Assembly: GCA_017560765.1 (NCBI GenBank)
Contig: JAFZEI010000091.1
Coordinates: forward strand, 1 to 46,732
DNA from: Clostridia bacterium
Lineage (GTDB): Bacteria > Bacillota > Clostridia > UBA1212 > UBA1255
Reading direction: 5' to 3'
Length of the DNA stretch: 46,732 bases
The notes beneath the pieces are model-generated. The model was given only the letters and a program-made list of their open reading frames with translations, had not been told where the DNA came from and did not search any database. Of the stretch, positions 1 to 46,732 are shown one piece after another. Both the position numbers and the translations under genes were made by a program. How positions within the stretch are numbered: position 1 is the stretch's first letter; every line of letters starts with the position of its first letter.

Positions 1-26
1 AAAGAAGAAAAATTTTGTTTTTTTCG

Positions 27-55
27 TTGACACGGATAAATCTTAGTGTTATAAT
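27..55 (+). promoter_or_regulatory. Consensus sigma-A promoter of tRNA-Lys
   Basis: A perfect TTGACA (27-32) and a perfect TATAAT (50-55) are separated by the ideal 17 bp. Transcription should start near 62, about 15 nt before the tRNA. Full consensus fits a highly expressed stable RNA. Confidence 0.9.
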
Positions 56-76
56 ACTGCCCGTATTCAGCGATAC

Positions 77-152
77 GCACCTTTAGCTCAGATGGTAGAG
101 CAACTGACTCTTAATCAGTGGGTCCCGGGTTCGAGTCCCCGAAGGTGCACCA
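77..152 (+). tRNA. tRNA-Lys (anticodon CTT)
   Basis: A 76-nt tRNA with encoded CCA. The acceptor arms GCACCTT (77-83) and AAGGTGC (142-148) pair fully, followed by ACCA. The D stem GCTC/GAGC, the anticodon stem ACTGA/TCAGT with loop CTCTTAA, and a T arm containing GGTTCGAGTCC are all visible. The anticodon CTT decodes AAG lysine codons. The tRNA is flanked by its own promoter and terminator, so it is a single-gene transcription unit. Confidence 0.95.
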
Positions 153-157
153 CATTC

Positions 158-202
158 TGTCCGAAAAGTCATATTTTTTATGATTTTCGGACAATTTTTT
201 TT
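158..202 (+). terminator. Rho-independent terminator of tRNA-Lys
   Basis: The arm TGTCCGAAAA (158-167) pairs with TTTTCGGACA (184-193). After a one-base bulge the stem continues as TCATA/TATGA around a T-rich loop, and eight T residues follow (195-202). This is a strong intrinsic terminator 6 nt after the CCA end. Confidence 0.85.
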
Positions 203-210
203 GCGAAATG

Positions 211-400
211 TATTTTCGTCCTCAGAGGCGGCAAAAAGGACGAAAAACGCATTTTGGAGATCGATTGCGTAGTTGCAAGAAGCATTTTCGTCCCCAGAGG
301 CGATAAAAGGGACGAAAAACGCATTTTGGAGATCGATTGCGTAGTTGCAAGAAGTATTTTCGTCCTCAGAGGCGATAAAAAGGACGAAAAACGCATTTTT
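211..400 (+). repeat. Three tandem 72-bp repeats, each with a 10-bp hairpin
   Basis: The unit starts at 211, 283 and 355 with an exact 72-bp period; the third copy is partial (to about 400). Each copy holds a perfect 10-bp inverted repeat around a 14-nt loop: arms 213-222/237-246, 285-294/309-318 and 357-366/381-390. In copies 1 and 3 the innermost pair is T-A; in copy 2 it is C-G, a compensatory change that keeps the stem. Because 72 is a multiple of 3 an open frame runs through all copies, but it begins inside the tRNA and has no ribosome binding site, so I do not call a gene. Confidence 0.85.
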
Positions 401-490
401 GAAGATGGCTTGAACGGTTGCTGTTTTTTTATGTTTATGGCATTATAAAAGAGTGTTTGTTTATCATATTATCTTCGGAGGCGAGAATGC

Positions 491-1903
491 ATGCAATATA
501 AAAACATAGTTAAAGCGAAATTTATTAATCGACCTAACAGATTTATTGCAAATGTAGAAATAGATGGCAAAGTTGAGACGGTGCATGTGAAAAACACCGG
601 AAGATGCAAGGAACTTTTGACATCGGGAGCTACTGTATATCTTGAAAAGGCCTCTGAAAAACCAAACAAGGAAAAAATCGCCAGAAAAACTAATTATGAT
701 TTAGTTGCAGTTATTAAAGAAAGAGAAAATTTGCCGCCGATTCTCATAAATATGGATTCACAAGCACCTAATATAGCAGCTGCAAATTGGATTAAGGAAA
801 ATATTTCCAATCTTGGAGAGGAATCAAAGGATTATACACTTCGAACTGAGGTTATGTACGGAAATTCGCGGTTTGATTTATGTGTGGAGCATTTTATAGA
901 AGATGGGGAAACAGAGAAAACTTTTATTGAGGTAAAGGGTGTAACATTAGAAAATAATGGTGTTGTGCTGTTTCCGGATGCGCCAACGCAAAGAGGTATT
1001 AAGCACATTAAAGAATTGGAAAAATGTGTAAAAGACGGACACAAGGCATATATTTTATTTGTTGTACAGATGAAGGGAGCAACAGAATTTCGACCAAACG
1101 AACAAACTCATAAAGAATTTGCGGATACTCTTCGTCACGCGATAAAAGCGGGAGTGAAGATAATTGCAAGAGATTGCGTAGTAACGCCGGACTCTATGCA
1201 TATAGATAATAAGGTGGATGTTTTATTATATAAAAATATTCTTTTAGACTTGGATGATACAATATTTGATTTTAAAAAGGCAGAGCATCAAGCACTTATA
1301 GAGACATTAAGCAATTATTCCGTAGATGCAAATGATGATGTTGTGCAAAGATATAGCGAAATTAATGTGTCACAGTGGAAATTATTGGAAAAAGGAGAAA
1401 TGACAAGGGCAGAATTAAAATGGCGCAGATTTAAATTGCTGTTTGATGAGCTGGGAATGGAATGTCCGGCAGAAGAAGTAGCTGAATATTACACAGACAG
1501 ACTTTCAAGAGGCGGCTTTTTGTTGGAAGGTGCATTGGAAGTTTTGGAAAGCCTTTACAAAAAATACAATTTATACATAGTATCAAATGGCTTTGCAAAA
1601 ACACAACATGGCAGAATTGCATCAGGCAATATAAAAAGATTTTTTAAAGAAATTTTCATTTCCCAAGAAATTGGAGCAGATAAGCCTGCGTTGGAATTTT
1701 TTAATGCAGTTTTTTCTCGAATACCTGATTTTGACAAAAACGGAACAATTATTGTGGGCGATAGTTTGAGTTCGGATATTAAAGGTGGAAAAAATGCCGG
1801 AATCACCACGGTGTGGCTTAATCGCCAAAAATCTACTGCCCCTGAGGAACTCCTGCCTGATTTTGAAATAAATGACATCAGCGAGCTGCTAAAAATACTC
1901 TAA
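491..1903 (+). CDS. sfsA: SfsA nuclease-like / HAD nucleotidase (YjjG-type) fusion protein
   Basis: The 470-residue product joins two proteins that are normally separate. Residues 1-240 are SfsA (sugar fermentation stimulation family, a PD-(D/E)XK-like nucleic-acid-binding fold), with RFDLCVE (127-133) and FIEVKG (145-150; E147, K149). Residues 247-470 are a HAD hydrolase of the YjjG noncanonical-pyrimidine-nucleotidase type: motif I DLDDTIFD (nucleophile D253), then VSNG, and GDSLSSDI near the end. The start at 491 is preceded by GGAGG (477-481); an earlier ATG at 487 is out of frame. No stop or internal ribosome site separates the halves. It ends convergently with the next gene, overlapping it by 4 bp. 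The family calls are secure; the joint function is not known to me. Confidence 0.9.
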   Translation: MQYKNIVKAKFINRPNRFIANVEIDGKVETVHVKNTGRCKELLTSGATVYLEKASEKPNKEKIARKTNYDLVAVIKERENLPPILINMDSQAPNIAAANWIKENISNLGEESKDYTLRTEVMYGNSRFDLCVEHFIEDGETEKTFIEVKGVTLENNGVVLFPDAPTQRGIKHIKELEKCVKDGHKAYILFVVQMKGATEFRPNEQTHKEFADTLRHAIKAGVKIIARDCVVTPDSMHIDNKVDVLLYKNILLDLDDTIFDFKKAEHQALIETLSNYSVDANDDVVQRYSEINVSQWKLLEKGEMTRAELKWRRFKLLFDELGMECPAEEVAEYYTDRLSRGGFLLEGALEVLESLYKKYNLYIVSNGFAKTQHGRIASGNIKRFFKEIFISQEIGADKPALEFFNAVFSRIPDFDKNGTIIVGDSLSSDIKGGKNAGITTVWLNRQKSTAPEELLPDFEINDISELLKIL

Positions 1904-2796
1904 GTAATATCTTTTGAAGTAATATGAGCCGTACTTTCTAAAAAACTCAATGCAGATGCGGAAAGTGTATCTGCCCAACCGATTTGGTATGCAGTTAAGG
2001 GATCTGTTTCCGTACCGCTGCTCATAATCGTATTCGGCAGAAAAATTTTTGAGGCGGCCAATGCATCTTTGTACAGATAAAAATCAACTGCGCCGTATAA
2101 ATGATAAAGTTCATGCCTAAAGGCATCTTCTTCTGAATAAATCAGCGCAAACTCAGGCCAAGTCTCCGTTTTGCCGGAGGAGGCGTATGCGCGTCCTGTT
2201 CTGTTGAGAATGAATATGACGGGAGCCTCATCCGTTGCGTACTTTTTTTCCAGAATACTGTTTATCTCTAATGCCGGTGAAATTTCCAGTTTTTCAGCAA
2301 TTTTAGCAAGCCACTGTGGGCTTTCTGCCGGTTTCCCTACTTCTCCGTCTACGGAAATATGCATGTATTCGGCCTTGATTTCCAGTTGAACATCGTATTT
2401 TTGCGCATCATGTGTTAAAAGCACTAATTCATTTTGTATAAAAATACGCTCTGATTCTATTGCTTCTGCATCCCAAACACTTATTTCGTCATCTACGAAT
2501 ACGACAGTTAAAATTACCTTTCCTGATAAATTTTGACAACATCCTTTGCCTTTATATGAAAGATAAACGTGATCTTCATAATCAGATGGAGAAGATGTTG
2601 AGAGAGGCGAAGGTGTAGTTGTGAGTATGTGTGTGGGTGTGGCTGAGGGTGAGGGAAAAACGGTAGCAGTGGGGGTGGGCTTTTCCGTGTGAGAAGCTTT
2701 AATATCATTTTTACTTTTACAGCCCCAAAAAGTAAAAACGAGAAAAACCGGGAAAATAACTAAAAAGATTTTATAAAATTTTTTAGATATTGTCAT
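1900..2796 (-). CDS. Putative metzincin-type zinc protease lipoprotein
   Basis: The 298-residue product has a lipoprotein signal (hydrophobic stretch 8-24, lipobox ending at C26) and a Pro/Thr/Ser linker (about 38-72), so it should sit on the outer face of the membrane. Residues 228-238 read HELYHLYGAVD, matching the metzincin zinc signature HExxHxxGxxD, where the third ligand is Asp as in snapalysin. A downstream IMSSG (257-261) could be the Met-turn. The protein is otherwise unfamiliar, so substrate and role are unknown. The gene begins 12 bp after the nucleosidase gene and has its own AAGGAG site, so the two are probably co-transcribed. Protease assignment is inferred from the motif and moderately sure. 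Confidence 0.7.
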   Translation of the reverse strand: MTISKKFYKIFLVIFPVFLVFTFWGCKSKNDIKASHTEKPTPTATVFPSPSATPTHILTTTPSPLSTSSPSDYEDHVYLSYKGKGCCQNLSGKVILTVVFVDDEISVWDAEAIESERIFIQNELVLLTHDAQKYDVQLEIKAEYMHISVDGEVGKPAESPQWLAKIAEKLEISPALEINSILEKKYATDEAPVIFILNRTGRAYASSGKTETWPEFALIYSEEDAFRHELYHLYGAVDFYLYKDALAASKIFLPNTIMSSGTETDPLTAYQIGWADTLSASALSFLESTAHITSKDIT

Positions 2797-2808
2797 GGTA
2801 AATGCTCC

Positions 2809-3537
2809 TTATTTGGAATTATCTGTAAGTTCTGTAAGAAATTTAAAAATAAACAATTGAAGCTTTGTTTGAGCTATCTCGAATTGCTTCTCTATGTCAC
2901 TGTTCCCTGTGAGTTCGTTATTGGAAATTACTCTAATGCCAATAAATGGAATATTAAGTTTTTCACAAACATTATAAACGGCGACAGATTCCATATCTTC
3001 GCTTATTTCCCCAAGCTGGCTGTGAAGCAAATCTATTCGGTCCGCTTCTTTCGAAAAAACATCTCCCGTACCTAACCGTCCGCATAAAACCTTTCCCTCG
3101 TACGGAATGCTTAATGCCTTTTCTACTAATTCGCACGTTGCCTTTACCAGAATCGAAAGAGAATTACCGGGGTGCCACTCAAGCGCATTACTGCCTTCGC
3201 CGGTCTTTTTTGCAGGGGAACGAGTGTTGTTTATGTAAACAGCCTCTTCGCCGATTATTATATCACCTACATTAAGCTCGCGAAGATGAGCTCCTGCAGT
3301 ACCTTGGTTAATAACAATATTCGGTTTGTATTTCTCGATGGCAATCATTGTGGAAATACATGCGTTCATTACTCCCATTTCCGTCTTGGAAACAATTATT
3401 CTTGTACCATTAAGATATGTTTCATAAAAAGAATAACCGTTTTGCTCGGCAATATCGATTTTATTACTTTCTGCAAGAAGTTTGATAATCAGCTCTATTT
3501 CGCTTGTCATTGCACCTTGAACAAGAATTGTTTCCAT
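2809..3537 (-). CDS. mtnN: 5'-methylthioadenosine/S-adenosylhomocysteine nucleosidase
   Basis: The 242-residue product matches the Pnp/Udp family enzymes that hydrolyse MTA and SAH to adenine plus thioribose compounds (methyl recycling, cytoplasm). Visible family features are the N-terminal TILVQGAMTSEIE with the expected catalytic Glu (E13), NQGTAGAH (78-84) and DMES (181-184) with the ribose-binding Glu (E183). The usual C-terminal catalytic Asp of ISD is Asn here (ISN, N206), so substrate range may differ. A longer reading from 3576 exists, but the start at 3537 is chosen because GGAGGG (3543-3548) lies 5 nt before it and the family begins there. The lipoprotein gene follows 12 bp downstream. 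Confidence 0.85.
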   Translation of the reverse strand: METILVQGAMTSEIELIIKLLAESNKIDIAEQNGYSFYETYLNGTRIIVSKTEMGVMNACISTMIAIEKYKPNIVINQGTAGAHLRELNVGDIIIGEEAVYINNTRSPAKKTGEGSNALEWHPGNSLSILVKATCELVEKALSIPYEGKVLCGRLGTGDVFSKEADRIDLLHSQLGEISEDMESVAVYNVCEKLNIPFIGIRVISNNELTGNSDIEKQFEIAQTKLQLFIFKFLTELTDNSK

Positions 3538-3584
3538 AATTTCCCTCCGCATTACATTAAAAATGCACAAAAGCATGAAATTAT

Positions 3585-3611
3585 ATTATATTTCACGCTA
3601 TATTTTGTCAA
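3585..3611 (-). promoter_or_regulatory. Leftward promoter for mtnN
   Basis: On the minus strand TTGACA (3611-3606) is followed by TATAAT (3590-3585), with a short 15-bp spacer. A TAATAT at 17 bp spacing overlaps it. It lies about 50 bp before the mtnN start. Confidence 0.5.
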
Positions 3612-3630
3612 TCCTTAAAAACGCTTTCTA

Positions 3631-3659
3631 TTGACGCGCAAAGATAAAAAGGTTACTAT
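3631..3659 (+). promoter_or_regulatory. Rightward promoter for the GT39-like gene
   Basis: TTGACG (3631-3636), a 17-bp spacer and TACTAT (3654-3659) lie 50 bp before the glycosyltransferase start. The -35 box is strong and the -10 weak. Confidence 0.5.
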
Positions 3660-3709
3660 TTAAAAAGCTGTTTGGGCTGCAATATAAATTAATGAACAAG
3701 AGGCCGAGT

Positions 3710-5317
3710 ATGATTAAAAATTTTGCAAAAAAAATTCAAGCTTCAATCGCAGACTTTAAATATATCGATATATTAGCAGTAGGTGTTATTATATTAATCG
3801 GTTGCATTGTACGAATTACGGAATTTGGCAGCTTGCCTGCAGGTCTTAACCAAGACGAGGCCTTTGCAGGTTATGAGGCATATTCGCTACTGAATTACGG
3901 CACGGACTCTTGGGGTTATACCAACCCATGTTATTTTGTTTCTTGGGGTAGTGGAATGAACGTGCTGGAAAGCTATCTTGCAATGCCTTTTATTGCCTTG
4001 TTTGGTCTTTCGGTGGAAACTTTCAGAATGCCTCAATTGATATGTGCCTGTCTTTCTCTCCCTGTATTTTATTTACTTTTAAAGGAAATGTTTAATAAAA
4101 AAATCGCAATAATAGGTTTGTTTGTGCTGTCTGTTTCACCTTGGCATATTATGCTTAGCAGATGGGGATTGGAATCTAATCTTGCACCGGCATTTTTACT
4201 TTTTGGATTGTATTTTTTTGTAAAAGGTCTTAAAAATAACAGATATTGGATAATGTCGGCACTAATGTACGGAGCAGCTCTTTATTCATATTCGATTACT
4301 TGGGCTGTTGTGCCTGCTACGGTTGTGCTGCTTGGCCTTTATGTGTTATTTTCAAAACATAAAATTTCTTGGAGAAGCACAATGCTGTCCGTTTTTGTTT
4401 TGTTCGTTATGGCGCTTCCTCTTTTGCTTTTTGTGCTCGTAAATAAGGATATAATTCCTGAAATTCGAACTGAATACATCTCTATACCAAAACTTCTTGT
4501 TATGCGTGATTATGATATTGCACTTTCAAACTTGAAAAACTCAGAAAATTGGAAAAACTTCTTTAATCTGTATACGGGACAAAATGACGGCCTGATATGG
4601 AATTCCACAGAAGATTTCAGAATGTTTTACAAAATCAGTACACCATTTATTGCGCTGGGATTTATAAGCTTAGCAGTGGGAGCTTGTGAAAAATTCCGTA
4701 AAAGAAAATTCTCTTTTGAGTTTGTCGTTATAATCGGTACTATAAGCAGCATGCTTACGTGTGTCATGCTTACCCATGTAAATGTGAATCGTATTAATTC
4801 AATTCATATATACACTGCCATATTGTTAGCTTATGGGCTGTATACATTTTGGGAGTTGGGAAGGGCTGCGTCAAAGGTGCGTCTTGTTGCAAAAACGGTT
4901 TTTGTGCTTAGTCTTTTTGTGATGATTTTTTCTTTTTACTCTTTTACAAAATATTACTTCAATGAATATAACAACGAAATATCATATACCTTTAATCAAG
5001 GACTCGAAGAATCTGTTGAGTATGTAAACGAAAAAGGGTATAAAGCGGTATGCGTTGATTCTGACGCTTATTTTCCTCAAATCCTTTTCTTTGATAAAAC
5101 GCCTACACCGAAATATTTAGAAACAGTGGAGTTTTCCTACTATCCTGCGGCTTTTGTAGGAGTCAGAAGTTTTGATAAGTATACTTTTGGCATAGATTAC
5201 AGTGAATTGGGCAAATATGATGCCTATATTATTCGCTCCGGCAAAACAGCATTCTTAGAAGATTCCGGCTTTTCAGTAGTAAATTTCGGCGAGTTTTCCG
5301 TATGTTTTCTTGAATAA
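3710..5317 (+). CDS. Multi-pass membrane glycosyltransferase (GT39/ArnT-like, GT-C fold)
   Basis: The product (535 residues from 3710) has roughly ten or more hydrophobic segments. After the first segment comes GSLPAGLNQDEAFAGYEA, the acidic first-loop motif typical of GT-C enzymes that use polyprenyl-phosphate sugars (PMT/ArnT type). A C-terminal extracytoplasmic domain of about 110 residues follows the last membrane segment. The likely role is transfer of a sugar from a lipid carrier to a surface molecule; the acceptor cannot be read. An earlier ATG at 3692 lacks a ribosome site, whereas AAGAGG (3698-3703) sits 6 nt before 3710, so 3710 is preferred. It is a single gene with its own promoter. 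Confidence 0.75.
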   Translation: MIKNFAKKIQASIADFKYIDILAVGVIILIGCIVRITEFGSLPAGLNQDEAFAGYEAYSLLNYGTDSWGYTNPCYFVSWGSGMNVLESYLAMPFIALFGLSVETFRMPQLICACLSLPVFYLLLKEMFNKKIAIIGLFVLSVSPWHIMLSRWGLESNLAPAFLLFGLYFFVKGLKNNRYWIMSALMYGAALYSYSITWAVVPATVVLLGLYVLFSKHKISWRSTMLSVFVLFVMALPLLLFVLVNKDIIPEIRTEYISIPKLLVMRDYDIALSNLKNSENWKNFFNLYTGQNDGLIWNSTEDFRMFYKISTPFIALGFISLAVGACEKFRKRKFSFEFVVIIGTISSMLTCVMLTHVNVNRINSIHIYTAILLAYGLYTFWELGRAASKVRLVAKTVFVLSLFVMIFSFYSFTKYYFNEYNNEISYTFNQGLEESVEYVNEKGYKAVCVDSDAYFPQILFFDKTPTPKYLETVEFSYYPAAFVGVRSFDKYTFGIDYSELGKYDAYIIRSGKTAFLEDSGFSVVNFGEFSVCFLE

Positions 5318-5327
5318 AAACAAATAA

Positions 5328-5376
5328 TTGACAATGATACTTTATGTGATATAATACGACTCAGCACACAGTGTGC
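5328..5376 (+). promoter_or_regulatory. Promoter and putative operator of the TetR-acyl-CoA ligase operon
   Basis: TTGACA (5328-5333), a 16-bp spacer and TATAAT (5350-5355) are all consensus. At the expected start region lies a 13-bp palindrome, GCACACAGTGTGC (5364-5376). A palindrome there, before a TetR-family gene, suggests an autoregulatory operator (inference). Confidence 0.7.
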
Positions 5377-5398
5377 CGATATGTGAGGAGGTGTTTTT

Positions 5399-5977
5399 TT
5401 GGCAAATAAAGAAAACGGTTTGATTGTAGATGAGATGTCTGACAAAATTATCAATACAGCAGAACAGATTGTTATGTCTTGCGGAGCAAATAATCTTACG
5501 GTGCGTAAGGTTTTGCAAGAACTAAATATAACAAACAGAGTGTTCTATAACAGATTTCATAATATTAACCATGTTCTTGAAATTGTATACAAAAACACAA
5601 TCCTTGAAATGCGAAAAAGCATTGGTATTGAGATGGATAGCGAGAAAGATTTTTTTGAATACGTAATGGATATAGTTGTTAAATCCCTTATTTTGTCTTA
5701 TGACATAAAAATGCAATTTAATCAATATGTTTTCGAAAGCGACTCACTTTCTGACGGTAATTACGAGTGGTGGACCACTGAGATAAAAAGGCTTATGGAT
5801 TATGCCATAGAAAAAGAATATATAAAACATGTGGATTCAGATGTGCTCAGTTATTCCTTATGGTGCTTTTGCAGAGGTTATAATGCAGATGCAGTAGGCA
5901 GAAATATTCCGAGGGAAGAAGCAGTAAAGAATTTTAGGTATAGCTTTGGTTTTATACTTGAAGGGTTAAAAAAATAA
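5399..5977 (+). CDS. TetR/AcrR-family transcriptional regulator
   Basis: The 192-residue product has an N-terminal TetR helix-turn-helix (about residues 13-65), with the pattern IINTAEQIVMSCGANNLTVR followed by FYNRFHN; the C-terminal ligand domain is divergent. It starts with TTG, chosen because GAGGAGGTG (5385-5393) is 5 nt upstream and the next Met would truncate the HTH. The acyl-CoA ligase gene follows after 35 bp with no terminator, so the regulator probably senses a fatty acid or acyl-CoA and controls its own operon (inference). Confidence 0.85.
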   Translation: MANKENGLIVDEMSDKIINTAEQIVMSCGANNLTVRKVLQELNITNRVFYNRFHNINHVLEIVYKNTILEMRKSIGIEMDSEKDFFEYVMDIVVKSLILSYDIKMQFNQYVFESDSLSDGNYEWWTTEIKRLMDYAIEKEYIKHVDSDVLSYSLWCFCRGYNADAVGRNIPREEAVKNFRYSFGFILEGLKK

Positions 5978-6012
5978 TAAATATATATTAAAAAAAGGAT
6001 TGGTTAAACGTT

Positions 6013-7710
6013 ATGAAAAAGGAAAAACTGCATGAAAAGGTAGAATTTAAGAACATGCGTGAGCTTGTGGAGTGGATAGGCAATACGCATGGAGAAAAAA
6101 TTGCATATTCCTACAGAAAAGACCCTGTAAAGGGTGAAGTAATCACAAAAAGCTTTACGCAAATGAGAGATGATATACGTGCTTTGGCTACAAAGCTTGT
6201 TGAGATGGGTTGCACAGGCAAAAAAAGTGTTATTTTCGGCAAATATTCATACGAGTGGATTGTTATGTACTTTTCTGTTCTTTCCATTGGCGGAATATTA
6301 GTTCCTCTTGATAAGGATTGGCAAGGAGAGGAGCTGGCTGAGACTGCTTCTACAGCAGAAGCAGATTTTGTTTTCTGTGATAAAGAGCTTTCAGAAAAGG
6401 CCGCTAAAATAGCAGAAAAAGTAAAACTTTTCACTACGCCGTGTTATTTGAATGCAGAAGAGAGCGAAGAGAATTCCGTAGCAGGCTTAATTACAGCAGG
6501 TAAAGCGATGTTTGAGGCATCACAAGATGCATATTTTAATGCAGTGATTGATCCCTTGGCATTGGGGCTTTTGGTGTTTACATCAGGAACAACAGGAAAA
6601 GGCAAGGGCGTAATGCTTTCTCAGAATTCTATTTTAGAAGATATGTCAGATGTAATACAATATATTGACTTTGGCGGTAAAACATTGGGACTTTTGCCTT
6701 TGCACCATACATACGGTTCGTCCGTTATGATAGTTGGTCATGCAATGATAGGCTGTGAAGTATATATTTCGTCCGGTTTGAGATATATCATGAAGGAGCT
6801 TAAAGAACAGAAGCCTGAGCATCTTATACTTGTGCCGCTGTATATTGAGAATTTTTACCGTAAAATCCTTGCTAACGCTAAGGATACGGGCAAAGAAAAA
6901 ACACTTTTCAAAATGATGAAAATAAGCAACTTCTTGCGTAAATTCGGCATTGACCTTCGCAGAAAGTTATTCAAATCAGTGCTCGCGGCATTTGGCGGCG
7001 AGATGAAGATGATTATTTCCGGAGGCGCACCTGTTAACCCTGATATAATTTATTTCTTTGAATCAATAGGTATTCAGTCACTTAACGGCTACGGAATTAC
7101 TGAGTGCGCGCCGATAATTGCGGTTAACAGAAGTATGAGAACAGTCCCGGGAAGTGTTGGTGTTGTTCTCGATATTGACCAAGTGAGAATTGATGAGCCT
7201 AATGAGGACGGAGAAGGAGAAATTCTCGTAAAAGGTCCCAATGTAATGTTGGGCTATTATAAAGACGAAAAAACAACGGCAGAAGTATTTACTGAGGACG
7301 GCTATTTTAGAACGGGCGATTACGGTAAGCTGGAAGGAGACGTTATTTATATAACAGGAAGAAAAAAGAATCTTATTATTCTTTCTAACGGTAAAAATGT
7401 TTATCCGGAGGAAATTGAAAGCGAGCTTTCCGCAACACCGGGAATACTTGAAATTATAGTCTATGAGGGTAAAAGCAAACGAGGCATGGAGCACAATGCT
7501 ATTGTTGCGGAAATTTATCCTGATGTGGATTTCCTTTCAAAGAATGGTATTGAAGATGCTCACGCATACTTTAAACCTTTTATAAGTGAATATAACAAGG
7601 GTGCTGTAGCATATAAAAAGATTACAGTAGTTAAAATTCGCGAAGAGGAATTTCCTAAGAATACGCTTAGAAAAATACTGAGATTTAAGCTTGACATGAC
7701 AATAGATTAA
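6013..7710 (+). CDS. AMP-forming long-chain fatty-acyl-CoA synthetase
   Basis: The 565-residue product is an ANL-superfamily adenylating enzyme that activates a carboxylate, probably a fatty acid, via acyl-AMP. It shows the P-loop LVFTSGTTGKGKG (187-199), then GYGITECAP, YFRTGDYGKLEGDVIYITGR, and a C-terminal domain containing FPKNTLRKILR with the catalytic Lys. The length is normal for FadD-type proteins; the exact chain-length preference cannot be read. The ribosome site is weak (AAGGA, about 13 nt before ATG), which may indicate low expression or coupling to the upstream regulator gene. It is followed by a good terminator. Confidence 0.85.
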   Translation: MKKEKLHEKVEFKNMRELVEWIGNTHGEKIAYSYRKDPVKGEVITKSFTQMRDDIRALATKLVEMGCTGKKSVIFGKYSYEWIVMYFSVLSIGGILVPLDKDWQGEELAETASTAEADFVFCDKELSEKAAKIAEKVKLFTTPCYLNAEESEENSVAGLITAGKAMFEASQDAYFNAVIDPLALGLLVFTSGTTGKGKGVMLSQNSILEDMSDVIQYIDFGGKTLGLLPLHHTYGSSVMIVGHAMIGCEVYISSGLRYIMKELKEQKPEHLILVPLYIENFYRKILANAKDTGKEKTLFKMMKISNFLRKFGIDLRRKLFKSVLAAFGGEMKMIISGGAPVNPDIIYFFESIGIQSLNGYGITECAPIIAVNRSMRTVPGSVGVVLDIDQVRIDEPNEDGEGEILVKGPNVMLGYYKDEKTTAEVFTEDGYFRTGDYGKLEGDVIYITGRKKNLIILSNGKNVYPEEIESELSATPGILEIIVYEGKSKRGMEHNAIVAEIYPDVDFLSKNGIEDAHAYFKPFISEYNKGAVAYKKITVVKIREEEFPKNTLRKILRFKLDMTID

Positions 7711-7740
7711 CACATTTTCTTATACTTCTTTTCTTGCAGA

Positions 7741-7778
7741 AACAGCTCTTTGGAACGTTGCTTCCGGAGCTGTTTTTG
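7741..7778 (+). terminator. Terminator of the TetR-acyl-CoA ligase operon
   Basis: AACAGCTC (7741-7748) pairs with GAGCTGTT (7767-7774), with an inner GGAA/TTCC pairing, followed by TTTTTGTT. It lies 31 bp after the ligase stop. Confidence 0.8.
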
Positions 7779-7798
7779 TTGTATTTCTAAGTGCTGTA

Positions 7799-7807
7799 TG
7801 GTATAAT
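7799..7807 (+). promoter_or_regulatory. Extended -10 promoter of the PHP gene
   Basis: TGGTATAAT (7799-7807) is an extended -10 element 24 bp before the PHP start codon. No good -35 is visible, which extended -10 promoters tolerate. Confidence 0.55.
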
Positions 7808-7831
7808 CAAAACAAAAACGGGAGTGATATT

Positions 7832-8587
7832 ATGATACAAGATTTGCATTCACATACATATTATTCTTTCTGCGGCGCAGATAAGCCGGAAGATATTGTT
7901 GAGGCAGCTGTAGCGGGAGGTATTGAATTGTTGGGAATAACAGACCACCATTACGGCATTGGAGATCAGAGAACAGATGTTTATCTCAGTCAAACACCTG
8001 AAATCAAAAATGACTATGAGAGAACATTGGTAAGATATTATGATCATATTAATTTAATCAAAGAAAAATATGAGACAAAATACAAAGGAAAAATAAAAAT
8101 TTTGCGCGGCATAGAAATAGGCACAATTAAACAAAATCGTGTGCCACTTCCGGATGGTGCAGATATTTCATTTTTTGATTATTGCCTTATAGAGCATATT
8201 GACCATAGAGAAAATTCTTCTACAGGCGGAGACCTTTTCACTTTTGCGAAAAGATGCGGTTGTCCTGCGGGAATTGCCCATACAGATATGTTTTCATTTA
8301 TTGAAGCTATAGGTGAGGATCCGTTGGCTTATTTTTCAAAAATGGCAGAAGAAAACATCTTTTGGGAAATGAATGTAAATTTAGATACAATACATGCAGG
8401 CAGAGTGCACGGATATATGTTGAGATTTTTTGAGGATGAGAAGCAACAGGAAATTATCAGAAAATCAGGAGTGAGATTAAGCGTAGGTTTTGACGGACAC
8501 AGATTATATGATTATAAACCTGACAGAGTTGCCGATTATTGTAAAAAAATTACAGAAATGGGAATCAAACTTGCATTTGAAGAATAA
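7832..8587 (+). CDS. PHP-domain phosphoesterase (HisK/histidinol-phosphatase-like)
   Basis: The 251-residue product is a PHP-fold metal-dependent phosphoesterase. It begins DLHSHTYYSFCG (metal-binding HSH motif) and contains GITDHHYGIG, RGIEIG, EHIDH, AHTDMF near the middle, and VGFDGHR near the C-terminus, which supply further metal-ligand His/Asp/Glu residues. The length fits histidinol-phosphatase-like PHP proteins, but no his genes are nearby, so the substrate is uncertain. GGGAGTG sits a few bases before the ATG. The gene is flanked by terminators and forms a single-gene unit. Confidence 0.8.
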   Translation: MIQDLHSHTYYSFCGADKPEDIVEAAVAGGIELLGITDHHYGIGDQRTDVYLSQTPEIKNDYERTLVRYYDHINLIKEKYETKYKGKIKILRGIEIGTIKQNRVPLPDGADISFFDYCLIEHIDHRENSSTGGDLFTFAKRCGCPAGIAHTDMFSFIEAIGEDPLAYFSKMAEENIFWEMNVNLDTIHAGRVHGYMLRFFEDEKQQEIIRKSGVRLSVGFDGHRLYDYKPDRVADYCKKITEMGIKLAFEE

Positions 8588-8607
8588 ATAATTCAAATAA
8601 AGAAATC

Positions 8608-8664
8608 AGCCGCACCGGACAGTCGTATAACTTTTTGTTAACGCTGATGGTGTGGCTTTTTTTT
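8608..8664 (+). terminator. Possible terminator of the PHP gene, overlapping the next gene's 3' end
   Basis: AGCCGCACC (8608-8616) pairs with GGTGTGGCT (8649-8657, one G-U pair), followed by a run of T (8657-8664). The loop is long (32 nt), and a competing ATCAGC/GCTGAT helix is possible. The T run lies inside the last codons of the convergent gene. Confidence 0.5.
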
Positions 8665-10098
8665 GTTCATTTCTTCTAAGCTTATAGCTTTGTTGTGAGG
8701 GATAGGTTTCCATTCTACTCGGGAGAATAAGGCTATAATCAAAGAAAGATTACCAAAAATACCAAAAAGCGGAAATGTTATACAAAACCATACTTTTCTA
8801 TACCATTTGATAAAAGATATGCGCTTCCTCTCCATAATAAAAACATAAGCCGCAGTCAGCATATTCAATAAGTAAGCAGTGATTGTAAACAAGAACATAA
8901 ACAGTGAAAGTAAAAGTATTTGCGTAGTTTTACTGTTTGGCTCAAAGGTTATATCAAAAAACGAGAATATGTTGCTGAAAAGGCTTGGCGCTAAACTTGG
9001 AGATACTAAGAGTAAACCATTCCAAATCAAAACAGAACTTAATATAAAAATAATAACTTTTCTAAAAGAAGTAACGATTGCGCGGGGATAAACAATCGTA
9101 AGCATGTCAAAACTCATGAAACGAAGTCTGATATTATTAAATAATCGTTTCCAAGTGGGTATTTCTTCTACGGAAATACCTTTGTTGCGAGCTGCGGTTT
9201 TATTTGCGATACCGCCCGTCACAAAAATGTGAGAAAAGAGTTTTTTGCCTGTAGCTGCAAAAGCTTGAAAGTGACCTTTTGACCATCTGATACGTTGACG
9301 CATGGCTATTTTAACATCAACGGGCTGTTCGTCAAAAAATTCTGCCGCATAGTTAAAAGAGATTTTGTAGCCGTTAGCAACAGCATCGGCACAGAATAAT
9401 CTATCCTCAGTCAAACAAGTGTAATTCCAACCGTCTTTTATAAGCTCATGTGCAAAAAGTAAGCCCGTTCCTTGAATTCTTGTGGCAAGATGAAATAAAG
9501 AACGCGCCCTGTGCTCACAGCGAACTGTTCTTAGCCAATGTATTCCGTAAGAGGCAGAAATCCAATTGTCGCCAAAGTTTTTTGTATTCCTGTAGGATGT
9601 TATTATTTTCTCCCCCGCGTCGAAAGCTTCGTTCATTCTTGATATAAAATCTTCTTTTAATAAGTTGTCGGCATCAAAAAGAAAATAACCGTCAAACGCC
9701 TCGATACTGTAATCATGCCTTATACATTCAACGAGAAATTGCAAAGCAAAACCTTTAGTGCGATGTTTTGTGTCGTGGCGTTCGTAGCAAACAGCACCTT
9801 TTTGGCGTGCAATTTCCGCAGTGCGGTCATTTTCGCTGCAGTTGTCGGCGACTACGAAAATTGTTACCAGCTCGGCAGGGTAGTCTTGCGAGCGAATACT
9901 GTCAATCAAATGGCCTATAACCTTTTCTTCGTTGCGGGCAGCGACAAGAACAGCGTATTTATGTTGTTTTTTTGCCGGCGGAAATTTGCGCGTTGCAAAC
10001 AGACCTGTCACAACATATACAGCCTTGTAATTTAACAGTGCGCTTATAGCTCCCGAAATTGAATTTATGATTTTTACAATAAAGTTAATGATGAACAT
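8638..10098 (-). CDS. Family 2 membrane glycosyltransferase (paralogue 1)
   Basis: The 486-residue product has an N-terminal membrane segment, a GT-A catalytic domain and about three C-terminal membrane segments. Motifs in order are VAARNEE (52-58), VVADNCSENDRT, DADN (142-145; nucleotide-sugar/metal site), TED (acceptor-side Asp) and QRIRW, the processive-type QxxRW. It resembles cellulose/hyaluronan-synthase-like enzymes that build or modify surface polysaccharides; the sugar cannot be read. GAGGGGA precedes the start. It is clearly homologous to the divergently transcribed gene at 10238 (shared RNEE, ADNC, FDGY, DADN and DGW motifs), so the pair arose by duplication. Confidence 0.85.
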   Translation of the reverse strand: MFIINFIVKIINSISGAISALLNYKAVYVVTGLFATRKFPPAKKQHKYAVLVAARNEEKVIGHLIDSIRSQDYPAELVTIFVVADNCSENDRTAEIARQKGAVCYERHDTKHRTKGFALQFLVECIRHDYSIEAFDGYFLFDADNLLKEDFISRMNEAFDAGEKIITSYRNTKNFGDNWISASYGIHWLRTVRCEHRARSLFHLATRIQGTGLLFAHELIKDGWNYTCLTEDRLFCADAVANGYKISFNYAAEFFDEQPVDVKIAMRQRIRWSKGHFQAFAATGKKLFSHIFVTGGIANKTAARNKGISVEEIPTWKRLFNNIRLRFMSFDMLTIVYPRAIVTSFRKVIIFILSSVLIWNGLLLVSPSLAPSLFSNIFSFFDITFEPNSKTTQILLLSLFMFLFTITAYLLNMLTAAYVFIMERKRISFIKWYRKVWFCITFPLFGIFGNLSLIIALFSRVEWKPIPHNKAISLEEMNKKKPHHQR

Positions 10099-10134
10099 TT
10101 TGCCGGTCCCCTCAAAAGTAGGTATATCAAAATA

Positions 10135-10194
10135 ATTATCATATTATTTAATTGTTTTGTCAACATTGACAAACATGCACATGTTTGATAGAAT
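10135..10194. promoter_or_regulatory. Back-to-back divergent promoters of the two GT2 paralogues, with operator-like palindrome
   Basis: Leftward: TTGACA (10163-10158, minus), a 17-bp spacer, GATAAT (10140-10135). Rightward: TTGACA (10166-10171), a 17-bp spacer, TAGAAT (10189-10194). The two -35 boxes are only 2 bp apart. The rightward spacer contains the perfect palindrome CAAACATGCACATGTTTG (10170-10187), a likely repressor site. Confidence 0.75.
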
Positions 10195-10237
10195 CCCACG
10201 AAGATAACAAGGTGCAATATTTCCAAGGGAGTATATT

Positions 10238-11686
10238 ATGGATTGGGTTCACATTCGGACGGTTGCTTTTGCGGTTCTCGCAATACTTACGTATTATAAA
10301 ACAGTATATAAGTGGATTGGGTTTTTCGTTAAGGCAAAAAAATTTAAACCTGCGCCTCAAACAAAAAAGTATGGTATTGTCATCGCTGCCCGCAACGAAG
10401 AATTAGTTATAGGCAATTTGATAGACAGTCTTCACTCACAGACGTATCCGAGAGAGAAATTCCGTGTATTTGTAGTAGCAGACAATTGCGACGTCTCTGA
10501 CAAAACTGCAGAAATTGCAAGAGAACACGGAGCTACGGTATATGAGCGTCATTGTCCGGAGAAAGCCAGAAAAGGCTGGGCGCTTGAGTTCCTGTTTGAC
10601 AATATTGAAAAGGATTTTGGTATTCAAAGTTTTGACGGATATCTCTTTTTTGACGCTGATAATGTGGTAGCCGGTGATTATCTTGAAAGAATGAACGAAG
10701 CTTTTTCTACAGGCGTAGACGGAGTAATCGGGTATCGTAACTCTAAGAATTTTGACCAAAATTGGATATCTGCACATTATTCAATACATTTTATGCGTAG
10801 TTCTATGAATCTGCACCGCCCGAGAGGCAGACTGCAACTTTGCACGCATATTGCAGGCACGGGATACTTGCTCTCTTCGGAAATGTTAAAAGATGGCTGG
10901 CATTACAGCAGTTTGACAGAAGACACGCAGGCTACTATGGATTTTGCAGTTAAAGGAAAACGCATAGAATACTGTGAGGCAGCAGAATTTTACGATGAGC
11001 AACCGTACAGTATTAAGGTCATGCTTCGTCAGCGTATACGTTGGGCAAAAGGAAGAATGGCATGCTTTTTTCATTACTGCCCCAATTTGTTTTACGGCTT
11101 GGTAAGGATTTTTAAGCGGAACAAAAATGAAAATAAAGAATCAATAAAGATTTTTGATTATAAAAAAGGTACGTTTAAAGATTTATCTTTAGTTAAAAAG
11201 TTTTCTTTTATTGCAGAACGTGTGATGGATTTCTGTTCTTTTGTTGTTGATATGGCAGCAAGACCGCTAAAGTTTATAGCAAAAAACTTTTCTAATTTTG
11301 ATATGATTTTTTACCTGCTTCCAATCAGTTTTATAAAAAAGATGGTGTGGATTGCTTTCTATATTGCAGAGTTTTATGTCGGCTGGAAGGTAGGCTCACT
11401 GTTTACAAACGGAATGCTTCCTGTTTTTGCCGGTTTGATACAAGTCTTGTTCGGAACGCTTCCTTCTTATATACGGAATATTTTCAGCGGTGTTCTAGTT
11501 ACGGTTAGAGAATGGAATCACATTCATTGCCCTAACAAAGTAAAATTGGCATTTTATTTAATTACATGGCCTTTGCATGATATGATTTATCCGTTTATAT
11601 GCTTAGCTTCTTTATTTATGCATGTAACGTGGAAACCGATTAAGCATGATGTGGTAAAAACATTAGATGATATAGATTCGAAATAA
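10238..11686 (+). CDS. Family 2 membrane glycosyltransferase (paralogue 2)
   Basis: The 482-residue product has a short N-terminal membrane segment, a GT-A domain with AARNEE (50-55), VVADNCD, DADN (139-142), TED and QRIRWAKG, and several C-terminal membrane segments. A polar insertion with many Lys/Asn/Glu follows QRIRW (about residues 285-325) and is absent from the paralogue at 8638-10098. It probably polymerises or transfers a sugar onto an envelope glycan; the substrate is unknown. AAGGGAG (10225-10231) gives a good start. It shares a divergent promoter region with its paralogue, which suggests coordinated or mutually exclusive expression. Confidence 0.85.
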   Translation: MDWVHIRTVAFAVLAILTYYKTVYKWIGFFVKAKKFKPAPQTKKYGIVIAARNEELVIGNLIDSLHSQTYPREKFRVFVVADNCDVSDKTAEIAREHGATVYERHCPEKARKGWALEFLFDNIEKDFGIQSFDGYLFFDADNVVAGDYLERMNEAFSTGVDGVIGYRNSKNFDQNWISAHYSIHFMRSSMNLHRPRGRLQLCTHIAGTGYLLSSEMLKDGWHYSSLTEDTQATMDFAVKGKRIEYCEAAEFYDEQPYSIKVMLRQRIRWAKGRMACFFHYCPNLFYGLVRIFKRNKNENKESIKIFDYKKGTFKDLSLVKKFSFIAERVMDFCSFVVDMAARPLKFIAKNFSNFDMIFYLLPISFIKKMVWIAFYIAEFYVGWKVGSLFTNGMLPVFAGLIQVLFGTLPSYIRNIFSGVLVTVREWNHIHCPNKVKLAFYLITWPLHDMIYPFICLASLFMHVTWKPIKHDVVKTLDDIDSK

Positions 11687-11711
11687 AAATACTTAGATAT
11701 AACTGGGAATT

Positions 11712-11740
11712 TTGTTTTTTTATTTATTGTATGATATAAT
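11712..11740 (+). promoter_or_regulatory. Promoter of the ATP synthase operon
   Basis: TTGTTT (11712-11717), a 17-bp spacer and TATAAT (11735-11740), with an upstream TG giving an extended -10. It lies about 90 bp before atpI, and no other strong promoter is seen within the operon. Confidence 0.7.
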
Positions 11741-11828
11741 GACAATATAAAAGAAACAGCTTGGACTTGAGTATTAAAGATTTATATTTAAGTTTATGTT
11801 TTTAGATAAAAGAAAGGGAACGAATTCG

Positions 11829-12234
11829 GTGAAAGCAGTTAATCCTGTCATAAAAAAAGAAACAACGTATATAAGTATATGGACAATGGCGTTAAGCTTA
11901 ATTATGCAAGGTGTTATTTTTTTTATGGGAAAATGGAACAGCGGTGTTCTTCTTGGCAATCTTTTAGGAGGAGCAGCGGCTGTTTTGAATTTCTGTCTTA
12001 TGTGCAAGGGTATTTTGGCGGCAGTAGAAAAAGACGAACAAGATGCAAAGACAATGATTCGTATGTCACGAACACTTCGCATGTTTATGCTTTTGGCAGT
12101 AGCTGCGATAGGTGCTGCTTTATCATTTTTTAATACGTGGACAGTTTTGATTTCTTTGTTTTTTCCGAGAATAGCAATATTTTTTTGGCCGCTTTTTAAC
12201 AAAAGCGAGCAAAATGTGAAAAGTGAGGACAAAC

Positions 12235-12242
<8 letters not shown>
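11829..12242 (+). CDS. atpI: ATP synthase protein I-like small membrane protein
   Basis: The product is about 137 residues with four hydrophobic segments. It stands first in the atp operon, where AtpI, an assembly factor for the c ring, is usually encoded. Sequence conservation is weak, so position and topology carry the call. A GTG start at 11829 is preferred because AAGGGAA (11814-11820) is 8 nt upstream; the earlier ATG at 11796 has no ribosome site. The end overlaps atpB by 8 bp, indicating translational coupling. Confidence 0.7.
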
Positions 12243-13426
<1,184 letters not shown>

Positions 13427-13443
13427 TAAGTTGGTGGATATAA

Positions 13444-13962
13444 ATGATACAGACTCTTGATATTATAACAATAAATATCTGGTCAATTCTTATTTCATTA
13501 GCTAATCTTGTGATATTGTTTTTTATATTAAAGCGTTTTTTGTACAGGCCATTGCAAAACATTCTTGCTCAAAGAAAAGCATCTATAGATTCTCAATACG
13601 AAGAAGCTGATAATGCAAAAATTTCTGCACAGGAAAACGAAAGACTGTGGCAAGAGAAAATGCAAGGCGCAGATGAAATTGCAAAGATAATTACGCAGGA
13701 GGCTTGTCAAAGAGCTGAAAACAGAAGTGAGGCAATCATAACAGAGGCAGATGAGAAGGCTCGCGAAATTATTCGCAGAGCAGAAAATGAGGCGGATGCT
13801 ATACGTATAAAAGCAGAAGCCGAGATTAAAACTCAAATCGCCGATGTTTCTGCAGCCCTTGCCGAAAAACTTCTTGAAAGAGAAATCAACAGTGATGATC
13901 ACACTTTGTTAATTGAGTCGTTTATAAATGAAGTGGGGGATGACCATGGCGGAAATGCATAA
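13444..13962 (+). CDS. atpF: F-type ATP synthase subunit b
   Basis: The 172-residue peripheral-stalk subunit has one N-terminal membrane helix (about 10-30) and then a long charged, Ala/Glu/Lys-rich coiled coil, the normal architecture of b. FLYRPLQNIL just after the helix is the family signature. GGTGGAT precedes the ATG. The 3' end overlaps atpH by 17 bp. Confidence 0.9.
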   Translation: MIQTLDIITINIWSILISLANLVILFFILKRFLYRPLQNILAQRKASIDSQYEEADNAKISAQENERLWQEKMQGADEIAKIITQEACQRAENRSEAIITEADEKAREIIRRAENEADAIRIKAEAEIKTQIADVSAALAEKLLEREINSDDHTLLIESFINEVGDDHGGNA

Positions 13963-14476
13963 AGGCTATGCAAAGGCTTTGTTTATGATTTCTGAAGAAG
14001 ATGATTCTACAGAGGAAATTAACAAACAAATTCAGGAGCTGGCAGGTATTTTTGAGGACAATCTAAGCTATATACAATTATTGTCTGCGCCGAATATTGC
14101 AAAGACAGAACGTGTTTTTCTTTTACAGGAGCTTTTAGGAGATAAATACAACGAAAATTTAAAAAATTTTTTGATGTATATGTGTCAAAAGAATATCATC
14201 GGAGAAATTCAAGGTTGTGCCGAAGAATTTGACAACCTTTACCGCGAATTTAAAAAAATTTCTATAGCATACGTAAAAAGCTCGGTGCCTCTTACGGAGG
14301 AGCAAAAGGAAAAGCTTAAAACAAGACTTGAGACTGTTTCAGGTCGTAATGTTACTCTTGAATGTATGGTAGAAGAAGGTTTAATAGGTGGCGTTAAGGT
14401 TGAAATGAACGGAATTATTTACGATGGCAGCGTAAAGCGTAAACTTGAAGAAATAAAGAAGGTAATTGAACAATGA
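13946..14476 (+). CDS. atpH: F-type ATP synthase subunit delta
   Basis: The 177-residue subunit links F1 to the b stalk. The N-terminal helical domain begins [13 protein letters not shown], typical of delta/OSCP, and the C-terminal part has [22 protein letters not shown], the family signature. The upstream ATG at 13928 is rejected because GTGGGGGA (13933-13940) is placed for 13946. It overlaps atpF upstream, and its stop overlaps the atpA start by 4 bp (ATGA). Confidence 0.9.
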
Positions 14477-15949
14477 GCAACAGAAGCGAAGAAATAAGTA
14501 AAATAATAAAAGAACAGATTAAACAATATCAATCTCGTTTGGAAATGAGCGAGAGTGGTACGGTTGTTCTTGTGGGTGACGGTATTGCACGAGTTTTTGG
14601 ATTAAGAGACTGTATGGCAGGAGAACTTTTGGAATTTGAAGACGGCAGTTGCGGCCTTGCTCAAAATCTTGAAGAAGATACAGTTTCAGTGGCAATCCTT
14701 TCCAATAACTATGATATTCGAGAAGGAACAAAAATAAAACGAACAGGTAAGGTTTTATCTGTTCCTGTAGGAGAGGCTCTTTTAGGCAGAGTTGTTGATG
14801 CATTGGGAAACCCTATTGATGGTAAAGGTCCCGCGGATTGTTCCGAAACACGACCGGCCGAAGCTGAGGCTCCCGGTATCATTGAAAGAAAAAGTGTTTC
14901 TGTTCCGTTGCAGACAGGCATAAAAGCTATAGACAGCATGATTCCTATAGGAAGGGGACAACGTGAACTTATTATAGGAGATCGTCAAACAGGAAAGACA
15001 GAAATAGCAATAGACACTATCATAAATCAAAAGAATACCGGAGTTATTTGTATCTATGTTGCCATTGGACAAAAAAATTCATCTGTTGTCAGAATTGCCG
15101 GAGAACTTGCGGCAAACGGAGCCATGGATAATACTATTATAGTATCTGCATCAGCTTCTGAAAGTGCGCCTCTTCAATATATAGCACCTTACTCAGGTTG
15201 CGCAATGGCTGAATATTTTCGAGAAAAGGGTAAAGATGTACTGATTATTTACGATGATTTGTCCAAACATGCAGTAGCGTACAGAGCTTTGTCTTTGTTG
15301 ATTCGCCGTCCTCCCGGAAGAGAGGCATATCCGGGGGATGTTTTCTATTTGCACTCCAGACTTTTGGAACGTGCTGCTTGTGTTGCACCTGAATATGGCG
15401 GAGGTTCAATTACTGCGCTTCCTTTAATTGAAACACAAGCGGGCGATGTATCTGCGTATATTCCCACAAATGTAATTTCTATAACTGACGGGCAGATTTT
15501 TCTTGAAACAGAGTTATTCCATGCAGGTATTATGCCGGCTATAAATCCCGGTATTTCCGTAAGCCGTGTCGGAGGTTCTGCACAACTTAAAGCAATGAAA
15601 AAAGTTTCGGGAGAATTAAAGCTTTTATATTCTCAATACAGGGAGTTGCAGGCTTTTTCTCAATTTGGCAGTGACCTTGATGCAGATACAAAGGCTCGTC
15701 TGGCTTTGGGAGAACGTATTGTTGAGGTATTAAAACAGGACAGGAATGCACCGGTGCCGGTAGGTTGTCAAGTTGTGATTATTTATGCCGTTACTCATGG
15801 ATTTTTAGATGATATTCCTGTTAATAAGATTAAAGAATATGAAAAAAAGCTTTACACATTGTTAAATCACAAGTATTCCGATTTGTTAAAAAGATTTGAA
15901 GATGGGTATTTTGATGATTGCGATGTTGCAAGAATGGAGAACGCAATAA

Positions 15950-15966
<17 letters not shown>
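14473..15966 (+). CDS. atpA: F-type ATP synthase subunit alpha
   Basis: The 497-residue non-catalytic nucleotide-binding subunit of F1. It contains the P-loop GDRQTGKT (about 168-175), then [31 protein letters not shown] and the C-terminal helical domain; its length is normal. It is translationally coupled to atpH by a 4-bp overlap and overlaps atpG by 17 bp. Confidence 0.97.
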
Positions 15967-18170
<2,204 letters not shown>

Positions 18171-18171
18171 A

Positions 18172-18432
18172 ATGAGGGAATATAATTTAACAGTGTCTTC
18201 CCCTGACGGCAATATTTTCTGTGGCAATGTTGTTGCTGTTTATGCAAGGGGCATTGAAGGTGATTTGGCGATACTTGCAGGTCATGCACCTTTTGTGACT
18301 TTTTTAAAGCCTTGTGAGGTCAGAATTGAATTTAATGATTTAAATGAGATAAAAGGAAAAGTTGACGGAGGCATTCTGTCGGTTAGTGATAATGGTGTAA
18401 TATTACAATCAAGTTCTTTTAGAATGATTTAA
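18172..18432 (+). CDS. atpC: F-type ATP synthase subunit epsilon, short form
   Basis: At 86 residues this holds only the N-terminal beta-sandwich of epsilon (LTVSSPDGNIF, EGDLAILAGHAPFVTFLKPC, GGILSVSDNGVILQ). The usual subunit is about 130-140 residues with a C-terminal helical hairpin that can inhibit ATP hydrolysis. The frame ends in a stop and no frameshifted continuation is apparent after it, so this looks like a naturally short epsilon lacking the inhibitory domain. AAGGAGAAG precedes the ATG. It is the last gene of the operon; no clear terminator follows. Confidence 0.9.
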   Translation: MREYNLTVSSPDGNIFCGNVVAVYARGIEGDLAILAGHAPFVTFLKPCEVRIEFNDLNEIKGKVDGGILSVSDNGVILQSSSFRMI

Positions 18433-18478
18433 TTTCCTATTAAACATATTAAAACGATATTTAGCTGTTCTTTTTGTA

Positions 18479-18506
18479 TTGACTTATTTTTAAAAAAGAG
18501 TAGAAT
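18479..18506 (+). promoter_or_regulatory. Promoter of the large secreted hydrolase gene
   Basis: TTGACT (18479-18484), a 16-bp spacer and TAGAAT (18501-18506). It implies a 5' leader of about 145 nt before the start at 18660; I recognise no known leader motif in it. Confidence 0.6.
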
Positions 18507-18659
18507 AGAACCAAAGGTATAAAATGCGGTTGTAGGCGCACAAAAGATATAATTTAATTTTTGATTTGTACAGAAGTTAAAGTGTAGGATTGTATTTTAA
18601 GTGTTTACAATGCGCAAAAGTGAAACTGTAAAAATTTTTATAAGGAGGCATTTCCCGCT

Positions 18660-21600
18660 ATGAAACGGAAAATTAATCTAATTGTTTCAGTTCTTTTGGT
18701 TGTTGCCATTTGCGCGACTATGATTCCAGTTAATTCTGAAGCACTTACATACAGCGGTTCTTCGTCGTATATGTCAGGTAAGTACTATCAAAGATTGACA
18801 GGTGTTACTCTTACAGGTAACCAAAGAACAGACATCGTTAATATTGCTAAATCTCAAATAGGATACCAAGAGGGTGGATCTTCAGGTCAATTCTCAGGAG
18901 AAGTTGCCGGCAGCAACAACTACACAGAGTACGGCAGATGGTTTGGCTCTTATATCGGTGAATCATGGTACAGCGGAGCACAGTGGTGCGCAATGTTCGT
19001 ATCTTGGTGCGCAAAGGTTGCAGGTATAAGCAGCAGTATTATTCAGTACGACCAATATACAGAGACACAAGTTAAACCATTTAAAAATGCAGGCAGAGCA
19101 TATACTTGGTCTCAAGTAAAAGCAGGTAAATATACTCCTATTCCGGGAGATATTGTATACTTCCTTTCTTCTTCAGGTGCTGCAAGCGGCAGAACAGTTA
19201 ACCACGTTGGTATCGTAACAGATTACAAAGGCGGTACACTTTATACAATAGAGGGTAATACAAGTTCAGCATATTTCTCCACAGACGGCGGTTGTTGTTC
19301 AGACAAGACATATGCATCTTCAAGTACATATGTTGCATATATCTGCAGTCCTAATTACACAACAGGTACATCACTCGGCGGCCTTTACAATGAAAACGAT
19401 TTTATTCCTTCAAATGTACAGTCCGTAGTTTTTGACCCTTATTATTATGCGGCAACAAGTGCAGATGTAATTCCCGGTTTTGGTTCAACAGACGAGGGTT
19501 TATTTGATCACTTTATTAATCACGGAGCAGCAGAAGGAAGACAGGGAAGCCCGATCTTTAATGTAAAAGAATATATCGAAAGAAACGGCGATTTAAAGGC
19601 TGCTTTTGGTAATGGTTCACCCACAGGAGATGATTATATTGCAGCAATTAAACACTTTGGTAATAATGGAGCGTTTAATGACTCTACTCCGAGATTCACG
19701 GCAACACCTGAGAATATAGGTAAAGAGTTTAAAGCGAGAATTCAGTTATCGAATGCATCTTTGAACTTCTCTTTGTCAGACACAAGTGTAATAGCATATA
19801 CACCCAGTGAGGCAGCAGCACAAATATGGCACTTTTTCCGTCAGGACGACGGTAGCTACAAGATAGTAAACACTAAGAATGATCTTGTTCTTACTGTTGC
19901 AGGTGGTTCAAAGCAATCAGGCGCGGATATTCAAATTACCGAAAGTAATGATTCTACATCTCAGCGTTGGTACGTGTACAAAGCTTTGAATAAAGACGGT
20001 TCTGAAAGAGGATACATTTTGCGTTCTGTACTTTCACCTGCTTGTGTTGTTACTGTTGCAAGCAGTTCACCTATTGCAATGGATAATGTTTATAACGCAA
20101 CATATGCTTATCAAACATCACAAGCATTTAAATTCCAAATAGTTGAAATGATAGACGATGGTACATCAACAGATACTCCTGTAGAGCCTGAGACTCCTGT
20201 AGAACCTGAGAATCCTGTAGAACCTGAGACTCCGACAGATCCCGAGATTCCTGTAGATCCTGAAACAGGATATGTAGATTTAGGTACAGGATTCTATGCT
20301 AAAATTAGCACTAATGCTACTACCGGCATGGGCTTCTCGCTTAATGACGAACAAGTAGTTTTGTATACAACAAGTTCCGCACCTGCCCAAATTTGGCGTT
20401 TTGACCGTCAGGCTGATGGCAGCTACATTATCGTAAACCAAAAGAACGCAATGGCGCTTACTGTTCTGGGTAATGCAAATACAGCGGCAACGAAGGTTGT
20501 AGTTGAAGCAAATACAGGTTCCGTAGGTCAAAAATGGTTTATATACAGTGTAGGCGGAGCGTATAGCTTGAAACCTGCATGCGCACCTGAACTTTCACTT
20601 GATATTGAGGGCGGCAGTGCAGAGTCATTGAATGACATCGAAATCAATACAAGCAATAATACTGCTACACAGCAGTTTACATTTACAACAGGCAAATATA
20701 TTGATTTGGCTCGCGATGAGAATTTGGGAACAAGCTTTACAGCAAATATTACTAATGTAGATTCCGGTTTAAATCTTAATGTTTCTACATTGAATATTGA
20801 GCTTAATACAGCCAATGCATCATCAAGAAAACAATTATTCCACTTTGTACGTTTGTCCGATGGCAGTTACAAAATTGTAAGCGGACATAACGGCTATGCA
20901 TTGAATGTTGACGGAGGCAGAAAGTATTCCGGAACTAACGTTAATATATTAGGCAGCGATAAGAGCAGTGCGCAAAGTTGGTACATTCATCTTATAGAAG
21001 GTAAGTATATTTTTGAACCTGCTTGCGCTTCAGGTAATGTAATGGATGTACAAAATACTGCTGCAAAGGGAAGCAATGTTGTTGTTAACGCATACAGCGG
21101 CAAATCTTCTCAGATCTTTGCTCTTTCAAATAAGAAAGACGTTGCTTCTGATAATGTAAGTGAAGTTACAGACGGTGTTTTGACTTCATCACAAAAAACT
21201 GTTCTTCGTAAAATTCTTTATGCAGTAGAGACAGGCGGTCAGGTTTACGGAAAGCAGAACTATTCTGACTTTACAGAGGCATACACAAACACAGCACAAG
21301 AGCATGCGATTACAATCGGTGCCGGTCAATGGTTTGCTACAGAGGCAAAAACGCTTCTTAACCTTATCCGCACAACATATCCTTCAAAGTTTGCTGCTCT
21401 TGATACAGCAGGTATTGCATCAGACCTTGATACAGCCAACTGGAGCTCATATCAGCTCTCGAAAACATCAGCAAAAGCAAAATGTATTGTATCAATTATC
21501 AGCTCAGCTGAGGGTATAGCGTGCCAGGATGCACTTATGGATCAGCAGATTGATTCGTACGTTAAAGATGCTTATGCAAAGGGTGTTACAGATCCTAAAG

Positions 21601-21797
21601 CTCTTATGATGTGCGTAAATATCAAACACTTGGGCGGTAACGGAGCGATGACACGTATGCTTAACAAAGCAGGCGGAGTATATACGGTTGATACACTTTA
21701 TGCATCAACAATGACTGATACAGGAAATCAGGCAGGTGCTTTCCGCGGCAGAAATAAGTTAGTATATAAATGGATTATGACATACGTTGTTGATTGA
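18660..21797 (+). CDS. Secreted multidomain cell-wall hydrolase: CHAP, ricin-type lectin repeats, lysozyme-like C-terminus
   Basis: The product is 1045 residues with a Sec signal peptide (about 1-28). Residues 55-230 form a CHAP amidase/endopeptidase domain: catalytic Cys110 in GAQWCAMFVSWC, His182 in NHVGIVTDYKGG, and E198/N200 in TIEGN. Next is a surface-protein module (about 250-345, FDPYYYAATSADV, HFINHGAAEGRQGS), then three ricin-B-like beta-trefoil units (about 350-500, 540-675, 690-830), with a Pro/Glu repeat linker near 510-535. The last about 200 residues (YAVETGGQVYG, ITIGAGQWF, NIKHLGGNGAM) resemble a lysozyme-like fold with a candidate catalytic Glu; that call is inference. It probably cleaves peptidoglycan while the lectin units bind wall glycans. 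It ends at a strong terminator. Confidence 0.85.
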   Translation: MKRKINLIVSVLLVVAICATMIPVNSEALTYSGSSSYMSGKYYQRLTGVTLTGNQRTDIVNIAKSQIGYQEGGSSGQFSGEVAGSNNYTEYGRWFGSYIGESWYSGAQWCAMFVSWCAKVAGISSSIIQYDQYTETQVKPFKNAGRAYTWSQVKAGKYTPIPGDIVYFLSSSGAASGRTVNHVGIVTDYKGGTLYTIEGNTSSAYFSTDGGCCSDKTYASSSTYVAYICSPNYTTGTSLGGLYNENDFIPSNVQSVVFDPYYYAATSADVIPGFGSTDEGLFDHFINHGAAEGRQGSPIFNVKEYIERNGDLKAAFGNGSPTGDDYIAAIKHFGNNGAFNDSTPRFTATPENIGKEFKARIQLSNASLNFSLSDTSVIAYTPSEAAAQIWHFFRQDDGSYKIVNTKNDLVLTVAGGSKQSGADIQITESNDSTSQRWYVYKALNKDGSERGYILRSVLSPACVVTVASSSPIAMDNVYNATYAYQTSQAFKFQIVEMIDDGTSTDTPVEPETPVEPENPVEPETPTDPEIPVDPETGYVDLGTGFYAKISTNATTGMGFSLNDEQVVLYTTSSAPAQIWRFDRQADGSYIIVNQKNAMALTVLGNANTAATKVVVEANTGSVGQKWFIYSVGGAYSLKPACAPELSLDIEGGSAESLNDIEINTSNNTATQQFTFTTGKYIDLARDENLGTSFTANITNVDSGLNLNVSTLNIELNTANASSRKQLFHFVRLSDGSYKIVSGHNGYALNVDGGRKYSGTNVNILGSDKSSAQSWYIHLIEGKYIFEPACASGNVMDVQNTAAKGSNVVVNAYSGKSSQIFALSNKKDVASDNVSEVTDGVLTSSQKTVLRKILYAVETGGQVYGKQNYSDFTEAYTNTAQEHAITIGAGQWFATEAKTLLNLIRTTYPSKFAALDTAGIASDLDTANWSSYQLSKTSAKAKCIVSIISSAEGIACQDALMDQQIDSYVKDAYAKGVTDPKALMMCVNIKHLGGNGAMTRMLNKAGGVYTVDTLYASTMTDTGNQAGAFRGRNKLVYKWIMTYVVD

Positions 21798-21819
21798 TTG
21801 TTAAGCTAATTTTCAAAGG

Positions 21820-21849
21820 CCGGCTCAGTAAAATGAGCCGGTTTTTTTT
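21820..21849 (+). terminator. Terminator of the secreted hydrolase gene
   Basis: CCGGCTCA (21820-21827), loop GTAAAA, TGAGCCGG (21834-21841), then eight T residues. It is a textbook intrinsic terminator. Confidence 0.95.
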
Positions 21850-21859
21850 GTTATCACTG

Positions 21860-21889
21860 TTGACAGAGGGGGGACTTTTGGCATATAAT
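21860..21889 (+). promoter_or_regulatory. Promoter of the T-box/thrS transcript
   Basis: Consensus TTGACA (21860-21865) and TATAAT (21884-21889) with an 18-bp spacer, immediately after the preceding terminator. The start site would be near 21896, just before the T-box leader. Confidence 0.85.
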
Positions 21890-21895
21890 CCGAAA

Positions 21896-22168
21896 GTAAA
21901 GCGTTGATGAGAAGAGTACCTTTTTTGAAACTGTCAGAGAGAGGCGGCGAGCGGCAATTTTTGTCGTGGTGCTGTAACCGCCTTGAGTGAATAAATAGGG
22001 AAGACTACCTCGGAGCGGCCCCAATCCGGCCCGGTGATTACGTTATAATCATAAGAGATTTCATACGTACAGATGGTGTGAAATGAAAAAGGGTGGAACC
22101 GCGGATGTATTTAGACTATATTTCGCCCCTTGCGATAAATATTACAAAACGCAAGCGGGCGTTTTTTG
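21896..22168 (+). promoter_or_regulatory. Threonine T-box leader
   Basis: This is a tRNA-sensing transcription-attenuation leader. The stem I features GATGAG..AGTA and CAGAGAGAGG are present. The T-box sequence AGGGTGGAACCGCGG lies at 22090-22104. The terminator pairs CGCCC-CTTGCG (22124-22134) with CGCAAG-C-GGGCG (22150-22161), followed by six T. The specifier is most likely ACT (22004-22006, in GAAGACTACC); the adjacent ACC (22007-22009) is the alternative. Both are Thr codons, which agrees with thrS downstream. Uncharged tRNA-Thr should stabilise the antiterminator and raise expression. Confidence 0.9.
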
Positions 22169-22192
22169 TTTTCTGAAAGGAGATAAAAAGAA

Positions 22193-24124
22193 ATGAAAAT
22201 CACATTAAAGGATGGCTCAATTAAGGAATATGCAGAGGCTAAAACAGTTTTGGAGATTGCTGCAGATTTAAGTGAGGGCTTGGCAAGAGTTGCTTGTGCA
22301 GGTGAAATTGACGGCAAAAGAGTAGATTTGAGAACAGTGGTTGACTCAGATTGTAATCTTAGTATTTTGACTTTTGAAGATAAGGGAGGCAGAGATGCTT
22401 TTCGTCATACTGCGTCACACATTATGGCACAGGCAATTAAGAGACTTTATCCCGATGCAAAATTGGCAATAGGCCCGTCTGTTGATGATGGTTTCTATTA
22501 CGATATAGATTGCGAAGATGCAATATCCAGCGATGATTTTGAGAAAATCGAAGCAGAAATGAAAAAAATTGTTAAAGAGAATATACCTCTTGAGAGATTT
22601 GAACTTCCGAGAGAAGAAGCAATAAAATTCTTTGAGGAGCTTGAAGAACCTTACAAGGTAGAGCTTATCAGAGATCTTCCCGAGGATGCAATCATCAGTC
22701 TTTATAAACAGGGTGACTTTACTGATTTGTGCGCAGGTCCTCACCTTATGTCAACAAAGCCTGTTAAAGCAATCAAAATCATGAAAATTGCAGGCGCTTA
22801 TTGGAGAGGCAATGAGAAGAATAAAATGCTCACAAGACTTTACGGTACAGCATATACAAAGAATGCTGACCTTGAAGCATACGTTACAATGCTTGAAGAA
22901 GCAAAAAAACGTGACCATAGAAAATTAGGCAAAGAGTTAGGTCTTTTCCTCTTTACTGATGAGGGTCCGGGATTCCCGTTCTTCCTTCCTAAGGGAATGA
23001 TTCTTAAGAACACTCTTATGCAATATTGGCGTGAAATTCATGAGCGTGAAGGTTATGTAGAGATTTCAACACCTATTATGCTTAACAGAGGACTTTGGGA
23101 AACATCCGGTCACTGGGATCACTACAAAGAGAACATGTATACAACTGTAATAGACGATGAGGATTTTGCTGTAAAACCTATGAACTGCCCCGGCGGAATG
23201 CTTGTTTACAAATCACAGCCGCACTCATACAGAGAACTTCCTCTCAGACTTGCAGAGGTAGGTCTTGTACACAGACATGAAAAGTCAGGCGCACTTCACG
23301 GACTTATGAGAGTAAGATGTTTTAATCAGGATGATGCTCATATATTTATGACACAGGAGCAAATCAGAGATGAGATAAAAGGTGTTGTAAGACTTATTGA
23401 CGAAGTTTATCAGCTCTTCGGATATAAATACTTTATTGAGCTTTCAACAAGACCTGAAGATTCAATGGGAAGTGATGAAGATTGGGAAATTGCAACAGAT
23501 GGTCTTCGTAATGCACTTGAAGATATGGGACTTGACTACGTTATTAACGAAGGTGATGGTGCTTTCTACGGTCCTAAGATTGACTTCCACTTGGTAGATG
23601 CTATAGGCAGAACATGGCAGTGCGGTACTATTCAGCTTGACTTCCAGCTTCCACAGAGATTTGAGGCAGAATACATCGGAGCTGACGGTGAGATGCACAG
23701 ACCGATTATGATTCACAGAGTTTGCTTTGGTTCAATAGAGAGATTTATCGGTATTCTTACAGAGCATTTTGCAGGTAAATTCCCCACATGGCTTGCACCT
23801 GTACAAGTAAAAGTGTTGCCGATTTCCGACAAGTTTGCTGAGTACGGCAACAAAGTATTGGCAGAGCTTAAAAAGGCAGGCATTCGTGCGGAAATTGACG
23901 AGCGCCCTGAGAAAATCGGCTATAAGATTCGCGAAGCAAGAAACGAAAGAATTCCTTATATGCTTGTTGTTGGTCAAAAAGAAGAAGAAAGCGGCCTTGT
24001 TTCCGTAAGGAGCAGATTTGAAGGAGACGAAGGACAGCAAGAACTTGGTGCATTTATTGCGGCAATTACAGCAGAAATTGCATCAAGAAGCAGACGCGAG
24101 GAAAAAGTTGCAGAAGAGAATTAA
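22193..24124 (+). CDS. thrS: Threonyl-tRNA synthetase
   Basis: The 643-residue class II synthetase charges tRNA-Thr in the cytoplasm. It has an N-terminal TGS domain (about 1-60), an editing domain with HTASH (HxxxH), the catalytic core with MNCPGGM (zinc Cys), HRHEKSGALHGLMR and QCGTIQLDFQLP, and the anticodon-binding domain (about 535-630) with PVQVKVLPIS. Length and order are standard. It is controlled by the T-box leader, and the ribosome site is AAGGAG. Confidence 0.97.
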   Translation: MKITLKDGSIKEYAEAKTVLEIAADLSEGLARVACAGEIDGKRVDLRTVVDSDCNLSILTFEDKGGRDAFRHTASHIMAQAIKRLYPDAKLAIGPSVDDGFYYDIDCEDAISSDDFEKIEAEMKKIVKENIPLERFELPREEAIKFFEELEEPYKVELIRDLPEDAIISLYKQGDFTDLCAGPHLMSTKPVKAIKIMKIAGAYWRGNEKNKMLTRLYGTAYTKNADLEAYVTMLEEAKKRDHRKLGKELGLFLFTDEGPGFPFFLPKGMILKNTLMQYWREIHEREGYVEISTPIMLNRGLWETSGHWDHYKENMYTTVIDDEDFAVKPMNCPGGMLVYKSQPHSYRELPLRLAEVGLVHRHEKSGALHGLMRVRCFNQDDAHIFMTQEQIRDEIKGVVRLIDEVYQLFGYKYFIELSTRPEDSMGSDEDWEIATDGLRNALEDMGLDYVINEGDGAFYGPKIDFHLVDAIGRTWQCGTIQLDFQLPQRFEAEYIGADGEMHRPIMIHRVCFGSIERFIGILTEHFAGKFPTWLAPVQVKVLPISDKFAEYGNKVLAELKKAGIRAEIDERPEKIGYKIREARNERIPYMLVVGQKEEESGLVSVRSRFEGDEGQQELGAFIAAITAEIASRSRREEKVAEEN

Positions 24125-24166
24125 TGCAAACTAATAAAGAGAGTTTTTACAAGGAGCGTGATTGGG

Positions 24167-25549
24167 ATGACAGATAAGCTTCATGAGGAGTGTGGCCTTT
24201 TTGCCATGTTTGACAATGACGGTTACGATACTGCAAGGATTACGTATGCAGGTCTTTTTGCTATGCAGCACAGAGGACAGCAAAGCGCCGGAATTGCAGT
24301 GAATAACGATAGAAAAGTTACTTTGTACAAGGATAACGGACTTGTACATGAGGTGTTTAGTGACGAGGTAATTAATTCTTTAAAAGGCAGGATGGCAATC
24401 GGCCATGTGCGCTACAGTGCAGATGGAGAACAAGACGTTCTTAATGCCCAGCCTCTTGTCAGCAGATATATTAAAGGACCATTGGCGGTGGCAACAAATG
24501 GTACACTTACCAATTACCATGAGCTTAAGCATCAGTTGGAGCAAGAAGGAGCGATTTTCCAAACAACAAACGAAACTGAGATTATAATGCACCTGCTTGC
24601 AAGGGCTCGTATGAAGACGGGACGTGTTGAGACAGGTCTTGCTGAAATCATGAAAAATCAATTGCGCGGAGCTTATGCTCTTGTAATGATGAGCCCTCAA
24701 AAGCTTATTGCGTGCCGTGACCCAAAGGGTATGAAGCCACTTTGCATGGGTAAAATTGAAAATTCTTACGTTTTTGCGTCGGAAACTTGCGCGCTTGACA
24801 CAGTTCGTGCTGAGTTTGTAAGGGAACTTGACCCGGGAGAAATTGTTATTGTAGATGTGAACGGAGTAAGAAGCATAAGGGATAATTGCCAAGATCGTAA
24901 GTGCTCAAGCATGTGCGTTTTTGAGTATCTTTATTTTGCTCGCTCGGATTCTATTATAGAGGGTATGAGTGTACATAAGGCAAGAAAGCTTACCGGTAAG
25001 ATTTTGTCGGAGACATATCCTGTTGATGCAGATATAGTTGCTGCAGTGCCTGACTCGGGAGTAGATGCTGCAATTGGATACGCAGAAGCGTCGGGCATTC
25101 CGTATGCAAAAGCACTTATGATTAACCGCTATGTGGGTAGAACATTCATACAGCCTACACAGGAACAGAGAACTACAGCTGTGAGATTAAAAATTAATGT
25201 AATCAGAGATACTGTAAAGGATAAAAAAATTGTTCTTGTTGATGACTCGATTGTGCGCGGTACAACGTGTGCGAAGCTTGTTGCAATGCTAAAAGAGGCC
25301 GGTGCAAAAGAGGTTCACATGAGAATCAGTGCGCCGCCGTTTATATGGCCTTGCTATTTCGGCACAGATATTCCGTCGAGGGAACATTTAATGGCTTGCA
25401 ATTATACCGTAGACGAGATTTGTAATATGATTGGTGCTGACTCTTTGGGCTTTATGCCTGTTGAGAGACTTCCGGAAGTAGTTCCGGATATAAATTGCGG
25501 CTATTGTGACGGATGTTTTACAGGAAAATATCCTTATGAACACGAGTAA
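24167..25549 (+). CDS. purF: Amidophosphoribosyltransferase (first step of purine synthesis)
   Basis: The product (460 residues) converts PRPP plus glutamine to 5-phosphoribosylamine. The N-terminal glutaminase begins after a short propeptide: with ATG 24167 the catalytic Cys is residue 9 (EECGLF). The PRPP-binding loop is VLVDDSIVRGTT. Cysteines at CSSMC, WPC and CGYCDGC match the Fe-S-containing Bacillus-type enzyme. The in-frame GTG at 24158 is only 1 nt from AAGGAG (24151-24156), so ATG 24167 is preferred. It follows thrS by 42 bp without a terminator, so T-box readthrough may reach it; no other pur genes are present. Confidence 0.92.
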   Translation: MTDKLHEECGLFAMFDNDGYDTARITYAGLFAMQHRGQQSAGIAVNNDRKVTLYKDNGLVHEVFSDEVINSLKGRMAIGHVRYSADGEQDVLNAQPLVSRYIKGPLAVATNGTLTNYHELKHQLEQEGAIFQTTNETEIIMHLLARARMKTGRVETGLAEIMKNQLRGAYALVMMSPQKLIACRDPKGMKPLCMGKIENSYVFASETCALDTVRAEFVRELDPGEIVIVDVNGVRSIRDNCQDRKCSSMCVFEYLYFARSDSIIEGMSVHKARKLTGKILSETYPVDADIVAAVPDSGVDAAIGYAEASGIPYAKALMINRYVGRTFIQPTQEQRTTAVRLKINVIRDTVKDKKIVLVDDSIVRGTTCAKLVAMLKEAGAKEVHMRISAPPFIWPCYFGTDIPSREHLMACNYTVDEICNMIGADSLGFMPVERLPEVVPDINCGYCDGCFTGKYPYEHE

Positions 25550-25584
25550 AAAAATATAGTAATAATTAATACAAAATAACAAAT

Positions 25585-25616
25585 AATATCCTCATCTTGA
25601 GAAAGATGGGGATATT
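25585..25616 (+). promoter_or_regulatory. 14-bp hairpin burying the gerA ribosome binding site
   Basis: The arm 25585-25598 pairs with 25603-25616 over 14 contiguous pairs (one G-U), closed by a GAGA tetraloop of GNRA type. The Shine-Dalgarno GATGGGG (25605-25611) lies wholly in the 3' arm, and the arm ends directly before ATG 25617. Five T residues follow the ATG, so it could instead act as a terminator for purF. Confidence 0.75.
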
Positions 25617-27248
25617 ATGTTTTTAGAATATATTTTTAAAAAATTGAAATACAATAATAATACGAAATGTGGAGTGCCGCAAAAACAAGAGGAGCAAACT
25701 CCGGTGCCGCCAAACATAGATAATGCAGAGCAAATGTTAAAAGAACGTTTTTGCTTCAGTAATGATTTTGTGACAAGACGTTTAAATGTGAATTATGTAG
25801 AAAATAAGAGTTGCAACGGATTAATTGCTTATATGGATGGTATGGTCAGACAGGATTTATTGTCTGAAAGTATAATTAAACCGCTTTTGCACGGCAGGCA
25901 AGAAACGTTTTTACTTTCTAACCGGTCAAAAAGTAAAAACGAGAAAAACAGTAAAGTTGATAAAATAAACAATACAATATTATCTACAGGAGAGGTTAAA
26001 AAAGAAAAAGATTTTGAAAAAGCAGTAGAGGCAATCTTAAACGGGGATTGTGTACTGTTTTTGGAAAATTCTGCAGAATGCAGTATTATAAGCTGCAAGG
26101 GGTATGAAAAAAGAACAATTGAGCAACCCTCATACGAAGTGTCTATGCGTGGGCCAAGGGAAAGCTTTAATGAGAATTTACGAACAAATACCACCTTGCT
26201 CAGACGGCGTGTTAAAAACAGCAATTTAGTTTTTGAAAACTTAGTAAAAGGGCGAAAAACTCGTACAAATCTATGCATAACATATATTAATGGTCTTGCT
26301 GAGAAAAAACTGGTAGACGAGGTAAAAAGAAGAATTAGCAAAATCAATGTTGATATGATATTGGAATCCGGCTATATAGAAGAATACGTAGAGGACAGCC
26401 CGTTCTCGATTTTTGCCACAATGGGAATTACAGAGCGCCCCGATGTATTGGCAGCAAAGCTTATGGAGGGGCGCGTAGGGATAATTATTGATGGTTCGCC
26501 TTTTGTACTCACGGTTCCTTTCTTTTTTATTGAAGCATTTCAAAATCCTGAGGATTATTACACCAGAACGATTCATTCGGGAATTATCAGAATTTTCAGA
26601 TACCTTGCATTCTTTTTGAGCATAATGGTTCCCGGTATTTATGTGGCGCTCACAAGCTTTCATCAGGAATTAATACCAACTTCTTTACTTTTTACCATTG
26701 CCGCATCAAGCGAAGGTGTGCCATTTGGCTCCTTTGCGGAGGTTTCGCTGTTTTTGCTTGTGTTCGAGCTTTTAAAAGAAGCCGGCATCCATATGCCTAA
26801 AAATATTGGTCAAACTATCAGTATTGTAGGTGGTCTTGTTATGGGAGAGGCAGCTATTCAGGCGGGACTGATAGGCGCGCCGGTAGTGATTATAATTGCT
26901 TTTACTGCAGTTTCCAGTTTTGTAGTGCCTACAATGGGTAATGAAGTGACACTGCTGCGGTGGATATTTTTGTTTTTAGGCGGCTTTTTGGGTGGCTTCG
27001 GAATTGCTGTAGGAATTATAGGGCTTACCGTTCATGTTACGGGTCTTGAATCCTTCGGATACAGCTTTGCATCTCCTTTTATGCCATGCAGGCCGGAAGA
27101 TTTAAAAGACACATTTGTAAGGGCCCCTTTATGGATGATGCGTCGCCGCCCTTACGGAATGGCGCAAGGTGACAAAGTTAGGGAAAATACACCTATTCCG
27201 CCTGACCGAGAAACGTCAAACGAAAACGGGGAGAAAAATTATGAGTAA
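25617..27248 (+). CDS. gerA: GerA-family spore germination receptor subunit A
   Basis: The 543-residue product is the A subunit of a nutrient germinant receptor in the inner spore membrane. The N-terminal soluble part (about 1-315) contains the family segments RPDVLAAKLMEGRVGIIIDGSP and FFIEAFQNPEDYY, followed by about five membrane segments (about 320-490) with LVFELLKEAGIHMP and VPTMGNEVTLLRW. The tail is hydrophilic. Gene order is A-C-B and the gene overlaps the C gene by 8 bp. A residue run rich in Lys/Asn near 100-130 suggests a flexible insert. Translation may be restrained by the hairpin over its ribosome site. The germinant cannot be predicted. Confidence 0.93.
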   Translation: MFLEYIFKKLKYNNNTKCGVPQKQEEQTPVPPNIDNAEQMLKERFCFSNDFVTRRLNVNYVENKSCNGLIAYMDGMVRQDLLSESIIKPLLHGRQETFLLSNRSKSKNEKNSKVDKINNTILSTGEVKKEKDFEKAVEAILNGDCVLFLENSAECSIISCKGYEKRTIEQPSYEVSMRGPRESFNENLRTNTTLLRRRVKNSNLVFENLVKGRKTRTNLCITYINGLAEKKLVDEVKRRISKINVDMILESGYIEEYVEDSPFSIFATMGITERPDVLAAKLMEGRVGIIIDGSPFVLTVPFFFIEAFQNPEDYYTRTIHSGIIRIFRYLAFFLSIMVPGIYVALTSFHQELIPTSLLFTIAASSEGVPFGSFAEVSLFLLVFELLKEAGIHMPKNIGQTISIVGGLVMGEAAIQAGLIGAPVVIIIAFTAVSSFVVPTMGNEVTLLRWIFLFLGGFLGGFGIAVGIIGLTVHVTGLESFGYSFASPFMPCRPEDLKDTFVRAPLWMMRRRPYGMAQGDKVRENTPIPPDRETSNENGEKNYE

Positions 27249-28485
27249 AAAAATAATTTGCATAACAACTGTAATTGTAATTATGTTTGTTAGTTTTACG
27301 GGCTGTTCTGTAAAGGGCACAAAAAGAGATCTAAGCTCGCTTGCCATTGTAATTGGCCTTGCAATAGATAAAAATGAGGGAGACAGTCAGGGATTTGAAA
27401 CTTTTGGCGACGAACAAGCAAGAATTCTCATGACAGCTCAAGTGGTGCGCAATGATTCCGTAGGACAGCAAGGAGGTTCGGGGCAAGGCGCTGATTCTGC
27501 CGGTAAAGGTGATGTGGGTAAACCATACTGGAATGTGGAGGTTGTGGGCGGTAATTTATTGGAGGCAATCAGGGCAGCGACTCATGTTACAAACAGGAGC
27601 CTCTATTTGGCTCAGAATCAAGTGGTAGTTATAAGCAGCGATATTGCAAAAGAGGGTATTGCCAAGTATTTGGACTTTTTTTTCAGAGACCACGAGACGA
27701 GATACGATGTAAGCTTAATTATTGCAGAGGGAAACGCAGGGAAAATATTGGCAACGGAGTCACATCTTGACAATTTGCCTGCGCAAGATTTGTACAAGCT
27801 GATAAACAGTCAAAAAAGGGACAGCGGCACGCCGGATTGTACGCTTTTTTCCTTTATAAGAGATTATAAGACGGAATACAAATCGGCGCTTGTTCCTTTT
27901 GTGCGGGTGATTGAGCCGAAGGAGGAACAAAGGTCTCCGTTTTTGTTTGTTGCGGGAAGCAGTATTTTTGTTGAAGATAAAATGGTAGGTATTCTTGACG
28001 AAAAGCAAACAAGAGGCGTTTTGTGGGTTTCAGACAGGGTTACTGACGGAGTTGTTGCACTTGATTTCGACGGAATAGCTGTATCTTTAGAAGTTATTAA
28101 CAGTAAGGGAAGTTTTACTGCAGAATATTCCGACGGTAAAATTAAAGTGAAAAGTAAAGTGGAGGCTAAATTAAGCTTGGGAGAGTATCAGGGGCAAGGA
28201 CAATTCGATACAGAAAAAGTCAAAATGCTGGAAAAAATGTGTGAAGAAGAGATAAAAAAAGAAATTAACGAGGGCTTTGAAAAAATCAGAGAGAAAAGTG
28301 CTGATGTTTTGGGAATTGGTAATTATTTTTACAGATTTAAGTATAAACAATGGCAAAAAATACAAGAAGATTTCCTTGAAATGTATAAAAATGCCAATAT
28401 GGAAATAGAAGTGGATGCTCAAATTATCCGTACAGGTTCGCTTTTAAAACCTATAGATGCTAATTCGGGAGGTAAAAATGAGTAA
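27241..28485 (+). CDS. gerC: Ger(x)C-family spore germination lipoprotein
   Basis: The 414-residue product has a lipoprotein signal with lipobox FTGC (C22) and the GerC pattern KRDLSSLAIVIGLAIDK, FFFRDHETRYDVSLIIAEG, and a C-terminal domain ending VDAQIIRTGSLLKP. As subunit C of the receptor it is anchored to the outer leaflet of the inner spore membrane. ATG 27241 is preferred over upstream in-frame starts because of the GGGGAGA site and the signal peptide. It overlaps both neighbours by 8 bp, so the three subunits are translationally coupled. Confidence 0.92.
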   Translation: MSKKIICITTVIVIMFVSFTGCSVKGTKRDLSSLAIVIGLAIDKNEGDSQGFETFGDEQARILMTAQVVRNDSVGQQGGSGQGADSAGKGDVGKPYWNVEVVGGNLLEAIRAATHVTNRSLYLAQNQVVVISSDIAKEGIAKYLDFFFRDHETRYDVSLIIAEGNAGKILATESHLDNLPAQDLYKLINSQKRDSGTPDCTLFSFIRDYKTEYKSALVPFVRVIEPKEEQRSPFLFVAGSSIFVEDKMVGILDEKQTRGVLWVSDRVTDGVVALDFDGIAVSLEVINSKGSFTAEYSDGKIKVKSKVEAKLSLGEYQGQGQFDTEKVKMLEKMCEEEIKKEINEGFEKIREKSADVLGIGNYFYRFKYKQWQKIQEDFLEMYKNANMEIEVDAQIIRTGSLLKPIDANSGGKNE

Positions 28486-29566
28486 AAGGCAATTTGTGTT
28501 TATAACGGCCTGCTTTGTGCAAGGTTCTTTTATGTATACGATGTATTATTATCAAATTGCAGGTAATGAATCTTGGATAACACTGCTTGCAGGTATACTT
28601 TTTGGAATTGCTGTTGCATTCATGTACGGTGCTCTGTATAAAATGCATTTTGATAAGGATAATGATAGTGCAAAAGGCCTTGTAGAAATAAATATGGCAG
28701 TATATGGGAAATCTTTTGGGAAATTACTATCTCTTTTATACGTTGGCACTTTGTTGCTGTCTTGCTCCAGAATGCTACGTGAAGCAGGACAGTTTGTGGC
28801 CGGAAATCTTTTGATGGGCATAAACTGGACGTATATTTTAGCAATTTTAGTTATTTTGTGTGGATGGACAGCATTTTACGGAGTTAAATATTTTGCATCA
28901 ATAGGTACTGCAACGTGTTTATTTATGTACATTTTTACTATTGTCCTTTTTATTTTACTTTTGCCTCACTCTAAGCTATATCACTTACTGCCTATGGGTA
29001 AGGAAGAAATTCACACGTATTTTAAGGGGATTTCTCTTTGCACCGCACTTCCGTTTTCTGAACTGGTGGCGTTTCTGATTATTGCTCCGGACGTTCGCGG
29101 CGAAAATCGCGGAAATTTAAAAAAAGAGCTTTTCTACGGAATTCTTGCCGGCTCGCCGTTTTTGCTCATTTCTATTTTGCGAGATACTTTGGTGCTTGGC
29201 CCGCTAATGGGTGATTTTTCGTATCCGGGATACGAGGTTATCAGGCTTGTGAATTATAAGGTGTTTTCAAATGTTGAAAGCCTATACGGTATAATAATAA
29301 TTTTTCTGATGTTTTTTAAAAGTGCATTGCTTTTTTACTCTGTGGCCAAGGCTTTAGTAAAAATATTAAATTGTAAGGGAAGTCCGTTATTTTACGCTTT
29401 TGTATCAGGCGTTTTGTTCTTTGTTTCACAAATAATTGCAGATTCAAATATAAAACTATCTGAGATAGTCTTGCAGAGAATACCGTATATATTATTATCT
29501 GTAAATGTTGGTTTGCCGTTGGTTACGCTTTTGATGTCGAAAATTAAAAAGATAAAAGAAAAATAA
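28478..29566 (+). CDS. gerB: GerB-family spore germination permease-like subunit
   Basis: The 362-residue product has about ten membrane segments of the APC-transporter type, matching the B subunit of GerA-type receptors, believed to form the germinant-binding or transport core. Family features include the central SELVAFLIIAPDV and the LRDTLVLGPLM segment. ATG 28478 is supported by GGGAGG (28467-28472). It ends 3 bp from the convergent loaP gene with no visible terminator between them. Confidence 0.92.
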   Translation: MSKRQFVFITACFVQGSFMYTMYYYQIAGNESWITLLAGILFGIAVAFMYGALYKMHFDKDNDSAKGLVEINMAVYGKSFGKLLSLLYVGTLLLSCSRMLREAGQFVAGNLLMGINWTYILAILVILCGWTAFYGVKYFASIGTATCLFMYIFTIVLFILLLPHSKLYHLLPMGKEEIHTYFKGISLCTALPFSELVAFLIIAPDVRGENRGNLKKELFYGILAGSPFLLISILRDTLVLGPLMGDFSYPGYEVIRLVNYKVFSNVESLYGIIIIFLMFFKSALLFYSVAKALVKILNCKGSPLFYAFVSGVLFFVSQIIADSNIKLSEIVLQRIPYILLSVNVGLPLVTLLMSKIKKIKEK

Positions 29567-29569
29567 GGA

Positions 29570-30085
29570 TTATTTCTTGAAAACTATCTCTAATGGCATC
29601 TTGATAAGTTGCGGTTGCCCCATAAAATTAAATTCTATAAGGCCGATTCTTTTATGCCTGTCAATTTTCTTTATAATACCTTCTCGTCCTAATAACGGGC
29701 CGGATGTAATGACGATTTTTGAATTTAATATATAACCTTCTGATAAAGAAATGCTCCTGTCTTTATCTGTGATGCCGGCAATAAAGTCAGCTTCTTCGCA
29801 TTGAATGGGCGAAAAGTCTTCTCCGTCTTTAAGAATTCTTTTAAAGCCATCGATTTTTTTTAATGAATCATAAAAATCTTTGATACAATCGGTTATTACA
29901 AAAATATATCCTGAGAACAGAGGTCTGATGCGTTTCTCGAAAATGCCGTCTTTTTTATATAAATACTCTGCTTGTGGTACAAAACAGTCCACGTACAAGT
30001 CTTTTGGTACGCGCTTTTTTATTTTAGTGCATAAACGGTATTCGCTTTTTGGTTGAACTTGAATAACATACCAATTCGAGAACAA
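29570..30085 (-). CDS. loaP: LoaP-type specialised NusG paralogue (antiterminator)
   Basis: The product is 171 residues from a TTG start at 30085. The N-terminal NGN domain reads SNWYVIQVQPKSE and FSGYIFV, and the C-terminal KOW domain KIVITSGPLLGREGIIKK. General NusG lies with secE and ribosomal genes; this stand-alone copy with a divergent sequence fits the LoaP branch, which promotes readthrough in long operons for polysaccharides or secondary metabolites. The ATG at 30133 is rejected: GAGGTGA (30097-30091) sits 5 nt before TTG 30085, and NusG proteins begin at this WYV motif. Its divergent neighbours are LCP genes, so an envelope-glycan target is plausible but not shown here. Confidence 0.85.
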   Translation of the reverse strand: MFSNWYVIQVQPKSEYRLCTKIKKRVPKDLYVDCFVPQAEYLYKKDGIFEKRIRPLFSGYIFVITDCIKDFYDSLKKIDGFKRILKDGEDFSPIQCEEADFIAGITDKDRSISLSEGYILNSKIVITSGPLLGREGIIKKIDRHKRIGLIEFNFMGQPQLIKMPLEIVFKK

Positions 30086-30104
30086 AGTTATCACCTCTTT
30101 GGAT

Positions 30105-30171
30105 ATTTTATCACTGATTAAAAAATAGGTCAAATTATTTACTTGACAAATTTTAATTCAAGGACTAACCT
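30105..30171. promoter_or_regulatory. Divergent promoters of loaP and the LCP genes
   Basis: Leftward: TTGACC (30133-30128), a 17-bp spacer, TAAAAT (30110-30105). Rightward: TTGACA (30143-30148), a 17-bp spacer, TAACCT (30166-30171). The -35 boxes are 9 bp apart. Confidence 0.6.
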
Positions 30172-30221
30172 AATGTTTGGTATTTTTTTGCCGAAATTCC
30201 GTAGAAGAGGGGTGTTTGCGC

Positions 30222-31706
30222 ATGAAAAAACATATTTTGCTAAATTCGATGCTGTTTGCGATACAAGCGTCATTGTCAGTAACATTTGCGGTTTATATTT
30301 TAAAGCTCAATGTATTGCCTGACAGCGTAAACATTATTTGCCTTATATGTTTGGGATTGGCAATGATTTCTTCTGCTTTTTTGTTATTAGGCAAAACAAA
30401 AATCAAACGAATAATGTGTACATTTATTGCAGGTATTTTATCCATAATAATGTTGATTCCTATTGGATTGTTAATGAAAACAGATCATACTCTGGAAAAT
30501 TTACAGGGTGAAACGACAGTTTACCACACGGGATATGAAATTTTGGTAAGAAAGGGAGATTTTGCTGAAATACTAAACGATATTTCAGAATATAAGTTTG
30601 GTATTGATACTTCTTATGACAAGAAAAGCGCAAATGAAGCAATAAAAAACATTTCTGAAAAGCTTGGCGGAGCTACGTTAAATTATACGGAATACTCCGA
30701 CTCTTCTTCGCTTTGGGCGGCCTTGGTTGAAACAAAGGTTGTAGATGTTGTTATTATAGAAAGCACTTTCTACAAAATGTTTGAGGAGCTGTATTTGACG
30801 CAAGGTGATAACATAGAAAACTATGTAAAAAAGGTTGAAAATATTACCGTTTCAATAAATGTAGAACAACCTTCTGAGCCGACGCCCGATAACACGACAC
30901 AGAAACTCAAAGATTTAAATAAAAGACCGTTTGTTCTTTATGTAAGTGGTATTGATGTATCCGGTAAAATCACAATGAGAAGCCGAAGCGATGTTAATAT
31001 TCTGATTGTAATTAATCCTATCACCAAGAAAATGGTGCTGGCAACCGTGCCACGTGATACTTATGTTCCGTTCCCGGGAATTACAAACGGAGCAAGGGAC
31101 AAGCTGACACACGCCGGCGTATACGGAGATAACTGTTCAGTGTCAATAGCGACATTAGAAGAGTATATTTACACCGGAGTGAAAATTGATAGATGGATAA
31201 GGGTAAATTTCACTTCTGTGCAGCGTATAGTAGATGCTTTGGGAGGCATTACTGTTGAATCTAAATATAACTTCACTCAAAGCGGACACAGCTTTGTTAA
31301 AGGTAAGAACTTCCTCAATGGTTCTCAGGCACTTGCTTTTGCAAGAAACAGAAAAAGCTTTAACGAGGGAGATATGCAAAGAGGACGTAATCAACTTGAA
31401 GTAATAAAGGGTATTTTTAATAAGGCAATATCGCCGGCTATATTGACGGCGTATTCAGATATATTAGAGGAAGTTATGGATTGCATTCAGACAAATCTGT
31501 CTTATGAGGATATAACAGGTCTTGTTAAAATGCAGCTCAGTGACGGAGCTTCTTGGGACATTGAAACAGCATCTATTTATGTCAACTATAAGTATGACTA
31601 TTGTTATTCTATGCCCACCTACGGTAAACTTTGCGTAGGAGTAATGTCGGAGACGTCAAGGCAAGAAGTTCTTGAAAAAATAAATAATGTTATTGCAGGT
31701 AAATGA
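30222..31706 (+). CDS. LytR-CpsA-Psr (LCP) family protein 1
   Basis: The product (494 residues from 30222) has three N-terminal membrane helices, then an extracytoplasmic region of about 130 residues that precedes the LCP domain, and the LCP core (about 240-400). The core contains DVSGKITMRSRSDVNI (catalytic/phosphate-binding Arg and Asp residues), TVPRDTYVPFP, RVNFTSV and ALAFARNRKSFNEGDMQRGRNQ. LCP enzymes transfer glycopolymers from undecaprenyl phosphate to peptidoglycan. AGAGGGG (30206-30212) selects ATG 30222 over 30177. It is followed 31 bp later by a clear paralogue. Confidence 0.88.
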   Translation: MKKHILLNSMLFAIQASLSVTFAVYILKLNVLPDSVNIICLICLGLAMISSAFLLLGKTKIKRIMCTFIAGILSIIMLIPIGLLMKTDHTLENLQGETTVYHTGYEILVRKGDFAEILNDISEYKFGIDTSYDKKSANEAIKNISEKLGGATLNYTEYSDSSSLWAALVETKVVDVVIIESTFYKMFEELYLTQGDNIENYVKKVENITVSINVEQPSEPTPDNTTQKLKDLNKRPFVLYVSGIDVSGKITMRSRSDVNILIVINPITKKMVLATVPRDTYVPFPGITNGARDKLTHAGVYGDNCSVSIATLEEYIYTGVKIDRWIRVNFTSVQRIVDALGGITVESKYNFTQSGHSFVKGKNFLNGSQALAFARNRKSFNEGDMQRGRNQLEVIKGIFNKAISPAILTAYSDILEEVMDCIQTNLSYEDITGLVKMQLSDGASWDIETASIYVNYKYDYCYSMPTYGKLCVGVMSETSRQEVLEKINNVIAGK

Positions 31707-31737
31707 GGGTATATTGAGAGAGAAAGGATTGTTACCA

Positions 31738-33234
31738 ATGAAAAAACTTAAAATTATAGGCTTAATAGGTGTGTTTTTACAACTTGTTTTTTCGATTATT
31801 GCAGTGTCACTTATAATTAAATTAGGAGTTTTGCCTGATTTCTATATATTTATGGTTGTATTTGTTGTTGCACTGCTGTTTTTTATTTCTGTATTGTTTG
31901 TGATTGGCAGGTCGCGTTTCAGGGTTGGCATTGCAACCATATTCTCTGTATTACTCTCTGCTTTTTTGGCAGTTGCTTCTTTTGTATACATTATGCCGGC
32001 GATTAATATGTTAGACGATATTACTACAGTAAAGCAAACATATTTGGCAACATATCACATTATCGTAAAAGTTGATGATCCTGCGGTTAAACCTGATGAT
32101 ATAAAAGAATATCACATTGGTGTTGAAAAAAGTCATGACTTTGATGCAATGAAAAAAGCTCTCGATGGGTTGGCTGCAGAATTTAACCATACATTAAATG
32201 TTATTGCGTATGATAATTATACTAATATGTGGAATGCTTTTATAGGAAAAGGCGAAACGGGTGCTATTCTTATGGAGGCAAATTATTATAATATTTATAA
32301 AGAATATTACACGGAGCAAAAGGATAACATAGAAAATTACGTGAGGGTTTTAGGCGATATAAAAGTTGAGATGGAGCATACTGACGACGAGAATAACGAT
32401 AAACCAGAAAGCACGGTAAAGAAGGACGTTACAGTAGATCCTTTTGTTGTGTATATCAGCGGTATTGATGTTTCGGGCAGTATAAACCAAAGAAGTCGCA
32501 GCGATGTAAATATTATTATGGCTGTCAATCCAACGACAAAGAAAATAACATTGGCGACAGTGCCGAGAGACACGTACGTGCAAATTCCGGGGGTTACCGG
32601 CAATTATTACGATAAATTGACTCATGCGGCAATTTATGGCAAAAATGACTGCTCTGTATCTATCAAGACATTGGAGCAAAATGTATATCAGGGAATAGAA
32701 GTTGATTATTGGATAAGAGTTAACTTTACTTCTCTTGAAAAAATTGTAAATGCGTTAGGTGGTGTAGAGGTGTATTCCGAATACAGCTACACGTCCACTT
32801 TCTCAGGTGAGAAGGTATACTTCAAAAAGGGTATGAATACAATGAGCGGATGGAAAGCGTTGATATTCAGTCGTGAGCGTGTAACCGTACCGGGTGGCGA
32901 GCCGCAGAGAGGCAAAAATCAGCTTGAGGTTATAAAGGGTATTTTTAACAAAATTACCTCACCGGCTATTTTGACAAGCTACAATGATGTCCTTGATCAG
33001 TTAAGCGAAAATTTCCTTACAAATATTCCTACAGAGCATATAACTGCTCTTGCTAAGATGCAGTTAGAGGATGGTGCGTCTTGGGACTTTGAGACGATTT
33101 CCGTTGGTGTAGAGTATAAATATGATTATTGCTACACAATGATGGATTACGGTAAGCTTTGTGTTGGAGTAATGGACGAGGCTAATCGCCAAGAGGCTAT
33201 ATCAAAACTTAAAGCTACCCTTGGAGAGAAGTGA
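31738..33234 (+). CDS. LytR-CpsA-Psr (LCP) family protein 2
   Basis: The 498-residue product is colinear with LCP protein 1 along its whole length: three N-terminal helices, the same pre-LCP domain (ILMEANYYNIYKEYYTEQKDNIENYV matches IIESTFYKMFEEL... in protein 1), and an LCP core with DVSGSINQRSRSDVNI, TVPRDTYVQIPG, VNFTSL and FSRERVTVPGGEPQRGKNQ. It arose by tandem duplication. AAAGGA precedes ATG 31738. Its 3' end overlaps convergent spoIID by 20 bp. The two enzymes may attach different polymers or act redundantly. Confidence 0.88.
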   Translation: MKKLKIIGLIGVFLQLVFSIIAVSLIIKLGVLPDFYIFMVVFVVALLFFISVLFVIGRSRFRVGIATIFSVLLSAFLAVASFVYIMPAINMLDDITTVKQTYLATYHIIVKVDDPAVKPDDIKEYHIGVEKSHDFDAMKKALDGLAAEFNHTLNVIAYDNYTNMWNAFIGKGETGAILMEANYYNIYKEYYTEQKDNIENYVRVLGDIKVEMEHTDDENNDKPESTVKKDVTVDPFVVYISGIDVSGSINQRSRSDVNIIMAVNPTTKKITLATVPRDTYVQIPGVTGNYYDKLTHAAIYGKNDCSVSIKTLEQNVYQGIEVDYWIRVNFTSLEKIVNALGGVEVYSEYSYTSTFSGEKVYFKKGMNTMSGWKALIFSRERVTVPGGEPQRGKNQLEVIKGIFNKITSPAILTSYNDVLDQLSENFLTNIPTEHITALAKMQLEDGASWDFETISVGVEYKYDYCYTMMDYGKLCVGVMDEANRQEAISKLKATLGEK

Positions 33235-34282
33235 TTTGAGAAAGTTCGATGCCTGTATAATAATGTTTTAAAATTTCCTCATAGTCGGCACCGTTTAAAG
33301 CCATAGCCTGGGCGCCGCATTGACTCATTCCGACACCGTGACCGTAGCCTAATGCTACAATAGCGACAGAAGAGCTACCCTCGCCGGAGTGAACATCAGA
33401 AAAATAAATATTTGAAGAGCGCAGTGAAAACATTGCTCTTATTTGAAGTCCTGTAAAGGTGATGCCGCCGATTTCGGCAGAAATTATTCGCCCGGAGGGA
33501 CTTCTTTTTATGTTTTTTACATTTGCTGTACCGGCTTCGTTATCACAAACGGCGCTACTGTTATAATTTGTCACAGCATTGGCAAAATCGCTTAGCGAAT
33601 AACTTTTTACTTGGCAATAATCGTAAAAATCTGCTTCTCCCGGACTGGAAACACTTTTTAAATAGGGATAAGGACTGCCTCCCCAAACATTCTCGATGGA
33701 TTCCGTATTGCCGCCGCTGTTTGAAAAGTAAAGTGCGTTTATGCACTTTCCGTTGTATGTGGCGATGATGTTTTCTGTAGCTTTTACTGCTTTTGTTATC
33801 GCCTCAGGATATACGGAATTTTCTTCTCTTGGCGTCCAGGCTTGGCAATGTGTGTAGTCTGTGCAAATATCTGCTCCGCCGGCGTGAGAGATTCCGTTGT
33901 ATATTCTGTAAAGTGTGTAGGAACGGGCGGCTATAGCTTGTGCTTTAAGCGCTTCTTCGCAGTAATATGATGGGACTTCGCCGTACAGTACGCCGGAAAT
34001 GTACTCGTCCAATGACATTTGACGCACGATTTTCTCTTTGTGGAAATAGACTTTTATTGTTATTTCGTCTTTAGTGTTTGGGATGTATTTGTCTTTGTTG
34101 GAATTTTTGATGAAATCAAACATGCCGGAAATCATTCGGGCTGCTTGTATTGTCTTTTTGTTTGTGGCTTTTGTTCCTGTTTTTGCCAAAACGGAGTGGC
34201 CGCCGATGGATGCTGTGCATACGAGCACAAGTAAAAACGCAAAGGTTTTTTTGATTTTTAATGAATTGAAAGTTTTTTTCAT
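33215..34282 (-). CDS. spoIID: SpoIID/LytB-family peptidoglycan lytic transglycosylase
   Basis: The 355-residue product has an N-terminal signal/anchor (about 10-33) and the SpoIID domain: MSLDEYISGVLYGEVPSYY with the catalytic Glu, EALKAQAIAARSYTLY, and a C-terminal GHGVGMSQCGAQAMALNG. SpoIID degrades peptidoglycan during forespore engulfment. Length and motifs fit spoIID. AGGAGG lies about 8 nt before the ATG. Upstream on the minus strand, TATACATT (34333-34326) resembles a sigma-E -10, but no good -35 is seen. It could instead be a SpoIID-like paralogue, since it is not in the usual spoIID context. Confidence 0.82.
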   Translation of the reverse strand: MKKTFNSLKIKKTFAFLLVLVCTASIGGHSVLAKTGTKATNKKTIQAARMISGMFDFIKNSNKDKYIPNTKDEITIKVYFHKEKIVRQMSLDEYISGVLYGEVPSYYCEEALKAQAIAARSYTLYRIYNGISHAGGADICTDYTHCQAWTPREENSVYPEAITKAVKATENIIATYNGKCINALYFSNSGGNTESIENVWGGSPYPYLKSVSSPGEADFYDYCQVKSYSLSDFANAVTNYNSSAVCDNEAGTANVKNIKRSPSGRIISAEIGGITFTGLQIRAMFSLRSSNIYFSDVHSGEGSSSVAIVALGYGHGVGMSQCGAQAMALNGADYEEILKHYYTGIELSQITSLQG

Positions 34283-34351
34283 AATTTATTCCTCCTTGTT
34301 TTTGACTTTGCCCAAGAAATTGTAAATGTATACAAGATCAGGAAGGGTTTG

Positions 34352-34381
34352 TTGACTTCGTATGGTGATTTGACGTATACT
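34352..34381 (+). promoter_or_regulatory. Promoter of cassette 1 (X1)
   Basis: TTGACT (34352-34357), an 18-bp spacer and TATACT (34376-34381). Base for base it resembles the promoter at 36698-36726, and it directly abuts leader repeat A1. Confidence 0.65.
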
Positions 34382-34382
34382 T

Positions 34383-34470
34383 TAAAAACTGAAAGCAATG
34401 ATGGCAGATATACTTTTCTGATTTATTAGTTTTTCACTCGCACCGGAGGGAGTTTTTAGAAAATATTAAT
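34383..34470 (+). repeat. Leader repeat A, copy 1
   Basis: About 88 bp, nearly identical to 36959-37047 (one substitution, C/T, in the first 74 bp). It spans from just after the promoter to a strong GGAGGG (34445-34450). Here the start codon seen in copy 2 (TTG) is TTA, and the frame behind it closes after about 20 codons, so this copy's own ribosome site has no gene. The translated gene begins 58 bp further on. Confidence 0.85.
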
Positions 34471-34527
34471 GCAGTTGCTGTTGAAGTTGAATTATGTATG
34501 GGATGTAAAGATTGAGGGGTATTACGA

Positions 34528-35142
34528 ATGATTATAAAAAAGATTGAAGTTAAAAGTGATTGTTCTGTTTACTGCAAGTCGCGTTTTTATTCGGCAGTGA
34601 ACGGGCTTTCTGAGAATTCGGTATACACTTTTACAACGGGAATAAACAAATTTCACGGAGAAATTGATTCGGAAATTTGGGCTGTAAGTTATCTGCTGTC
34701 TATGTACACACACAGACCGAAGGACTGTATAATGTTTAATGAACCTAACATTCTTGTAAATGATGAAATTATGTCTCTAAAAGAATTTGCTAAGTATTCT
34801 TGTTATATGGATAAAATATACCCATTGTTTTCGACTAAAGTTTCCGTCAAAAACTTGGTAAAAAAAGGCATAAAAAAAAGCAAGATAAATTTATCATATA
34901 TGGATGTCAAGAAAATATTTGATCTTGATGACCAACGCTTTGAAAGACCGTTGAGTTGTGTCGGAAATGAAGTTTTCAGGGCTATGGCGGCGGTGGGCTT
35001 GTCGTATAATAAAGAAGTTTTTTGTTTTCCGTGGTTAAGCTACGAAAGGTATGAGGGTTACCATAAAAATTTGTGGGGATTAATGGATATATTGGAAAGC
35101 TTAGGTAAAATTGCCATCGTTCCCGTAGGGAAGAAAAACTAA
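34528..35142 (+). CDS. X1: ABC-ATPase-like protein lacking nucleotide-binding residues
   Basis: The 204-residue cytoplasmic protein has the order of an ABC ATPase but not its chemistry. A segment resembling Walker A is TTGINKFHGEIDSE (36-49), without GxGKS. Residues 141-171 follow the signature-to-Walker-B spacing of ABC proteins (LSCVG for LSGGQ, then RAMAAVGL, then a hydrophobic EVFCF), but the Asp-Glu pair is replaced by Pro-Trp. It is likely a regulatory or binding protein rather than an ATPase; this relation is inferred from the motif pattern alone. GAGGGG (34514-34519) supports the ATG. The gene is flanked by leader A1 and a strong terminator. Confidence 0.65.
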   Translation: MIIKKIEVKSDCSVYCKSRFYSAVNGLSENSVYTFTTGINKFHGEIDSEIWAVSYLLSMYTHRPKDCIMFNEPNILVNDEIMSLKEFAKYSCYMDKIYPLFSTKVSVKNLVKKGIKKSKINLSYMDVKKIFDLDDQRFERPLSCVGNEVFRAMAAVGLSYNKEVFCFPWLSYERYEGYHKNLWGLMDILESLGKIAIVPVGKKN

Positions 35143-35161
35143 GGACGTGTTGAAACATTTG

Positions 35162-35205
35162 CAAACACATCATTTTGGATATTCCGAAGTGATGTGTTTG
35201 TTTTT
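35162..35205 (+). terminator. Terminator of X1
   Basis: CAAACACATCA (35162-35172) and TGATGTGTTTG (35190-35200) form an 11-bp perfect stem, followed by five T residues, 19 bp after the X1 stop. Confidence 0.92.
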
Positions 35206-35396
35206 GACTGAAAATGGAGAGATTTGTGGTTTTTTGATGGAGACTTTTGCGGTATTGTAGCAACAATTTCCCTCAAAGAGTCAATCGTCATTTCTATGTT
35301 TACTGTTCCAAAATGGTGTTTGTGTAAAGATAAAAGTGTAATGTAACATTACAGCTTCGTTGGAATTATAGAATTGAAATTTTTTGAAATTTTTGT
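35206..35396. other. AT-rich spacer with a 17-bp perfect palindrome
   Basis: No convincing coding region is seen. At 35337-35353 lies TGTAATGTAACATTACA, two 8-bp arms around one base, which looks like a dimeric repressor site. It is about 200 bp before the Y1 promoter and is absent from the second copy of the locus. Confidence 0.5.
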
Positions 35397-35679
35397 CTGT
35401 GGCTTATTCGGCACTTTTGTCCCTTTTGGTTTATTAAGGAAAAGCAATACTTTCCCGCTTTTTAAAAATCACCCCGAAAACAGGAGCTGATATTTTAGTT
35501 CTCGTGTGACATGTTCAAAAATGCTTGAATCAGCTCTTTGTATATATAAAAAATATTGACCTAATACAAAAATATCAGTATACTTACGATAAAACAAGAA
35601 GAAAAAAATCAAATACTAATCGAGTGATAAATGCTGAAAATGTTGTGATTGTTTTTGTGGAGGGGTAAAAATGAAAAAA
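35397..35679 (+). repeat. Leader repeat B, copy 1 (upstream region and promoter of lipoprotein Y1)
   Basis: The 283-bp copy matches 37663-37941 along its length with scattered changes and small indels. It contains a conserved stem GAGCTGAT/ATCAGCTC (35484-35491/35529-35536), a promoter TTGACC (35556-35561), 17 bp, TATACT (35579-35584), the ribosome site GGAGGGG and the first codons of the lipoprotein. Similarity stops within the signal peptide. Confidence 0.88.
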
Positions 35680-36621
35680 TTAGTTTCAACTATTGTTGGT
35701 GTAATAATATCCATGGTGACTTTGTGCTCTTGCAGTTCATCTCCGTTAATATCAGAGTATATGCCTGATAGAGTGGTAAGAAAAATTAACTATAACAACT
35801 TCATAGGTGGTAATAATTATATTGATTATTCTGATAATAAATTTGCATTCTTAAATATGAATACTCTAACTATTATGGATACAAATGGGGATAGTCAAAA
35901 AATAAAGGGTGTTTCTGCGCCGTTTCAACTTCATAAGGAAAATGTATTATTTGTTCAGAAAGGTACACTTTTTTTAAAAAATATTGATACCGGCGATAAA
36001 ATAACGATTGCCGAAGATGTAAATCACTTTATTTTACATGACGATAAGATTTTATATAGTGCACAGAAATACAGTAAACTATACAGCTATGGTTTGGAGA
36101 ATTGTGAAACTACAGAGTTATATACAAGTGAAAAAATAAGACAATTTTCTGTTTATGAGGATGAAATATTTATAATTGACGAGAAAGACTGTCTTATCAA
36201 AATATCTTTTGATGGTAAAGAAACACAAACTTTACTGCAACTTGATATATATGGCTATCCATATAAAGTTTTGCATATTAAAGATAAAATTATAATGCAA
36301 TATTATAACTCGATTGAAATCATAGATTTGAAAGCAGGATCAAAAGAAAAAATAACGATTGATGAAGATCAGAATGCTAACAATAGATTTTCTTTCATTT
36401 GTGATGATGAGCATATATACGTTTCGTATGGAGTAAGAAACACGGATGGTTCTATAGTAACTGATGTGGAAAGTGATAAAAACGGAGTGTGGAGAATTAA
36501 TATTTCTACAAAACAGAAAGAAAAAATCTCACCTGTGGTTTTTTCAGCGTTGTTTTTATATGATGGTGATTTGTTGCTTGGATATGTAGATGGTAAAATA
36601 CAACAAGTTAATAAAAATTGA
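35671..36621 (+). CDS. Y1: beta-propeller-like surface lipoprotein
   Basis: The 316-residue product has a lipoprotein signal (lipobox TLCSC) followed by repeats of short beta-strand units (such as NVLFVQKGTLFLKNIDTGDK and DEIFIIDEKDCLIKIS), typical of propeller proteins of the DUF5050 kind. It should face outward on the membrane, perhaps as a binding or sensing protein; no enzyme motif is seen. It is expressed from the repeat-B promoter and closed by a terminator. The downstream paralogous position holds Y2, which shares the promoter and propeller style but little sequence beyond the signal peptide. Confidence 0.75.
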   Translation: MKKLVSTIVGVIISMVTLCSCSSSPLISEYMPDRVVRKINYNNFIGGNNYIDYSDNKFAFLNMNTLTIMDTNGDSQKIKGVSAPFQLHKENVLFVQKGTLFLKNIDTGDKITIAEDVNHFILHDDKILYSAQKYSKLYSYGLENCETTELYTSEKIRQFSVYEDEIFIIDEKDCLIKISFDGKETQTLLQLDIYGYPYKVLHIKDKIIMQYYNSIEIIDLKAGSKEKITIDEDQNANNRFSFICDDEHIYVSYGVRNTDGSIVTDVESDKNGVWRINISTKQKEKISPVVFSALFLYDGDLLLGYVDGKIQQVNKN

Positions 36622-36644
36622 TACAGTTCAGGTTGTTTATGAAG

Positions 36645-36682
36645 ACACACTACTTTTGTTGAAACGGGGCAGTGTGTTTTTT
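36645..36682 (+). terminator. Terminator of Y1
   Basis: ACACACT (36645-36651) pairs with AGTGTGT (36671-36677), followed by a T run to 36682; it lies 23 bp after the Y1 stop. Confidence 0.75.
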
Positions 36683-36697
36683 GTGTCTATAAAAAAG

Positions 36698-36726
36698 TTG
36701 ACTTCATATAGGAATTTAATTATACT
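36698..36726 (+). promoter_or_regulatory. Promoter of cassette 2 (X2)
   Basis: TTGACT (36698-36703), a 17-bp spacer and TATACT (36721-36726). The spacer aligns with the promoter at 34352-34381 (TTGACTTC-TAT-G--ATTT-A), so the two are copies. Confidence 0.65.
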
Positions 36727-36728
36727 TG

Positions 36729-36958
36729 TAACGAAATAACCGCCAAAGACTATGTTTTTTTATTTGCCCAAATCTATGAAAAACAGTTTACCACTTATAA
36801 ATTCCTGAAAATGGGTATATTCATGATGCTGAGACTGCTGGAATAGCGGGAGATGCAATGGCTGACAGATTAACTATTTGAAGAGTTTTGCTTAGAGGAT
36901 TATAACTGCTTAAAATTTATAAGAAATGCCAAGTGTTGCAAGGGAAGAGATATTAAAA
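36729..36958. other. About 230-bp segment inserted between promoter and leader A2
   Basis: In copy 1 the promoter touches leader A; in copy 2 this segment separates them. It has no complete gene. A short open stretch (about 36811-36880, giving YIHDAETAGIAGDAMADRL) ends at a stop and may be the tail of a lost gene. No terminal inverted repeats are obvious. Confidence 0.55.
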
Positions 36959-37047
36959 TAAAAACTGAAAGTAATGATGGCAGATATACTTTTCTGATTT
37001 ATTAGTTTTTCACTCGCACCGGAGGGAGTTTTTTGAGAAATATTAAT
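36959..37047 (+). repeat. Leader repeat A, copy 2
   Basis: The second copy of the sequence at 34383-34470. Here GGAGGG (37021-37026) is 6 nt before a usable TTG start (37033), so the leader directly feeds gene X2. Confidence 0.85.
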
Positions 37048-37656
37048 ACTATTGATAACTATCAAAAAGAAATTGAAAAAAGAGCTTTTATTTTAAATAA
37101 GGTTCGCAATAAAACTAAAATATCGCCTAATGAACGATTATGGCTTATGACGCATTCGGTCTACAATCAGAAATGGGGTAATGATGCGTTTAATATATCG
37201 GTTGAACACATTAAGCCAAATGAATGGTTTTTAGTTAAAGTGCGAGTGGAATCTGTATCTCATGATGGAAGAATTATTCCAATTTTGTCTGCCGTTCCAG
37301 CAAAAAAAGGACAAATTGTTGCTGATTTTGGGATGTGTAATTACAATGGCGAACTTATAGAAAACAAAACAATTAAAGCGATTGGATTTGAATTAAGGGA
37401 TATTGATTGCGAATACGAGGTACGTTTTTTTTCTGATTTAGGTCTTATTTCGGTTCAGTATGAATGCGATTACTTTGATTTAAAACAAAAACTTAATAAA
37501 CGTGAAGCTTCAAGTAGTGGAAATCCTGATTTTGCCATGAAAAGACAAGAAATTGATCAAAATACAGTTAGATATTATTGTAAATCTCCTAATACTAATT
37601 CTTTTGATGCATTGATATTTACTGTTCATTGGGAAGAGTTTATTGAAAAGAAATAA
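37033..37656 (+). CDS. X2: uncharacterised cytoplasmic protein
   Basis: The 207-residue product is not recognised. It has a charged helical N-terminus (about 1-35) with NERLWLMTHSVYNQKWG, then a region predicted by eye to be rich in beta strands (about 50-140), a Lys/Arg-rich stretch (148-170) and a final strand region. No signal peptide or membrane helix is seen. The TTG start is chosen from GGAGGG 6 nt upstream. It occupies the same place as X1 relative to leaders A and B but shows no similarity to it. No terminator lies between X2 and repeat B2. Confidence 0.7.
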   Translation: MRNINTIDNYQKEIEKRAFILNKVRNKTKISPNERLWLMTHSVYNQKWGNDAFNISVEHIKPNEWFLVKVRVESVSHDGRIIPILSAVPAKKGQIVADFGMCNYNGELIENKTIKAIGFELRDIDCEYEVRFFSDLGLISVQYECDYFDLKQKLNKREASSSGNPDFAMKRQEIDQNTVRYYCKSPNTNSFDALIFTVHWEEFIEKK

Positions 37657-37662
37657 TCTCAC

Positions 37663-37941
37663 CTGTGGCTTATTCGGCACTTTTGTCCCTTTTGGTTGAT
37701 TAAGGAAAAGTAATACTTTCCTGCTTTTTAAAAATCACACCGAAAACAGGAGCTGATGTTTTAGTGTTCGTGTGACATGTTCAGAAATGCTTGCGTCAGC
37801 TCTTTATATATAAAAAATATTGACTTAATACAAAATATCAGTATACTTACAATAAAACAAGAAGAAAAAATTAAACATAAATCGAGCGATAAATGCTGAA
37901 AATGTTGTGATTGTTTTTGTGGAGGGGTAAACATGAAAAAA
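37663..37941 (+). repeat. Leader repeat B, copy 2 (upstream region and promoter of lipoprotein Y2)
   Basis: The 279-bp copy matches 35397-35679. Its promoter is TTGACT (37820-37825), 16 bp, TATACT (37842-37847). The hairpin is kept as GAGCTGATG/CGTCAGCTC (37750-37758/37794-37802): where copy 1 has an A-A mismatch, copy 2 has a G-C pair, and a neighbouring T-A becomes T-G. The copy begins 6 bp after the X2 stop. Confidence 0.88.
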
Positions 37942-39423
37942 GTTCTTAGTGTTATTCTTAGTGTTATTCTTATTTTCGTGATGTTTGGTTGCAAACAAGA
38001 AGTAGATACAACCTTAGAAAAAGATAAAAATACTGTTGCTGCATCAACACCTACACCGACGCAAACACCTGAAAGTGGCAAAAATTCTACTTGGTATAAA
38101 AAAATTAAAACAAACGTGTGGGGTCCGTTTGATGTTGTTGAAACTGACAGCAGTTATTTTTATTGTGCGACTGACGGTGTTTATGAGTATGTCAAGGGTG
38201 GAAATGAAATTCGACAAATTATTTCCGACGAAGCACACGGTTTACTTTTATTTGATAATGATTTGTATGTCAATCTGTATGACAGTATAAAGAAAATTGA
38301 TTTAGATACGCGAATGATAAGCAATGTGTGGGACGTGTCTATGTTAGACAACAAAAATATTATATACGACCATATATTTGGCTTTGAAATACACGATAGT
38401 TATTTATATATTTGGTCTTTAGCTAATTCTATATTTAGAGTGAATCTTGAAGATGGTACGGCAGAACCATTTCTTGAAAATGCTTATCATGTGGTATTTA
38501 GAGAAAATGATTGTCTTTATATTGATCACCATGCGACAAATACATTTTCGGTTTATTCTGTAGATTACATAACAAAAGAACAGCGCCTTATACGAGGCGA
38601 TGGTAAAAATAGTACAGAAAACAAAACTGTCTACATTGACGATTTATTAAAAGTCGGAGAAGATGTTTTTTATTCGGATCGTCCCACAGGAAAAATATAT
38701 AAATTAAATGATAACGGGGAAGATCAAATCGTTGTAAGTGTTGATACTTCAGCAAATACAGACGCACTCAATTATGTTGATTTTATTTATTCTTGCTCTG
38801 AAGAAGAGTTGTACTATAAGGTTAGCAACAAAGAAGGTTACAAATTGTATAGGTATAATTCTAATGGAGAAGATTTGTTTATCGATGAGTTTAAAAAAGA
38901 CGTGAGAATTATAGCAATTACTGAGTCATCTGTTATATATGGCGACGATAATACAGTTGATTGTAAGATTATATCTTCATCTAAAGACCAAAACACTGTT
39001 GCTGCATCAACGCCTACACAAACAACTACGACGGAAAAATATACGCTGGTTGTGCAGGGGCAGGACATCACACAAGGGAATCATGTAAATTTTTGTGAAA
39101 ACCCTAAATATGTTGCATTACCGTTTACCGCAGTGATGAAAGCGTTAGGAGCAAAGATTCAACAGAAGAGTGAAAACATAATTGAGCTCAATTTTAACAG
39201 TGAAACATTTGTTCTTGATACGAAGGCAGTTACCCTTGTAAAGGCCGAAAGTAGCACCAATTTTATTATTCCGGCGCCGGGCAGCAAGGTATATTATCAG
39301 ATTTTAGAAAATGAATTTGTTATTGACAATATCACATTTAACACAATTGCAATGATGATGGGTGTTAAACTTAAGGTTGATATTAATTATCAACAGCATA
39401 TTGTAGAAATTGATTATCAATAA
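37933..39423 (+). CDS. Y2: propeller lipoprotein with C-terminal copper-amine-oxidase-N-like domain
   Basis: The 496-residue lipoprotein has the lipobox VMFGC and a Thr/Pro linker (about 33-46), then a DUF5050-like propeller region (about 50-350), a second linker repeating the first (KDQNTVAASTPTQTTTT, about 354-370), and a C-terminal domain (about 375-496) with YVALPFTAVMKALGAKI and a final IVEIDY strand. That pattern matches the stalk domain often called copper amine oxidase N-terminal, which is common in clostridial surface proteins. No enzyme motif is visible. It is driven by repeat B2 and probably co-transcribed with the ankyrin gene 15 bp downstream. Confidence 0.78.
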   Translation: MKKVLSVILSVILIFVMFGCKQEVDTTLEKDKNTVAASTPTPTQTPESGKNSTWYKKIKTNVWGPFDVVETDSSYFYCATDGVYEYVKGGNEIRQIISDEAHGLLLFDNDLYVNLYDSIKKIDLDTRMISNVWDVSMLDNKNIIYDHIFGFEIHDSYLYIWSLANSIFRVNLEDGTAEPFLENAYHVVFRENDCLYIDHHATNTFSVYSVDYITKEQRLIRGDGKNSTENKTVYIDDLLKVGEDVFYSDRPTGKIYKLNDNGEDQIVVSVDTSANTDALNYVDFIYSCSEEELYYKVSNKEGYKLYRYNSNGEDLFIDEFKKDVRIIAITESSVIYGDDNTVDCKIISSSKDQNTVAASTPTQTTTTEKYTLVVQGQDITQGNHVNFCENPKYVALPFTAVMKALGAKIQQKSENIIELNFNSETFVLDTKAVTLVKAESSTNFIIPAPGSKVYYQILENEFVIDNITFNTIAMMMGVKLKVDINYQQHIVEIDYQ

Positions 39424-39438
39424 CAGGGAGGCCTTTTT

Positions 39439-40221
39439 ATGAAAAAGAAACTAATAGTTGCCATTTCGATTTTATTCTGTGTATCAGCAATAGGTGCGAT
39501 AATTGTGGCAAATATTCCCCATGTAGAAGCGAAAAAATTGGTTAAAGCTATAAAGGCAGAAAATTGCAACGAAGTTAAAGCGTTACTTGCAGAAGGCGTA
39601 AATCCAAATGTGACGACAACTTCTGATTTTTCAGAGTTTATACTTAACCTCGTAGAAGATTCAGGAGAACGCCCGATAACAGTTGCTTGCGACATCGGAA
39701 ATTTAGAAATAGTCGAAATGCTGATTGCTCATGGAGCGACGGCAGAACCTTCAAAAAAAGGTGGTTGGAGCCCCCTACGCGAAACTTTATTCTACTATCA
39801 GCCCGAAGACAAAAAAATAGTTGAGCTGTTATTAGAAAATGGGGCGTTGGTTAATGAAGATTCCGTATATGAGCCTGTGGTTTTTGTTGCGGCAGAAATG
39901 ATTCCGAAGAAATACGATAAAGAAAAGAGCAGCGGCTCATATTACGTAGGGGATTATGACGCAGAAATAGCACAAGGAATCACAGAAATAGTTTCTTTGT
40001 TGTTGGATAAAGGCAATTATGATGTAAACATTAAAAAGAGTAACGGTAACACATTGTTGATTTGTGCGGCGAAAAGCGGCAATAAATATCTTGTGGAATA
40101 TCTTGTTTCTGCAGGTTGTGATGTGTCTGCCGCGGATGATTTTGATAAAACTGCTATTGATTATGCCAACGAAGAAGGTTTTGAGGATATTGCCGATTTT
40201 TTGTCAAAGGCTATGCAATAA
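39439..40221 (+). CDS. Exported or membrane-anchored ankyrin-repeat protein
   Basis: The 260-residue product has an N-terminal hydrophobic segment (about 4-24) acting as signal or anchor, then about five ankyrin-like repeats; the clearest are RPITVACDIGNLEIVEMLIAHGA, KKIVELLLENGALV and NTLLICAAKSGNKYLVEYLVSAGCDVSAAD. Ankyrin repeats bind proteins, so it may partner one of the neighbouring lipoproteins. A GGGAGG site is followed by ATG 39439, 15 bp after Y2, indicating an operon. Confidence 0.82.
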   Translation: MKKKLIVAISILFCVSAIGAIIVANIPHVEAKKLVKAIKAENCNEVKALLAEGVNPNVTTTSDFSEFILNLVEDSGERPITVACDIGNLEIVEMLIAHGATAEPSKKGGWSPLRETLFYYQPEDKKIVELLLENGALVNEDSVYEPVVFVAAEMIPKKYDKEKSSGSYYVGDYDAEIAQGITEIVSLLLDKGNYDVNIKKSNGNTLLICAAKSGNKYLVEYLVSAGCDVSAADDFDKTAIDYANEEGFEDIADFLSKAMQ

Positions 40222-40232
40222 ATAAAAAGATA

Positions 40233-40248
40233 GACAAATGAATTTGTC
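40233..40248. promoter_or_regulatory. 16-bp palindrome before the LamG-like lipoprotein gene
   Basis: GACAAATGAATTTGTC: 7-bp arms around GA. It lies in the 79-bp gap before the GTG start at 40301. It may be an operator or small hairpin; the promoter itself is not clear (TTGTCA 40244-40249 with TAATAC 40265-40270 is weak). Confidence 0.4.
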
Positions 40249-40300
40249 AATGATAATATATCCGTAATACTAAACTTTTAAATAAGAAAGGAATATTATC

Positions 40301-41224
40301 GTGAAAAGATTTAAAACATGTTTATTAGTTTTATTGACATTGCTTGTTGCAGCATCAATGCTGGTAAGTTGCGGACAAAAAAGTGAATCAGAAGCGACGA
40401 AGGCTCCCTCTGATTCAACAATAGCTTCATCATCGGCGCCTACAGCAACTTCTACAGCTACTTCCACGGAAAATCCCACAGAAGTACCCACAGCAGCACC
40501 TACAGAGGAGCCGACAAGGGCACCTGTAGAGGTAAATAATCCTCCCGAAGGATATAATGCAGAGGACAAAGCTCCGGCTGCCGACTTGTTGGATTTGGTA
40601 TTTGATGGCGAAACAGCAAAAGACGGCTCGGCGTCGCAGTTCGAGATTACAGCTCTTAATGACCCTGTTGTTGATAAAGACAAGACGATAAACAAAACGG
40701 TTGCAGAATTTGCAAAGGAAGACGCATCTATGTATGCGGTATATGATTTTAATTCTTCTGTACATGACAAACTTTCAGATGGCTTTACATTTGAGGTTTA
40801 TGTTATGCTCTATGACGATACAGTTTACAGCTCCATTCTCGGTTATACACAAGCGGGCGGTGTAAGCATAGATTTTGATGAGAATAGAGGCTCCATAGGA
40901 TTCGGAATACGTACTCCCGCCGGTTATGTATACATTTATGATACAGAGCGTATAGATGCGGATGAATATTATCACGTAGTCGGTGTTTATAATGGCAGTG
41001 AAATAAGTCTTTATTGCGATGGAGAACTTATAAAAACATCAGCTGCAGGCGAGCTTGTATTCCCGAGTGTAGCTAAAACATATCTTGGCATTGGCGGTGA
41101 TTTAAGCGGCAATGACCAAGGTGAAGACCAAATGTCAGGAACAATTGCCTTAGCGAGAATCTATTCTGATGCGCTAAATGCATCTCAAGTATATAATCTT
41201 TACTTAGAAGCTGTTCAAGGATAA
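40301..41224 (+). CDS. LamG/concanavalin-like lectin-domain lipoprotein
   Basis: The 307-residue lipoprotein has the lipobox MLVSC (C25), a long Ser/Thr/Pro/Glu linker (about 30-80), and a C-terminal jelly-roll of the laminin-G type (about 95-305): MYAVYDFNSSVHDKLSDGFTFEVYVML, YHVVGVYNGSEISLYCDGELI and GTIALARIYSDALNASQV, the ending typical of LamG_3. It probably binds a carbohydrate or protein at the surface. The GTG start is supported by AAGAAAGGAA, 8 nt upstream. No catalytic residues are evident. Confidence 0.82.
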   Translation: MKRFKTCLLVLLTLLVAASMLVSCGQKSESEATKAPSDSTIASSSAPTATSTATSTENPTEVPTAAPTEEPTRAPVEVNNPPEGYNAEDKAPAADLLDLVFDGETAKDGSASQFEITALNDPVVDKDKTINKTVAEFAKEDASMYAVYDFNSSVHDKLSDGFTFEVYVMLYDDTVYSSILGYTQAGGVSIDFDENRGSIGFGIRTPAGYVYIYDTERIDADEYYHVVGVYNGSEISLYCDGELIKTSAAGELVFPSVAKTYLGIGGDLSGNDQGEDQMSGTIALARIYSDALNASQVYNLYLEAVQG

Positions 41225-41236
41225 CAAATCAACAAA

Positions 41237-41266
41237 AAAGGGACTGTGATAAAAAACAGTCCCTTT
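41237..41266 (-). terminator. Terminator of the leftward potassium-uptake operon
   Basis: AAAGGGACTGT (41237-41247) pairs with ACAGTCCCTTT (41256-41266). On the minus strand the stem is followed by a T run (41239-41234), so it terminates ktrA transcription. The plus side lacks a T run, though the stem may also end the LamG transcript. Confidence 0.75.
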
Positions 41267-41293
41267 AAAATATCTATATAGAATTATTTAGAA

Positions 41294-41935
41294 TTATTTT
41301 AAATTTTTAAAACTTTCAGGTTCGCCCATAATAAACAGAGTTTCATCTTTTAAAAATATGTGGTCTGCATGAGGCATTGGATTTACTGCGCCATCCTTTT
41401 TTGTGGCGAGAATGCTAACATGATATTTGTTGCGGACAGATTTTTCTATAATACTTTTGCCAACCCAGCTCTCAGGAACAGCAATTTCATAAATGGCAAT
41501 TTCGGGAGTAAGCTCCACATAGTCAAAAATATTTTTGGCACCATATTTTATAGCAAGGCGTTCTGCCATTTCTCTTTCGGCATATACAACATGGTCTGCA
41601 CCGTTTCTAAGTAAAAGTTTGCGGTGAACATCGCGAGTAGCACGACAAAGAATGAATTTAGCACCGTAATCCTTTAAAAGAACGGTTGTCTCCAAGGCGC
41701 TTTGAAAATTATCGCCGATTGCCACAACGCATAAATCAAAATTCTCCACACCTAATGACTGTATAAAAAGCTCATTCGTAGAATCACCAATTTCGATATT
41801 ATTAATAAAATTAACTGCATTGTCAGCACGTTCTTCGTTTCTTTCAACAGCAAGAACCGAGTTACCCTCTTCGATGAATTTAGCAGCCATGTGTCTGCCA
41901 AAACGACCAAGACCTATAATTAAAATTGATTTCAT
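41294..41935 (-). CDS. ktrA: Ktr/Trk potassium-uptake regulatory subunit (RCK protein)
   Basis: The 213-residue cytoplasmic gating subunit has a Rossmann RCK_N domain with GLGRFG (8-13) and an acidic residue at the end of strand 2 (VERNEE), and a C-terminal RCK_C domain (about 135-213). A single N+C unit of this size is KtrA-like, unlike the doubled TrkA encoded upstream. It forms a ring on the KtrB dimer and responds to ATP/ADP; the C domain can bind c-di-AMP in relatives. GAGGAGG lies 6 nt before the start. Last gene of the operon, 20 bp after ktrB. Confidence 0.88.
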   Translation of the reverse strand: MKSILIIGLGRFGRHMAAKFIEEGNSVLAVERNEERADNAVNFINNIEIGDSTNELFIQSLGVENFDLCVVAIGDNFQSALETTVLLKDYGAKFILCRATRDVHRKLLLRNGADHVVYAEREMAERLAIKYGAKNIFDYVELTPEIAIYEIAVPESWVGKSIIEKSVRNKYHVSILATKKDGAVNPMPHADHIFLKDETLFIMGEPESFKNLK

Positions 41936-41955
41936 AATAACCTCCTCATTATAAA

Positions 41956-43308
41956 TTAACCTATTTGAATCTTCTCTAAGGGGAGAGAAGAAATTTTCTT
42001 ATTTCTATTGGAAGAGAATGCCAAGAGCATTGTAATGGAACCGACTCTGCCAAAAAGCATCAAAAAGCAAAGCAGTAAACAGGAAAAAGTGCTCAAAGAA
42101 GACGTAATGCCCACAGTGAGACCAACTGTTGCCACCGCAGAAATTGTTTCAAAAAGAGCGTCGATAAAAGAAACGGCTTCGATATGAGAAATAATTACGG
42201 CAGAGCTGCAAGCAAGGAAAATATATAGCATAAAAATGCATGCTGCAGTCCTTGTAAGACCTTCCTCAAATCTTCGGCCGAATGCCTCTGTTGATTTCCG
42301 GTGACGGAAAGTGGTGACTACGGAAAGTACCAGCACTGCAAGAGTTGTGGTTTTCATTCCGCCGGCAGTAGAACCGGGAGAACCACCAACCAACATTAGA
42401 CAAATCATTAAAAATTTACCAACATCCGTCAGCTTTGCAAGATCTACAGTATTAAAACCTGCAGTTCTGGCAGAAACTGATTGAAAAATTGACGCAAGAA
42501 CTTTTTCTGAAAGGGACATTCCGTAGTAGGCGTCGCTGCTATAGCAAAAGCCGAACAAAACAAATGCACCGCCGATAATAAGCAAGATACTTACAACGAT
42601 TACAATTTTTGTGTGTAGATTCATTCGTTTAAATCTAAACTTAGAGTCAATAATGTTTTTCCATACAAAAAAGCCGAGACCGCCCACAACTATTAATGTG
42701 CAGATTATTAAATTTACATACCAATTTGAAGCGACGGAAGTCAGGGAGGAACATTCCGCACGCACACCCATAAGGTCAAAACCGGCATTGCAAAAAGCCG
42801 AAATACTGTGAAATACAGAATACCATATACCTTTTCCTATGCCAAAGGCGGGACAAAAATAAAATGCCAATAGGAGAGCGCCGAAAACCTCGATTATTAA
42901 TGTTCCGAATACTATAAACTTTGTCATTTTGACAATGCCGCCTAATTGTGGAGCGGAAATTGAGTTTTGCATAAGAGAACGTTGAGCTAATCCGATATTT
43001 CGTTTGGCGACAGTCAATGCTGAAATACAAATTGTCATAAAACCGATGCCGCCTATTTGTATAAGTACAAGAATAGTTCCCTGACCGAAATAACTCCAGT
43101 TTGTAAATGTATCGGCACGGATTAATCCGGTAACGCAAGTGGCTGATGTAGCAGTAAAAAAAGAAGTTAAAAATGAAGGTGTTGCACCATCCTTGACAGC
43201 AATTGGCAATCTTAGCAATACTGCCCCTAAAAGGATTATAATGCAATAACCTGCAAGGATGATTTTTGTGGGTGATAAATTTTTTAAATAATTTACAAAT
43301 TTTTGCAT
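41956..43308 (-). CDS. ktrB: KtrB-type K+ translocating subunit
   Basis: The 450-residue membrane protein has the four membrane-pore-membrane repeats of the SKT family. The selectivity-filter glycines appear in ATCVTGL, FCNAGFD, ARTAGFN and VATVGLT. The length and the partner ktrA next to it indicate KtrB, the Na+-activated type in several bacteria. The start at 43308 has a rather distant GGAGG. Confidence 0.88.
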   Translation of the reverse strand: MQKFVNYLKNLSPTKIILAGYCIIILLGAVLLRLPIAVKDGATPSFLTSFFTATSATCVTGLIRADTFTNWSYFGQGTILVLIQIGGIGFMTICISALTVAKRNIGLAQRSLMQNSISAPQLGGIVKMTKFIVFGTLIIEVFGALLLAFYFCPAFGIGKGIWYSVFHSISAFCNAGFDLMGVRAECSSLTSVASNWYVNLIICTLIVVGGLGFFVWKNIIDSKFRFKRMNLHTKIVIVVSILLIIGGAFVLFGFCYSSDAYYGMSLSEKVLASIFQSVSARTAGFNTVDLAKLTDVGKFLMICLMLVGGSPGSTAGGMKTTTLAVLVLSVVTTFRHRKSTEAFGRRFEEGLTRTAACIFMLYIFLACSSAVIISHIEAVSFIDALFETISAVATVGLTVGITSSLSTFSCLLLCFLMLFGRVGSITMLLAFSSNRNKKISSLPLEKIQIG

Positions 43309-43337
43309 TATTTACACTTAGCCTCCTTTATTATATG

Positions 43338-44783
43338 TTATTTCCTTTTCTTCCATAAAGTAGGAGTAAAGGCGAGCAACAAGGGATATATTTCCAATCT
43401 GCCCAAAAGCATGGCAAATGATAATAAAACTTTTGACGGATCGGAAAAACCTGCATAGTTTGCGGCCGGACCTGCTGCTCCGAGACCGGGACCAATGTTG
43501 TTAAAACATGAGACGGTTGCAGAAAAAGACGTCTCAAAGTCGTATTTATCTATAGAAAGCAACAAGAATATGGCAATTAAAATTACAGAATACAGTGCAA
43601 AATATGTTGTTACACCATTTATTGTTTTAGAATCAACTTTTTTACCTTCAAATTTAACCGACTCTACGGAACGCGGATGCAAAGTGTGCTTTAAATCTCT
43701 GAAAGCTGCTTTGGCAAGGAGTATGACACGTGAAACTTTGAGACCGCCGGCTGTTGAGCCGGCACAGCCTCCGATAAACATAAGAACCAAGAGTAAGGCT
43801 TTTGAAAAGTCTGGCCACAAATTAAAGTCTGTTGTTGCATAACCGGTAGTGGTCATGATAGAAGCGACTTGAAAAGAGGAGTGCCTGATTGCTTCGGAGG
43901 CGCTGCTGTATTGTGAATATATGTTTATTGTAATTGCCGCTGTTGAGATTGCAACAATTGCTAAATAACACCAAAGTTCACTGCTTTTTAAGGCTGTTTT
44001 TAATTTTTTTACCAAAATAAGGTAATAAAGATTAAAGTTTATGCCGAACAATAACATGAAAATCGTAATAACCCATTGCAGGTAAGGACTGTAACCTCCG
44101 ATGCTGTCTGCTCGTATTCCGAATCCTCCCGTGCCGGCAGTACCGAAAGCGTGCACAATACTTTCAAATAGTGGCATTTTGCCGATGCAGAGAAGAGTTA
44201 TTTCTATAATCGTCATGAAGACGTATATAAGGTAGAGAATTTTTGCTGTTTCACGAATTTTAGGCACAAGTTTACCGACAATAGGGCCGGGCATTTCCGC
44301 TCGCATTATGTGGATTGACCTGCCTGACTCTTGCGGAAAAATAGCCATAATAAAAACAAGCACGCCCATTCCGCCTACCCAGTGAGTAAAACTGCGCCAG
44401 AAAAGCAGGCCTTTGCTCATGCTTTCCACGTCGGTAAGTATTGAAGCGCCTGTGGTTGTAAAGCCACTGACTGTTTCGAAAAATGCGTCGAAAAATGACG
44501 GAATCTCACCGCTGATTACAAAAGGCAAGGCGCCGACTACTGACATGAGTATCCAAGCCAAGGCAACAATTGTCATTCCTTCTTTTACATATATCATAGA
44601 ATCTTTTTTCTTGAATAATTTTGTAAGAAGGAAGCCTGCTGATAATGCGATAAATGCGGAAATAAGTAATGCAAAGAAGCATTTTTCTCTGTAAATTACA
44701 GAGGTTAATATAGGCAAAGTCAGAAGTGCAGCCTCAATTTGAAGTATTCGACCTATCATATAAAAAACTATTTGATAATTCAT
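43338..44783 (-). CDS. trkH: TrkH-type K+ uptake membrane subunit
   Basis: The 481-residue SKT-family protein has two extra N-terminal helices relative to KtrB, which marks TrkH. Filter glycines are in FTTTGAS, TAGTGGFG, MTTTGYAT and FNNIGPG. It starts 8 bp after trkA, with AAGGTG overlapping the trkA end, so the two are coupled. It should form the K+ path gated by the TrkA ring. Confidence 0.9.
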   Translation of the reverse strand: MNYQIVFYMIGRILQIEAALLTLPILTSVIYREKCFFALLISAFIALSAGFLLTKLFKKKDSMIYVKEGMTIVALAWILMSVVGALPFVISGEIPSFFDAFFETVSGFTTTGASILTDVESMSKGLLFWRSFTHWVGGMGVLVFIMAIFPQESGRSIHIMRAEMPGPIVGKLVPKIRETAKILYLIYVFMTIIEITLLCIGKMPLFESIVHAFGTAGTGGFGIRADSIGGYSPYLQWVITIFMLLFGINFNLYYLILVKKLKTALKSSELWCYLAIVAISTAAITINIYSQYSSASEAIRHSSFQVASIMTTTGYATTDFNLWPDFSKALLLVLMFIGGCAGSTAGGLKVSRVILLAKAAFRDLKHTLHPRSVESVKFEGKKVDSKTINGVTTYFALYSVILIAIFLLLSIDKYDFETSFSATVSCFNNIGPGLGAAGPAANYAGFSDPSKVLLSFAMLLGRLEIYPLLLAFTPTLWKKRK

Positions 44784-44791
44784 ATTGCACC

Positions 44792-46153
44792 TTACTTCTC
44801 TAAAATATCGGCTAAATTCTGTACTCTTTGATTTGCTGCAATTATTATCACGTGATCGCCGGGGAGAATTACGTCGTTTCCGCCGGGGACAATTCTTTTT
44901 CGCTCGCGCGTGATGCCGCCGATGAGTATATTTTGTCTGATGCGCAAGTCTTTGAGTGGAATATTAATTATTTTTGCATCTTCGCCCACGATGAATTCCA
45001 AAGCCTCCGCGCGTCCGTCCATAACTTTGTATAAAGTCTCAACGCTGCTTCCCAATGAATTTTGAAGCGCTCTTGCATATCTGAGTATAACGTCTGAGAC
45101 AATTTTTTTAGGTGATATAATCGTATCAAGTCCTAATTTTTCTGCCATTGCGGAAAGTTCGTCTTTGTTGACTTTTGATATAACCTTAGGCACATTTTGA
45201 GCTGTCGCGAAAATTGAAATCAATATATTTTCTTCGTCTGTGCCGGTGAGTGATACAAAGGCGTCCATTGTCTGCAGTCCTTCTTCTAAAAGTAAGTCCT
45301 GCTGTGTACCGTCGGCATTAATTATGATGGCTTTTGGCAGCAAATCTGCCAAAAGTTCACAGTTGGCTTCGTTACGGTCAATTATTTTGACGGAAATTCC
45401 CGTGTTCGTCAGCATTTCCGACAAGTAATATGCAATTCGGCTGCCGCCGAGAAGCATGACGTTTTTGCACTGTTTTTGTGCGAGTCCGATGGCTTTGAAA
45501 AGCTTGGAAATCTCAGTATGCGTTGCTGTAAGTCCTACTTTGTCGCCGCTTTTTAATACAAAATTACCGTCCGGAATATACACTTCGTTGCCTCTTTGCA
45601 CACAGCAAAACAGCACCTGCGTCTTGTATTTTTCTCGTATTTCACTGAGTTTAAGGCCGTCCAAGACGGAATCGTTTTTTAATCTCAGCTCAATCATCTC
45701 GAAGTTTCTTCTTGAAAATGAATCTATCTTCACTGCGGAGGGGAATTTTAATATATTAAAAATCTCATGTGCTGCCAATCTTTCCGGATTTATGGACAAA
45801 GAAAGCTCGAAATAATGGCGCAAAAGCCCAAGGCTCTTGTCATTGTACTCGGGATTTCTGATTCTTGCGATGGTGTGCTTTGCTCCTAACTTGCGGGCCA
45901 AGAAGCAACTCATCATATTTGACTCGTCTGAGCCTGCCGCAGCAATGAATAAGTCTGCTTCGGAAATACCGGCCTCTTCGAGTATGTCGCTATCGAAGCA
46001 ATTGCCGCAAACGCCCATAACGTCATAAACGTTTGTTACTTCTTGTATGACATTTTGGTTATTATCTATGGCAACAATATCGTGGCCTTCGGCAACGAGA
46101 TTTTCAAGAATGGTGGCACCGATTTTGCCGCAACCGGAAATGATAATTTTCAT
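44792..46153 (-). CDS. trkA: TrkA, potassium-uptake gating protein with two RCK units
   Basis: The 453-residue cytoplasmic protein has two tandem RCK_N/RCK_C units: the first Rossmann site is GCGKIG with VAIDNN, and the second begins near residue 230 with LLGGSRIAYYL and IIDRNE. Its length is that of full TrkA. A TTG at 46171 is in frame, but the ribosome site AAAGGA lies inside that extension and serves ATG 46153. It heads a four-gene operon trkA-trkH-ktrB-ktrA. Upstream I see TATAAT (46277-46272) with no matching -35, and no ydaO-type c-di-AMP leader. Confidence 0.92.
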   Translation of the reverse strand: MKIIISGCGKIGATILENLVAEGHDIVAIDNNQNVIQEVTNVYDVMGVCGNCFDSDILEEAGISEADLFIAAAGSDESNMMSCFLARKLGAKHTIARIRNPEYNDKSLGLLRHYFELSLSINPERLAAHEIFNILKFPSAVKIDSFSRRNFEMIELRLKNDSVLDGLKLSEIREKYKTQVLFCCVQRGNEVYIPDGNFVLKSGDKVGLTATHTEISKLFKAIGLAQKQCKNVMLLGGSRIAYYLSEMLTNTGISVKIIDRNEANCELLADLLPKAIIINADGTQQDLLLEEGLQTMDAFVSLTGTDEENILISIFATAQNVPKVISKVNKDELSAMAEKLGLDTIISPKKIVSDVILRYARALQNSLGSSVETLYKVMDGRAEALEFIVGEDAKIINIPLKDLRIRQNILIGGITRERKRIVPGGNDVILPGDHVIIIAANQRVQNLADILEK

Positions 46154-46441
46154 AAAAGCAGTTCCTTTCAAGATTAAAAAGGTTTTAAATACAAAACGGG
46201 CATTAACAAATATATTAAAACCCGAATGCTACTATGAGTTGTTATATCACAGAATTAAGTAAAATACAATAATTATATTTGTTGTTAAGCATTTTTGTGG
46301 GATTAGTTTGTAGAGTGATAATTCCTATATTTTTTTGAAATAAGAAAAAATGTAAATAAAAATGAAATATAAGCAAGAGTAAACTGGTTTTTACTATTAG
46401 GTATCTAATAAAGTAAAAAAACAGATTTGGATTTAAAAAAT
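46154..46441. other. AT-rich spacer upstream of trkA
   Basis: No gene is supported. It should contain the leftward trkA promoter; only a lone -10-like element (46272-46277, minus) is visible. GCATT/AATGC and CGGG/CCCG pairings near 46196-46230 are short and interleaved, and I do not assign a function. Confidence 0.4.
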
Positions 46442-46483
46442 AAAAAGTTAAATAGCCAAAAAGTTAAATAGCCAAAAAGTTAA
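46442..46483 (+). repeat. Short tandem repeat, 16-bp unit
   Basis: The unit AAAAAGTTAAATAGCC occurs at 46442-46457 and 46458-46473, with a partial third copy to 46483. It is probably replication-slippage DNA. Confidence 0.8.
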
Positions 46484-46508
46484 TATCAAAAATTAATATT
46501 GAAAAGCA

Positions 46509-46537
46509 TTGACGAACAGTAGTACGTGTGATATAAT
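46509..46537 (+). promoter_or_regulatory. Rightward promoter reading out of the window
   Basis: TTGACG (46509-46514), a 17-bp spacer and TATAAT (46532-46537). A transcript from about 46544 runs to the window edge. Confidence 0.75.
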
Positions 46538-46619
46538 GTCAAAACAATAAAGAGAGAATGTAGTTTGTTTAAAGTATTTTCGCGAAACCATATTAAATTT
46601 TTGAGGGGAGATATGCGGA

Positions 46620-46732
46620 GTGAAGGTACATTGTTCCGACAGAGAAAAAAGAAAGGTAGAGGTATGGGAGAGCGCGTGTTTGCTGTTTAGATTACAGCAG
46701 ATAGATTTGAGCCGATTTGAGCGCGGAAACAT
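46620..46732 (+). CDS. Possible partial coding region at the window edge
   Basis: After the promoter at 46509-46537, GAGGGGAG (46603-46610) precedes two candidate starts. GTG 46620 (9 nt away) opens a frame that stays open to the edge (37 codons seen, beginning VKVHCSDREKRKVEVWES). ATG 46613 (2 nt after GGGGAG) opens a 25-codon basic peptide ending at 46690. I cannot choose between them and recognise neither; the region could also be an untranslated leader. Confidence 0.35.
   Translation, partial: MKVHCSDREKRKVEVWESACLLFRLQQIDLSRFERGN

Follow-up and report, generated by a model that had tools for sequence, protein, structure and literature searches.

The window, a 46,732-nucleotide stretch of Clostridia bacterium DNA that was analysed as a whole, carries on its forward strand a gene for the A subunit of a germination receptor (gerA, 25617..27248, 543 aa; PF03323, 577 bits). 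The gerA start codon is credible because the N-terminal residues of GerA align across five proteins of the genus. The operon continues with a gerC-like gene for a Ger(x)C protein (27169..28485, forward strand, TIGR02887 over the cut-off), whose true start is probably later than 27169, and with a gene for a gerB-like spore permease (28457..29566, forward strand, PF03845 over the cut-off). Upstream, the co-directional purF (24158..25549, forward strand, TIGR01134 over the cut-off) is separated from gerA by 67 nt, and a scan for terminator-like sites revealed no second forward-strand site between the purF stop codon and the hairpin described below. The gene is preceded by a co-directional unit with no other terminator-like site in between, as is expected of a hairpin that silences read-through. 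Within the gerA coding sequence, a separate inverted repeat of 16 pairs (CGTTTTTACTTT...AAAGTAAAAACG) was identified at 25906-25941 of the window; it scores as a terminator on the reverse strand, and the length of GerA varies at this place within the genus.

At the gerA start, a hairpin of 16 contiguous pairs (one of them G-U) was identified from the sequence and its fold (25583..25618, forward strand), with the arms ATAATATCCTCATCTT (25583-25598) and AAGATGGGGATATTAT (25603-25618) flanking a GAGA loop (25599-25602). The original prediction of 14 pairs around this loop at 25585-25619 was borne out as to hairpin and loop and fell short in its pair count. Folding of 71 nt around the hairpin gave -22.3 kcal/mol, compared to -7.9 +/- 2.4 kcal/mol for 200 dinucleotide shuffles (z -5.9), none of which folded as low; the hairpin is beyond chance. 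The GC share of the stem is low, G-C pairs making up 4 of the 16. The 3' arm contains the complete Shine-Dalgarno (SD)-like sequence GGGGA (25608..25612), as had been claimed, and the hairpin, which had been described as abutting the start codon, in fact overlaps it, with A25617 and U25618 of the AUG being paired. The partner of the SD in the 5' arm is an anti-SD sequence, CCTC (25590..25593, forward strand), which pairs with GGGG at 25608-25611. A T-run (25620..25624) follows the stem within codons 2-3 of gerA and was flagged by the terminator-like scan as a possible weak terminator tail.

A promoter-like sequence was found to lead into the 5' arm on the same strand, consisting of a -35-like GTAATA (25559..25564) and, 17 nt further on, a -10-like AATAATA (25582..25588). 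Relatives in the genus possess GTAATA or GTTATA, a spacing of 17-18 and AATAATA or CATAATA. Genes of the ssp family (PF00269 over the cut-off in nine of nine genomes) often carry GMATA-17/18-AATAWTA in these genomes, and AATAATA itself precedes several ssp genes of the genus. A weight matrix was prepared from ssp and spoVT promoters picked by eye, with gerA excluded; in the scans of G000 (the genome of the window) and G004 its -35 was aligned one base upstream (AGTAAT, spacing 18). The best hit within 110 nt was the -10 at the base of the 5' arm in all five genus members (8.8-10.7 bits), with no equally good match further upstream within that distance in any of the five, and hits at such scores occur at 1.2e-4 to 4.4e-4 per base in the window. 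Compared to the SigG consensus (GMATR - 17/18 - CATNMTA-like), the gerA -35 is imperfect (four of five positions of GMATR). As the -10 is of the type found before ssp genes, the promoter is probably SigG-type. Given a -10 at this position, the RNA is expected to begin within the hairpin, no earlier than the last base of CCTC; the predicted start lies 5-9 nt past the -10 (25593..25597, forward strand), which places the anti-SD between the two.

The consequences for the accessibility of the SD were examined with a fold model. In an RNA reading through from upstream, the SD was predicted to be occluded in all five genus members, with a cost of opening the SD of 17.5, 19.6, 17.1, 13.0 and 16.6 kcal/mol for G000 to G004, respectively. 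For RNA from the gene's own promoter, modelled for starts +5 to +9, the corresponding values from +7 were 2.2, 1.8, 1.8, 1.5 and 6.8 kcal/mol, the own RNA of G004 thus still retaining an appreciable cost.

The GerA protein was searched against 58 genomes, with matches in 35 of these. Absence of the stem from relatives had been named as a result that would speak against the original prediction; the hairpin was found at the gerA ATG in all five genus members examined (G000-G004), a single extra T separating the two in G002. The gene upstream is purF in three of these (G000, and G001 and G002 as judged by eye from the C-terminus) and purA in the other two (G003, with NF002223 and TIGR00184 over the cut-off, and G004, by eye). 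The hairpin is thus not specific to purF, since it stays while the upstream gene changes. The DNA from the upstream stop codon to the gerA promoter was found to have diverged within the genus, and on this comparison the hairpin is part of gerA and not of purF.

Ten of the 16 stem pairs are invariant among the five species, two change on one side with the pair kept and four depart through unpaired cells only, so that 73 of 80 cells are paired; the four CCTC-GGGG pairs are invariant in all five. The compensatory changes that had been sought did not appear, there being no covariation and no double change in the stem among the five genus members. Column shuffles of the stem pair no worse than the real data, and arms this close to invariant do not alone prove RNA pairing. 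Loop length was found to be 4 nt in three species, 6 nt in G004 and 27 nt in G003. The long loop of G003 (L004, 1460-1486) possesses a G+C-rich inner stem of its own, with the SD-pairing stem retained. The T-run 3' of the stem comprises 4-5 T in four species and is missing in G004 (GATATTC).

Searched in 10 genomes, a covariance model of the five hairpins (R1) gave no match at E<0.01 other than these five loci, the next match standing at E>=0.11; of the 452-758 first-look candidates in each genome, 150 were scored. At four of the five loci the matches fell on both strands, the element being palindromic. A repeat family or mobile palindrome was set aside on this basis. A riboswitch or other known RNA family was also rejected, with no Rfam match above the cut-off at the hairpin (the best weak one reached 26.3 bits against a cut-off of 48.4); across the window, a tRNA was the sole Rfam match above the cut-off. 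Viral contigs searched for relatives of GerA yielded none.

Beyond the genus, a GerA match was found in 14 of the 31 genomes of the order, and the gerA leaders of four of these resemble that of the window in layout. In G009 and G006, CACCATGG is followed by the proposed -10 CATACTA, then A.GC.GTGGTG, a T-run and the ATG. In G018 the proposed -10 CATACTA stands between ACCGAC and a later GGTCGGT, and in G020 the proposed -10 AATTATA stands between GCTTCTT and C...GAGAGGC, each again followed by a T-run and the ATG. As far as these leaders can be compared, the plan is the same and the sequences are different. The modelled SD opening cost in the four was 11.5-15.4 kcal/mol for read-through RNA versus 0.8-2.5 kcal/mol for own RNA. 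By the matrix, the proposed -10 of G020 ranks second-best, and the -35 of G006 and G009 is poor. Co-directional upstream genes were recognized by eye as an APH-like kinase (G009), cysE (G018) and mgtE (G020). The plan was absent at gerA of G028, G016, G019 (two loci) and G021 (by eye only) and at the second gerA of G003, while G005 has a different hairpin that would sit in the gene's own RNA. In comparison with shuffles, nine of the 15 scored loci of the order (18 rows minus the G021 rows and a second G006 piece) stood at 1 of 100 or below, G005 included, and G018 stood at 6 of 100. Outside the order, two of 15 scored class-level gerA loci (G035 and G046) were at 1 of 60 or below, with a sixteenth giving no score. 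Among named loci this level was reached by three of 13, two (L035 and L038) being G009 and G006 again. The leaders of G035 and G046 (L025 and L030) were seen by eye to have start-flush hairpins with a SigG-like -10 (CATACTA, AATAATA) within the 5' arm, and these leaders suggest a repeated origin of the plan.

The extent of SD occlusion was surveyed over 639,619 bases of G000 (the window plus 40 further stretches). Among 497 sampled genes, gerA had the highest opening cost (about 17.4 kcal/mol; median 3.8). A cost of at least 14 kcal/mol was reached by three genes against 0.3 expected from shuffles, and one of at least 8 kcal/mol by 31 against 24.75 expected; SD occlusion was therefore not upheld as a rule for all genes, the excess being at the extreme only. 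The other two genes at 14 kcal/mol or above encode polysaccharide deacetylases, referred to here as pda-like and (by eye) PdaA-like. For the 492 genes having 110 nt upstream, occluded starts with z of at least 3.5 were found in nine of the 142 genes whose neighbour is co-directional and at least 50 nt away, and in one of 350 others (Fisher p 9e-5); with gerA and the two deacetylases removed, the former count became 6 of 139 (p 0.003). The excess is weak when the comparison is restricted to divergent genes (9/142 versus 1/81, p 0.07; for z of at least 3, 10/142 versus 2/81, p 0.12).

Some further starts were observed in passing. At 40230-40303 of the window, GATAATATATCC pairs with GGAATATTATC just 5' of the start of a gene that begins with GTG (307 aa; by eye its product is lipoprotein-like), with an opening cost of 9.4 kcal/mol and z 4.9. 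At L155 3592 (reverse strand), a TTGACA-17-TATACT promoter was noted whose -10 end, together with the next bases (ACTAAGG), is complementary to CCTTAGT immediately upstream of the ATG, the same plan, by eye, at a vegetative-type promoter. Start-proximal hairpins with the 5' arm in the spacer of a vegetative-like promoter were also seen by eye at a branched-chain aminotransferase-like gene (L163 10136, reverse strand) and at a gene with an SH3 domain (L100 835, forward strand).

The leader of the pda-like gene reads AATAATA-AACTCC...GGAG, T-run and ATG, with small variations, in the four genus orthologs found; G004 yielded none, and the arrangement was not seen in G006 or G009. Opening its SD would cost 12.6-16.8 kcal/mol in read-through RNA versus 4.0-7.9 kcal/mol in own RNA; its protein lies under every NCBIfam cut-off listed. 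For the PdaA-like gene, a cost of 12.6-19.8 kcal/mol was obtained in all five genus members, and in its consensus fold 4 of 25 pairs were doubly changed, with an unfavourable net covariation term of +1.64. The matrix found no SigG-like promoter at the expected place in G000-G002, and a -10 noted by eye at the hairpin apex may be of SigE type.

For spoIIR (TIGR02837 over the cut-off in eight of 10 genomes), each of the five genus members shows a SigF-like -10 and, no more than 2 nt beyond it, ACCT, ACT or CTCC, which pairs with the SD. Two of the 14 pairs of its consensus fold were doubly changed (covariation term +1.32, unfavourable), three of eight loci stood at 1 of 100 shuffles or below, and the modelled gain in own RNA was small (11.0 to 8.5 kcal/mol in G000, 7.7 to 4.6 in G001). 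For sigG, named by best match and reaching the model cut-off in none of 10 genomes, the bases past the -10 pair across the start codon in genus members as well as in G006 and G009, with three of nine loci at 1 of 100 or below.

The gene spoVT was picked before its leader was viewed, and reached its cut-off in two of 10 genomes. Four of 10 loci were at 1 of 100 or below (z 7.1 in G000), and in seven of 10 genomes the 5' arm is located in the spacer of the promoter and shows covariation with the SD arm, G003, G004 and G020 having been dropped from the covariation set for lack of the promoter motif. The covariation score was 0.251 against a maximum of 0.156 for slid partners, with six doubly changed cells, both values being reached in 5 of 500 shuffles, although partners slid by +1 yield more doubly changed pairs (6 versus 4). 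In the spoVT promoters of L208, L207 and L214 (each 2044-2110, reverse strand), the anti-SD sequences TCTCCTTG, TTTCCTTA and ATCCTTG were observed in the spacer that links GTATA to the -10, and each matches the SD arm of the same gene, species by species.

For ssp genes, five of 14 scored loci were at 1 of 100 or below (two of 16 could not be scored). The ssp leaders of L081, L078 and L079 have a SigG-like promoter whose spacer contains a complement of the SD TGTGGTGAA, either TTCACCACA or TTCACCGCA, and an extra small stem-loop past the -10 that would lie at the mRNA 5' end. The same level was reached by one of five gpr loci, one of nine spoIVB loci and three of nine copies of spoIVA, the intended mother-cell control. 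As spoIVA scored in this way, the plan is not specific to the forespore, and a forespore-only rule was not upheld.

A wider reading of these leaders is offered tentatively, and we would put it at somewhat less than an even chance: that across the order many sporulation promoters carry a complement of their own SD or start codon, in the spacer between -35 and -10 or in the stretch between -10 and start, such that RNA from upstream would be dead and RNA from the own promoter would be read. This would amount to protein-free insulation on the scale of a regulon, covering gerA, the pdaA-like and pda-like genes, spoIIR, spoVT, sigG, some ssp and some spoIVA, with sequences that differ from gene to gene. 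Since gerA was the starting point and the survey itself brought up the deacetylases and spoIIR, these are not independent tests, and neither are orthologs.

For gerA itself, the hairpin probably silences mRNA that reads through from upstream, while RNA from the gene's own promoter, begun inside the stem, is translated. From the computed fold, its conservation with gerA, the promoter-like match and the energy difference, we infer a start site, a sigma factor, the occurrence of read-through and its silencing as follows. Polymerase reading through from purF (purA in two relatives) would produce RNA with both arms, in which the full hairpin would bury the SD together with part of the start codon, and gerA would thus remain untranslated during growth. 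In sporulating cells, an RNA from the gerA promoter (-35 GTAATA, -10 AATAATA, probably read with SigG) would begin at about 25593-25597, within the 5' arm. This RNA would lack most or all of the anti-SD CCTC, form at most a short weak stem and be translated. The anti-SD would be cheap for the gene, since it occupies promoter DNA that separates the -10 from the start.

Of the two options that the original prediction had held out, a block on read-through from purF with a start inside the hairpin is thus favoured by position, conservation, promoter motif and modelled SD costs. The other, a hairpin in gerA's own mRNA opened during sporulation by a signal such as temperature, a protein or a small molecule, is very unlikely: neither an opener nor an Rfam family at the cut-off was found, no conserved loop or sequence resembling a ligand pocket is present, and none of the five genus members has a comparably good promoter match further upstream. 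Moreover, an RNA carrying 16 pairs over SD and AUG should be strongly blocked, from which it follows that a working gerA mRNA should start inside the stem. In favour of this option, gerA of G005 and some spoIIR leaders would retain structure in their own RNA, and a small hairpin at the ribosome binding site (RBS) of B. subtilis sigG is described as acting in its own mRNA with a 2-4-fold effect (PMC5942855).

It is less improbable, yet still unlikely, that the hairpin serves mainly as the intrinsic terminator of purF and overlaps the gerA start through compact packing. The stem with its five T is terminator-like in G000, no other such forward-strand site stands between the purF stop and the hairpin, and clear T-runs stand just before the ATG in G006, G009, G018, G020 and the pda-like gene. 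Against this, only 4 of 16 pairs are G-C, SD occlusion is kept in five of five genus members including G004 with no T-run, the same stem stands behind purA in two species, and at spoIIR and spoVT the plan occurs with no T-run of this kind. A simple purF terminator was set aside as the main role, since the stem stays with gerA as the upstream gene changes and G004 does without the T-run; as a second role, partial termination of purF RNA at the hairpin, assisted by the T-run, is possible. A DNA operator, with a repressor bound across the -10 and the start, would account for a near-perfect palindrome with nearly invariant arms, and SpoVT represses ger genes in B. subtilis. This reading is nonetheless highly improbable: the variation in loop length among the five species would shift the spacing of half-sites, which argues against a fixed operator, and the hairpin model found no other site at E<0.01 among the candidates scored in the 10 genomes.

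Silencing of read-through would be of consequence because the developmental genes of spore formers lie tightly packed downstream of housekeeping genes. Translation of read-through RNA could bring a germination receptor, or a checkpoint protein such as SpoIIR, into growing cells, and a hairpin with its 5' arm in promoter DNA would prevent such stray expression without a regulator. With the conserved case of gerA and the signs elsewhere among sporulation genes, isolated examples would become a testable rule. Among the literature matches listed, which comprised titles and abstract openings with subscription papers mostly outside, no report of such hairpins at gerA, spoIIR or spoVT was found.

To our knowledge, few cases of hairpins with the 5' arm in promoter DNA have been described, namely T4 gene e, B. 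subtilis sigG and IS10. In the fold-back inhibition of IS10/Tn10, read-through RNA from outside folds over the transposase RBS, while RNA from the own promoter does not; it differs from gerA in belonging to a mobile element. An intrinsic terminator is similar in having a stem-loop and short T-run behind a co-directional gene, and differs in that one genus member lacks the T-run at gerA, and in that the stem persists though the upstream gene changes.

In phage T4, the SD and/or AUG of gene e (lysozyme), soc, 49 and I-TevI are described as lying in a helix of long early transcripts, while late promoters just upstream of the RBS give transcripts without the 5' strand, which are translated well; the effect reported for e is about 100-fold (PMC3014915). 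The gerA leader is predicted to resemble gene e in having an RBS helix in the long RNA whose 5' strand would be missing from the short RNA. It is unlike these phage genes and their late phage promoters in that it concerns a chromosomal germination operon and a sporulation-type promoter, and is a prediction only. In B. subtilis, a large leader hairpin of sigG (spoIIIG) has been proposed to block translation of read-through from spoIIG and cannot form in transcripts from the sigG promoter (PMC5942855). That system differs from the one predicted here in its gene and sequence, in a stem described as 20 or more pairs, and in an extra small RBS hairpin within its own mRNA (PMC5942855).

Follow-up and report, generated by a model that had tools for sequence, protein, structure and literature searches.

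Within the window, a stretch of 46,732 nucleotides from a Clostridia bacterium, two repeats (A and B) occur twice in the same order, and the genes X1 and X2 between them and Y1 and Y2 behind them differ from one copy to the other. The locus raises the question of how near-identical junctions came to flank different genes. A preliminary description regarded the repeats as conserved control regions, with payloads that vary as in cassette exchange or a diversifying surface-module locus. We consider it likely that turnover of Rhs/YD-repeat polymorphic toxins left an orphan (heterogeneous poly-immunity) array at this locus, which was partly duplicated and had its payloads replaced. The features are listed in Table 1.

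Table 1. Features of the island in coordinates of the window.
Feature	Position	Strand	Description
Island	34283..41290	.	Between a SpoIID-like gene (33215-34282, -) and a KtrA/TrkA-like gene (41294-41935, -)
A1 head	34351..34382	+	Rhs-core fossil encoding LTSYGDLTYT
A1 core	34383..34470	+	Gene tail ..KTESNDGRYTFLIY*, SD GGAGGGAG, fossil of X2 start; 96.6% to 36959-37047
Rhs toxin C-terminal end fossil (YVWDVKIEG)	34492..34527	+	Begins block shared with G001
X1	34528..35142	+	204 aa, predicted pseudo-ABC-ATPase fold; putative orphan immunity gene
Terminator-like hairpin (intrinsic) behind X1	35161..35201	+	19 bp stem, z = -5.2
Fossil Y0	35325..35379	+	Y1-like gene remnant; 78% to Y1 36279-36333, E 8e-7, same frame
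B1	35397..35679	+	Y0 tail, hairpin, sigma-70-type promoter 35556-35584, 5'UTR, SD, Y1 start; 92% to B2
Y1	35671..36621	+	316-aa lipoprotein, all-beta; low-confidence model and hits, distant relatives only
A2 head	36697..36727	+	Degraded counterpart of A1 Rhs fossil; resembles A1 head
Z	36733..37005	+	Frame-broken remnant of gene ending in A tail; frames read
A2 core	36959..37047	+	End of Z, SD, first codons of X2
X2	37033..37656	+	207 aa, TTG start; putative orphan immunity gene
Y1-like C-terminal fossil, fused to X2 end	37647..37678	+	88% to Y1 36517-36548, E 3e-5, same frame
B2	37663..37941	+	Hairpin (z = -3.4), promoter 37820-37847, 5'UTR, SD, Y2 start
Y2	37933..39423	+	496-aa lipoprotein; propeller-like domain related to DUF5050 protein, plus C-terminal domain
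Ankyrin-repeat protein	39439..40221	+	Pfam Ank; possible further immunity gene, role inferred
Laminin-G-like lipoprotein	40301..41224	+	Pfam Laminin_G_3

The repeats lie in an AT-rich island of ~7 kb whose GC content, 33.9%, is the lowest of any 7 kb in the window. In a genome of the same genus (G001), the SpoIID-like and KtrA/TrkA-like genes adjoin with a gap of < 100 bp and the island is absent; all of 34283-41290 is a strain-specific insertion. Full-size Rhs genes are present elsewhere in the genome. An assembly chimera was considered and judged unlikely, given that the repeat copies differ by 3–8% and synteny with G001 holds on either side of the island.

Both repeat pairs were recovered where the preliminary description had placed them. 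The A cores align over 89 columns (E 4e-36), and the B copies are 92.2% identical over 283 columns (E 9e-114). Both copies of A are real, but 36698-37047 is not one continuous repeat as had been described, because the A head of unit 2 lies ~230 bp away from the core. The mutual likeness of the two heads beats all shuffles (0/2000), and the head DNA is 83% identical over 34348-34382. A search for further copies, which the preliminary description had proposed, found exactly two of each repeat in the 2.19-Mb assembly and no convincing copy in 195 related genomes, where matches of 19–74 nt look like chance and were set aside. Viral contigs contained no exact match to a 23-mer of B.

Repeat A had been described as a promoter plus leader. 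In copy 1, the -35/-10-like TTGACT..TATACT is part of an Rhs coding sequence, and 10 of the 11 residues of the head peptide LLTSYGDLTYT occur in an Rhs protein of a second same-genus genome, G002 (0/300 shuffles); the A2 head alone gave no significant match to Rhs. The supposed leader is instead a gene tail, a ribosome site, and the first codons of X2. The start of X2 sits in A, and copy 1 keeps just a fossil of it. Caution is warranted with -35/-10-like strings within coding debris, which can mimic a promoter. The preliminary description had not recorded the Rhs fossil in A, the toxin-tail fossil before X1, or the Y-gene remnants that lie both upstream of B and within it.

The dead Y-gene fossil inside B is 95% identical between copies, compared with 94% for the B promoter, and identity stays at 90–95% over 35397-35670 before dropping to 68% and then 54% from the Y start codon onward. 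Since the fossil is as conserved as the promoter, the likeness of the copies reflects recent common origin, and not selection on control regions as had been suggested. It is very improbable that selection maintains A and B as working regulatory RNAs or leaders: each copy of B has its own promoter, hairpin, and SD, but identity is uniform across dead and live parts, coding fossils account for A, the repeats lack copies elsewhere (assembly and 195 relatives), and an Rfam scan of the region returned nothing above gathering scores.

Profile comparisons and shuffles agree with the preliminary description that payloads differ while the flanking junctions are near-identical. X1 and X2 show no similarity (score reached by 212/300 shuffles; profile-profile probability 0.2%). 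For Y1 and Y2, the profile alignment covers the signal peptide alone (probability 3.2%), where their similarity had been said to stop, and the pairwise score was reached by 12/300 shuffles; the two are related at most as distant beta-propeller-like lipoproteins. Neither pair is homologous at the divergence of the leaders. Plain duplication followed by divergence is ruled out by junctions that keep 92–97% identity next to coding regions that cannot be aligned, and payloads that differ between such junctions indicate that genes were replaced, not merely diverged. An old, simple tandem duplication of an X-Y unit, with diverged payloads and leaders held by selection, would fit the identical order of A and B and the possibility that Y1 and Y2 are both beta-propeller lipoproteins. 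It is nevertheless a highly implausible account, already contradicted by the profile comparisons and at odds with the lack of relationship between X1 and X2, with a non-functional fossil that matches the promoter in conservation, and with an X2 start that lies inside A and survives in copy 1 only as a fossil.

The relatives of X1 and X2 point to their origin. The X1 family comprises 19 sequences, and in four genomes (L098, L106, L108, and L110) the X1 homologue begins ≤4 bp from the stop of an intact Rhs toxin tail. In L099, L100, G001, and the window, X1 is preceded by a fossil of the same tail; among the scanned loci, its motif is confined to 8, where it precedes X1. Rhs pieces were found within 5.5 kb in 8/18 X1 loci; with an assumed background of 5–10%, the probability of this by chance is roughly 1e-6 to 2e-4. 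In G001, X1 follows a gene for an immunity protein of the Imm-NTF2-2 type (scoring above the Pfam cut-off), itself located behind an Rhs fragment. For X2, a 61% relative in G002 sits directly behind an 1849-aa Rhs gene and overlaps its end, a link seen in one genome only; a more distant relative in G384 is solitary, in a neighbourhood without Rhs hits. Z is probably the toxin tip formerly paired with X2, and its pieces had no match in Pfam. The position of X1 and X2 relatives behind Rhs toxin genes points to immunity genes and speaks against the surface-module reading, Y1 and Y2 being lipoproteins nonetheless.

The model of X1 is confident (pLDDT 94.5), its best PDB matches are ABC domains (TM 0.5–0.65), and the predicted structure has a nucleotide-binding-domain fold. 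Walker A is absent from all 19/19 members; the signature motif LSGG and the Walker B pattern hhhhDE each had a match in only one member, with equivalents placed by eye. X1 is a putative immunity protein with a predicted ABC-ATPase fold minus catalytic motifs, an unusual candidate. A large survey found immunity proteins to be typically unrelated to known enzymatic domains (Zhang et al. 2012, PMC3482391), and a degenerate ABC-ATPase fold would be unusual against that survey if X1 is one of them. The same oddity, together with about half of X1 loci lacking a nearby Rhs gene, could mean that X1 acts as an accessory or regulator that accompanies Rhs genes, or that it serves a role of its own. We regard this as somewhat unlikely, because X1 resembles a typical immunity gene in its place right behind the last codon of the toxin, its retention behind decayed toxins, and its association with Imm-NTF2-2. 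Returning to X1 as a putative immunity protein, we suggest tentatively, as a possibility that falls short of even odds, that it founds a new class in which a motif-stripped ABC-ATPase nucleotide-binding domain would block the Rhs tip by direct binding. That tip, roughly 100 aa long in L106 and L098 and ending in PVVSxRPGPIxVWDVQIVG, forms with its neighbour X1 a testable putative toxin/immunity pair. Pfam, NCBIfam, and PDB sequences offered no convincing counterpart to it; a by-eye assignment as an ADP-ribosyltransferase (YYHVT..) had no library support, and the tip was left unnamed. Searches of PADLOC and NCBIfam with X1, X2, Y1, and Y2 gave nothing meaningful, neither Y2 and X1 nor the alignment of the toxin tip had a match among PDB sequences, and no protein relatives were found in phages (X1, X2) or plasmids (X1).

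The lipoproteins are weakly linked to Rhs loci by a Y2 relative in G028 (31%), which matches DUF5050 and lies 10 bp behind an X1 gene, and by a DUF5050-like neighbour at the X1 locus L110. Distant Y1 relatives in G369 and G349 have neighbourhoods without Rhs hits. Y1 was folded from a single sequence (pLDDT 47), and its propeller matches are a hint that the fold is probably a beta-propeller.

A dedicated cassette-exchange or diversifying system, in which A and B are homology arms and the genes between them are regularly swapped, would account for near-identical arms that enclose unrelated payloads, and recombination at similar short homology blocks has been described for T7SS immunity genes (PMC9484751). 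Such a system is unlikely here: each repeat has only two copies and none convincing in the relatives, the arms are chance remnants of other genes, and no recombinase was noticed among the ORFs of the window (read by eye, with part scanned against Pfam). The absence of an exact B 23-mer from viral contigs likewise tells against the proposed cassettes.

Under toxin turnover, an Rhs tip and its partner X2 would once have occupied the locus, and the toxin would have decayed into scraps (A head, Z, and A core) while X2 was retained. A tandem duplication would then have copied part of a unit, comprising an Rhs scrap, the X2 start, the tail of a Y-type lipoprotein gene, the hairpin, the promoter, and a start codon. 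In copy 1, the X2-like gene may have been cut after its first codons and swapped for another orphan module, consisting of X1 and, ahead of it, the final codons of a different Rhs toxin. The Y gene behind B may also have been exchanged, just past its start codon, and B would provide signals for expression that do not depend on the toxin operon, now lost. The island products probably protect the cell from the Rhs toxins of neighbours, in a putative immunity function. Read in this way, what had appeared as a duplicated control scaffold preserves, in legible fossils, the turnover of toxins in an uncultured lineage of Clostridia.

One gene of the island defines an undescribed family; arrays of this kind are already known. 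Orphan modules of Rhs/CDI loci consist of fragments of large toxin genes, without their own start, each followed by a small gene able to give immunity (Poole et al. 2011, PMC3150448). Here, too, toxin-gene remnants stand ahead of small genes (the Rhs-core fossil in A1 and the toxin-tail fossil before X1) that partner intact toxins elsewhere (X1 in 4 genomes; X2 once, behind an Rhs gene), the immunity role being putative, but the remnants are scraps, none of which retains an intact tip, and the array is separate from any full-length Rhs gene. As in the V. cholerae T6SS arrays formed by sequential effector displacement (PMC5361080), old immunity genes would outlast the displaced toxin gene, whereas these are Clostridia Rhs proteins, not T6SS, and the junctions themselves are duplicated. 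The esaG/tipC arrays (PMC9484751) share variable parts flanked by short near-identical blocks of gene ends and intergenic sequence; there the variable parts are homologous paralogues, whereas X1 and X2 are unrelated families. Unrelated putative immunity genes also adjoin one another in heterogeneous poly-immunity loci (PMC3482391), although X1 and X2 match no described family and the predicted fold of X1 is enzyme-derived (ABC). The ankyrin protein, Y1, and Y2 are immunity candidates only. Ankyrin and NTF2 types are found in those poly-immunity loci as well as in this island or the sister array of G001.

Both repeats lie at the places and in the order that the preliminary description gave (A-X1-B-Y1, then A-X2-B-Y2; copy 1 is the 5' unit), with X1 and X2 as putative orphan immunity genes and Y1 and Y2 as lipoprotein genes. 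Each repeat occurs exactly twice across the 2.19-Mb assembly (132 contigs). No convincing copy of A or B was identified in 195 relatives, where the remaining matches span just 19–74 nt. Pairwise and profile comparisons both show X1 and X2 to be unrelated, as had been claimed. The signal peptide is the sole part common to Y1 and Y2 in profile comparison, and their weak pairwise score was equaled in 12 of 300 shuffles. Identity inside B is 95% for a gene fossil (a short remnant of a lost gene), 90% for a hairpin, 94% for the promoter, and 90% for the 5'UTR, then drops to 68% and 54% from the Y start codon on. Divergence by point mutation is ruled out as the source of the unalignable payloads by the barely diverged junctions adjoining them; the coding regions behind these junctions were thus replaced. 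The control regions had been described as conserved, but the dead fossil in B is as conserved as the promoter, and the likeness of the two B copies therefore reflects recency rather than selection.

Coordinates of features in the window and in loci of scanned genomes
Feature	Position	Detail
Island	34283-41290	
X1	34528-35142	204 aa
X2	37033-37656	207 aa
Y1	35671-36621	lipoprotein
Y2	37933-39423	lipoprotein
A core, copies 1 / 2	34383-34470 / 36959-37047	96.6% identity
B, copies 1 / 2	35397-35679 / 37663-37941	92.2% identity
Block homologous to G001	34492 to X1 stop	starts 36 bp 5' of X1 start codon
Y1-like fossil, copy 1	35325-35379	vs Y1 36279-36333, 78%, E 8e-7
Y1-like fossil, copy 2	37647-37678	vs Y1 36517-36548, 88%, E 3e-5
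S15-leader match	37245-37339	26.5 bits, cut-off 39.5
Y2 linker	38020-38056 and 38983-39019	DNA 89% identical
Rhs tip, L098	541-924	
Rhs tip, L106	7598-7993	
Rhs tip, L108	7633-7968	
Rhs tip, L110	3913-4323	
X1 homolog and Y2-like gene, L092	7133-8780	~10 bp gap
Genes 3' of X1, L096	8817-12094	
Genes 3' of X1, L097	8832-12112	

The head of A1, previously described as a promoter, is instead coding sequence. Its translation, LLTSYGDLTYT, matches 10 of 11 residues in the core of an Rhs protein (a large YD-repeat polymorphic toxin) from the same-genus genome G002 (0 of 300 shuffles score as high), and the head also matches Rhs at the DNA level. The A2 head resembles the A1 head (0 of 2000 shuffles reach the score) and aligns best at the same Rhs position, an alignment that alone is not significant. 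The A core reads ..KTESNDGRYTFLIY and a stop, then GGAGGGAG, then the initial codons of X2. The Rhs frame continues directly into the A-core tail in copy 1, where the X2-like start is truncated after a few codons; in copy 2, a frame-broken remnant of ~225 bp (Z) separates head from core. The closest X2 relative (61%), in G002, overlaps the 3' end of a 1849-aa Rhs gene, whose product is the protein bearing the A1-head motif. A distant relative in G384 is without an Rhs neighbor. A sub-threshold Rfam match to a ribosomal S15 leader within the X2 coding region is probably due to chance.

Fossils of a Y1-like gene, collinear and in the same frame, occur upstream of B and inside its start. After them stand the hairpin (z = -1.2 in copy 1 and -3.4 in copy 2), a promoter pattern of the sigma-70 type, and, ahead of the Y start, an SD. 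B is therefore the boundary at which a dead Y-type gene gives way to the following Y gene. A linker (KDK/QNTVAASTPT) flanks the propeller-like domain of Y2 on both sides, as if the domain had been inserted into the lipoprotein with linker duplication.

The 36 bp ahead of X1 that are shared with G001, another same-genus genome, read YVWDVKIEGYYE and a stop. In four scanned loci (L098, L106, L108, and L110), an Rhs toxin tail ends in PVVSxRPGPIxVWDVQIVG, with its stop ≤4 bp from the start of the X1 homolog; the L106 open frame has 2661 aa. In L099, L100, G001, and the window, X1 is preceded by a fossil of this tail; the motif was not found elsewhere in the scanned loci. Rhs pieces lie ≤5.5 kb from X1 in 8 of 18 X1 loci (chance probability ~1e-6 to 2e-4, assuming a background of 5–10%). 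The gene ahead of X1 in G001 encodes an Imm-NTF2-2 immunity protein (above the Pfam cut-off) and lies 3' of an Rhs fragment; this locus is a sister array. The X1-carrying relatives are Clostridia metagenome assemblies, many from animal gut. The four intact tails share a conserved tip of ~100 aa (YYHVT.. EGGYVYAW.. PVVSxRPGPIxVWDVQIVG) for which Pfam, NCBIfam, and PDB sequences yielded no convincing match and which, by eye, recalls ADP-ribosyltransferases.

The X1 structure modeled from a 19-row alignment is confident (pLDDT 94.5, pTM 0.91), and among PDB entries it most closely resembles ABC nucleotide-binding domains (TM to query 0.5–0.65). Walker A is absent from every aligned member, and the expected Walker B and signature positions, placed by eye, read FCFPW and VGNExF. 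X1 is therefore a predicted pseudo-ATPase.

The array lies between KtrA-like and SpoIID-like genes, which are <100 bp apart in G001, and forms the lowest-GC 7 kb of the window (33.9% vs a mean of 37.6%). Four large Rhs genes (~1900–2300 aa; L140–L143) occur elsewhere in the genome on three other contigs (C90, C70, and C56), two of them on one contig, and belong to subfamilies other than that of the Rhs fossil in A. We consider it likely that Rhs turnover orphans, partial tandem duplication, and payload replacement together account for the locus. In the proposed order, immunity genes would have stayed as orphans during Rhs toxin turnover, and the junctions would have been doubled by a partial tandem duplication. 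One of the two units would then have received an orphan module, made up of the toxin tail and X1, in place of its X2 copy, with the Y gene swapped beyond its start codon. The putative immunity genes probably protect against Rhs toxins of neighbors. Known systems already cover this kind of locus: orphan Rhs/CDI modules (PMC3150448), heterogeneous poly-immunity loci, with ankyrin and NTF2 immunity proteins among them (PMC3482391), displaced immunity arrays (PMC5361080), and immunity paralogs that recombine at blocks of homology (PMC9484751). The X1 family, the X2 family, and the unnamed Rhs tip are new.

In another relative (G028, locus L092), an X1 homolog is followed by a Y2-like DUF5050 lipoprotein gene, so X1-type and Y-type genes can pair outside this genome. 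In L096 and L097, from two Ruminococcus/Mageeibacillus-type genomes, X1 is followed by genes for a lectin-like protein and for two small exported proteins that are encoded in tandem, are near-identical, and have the N-terminal half in common.
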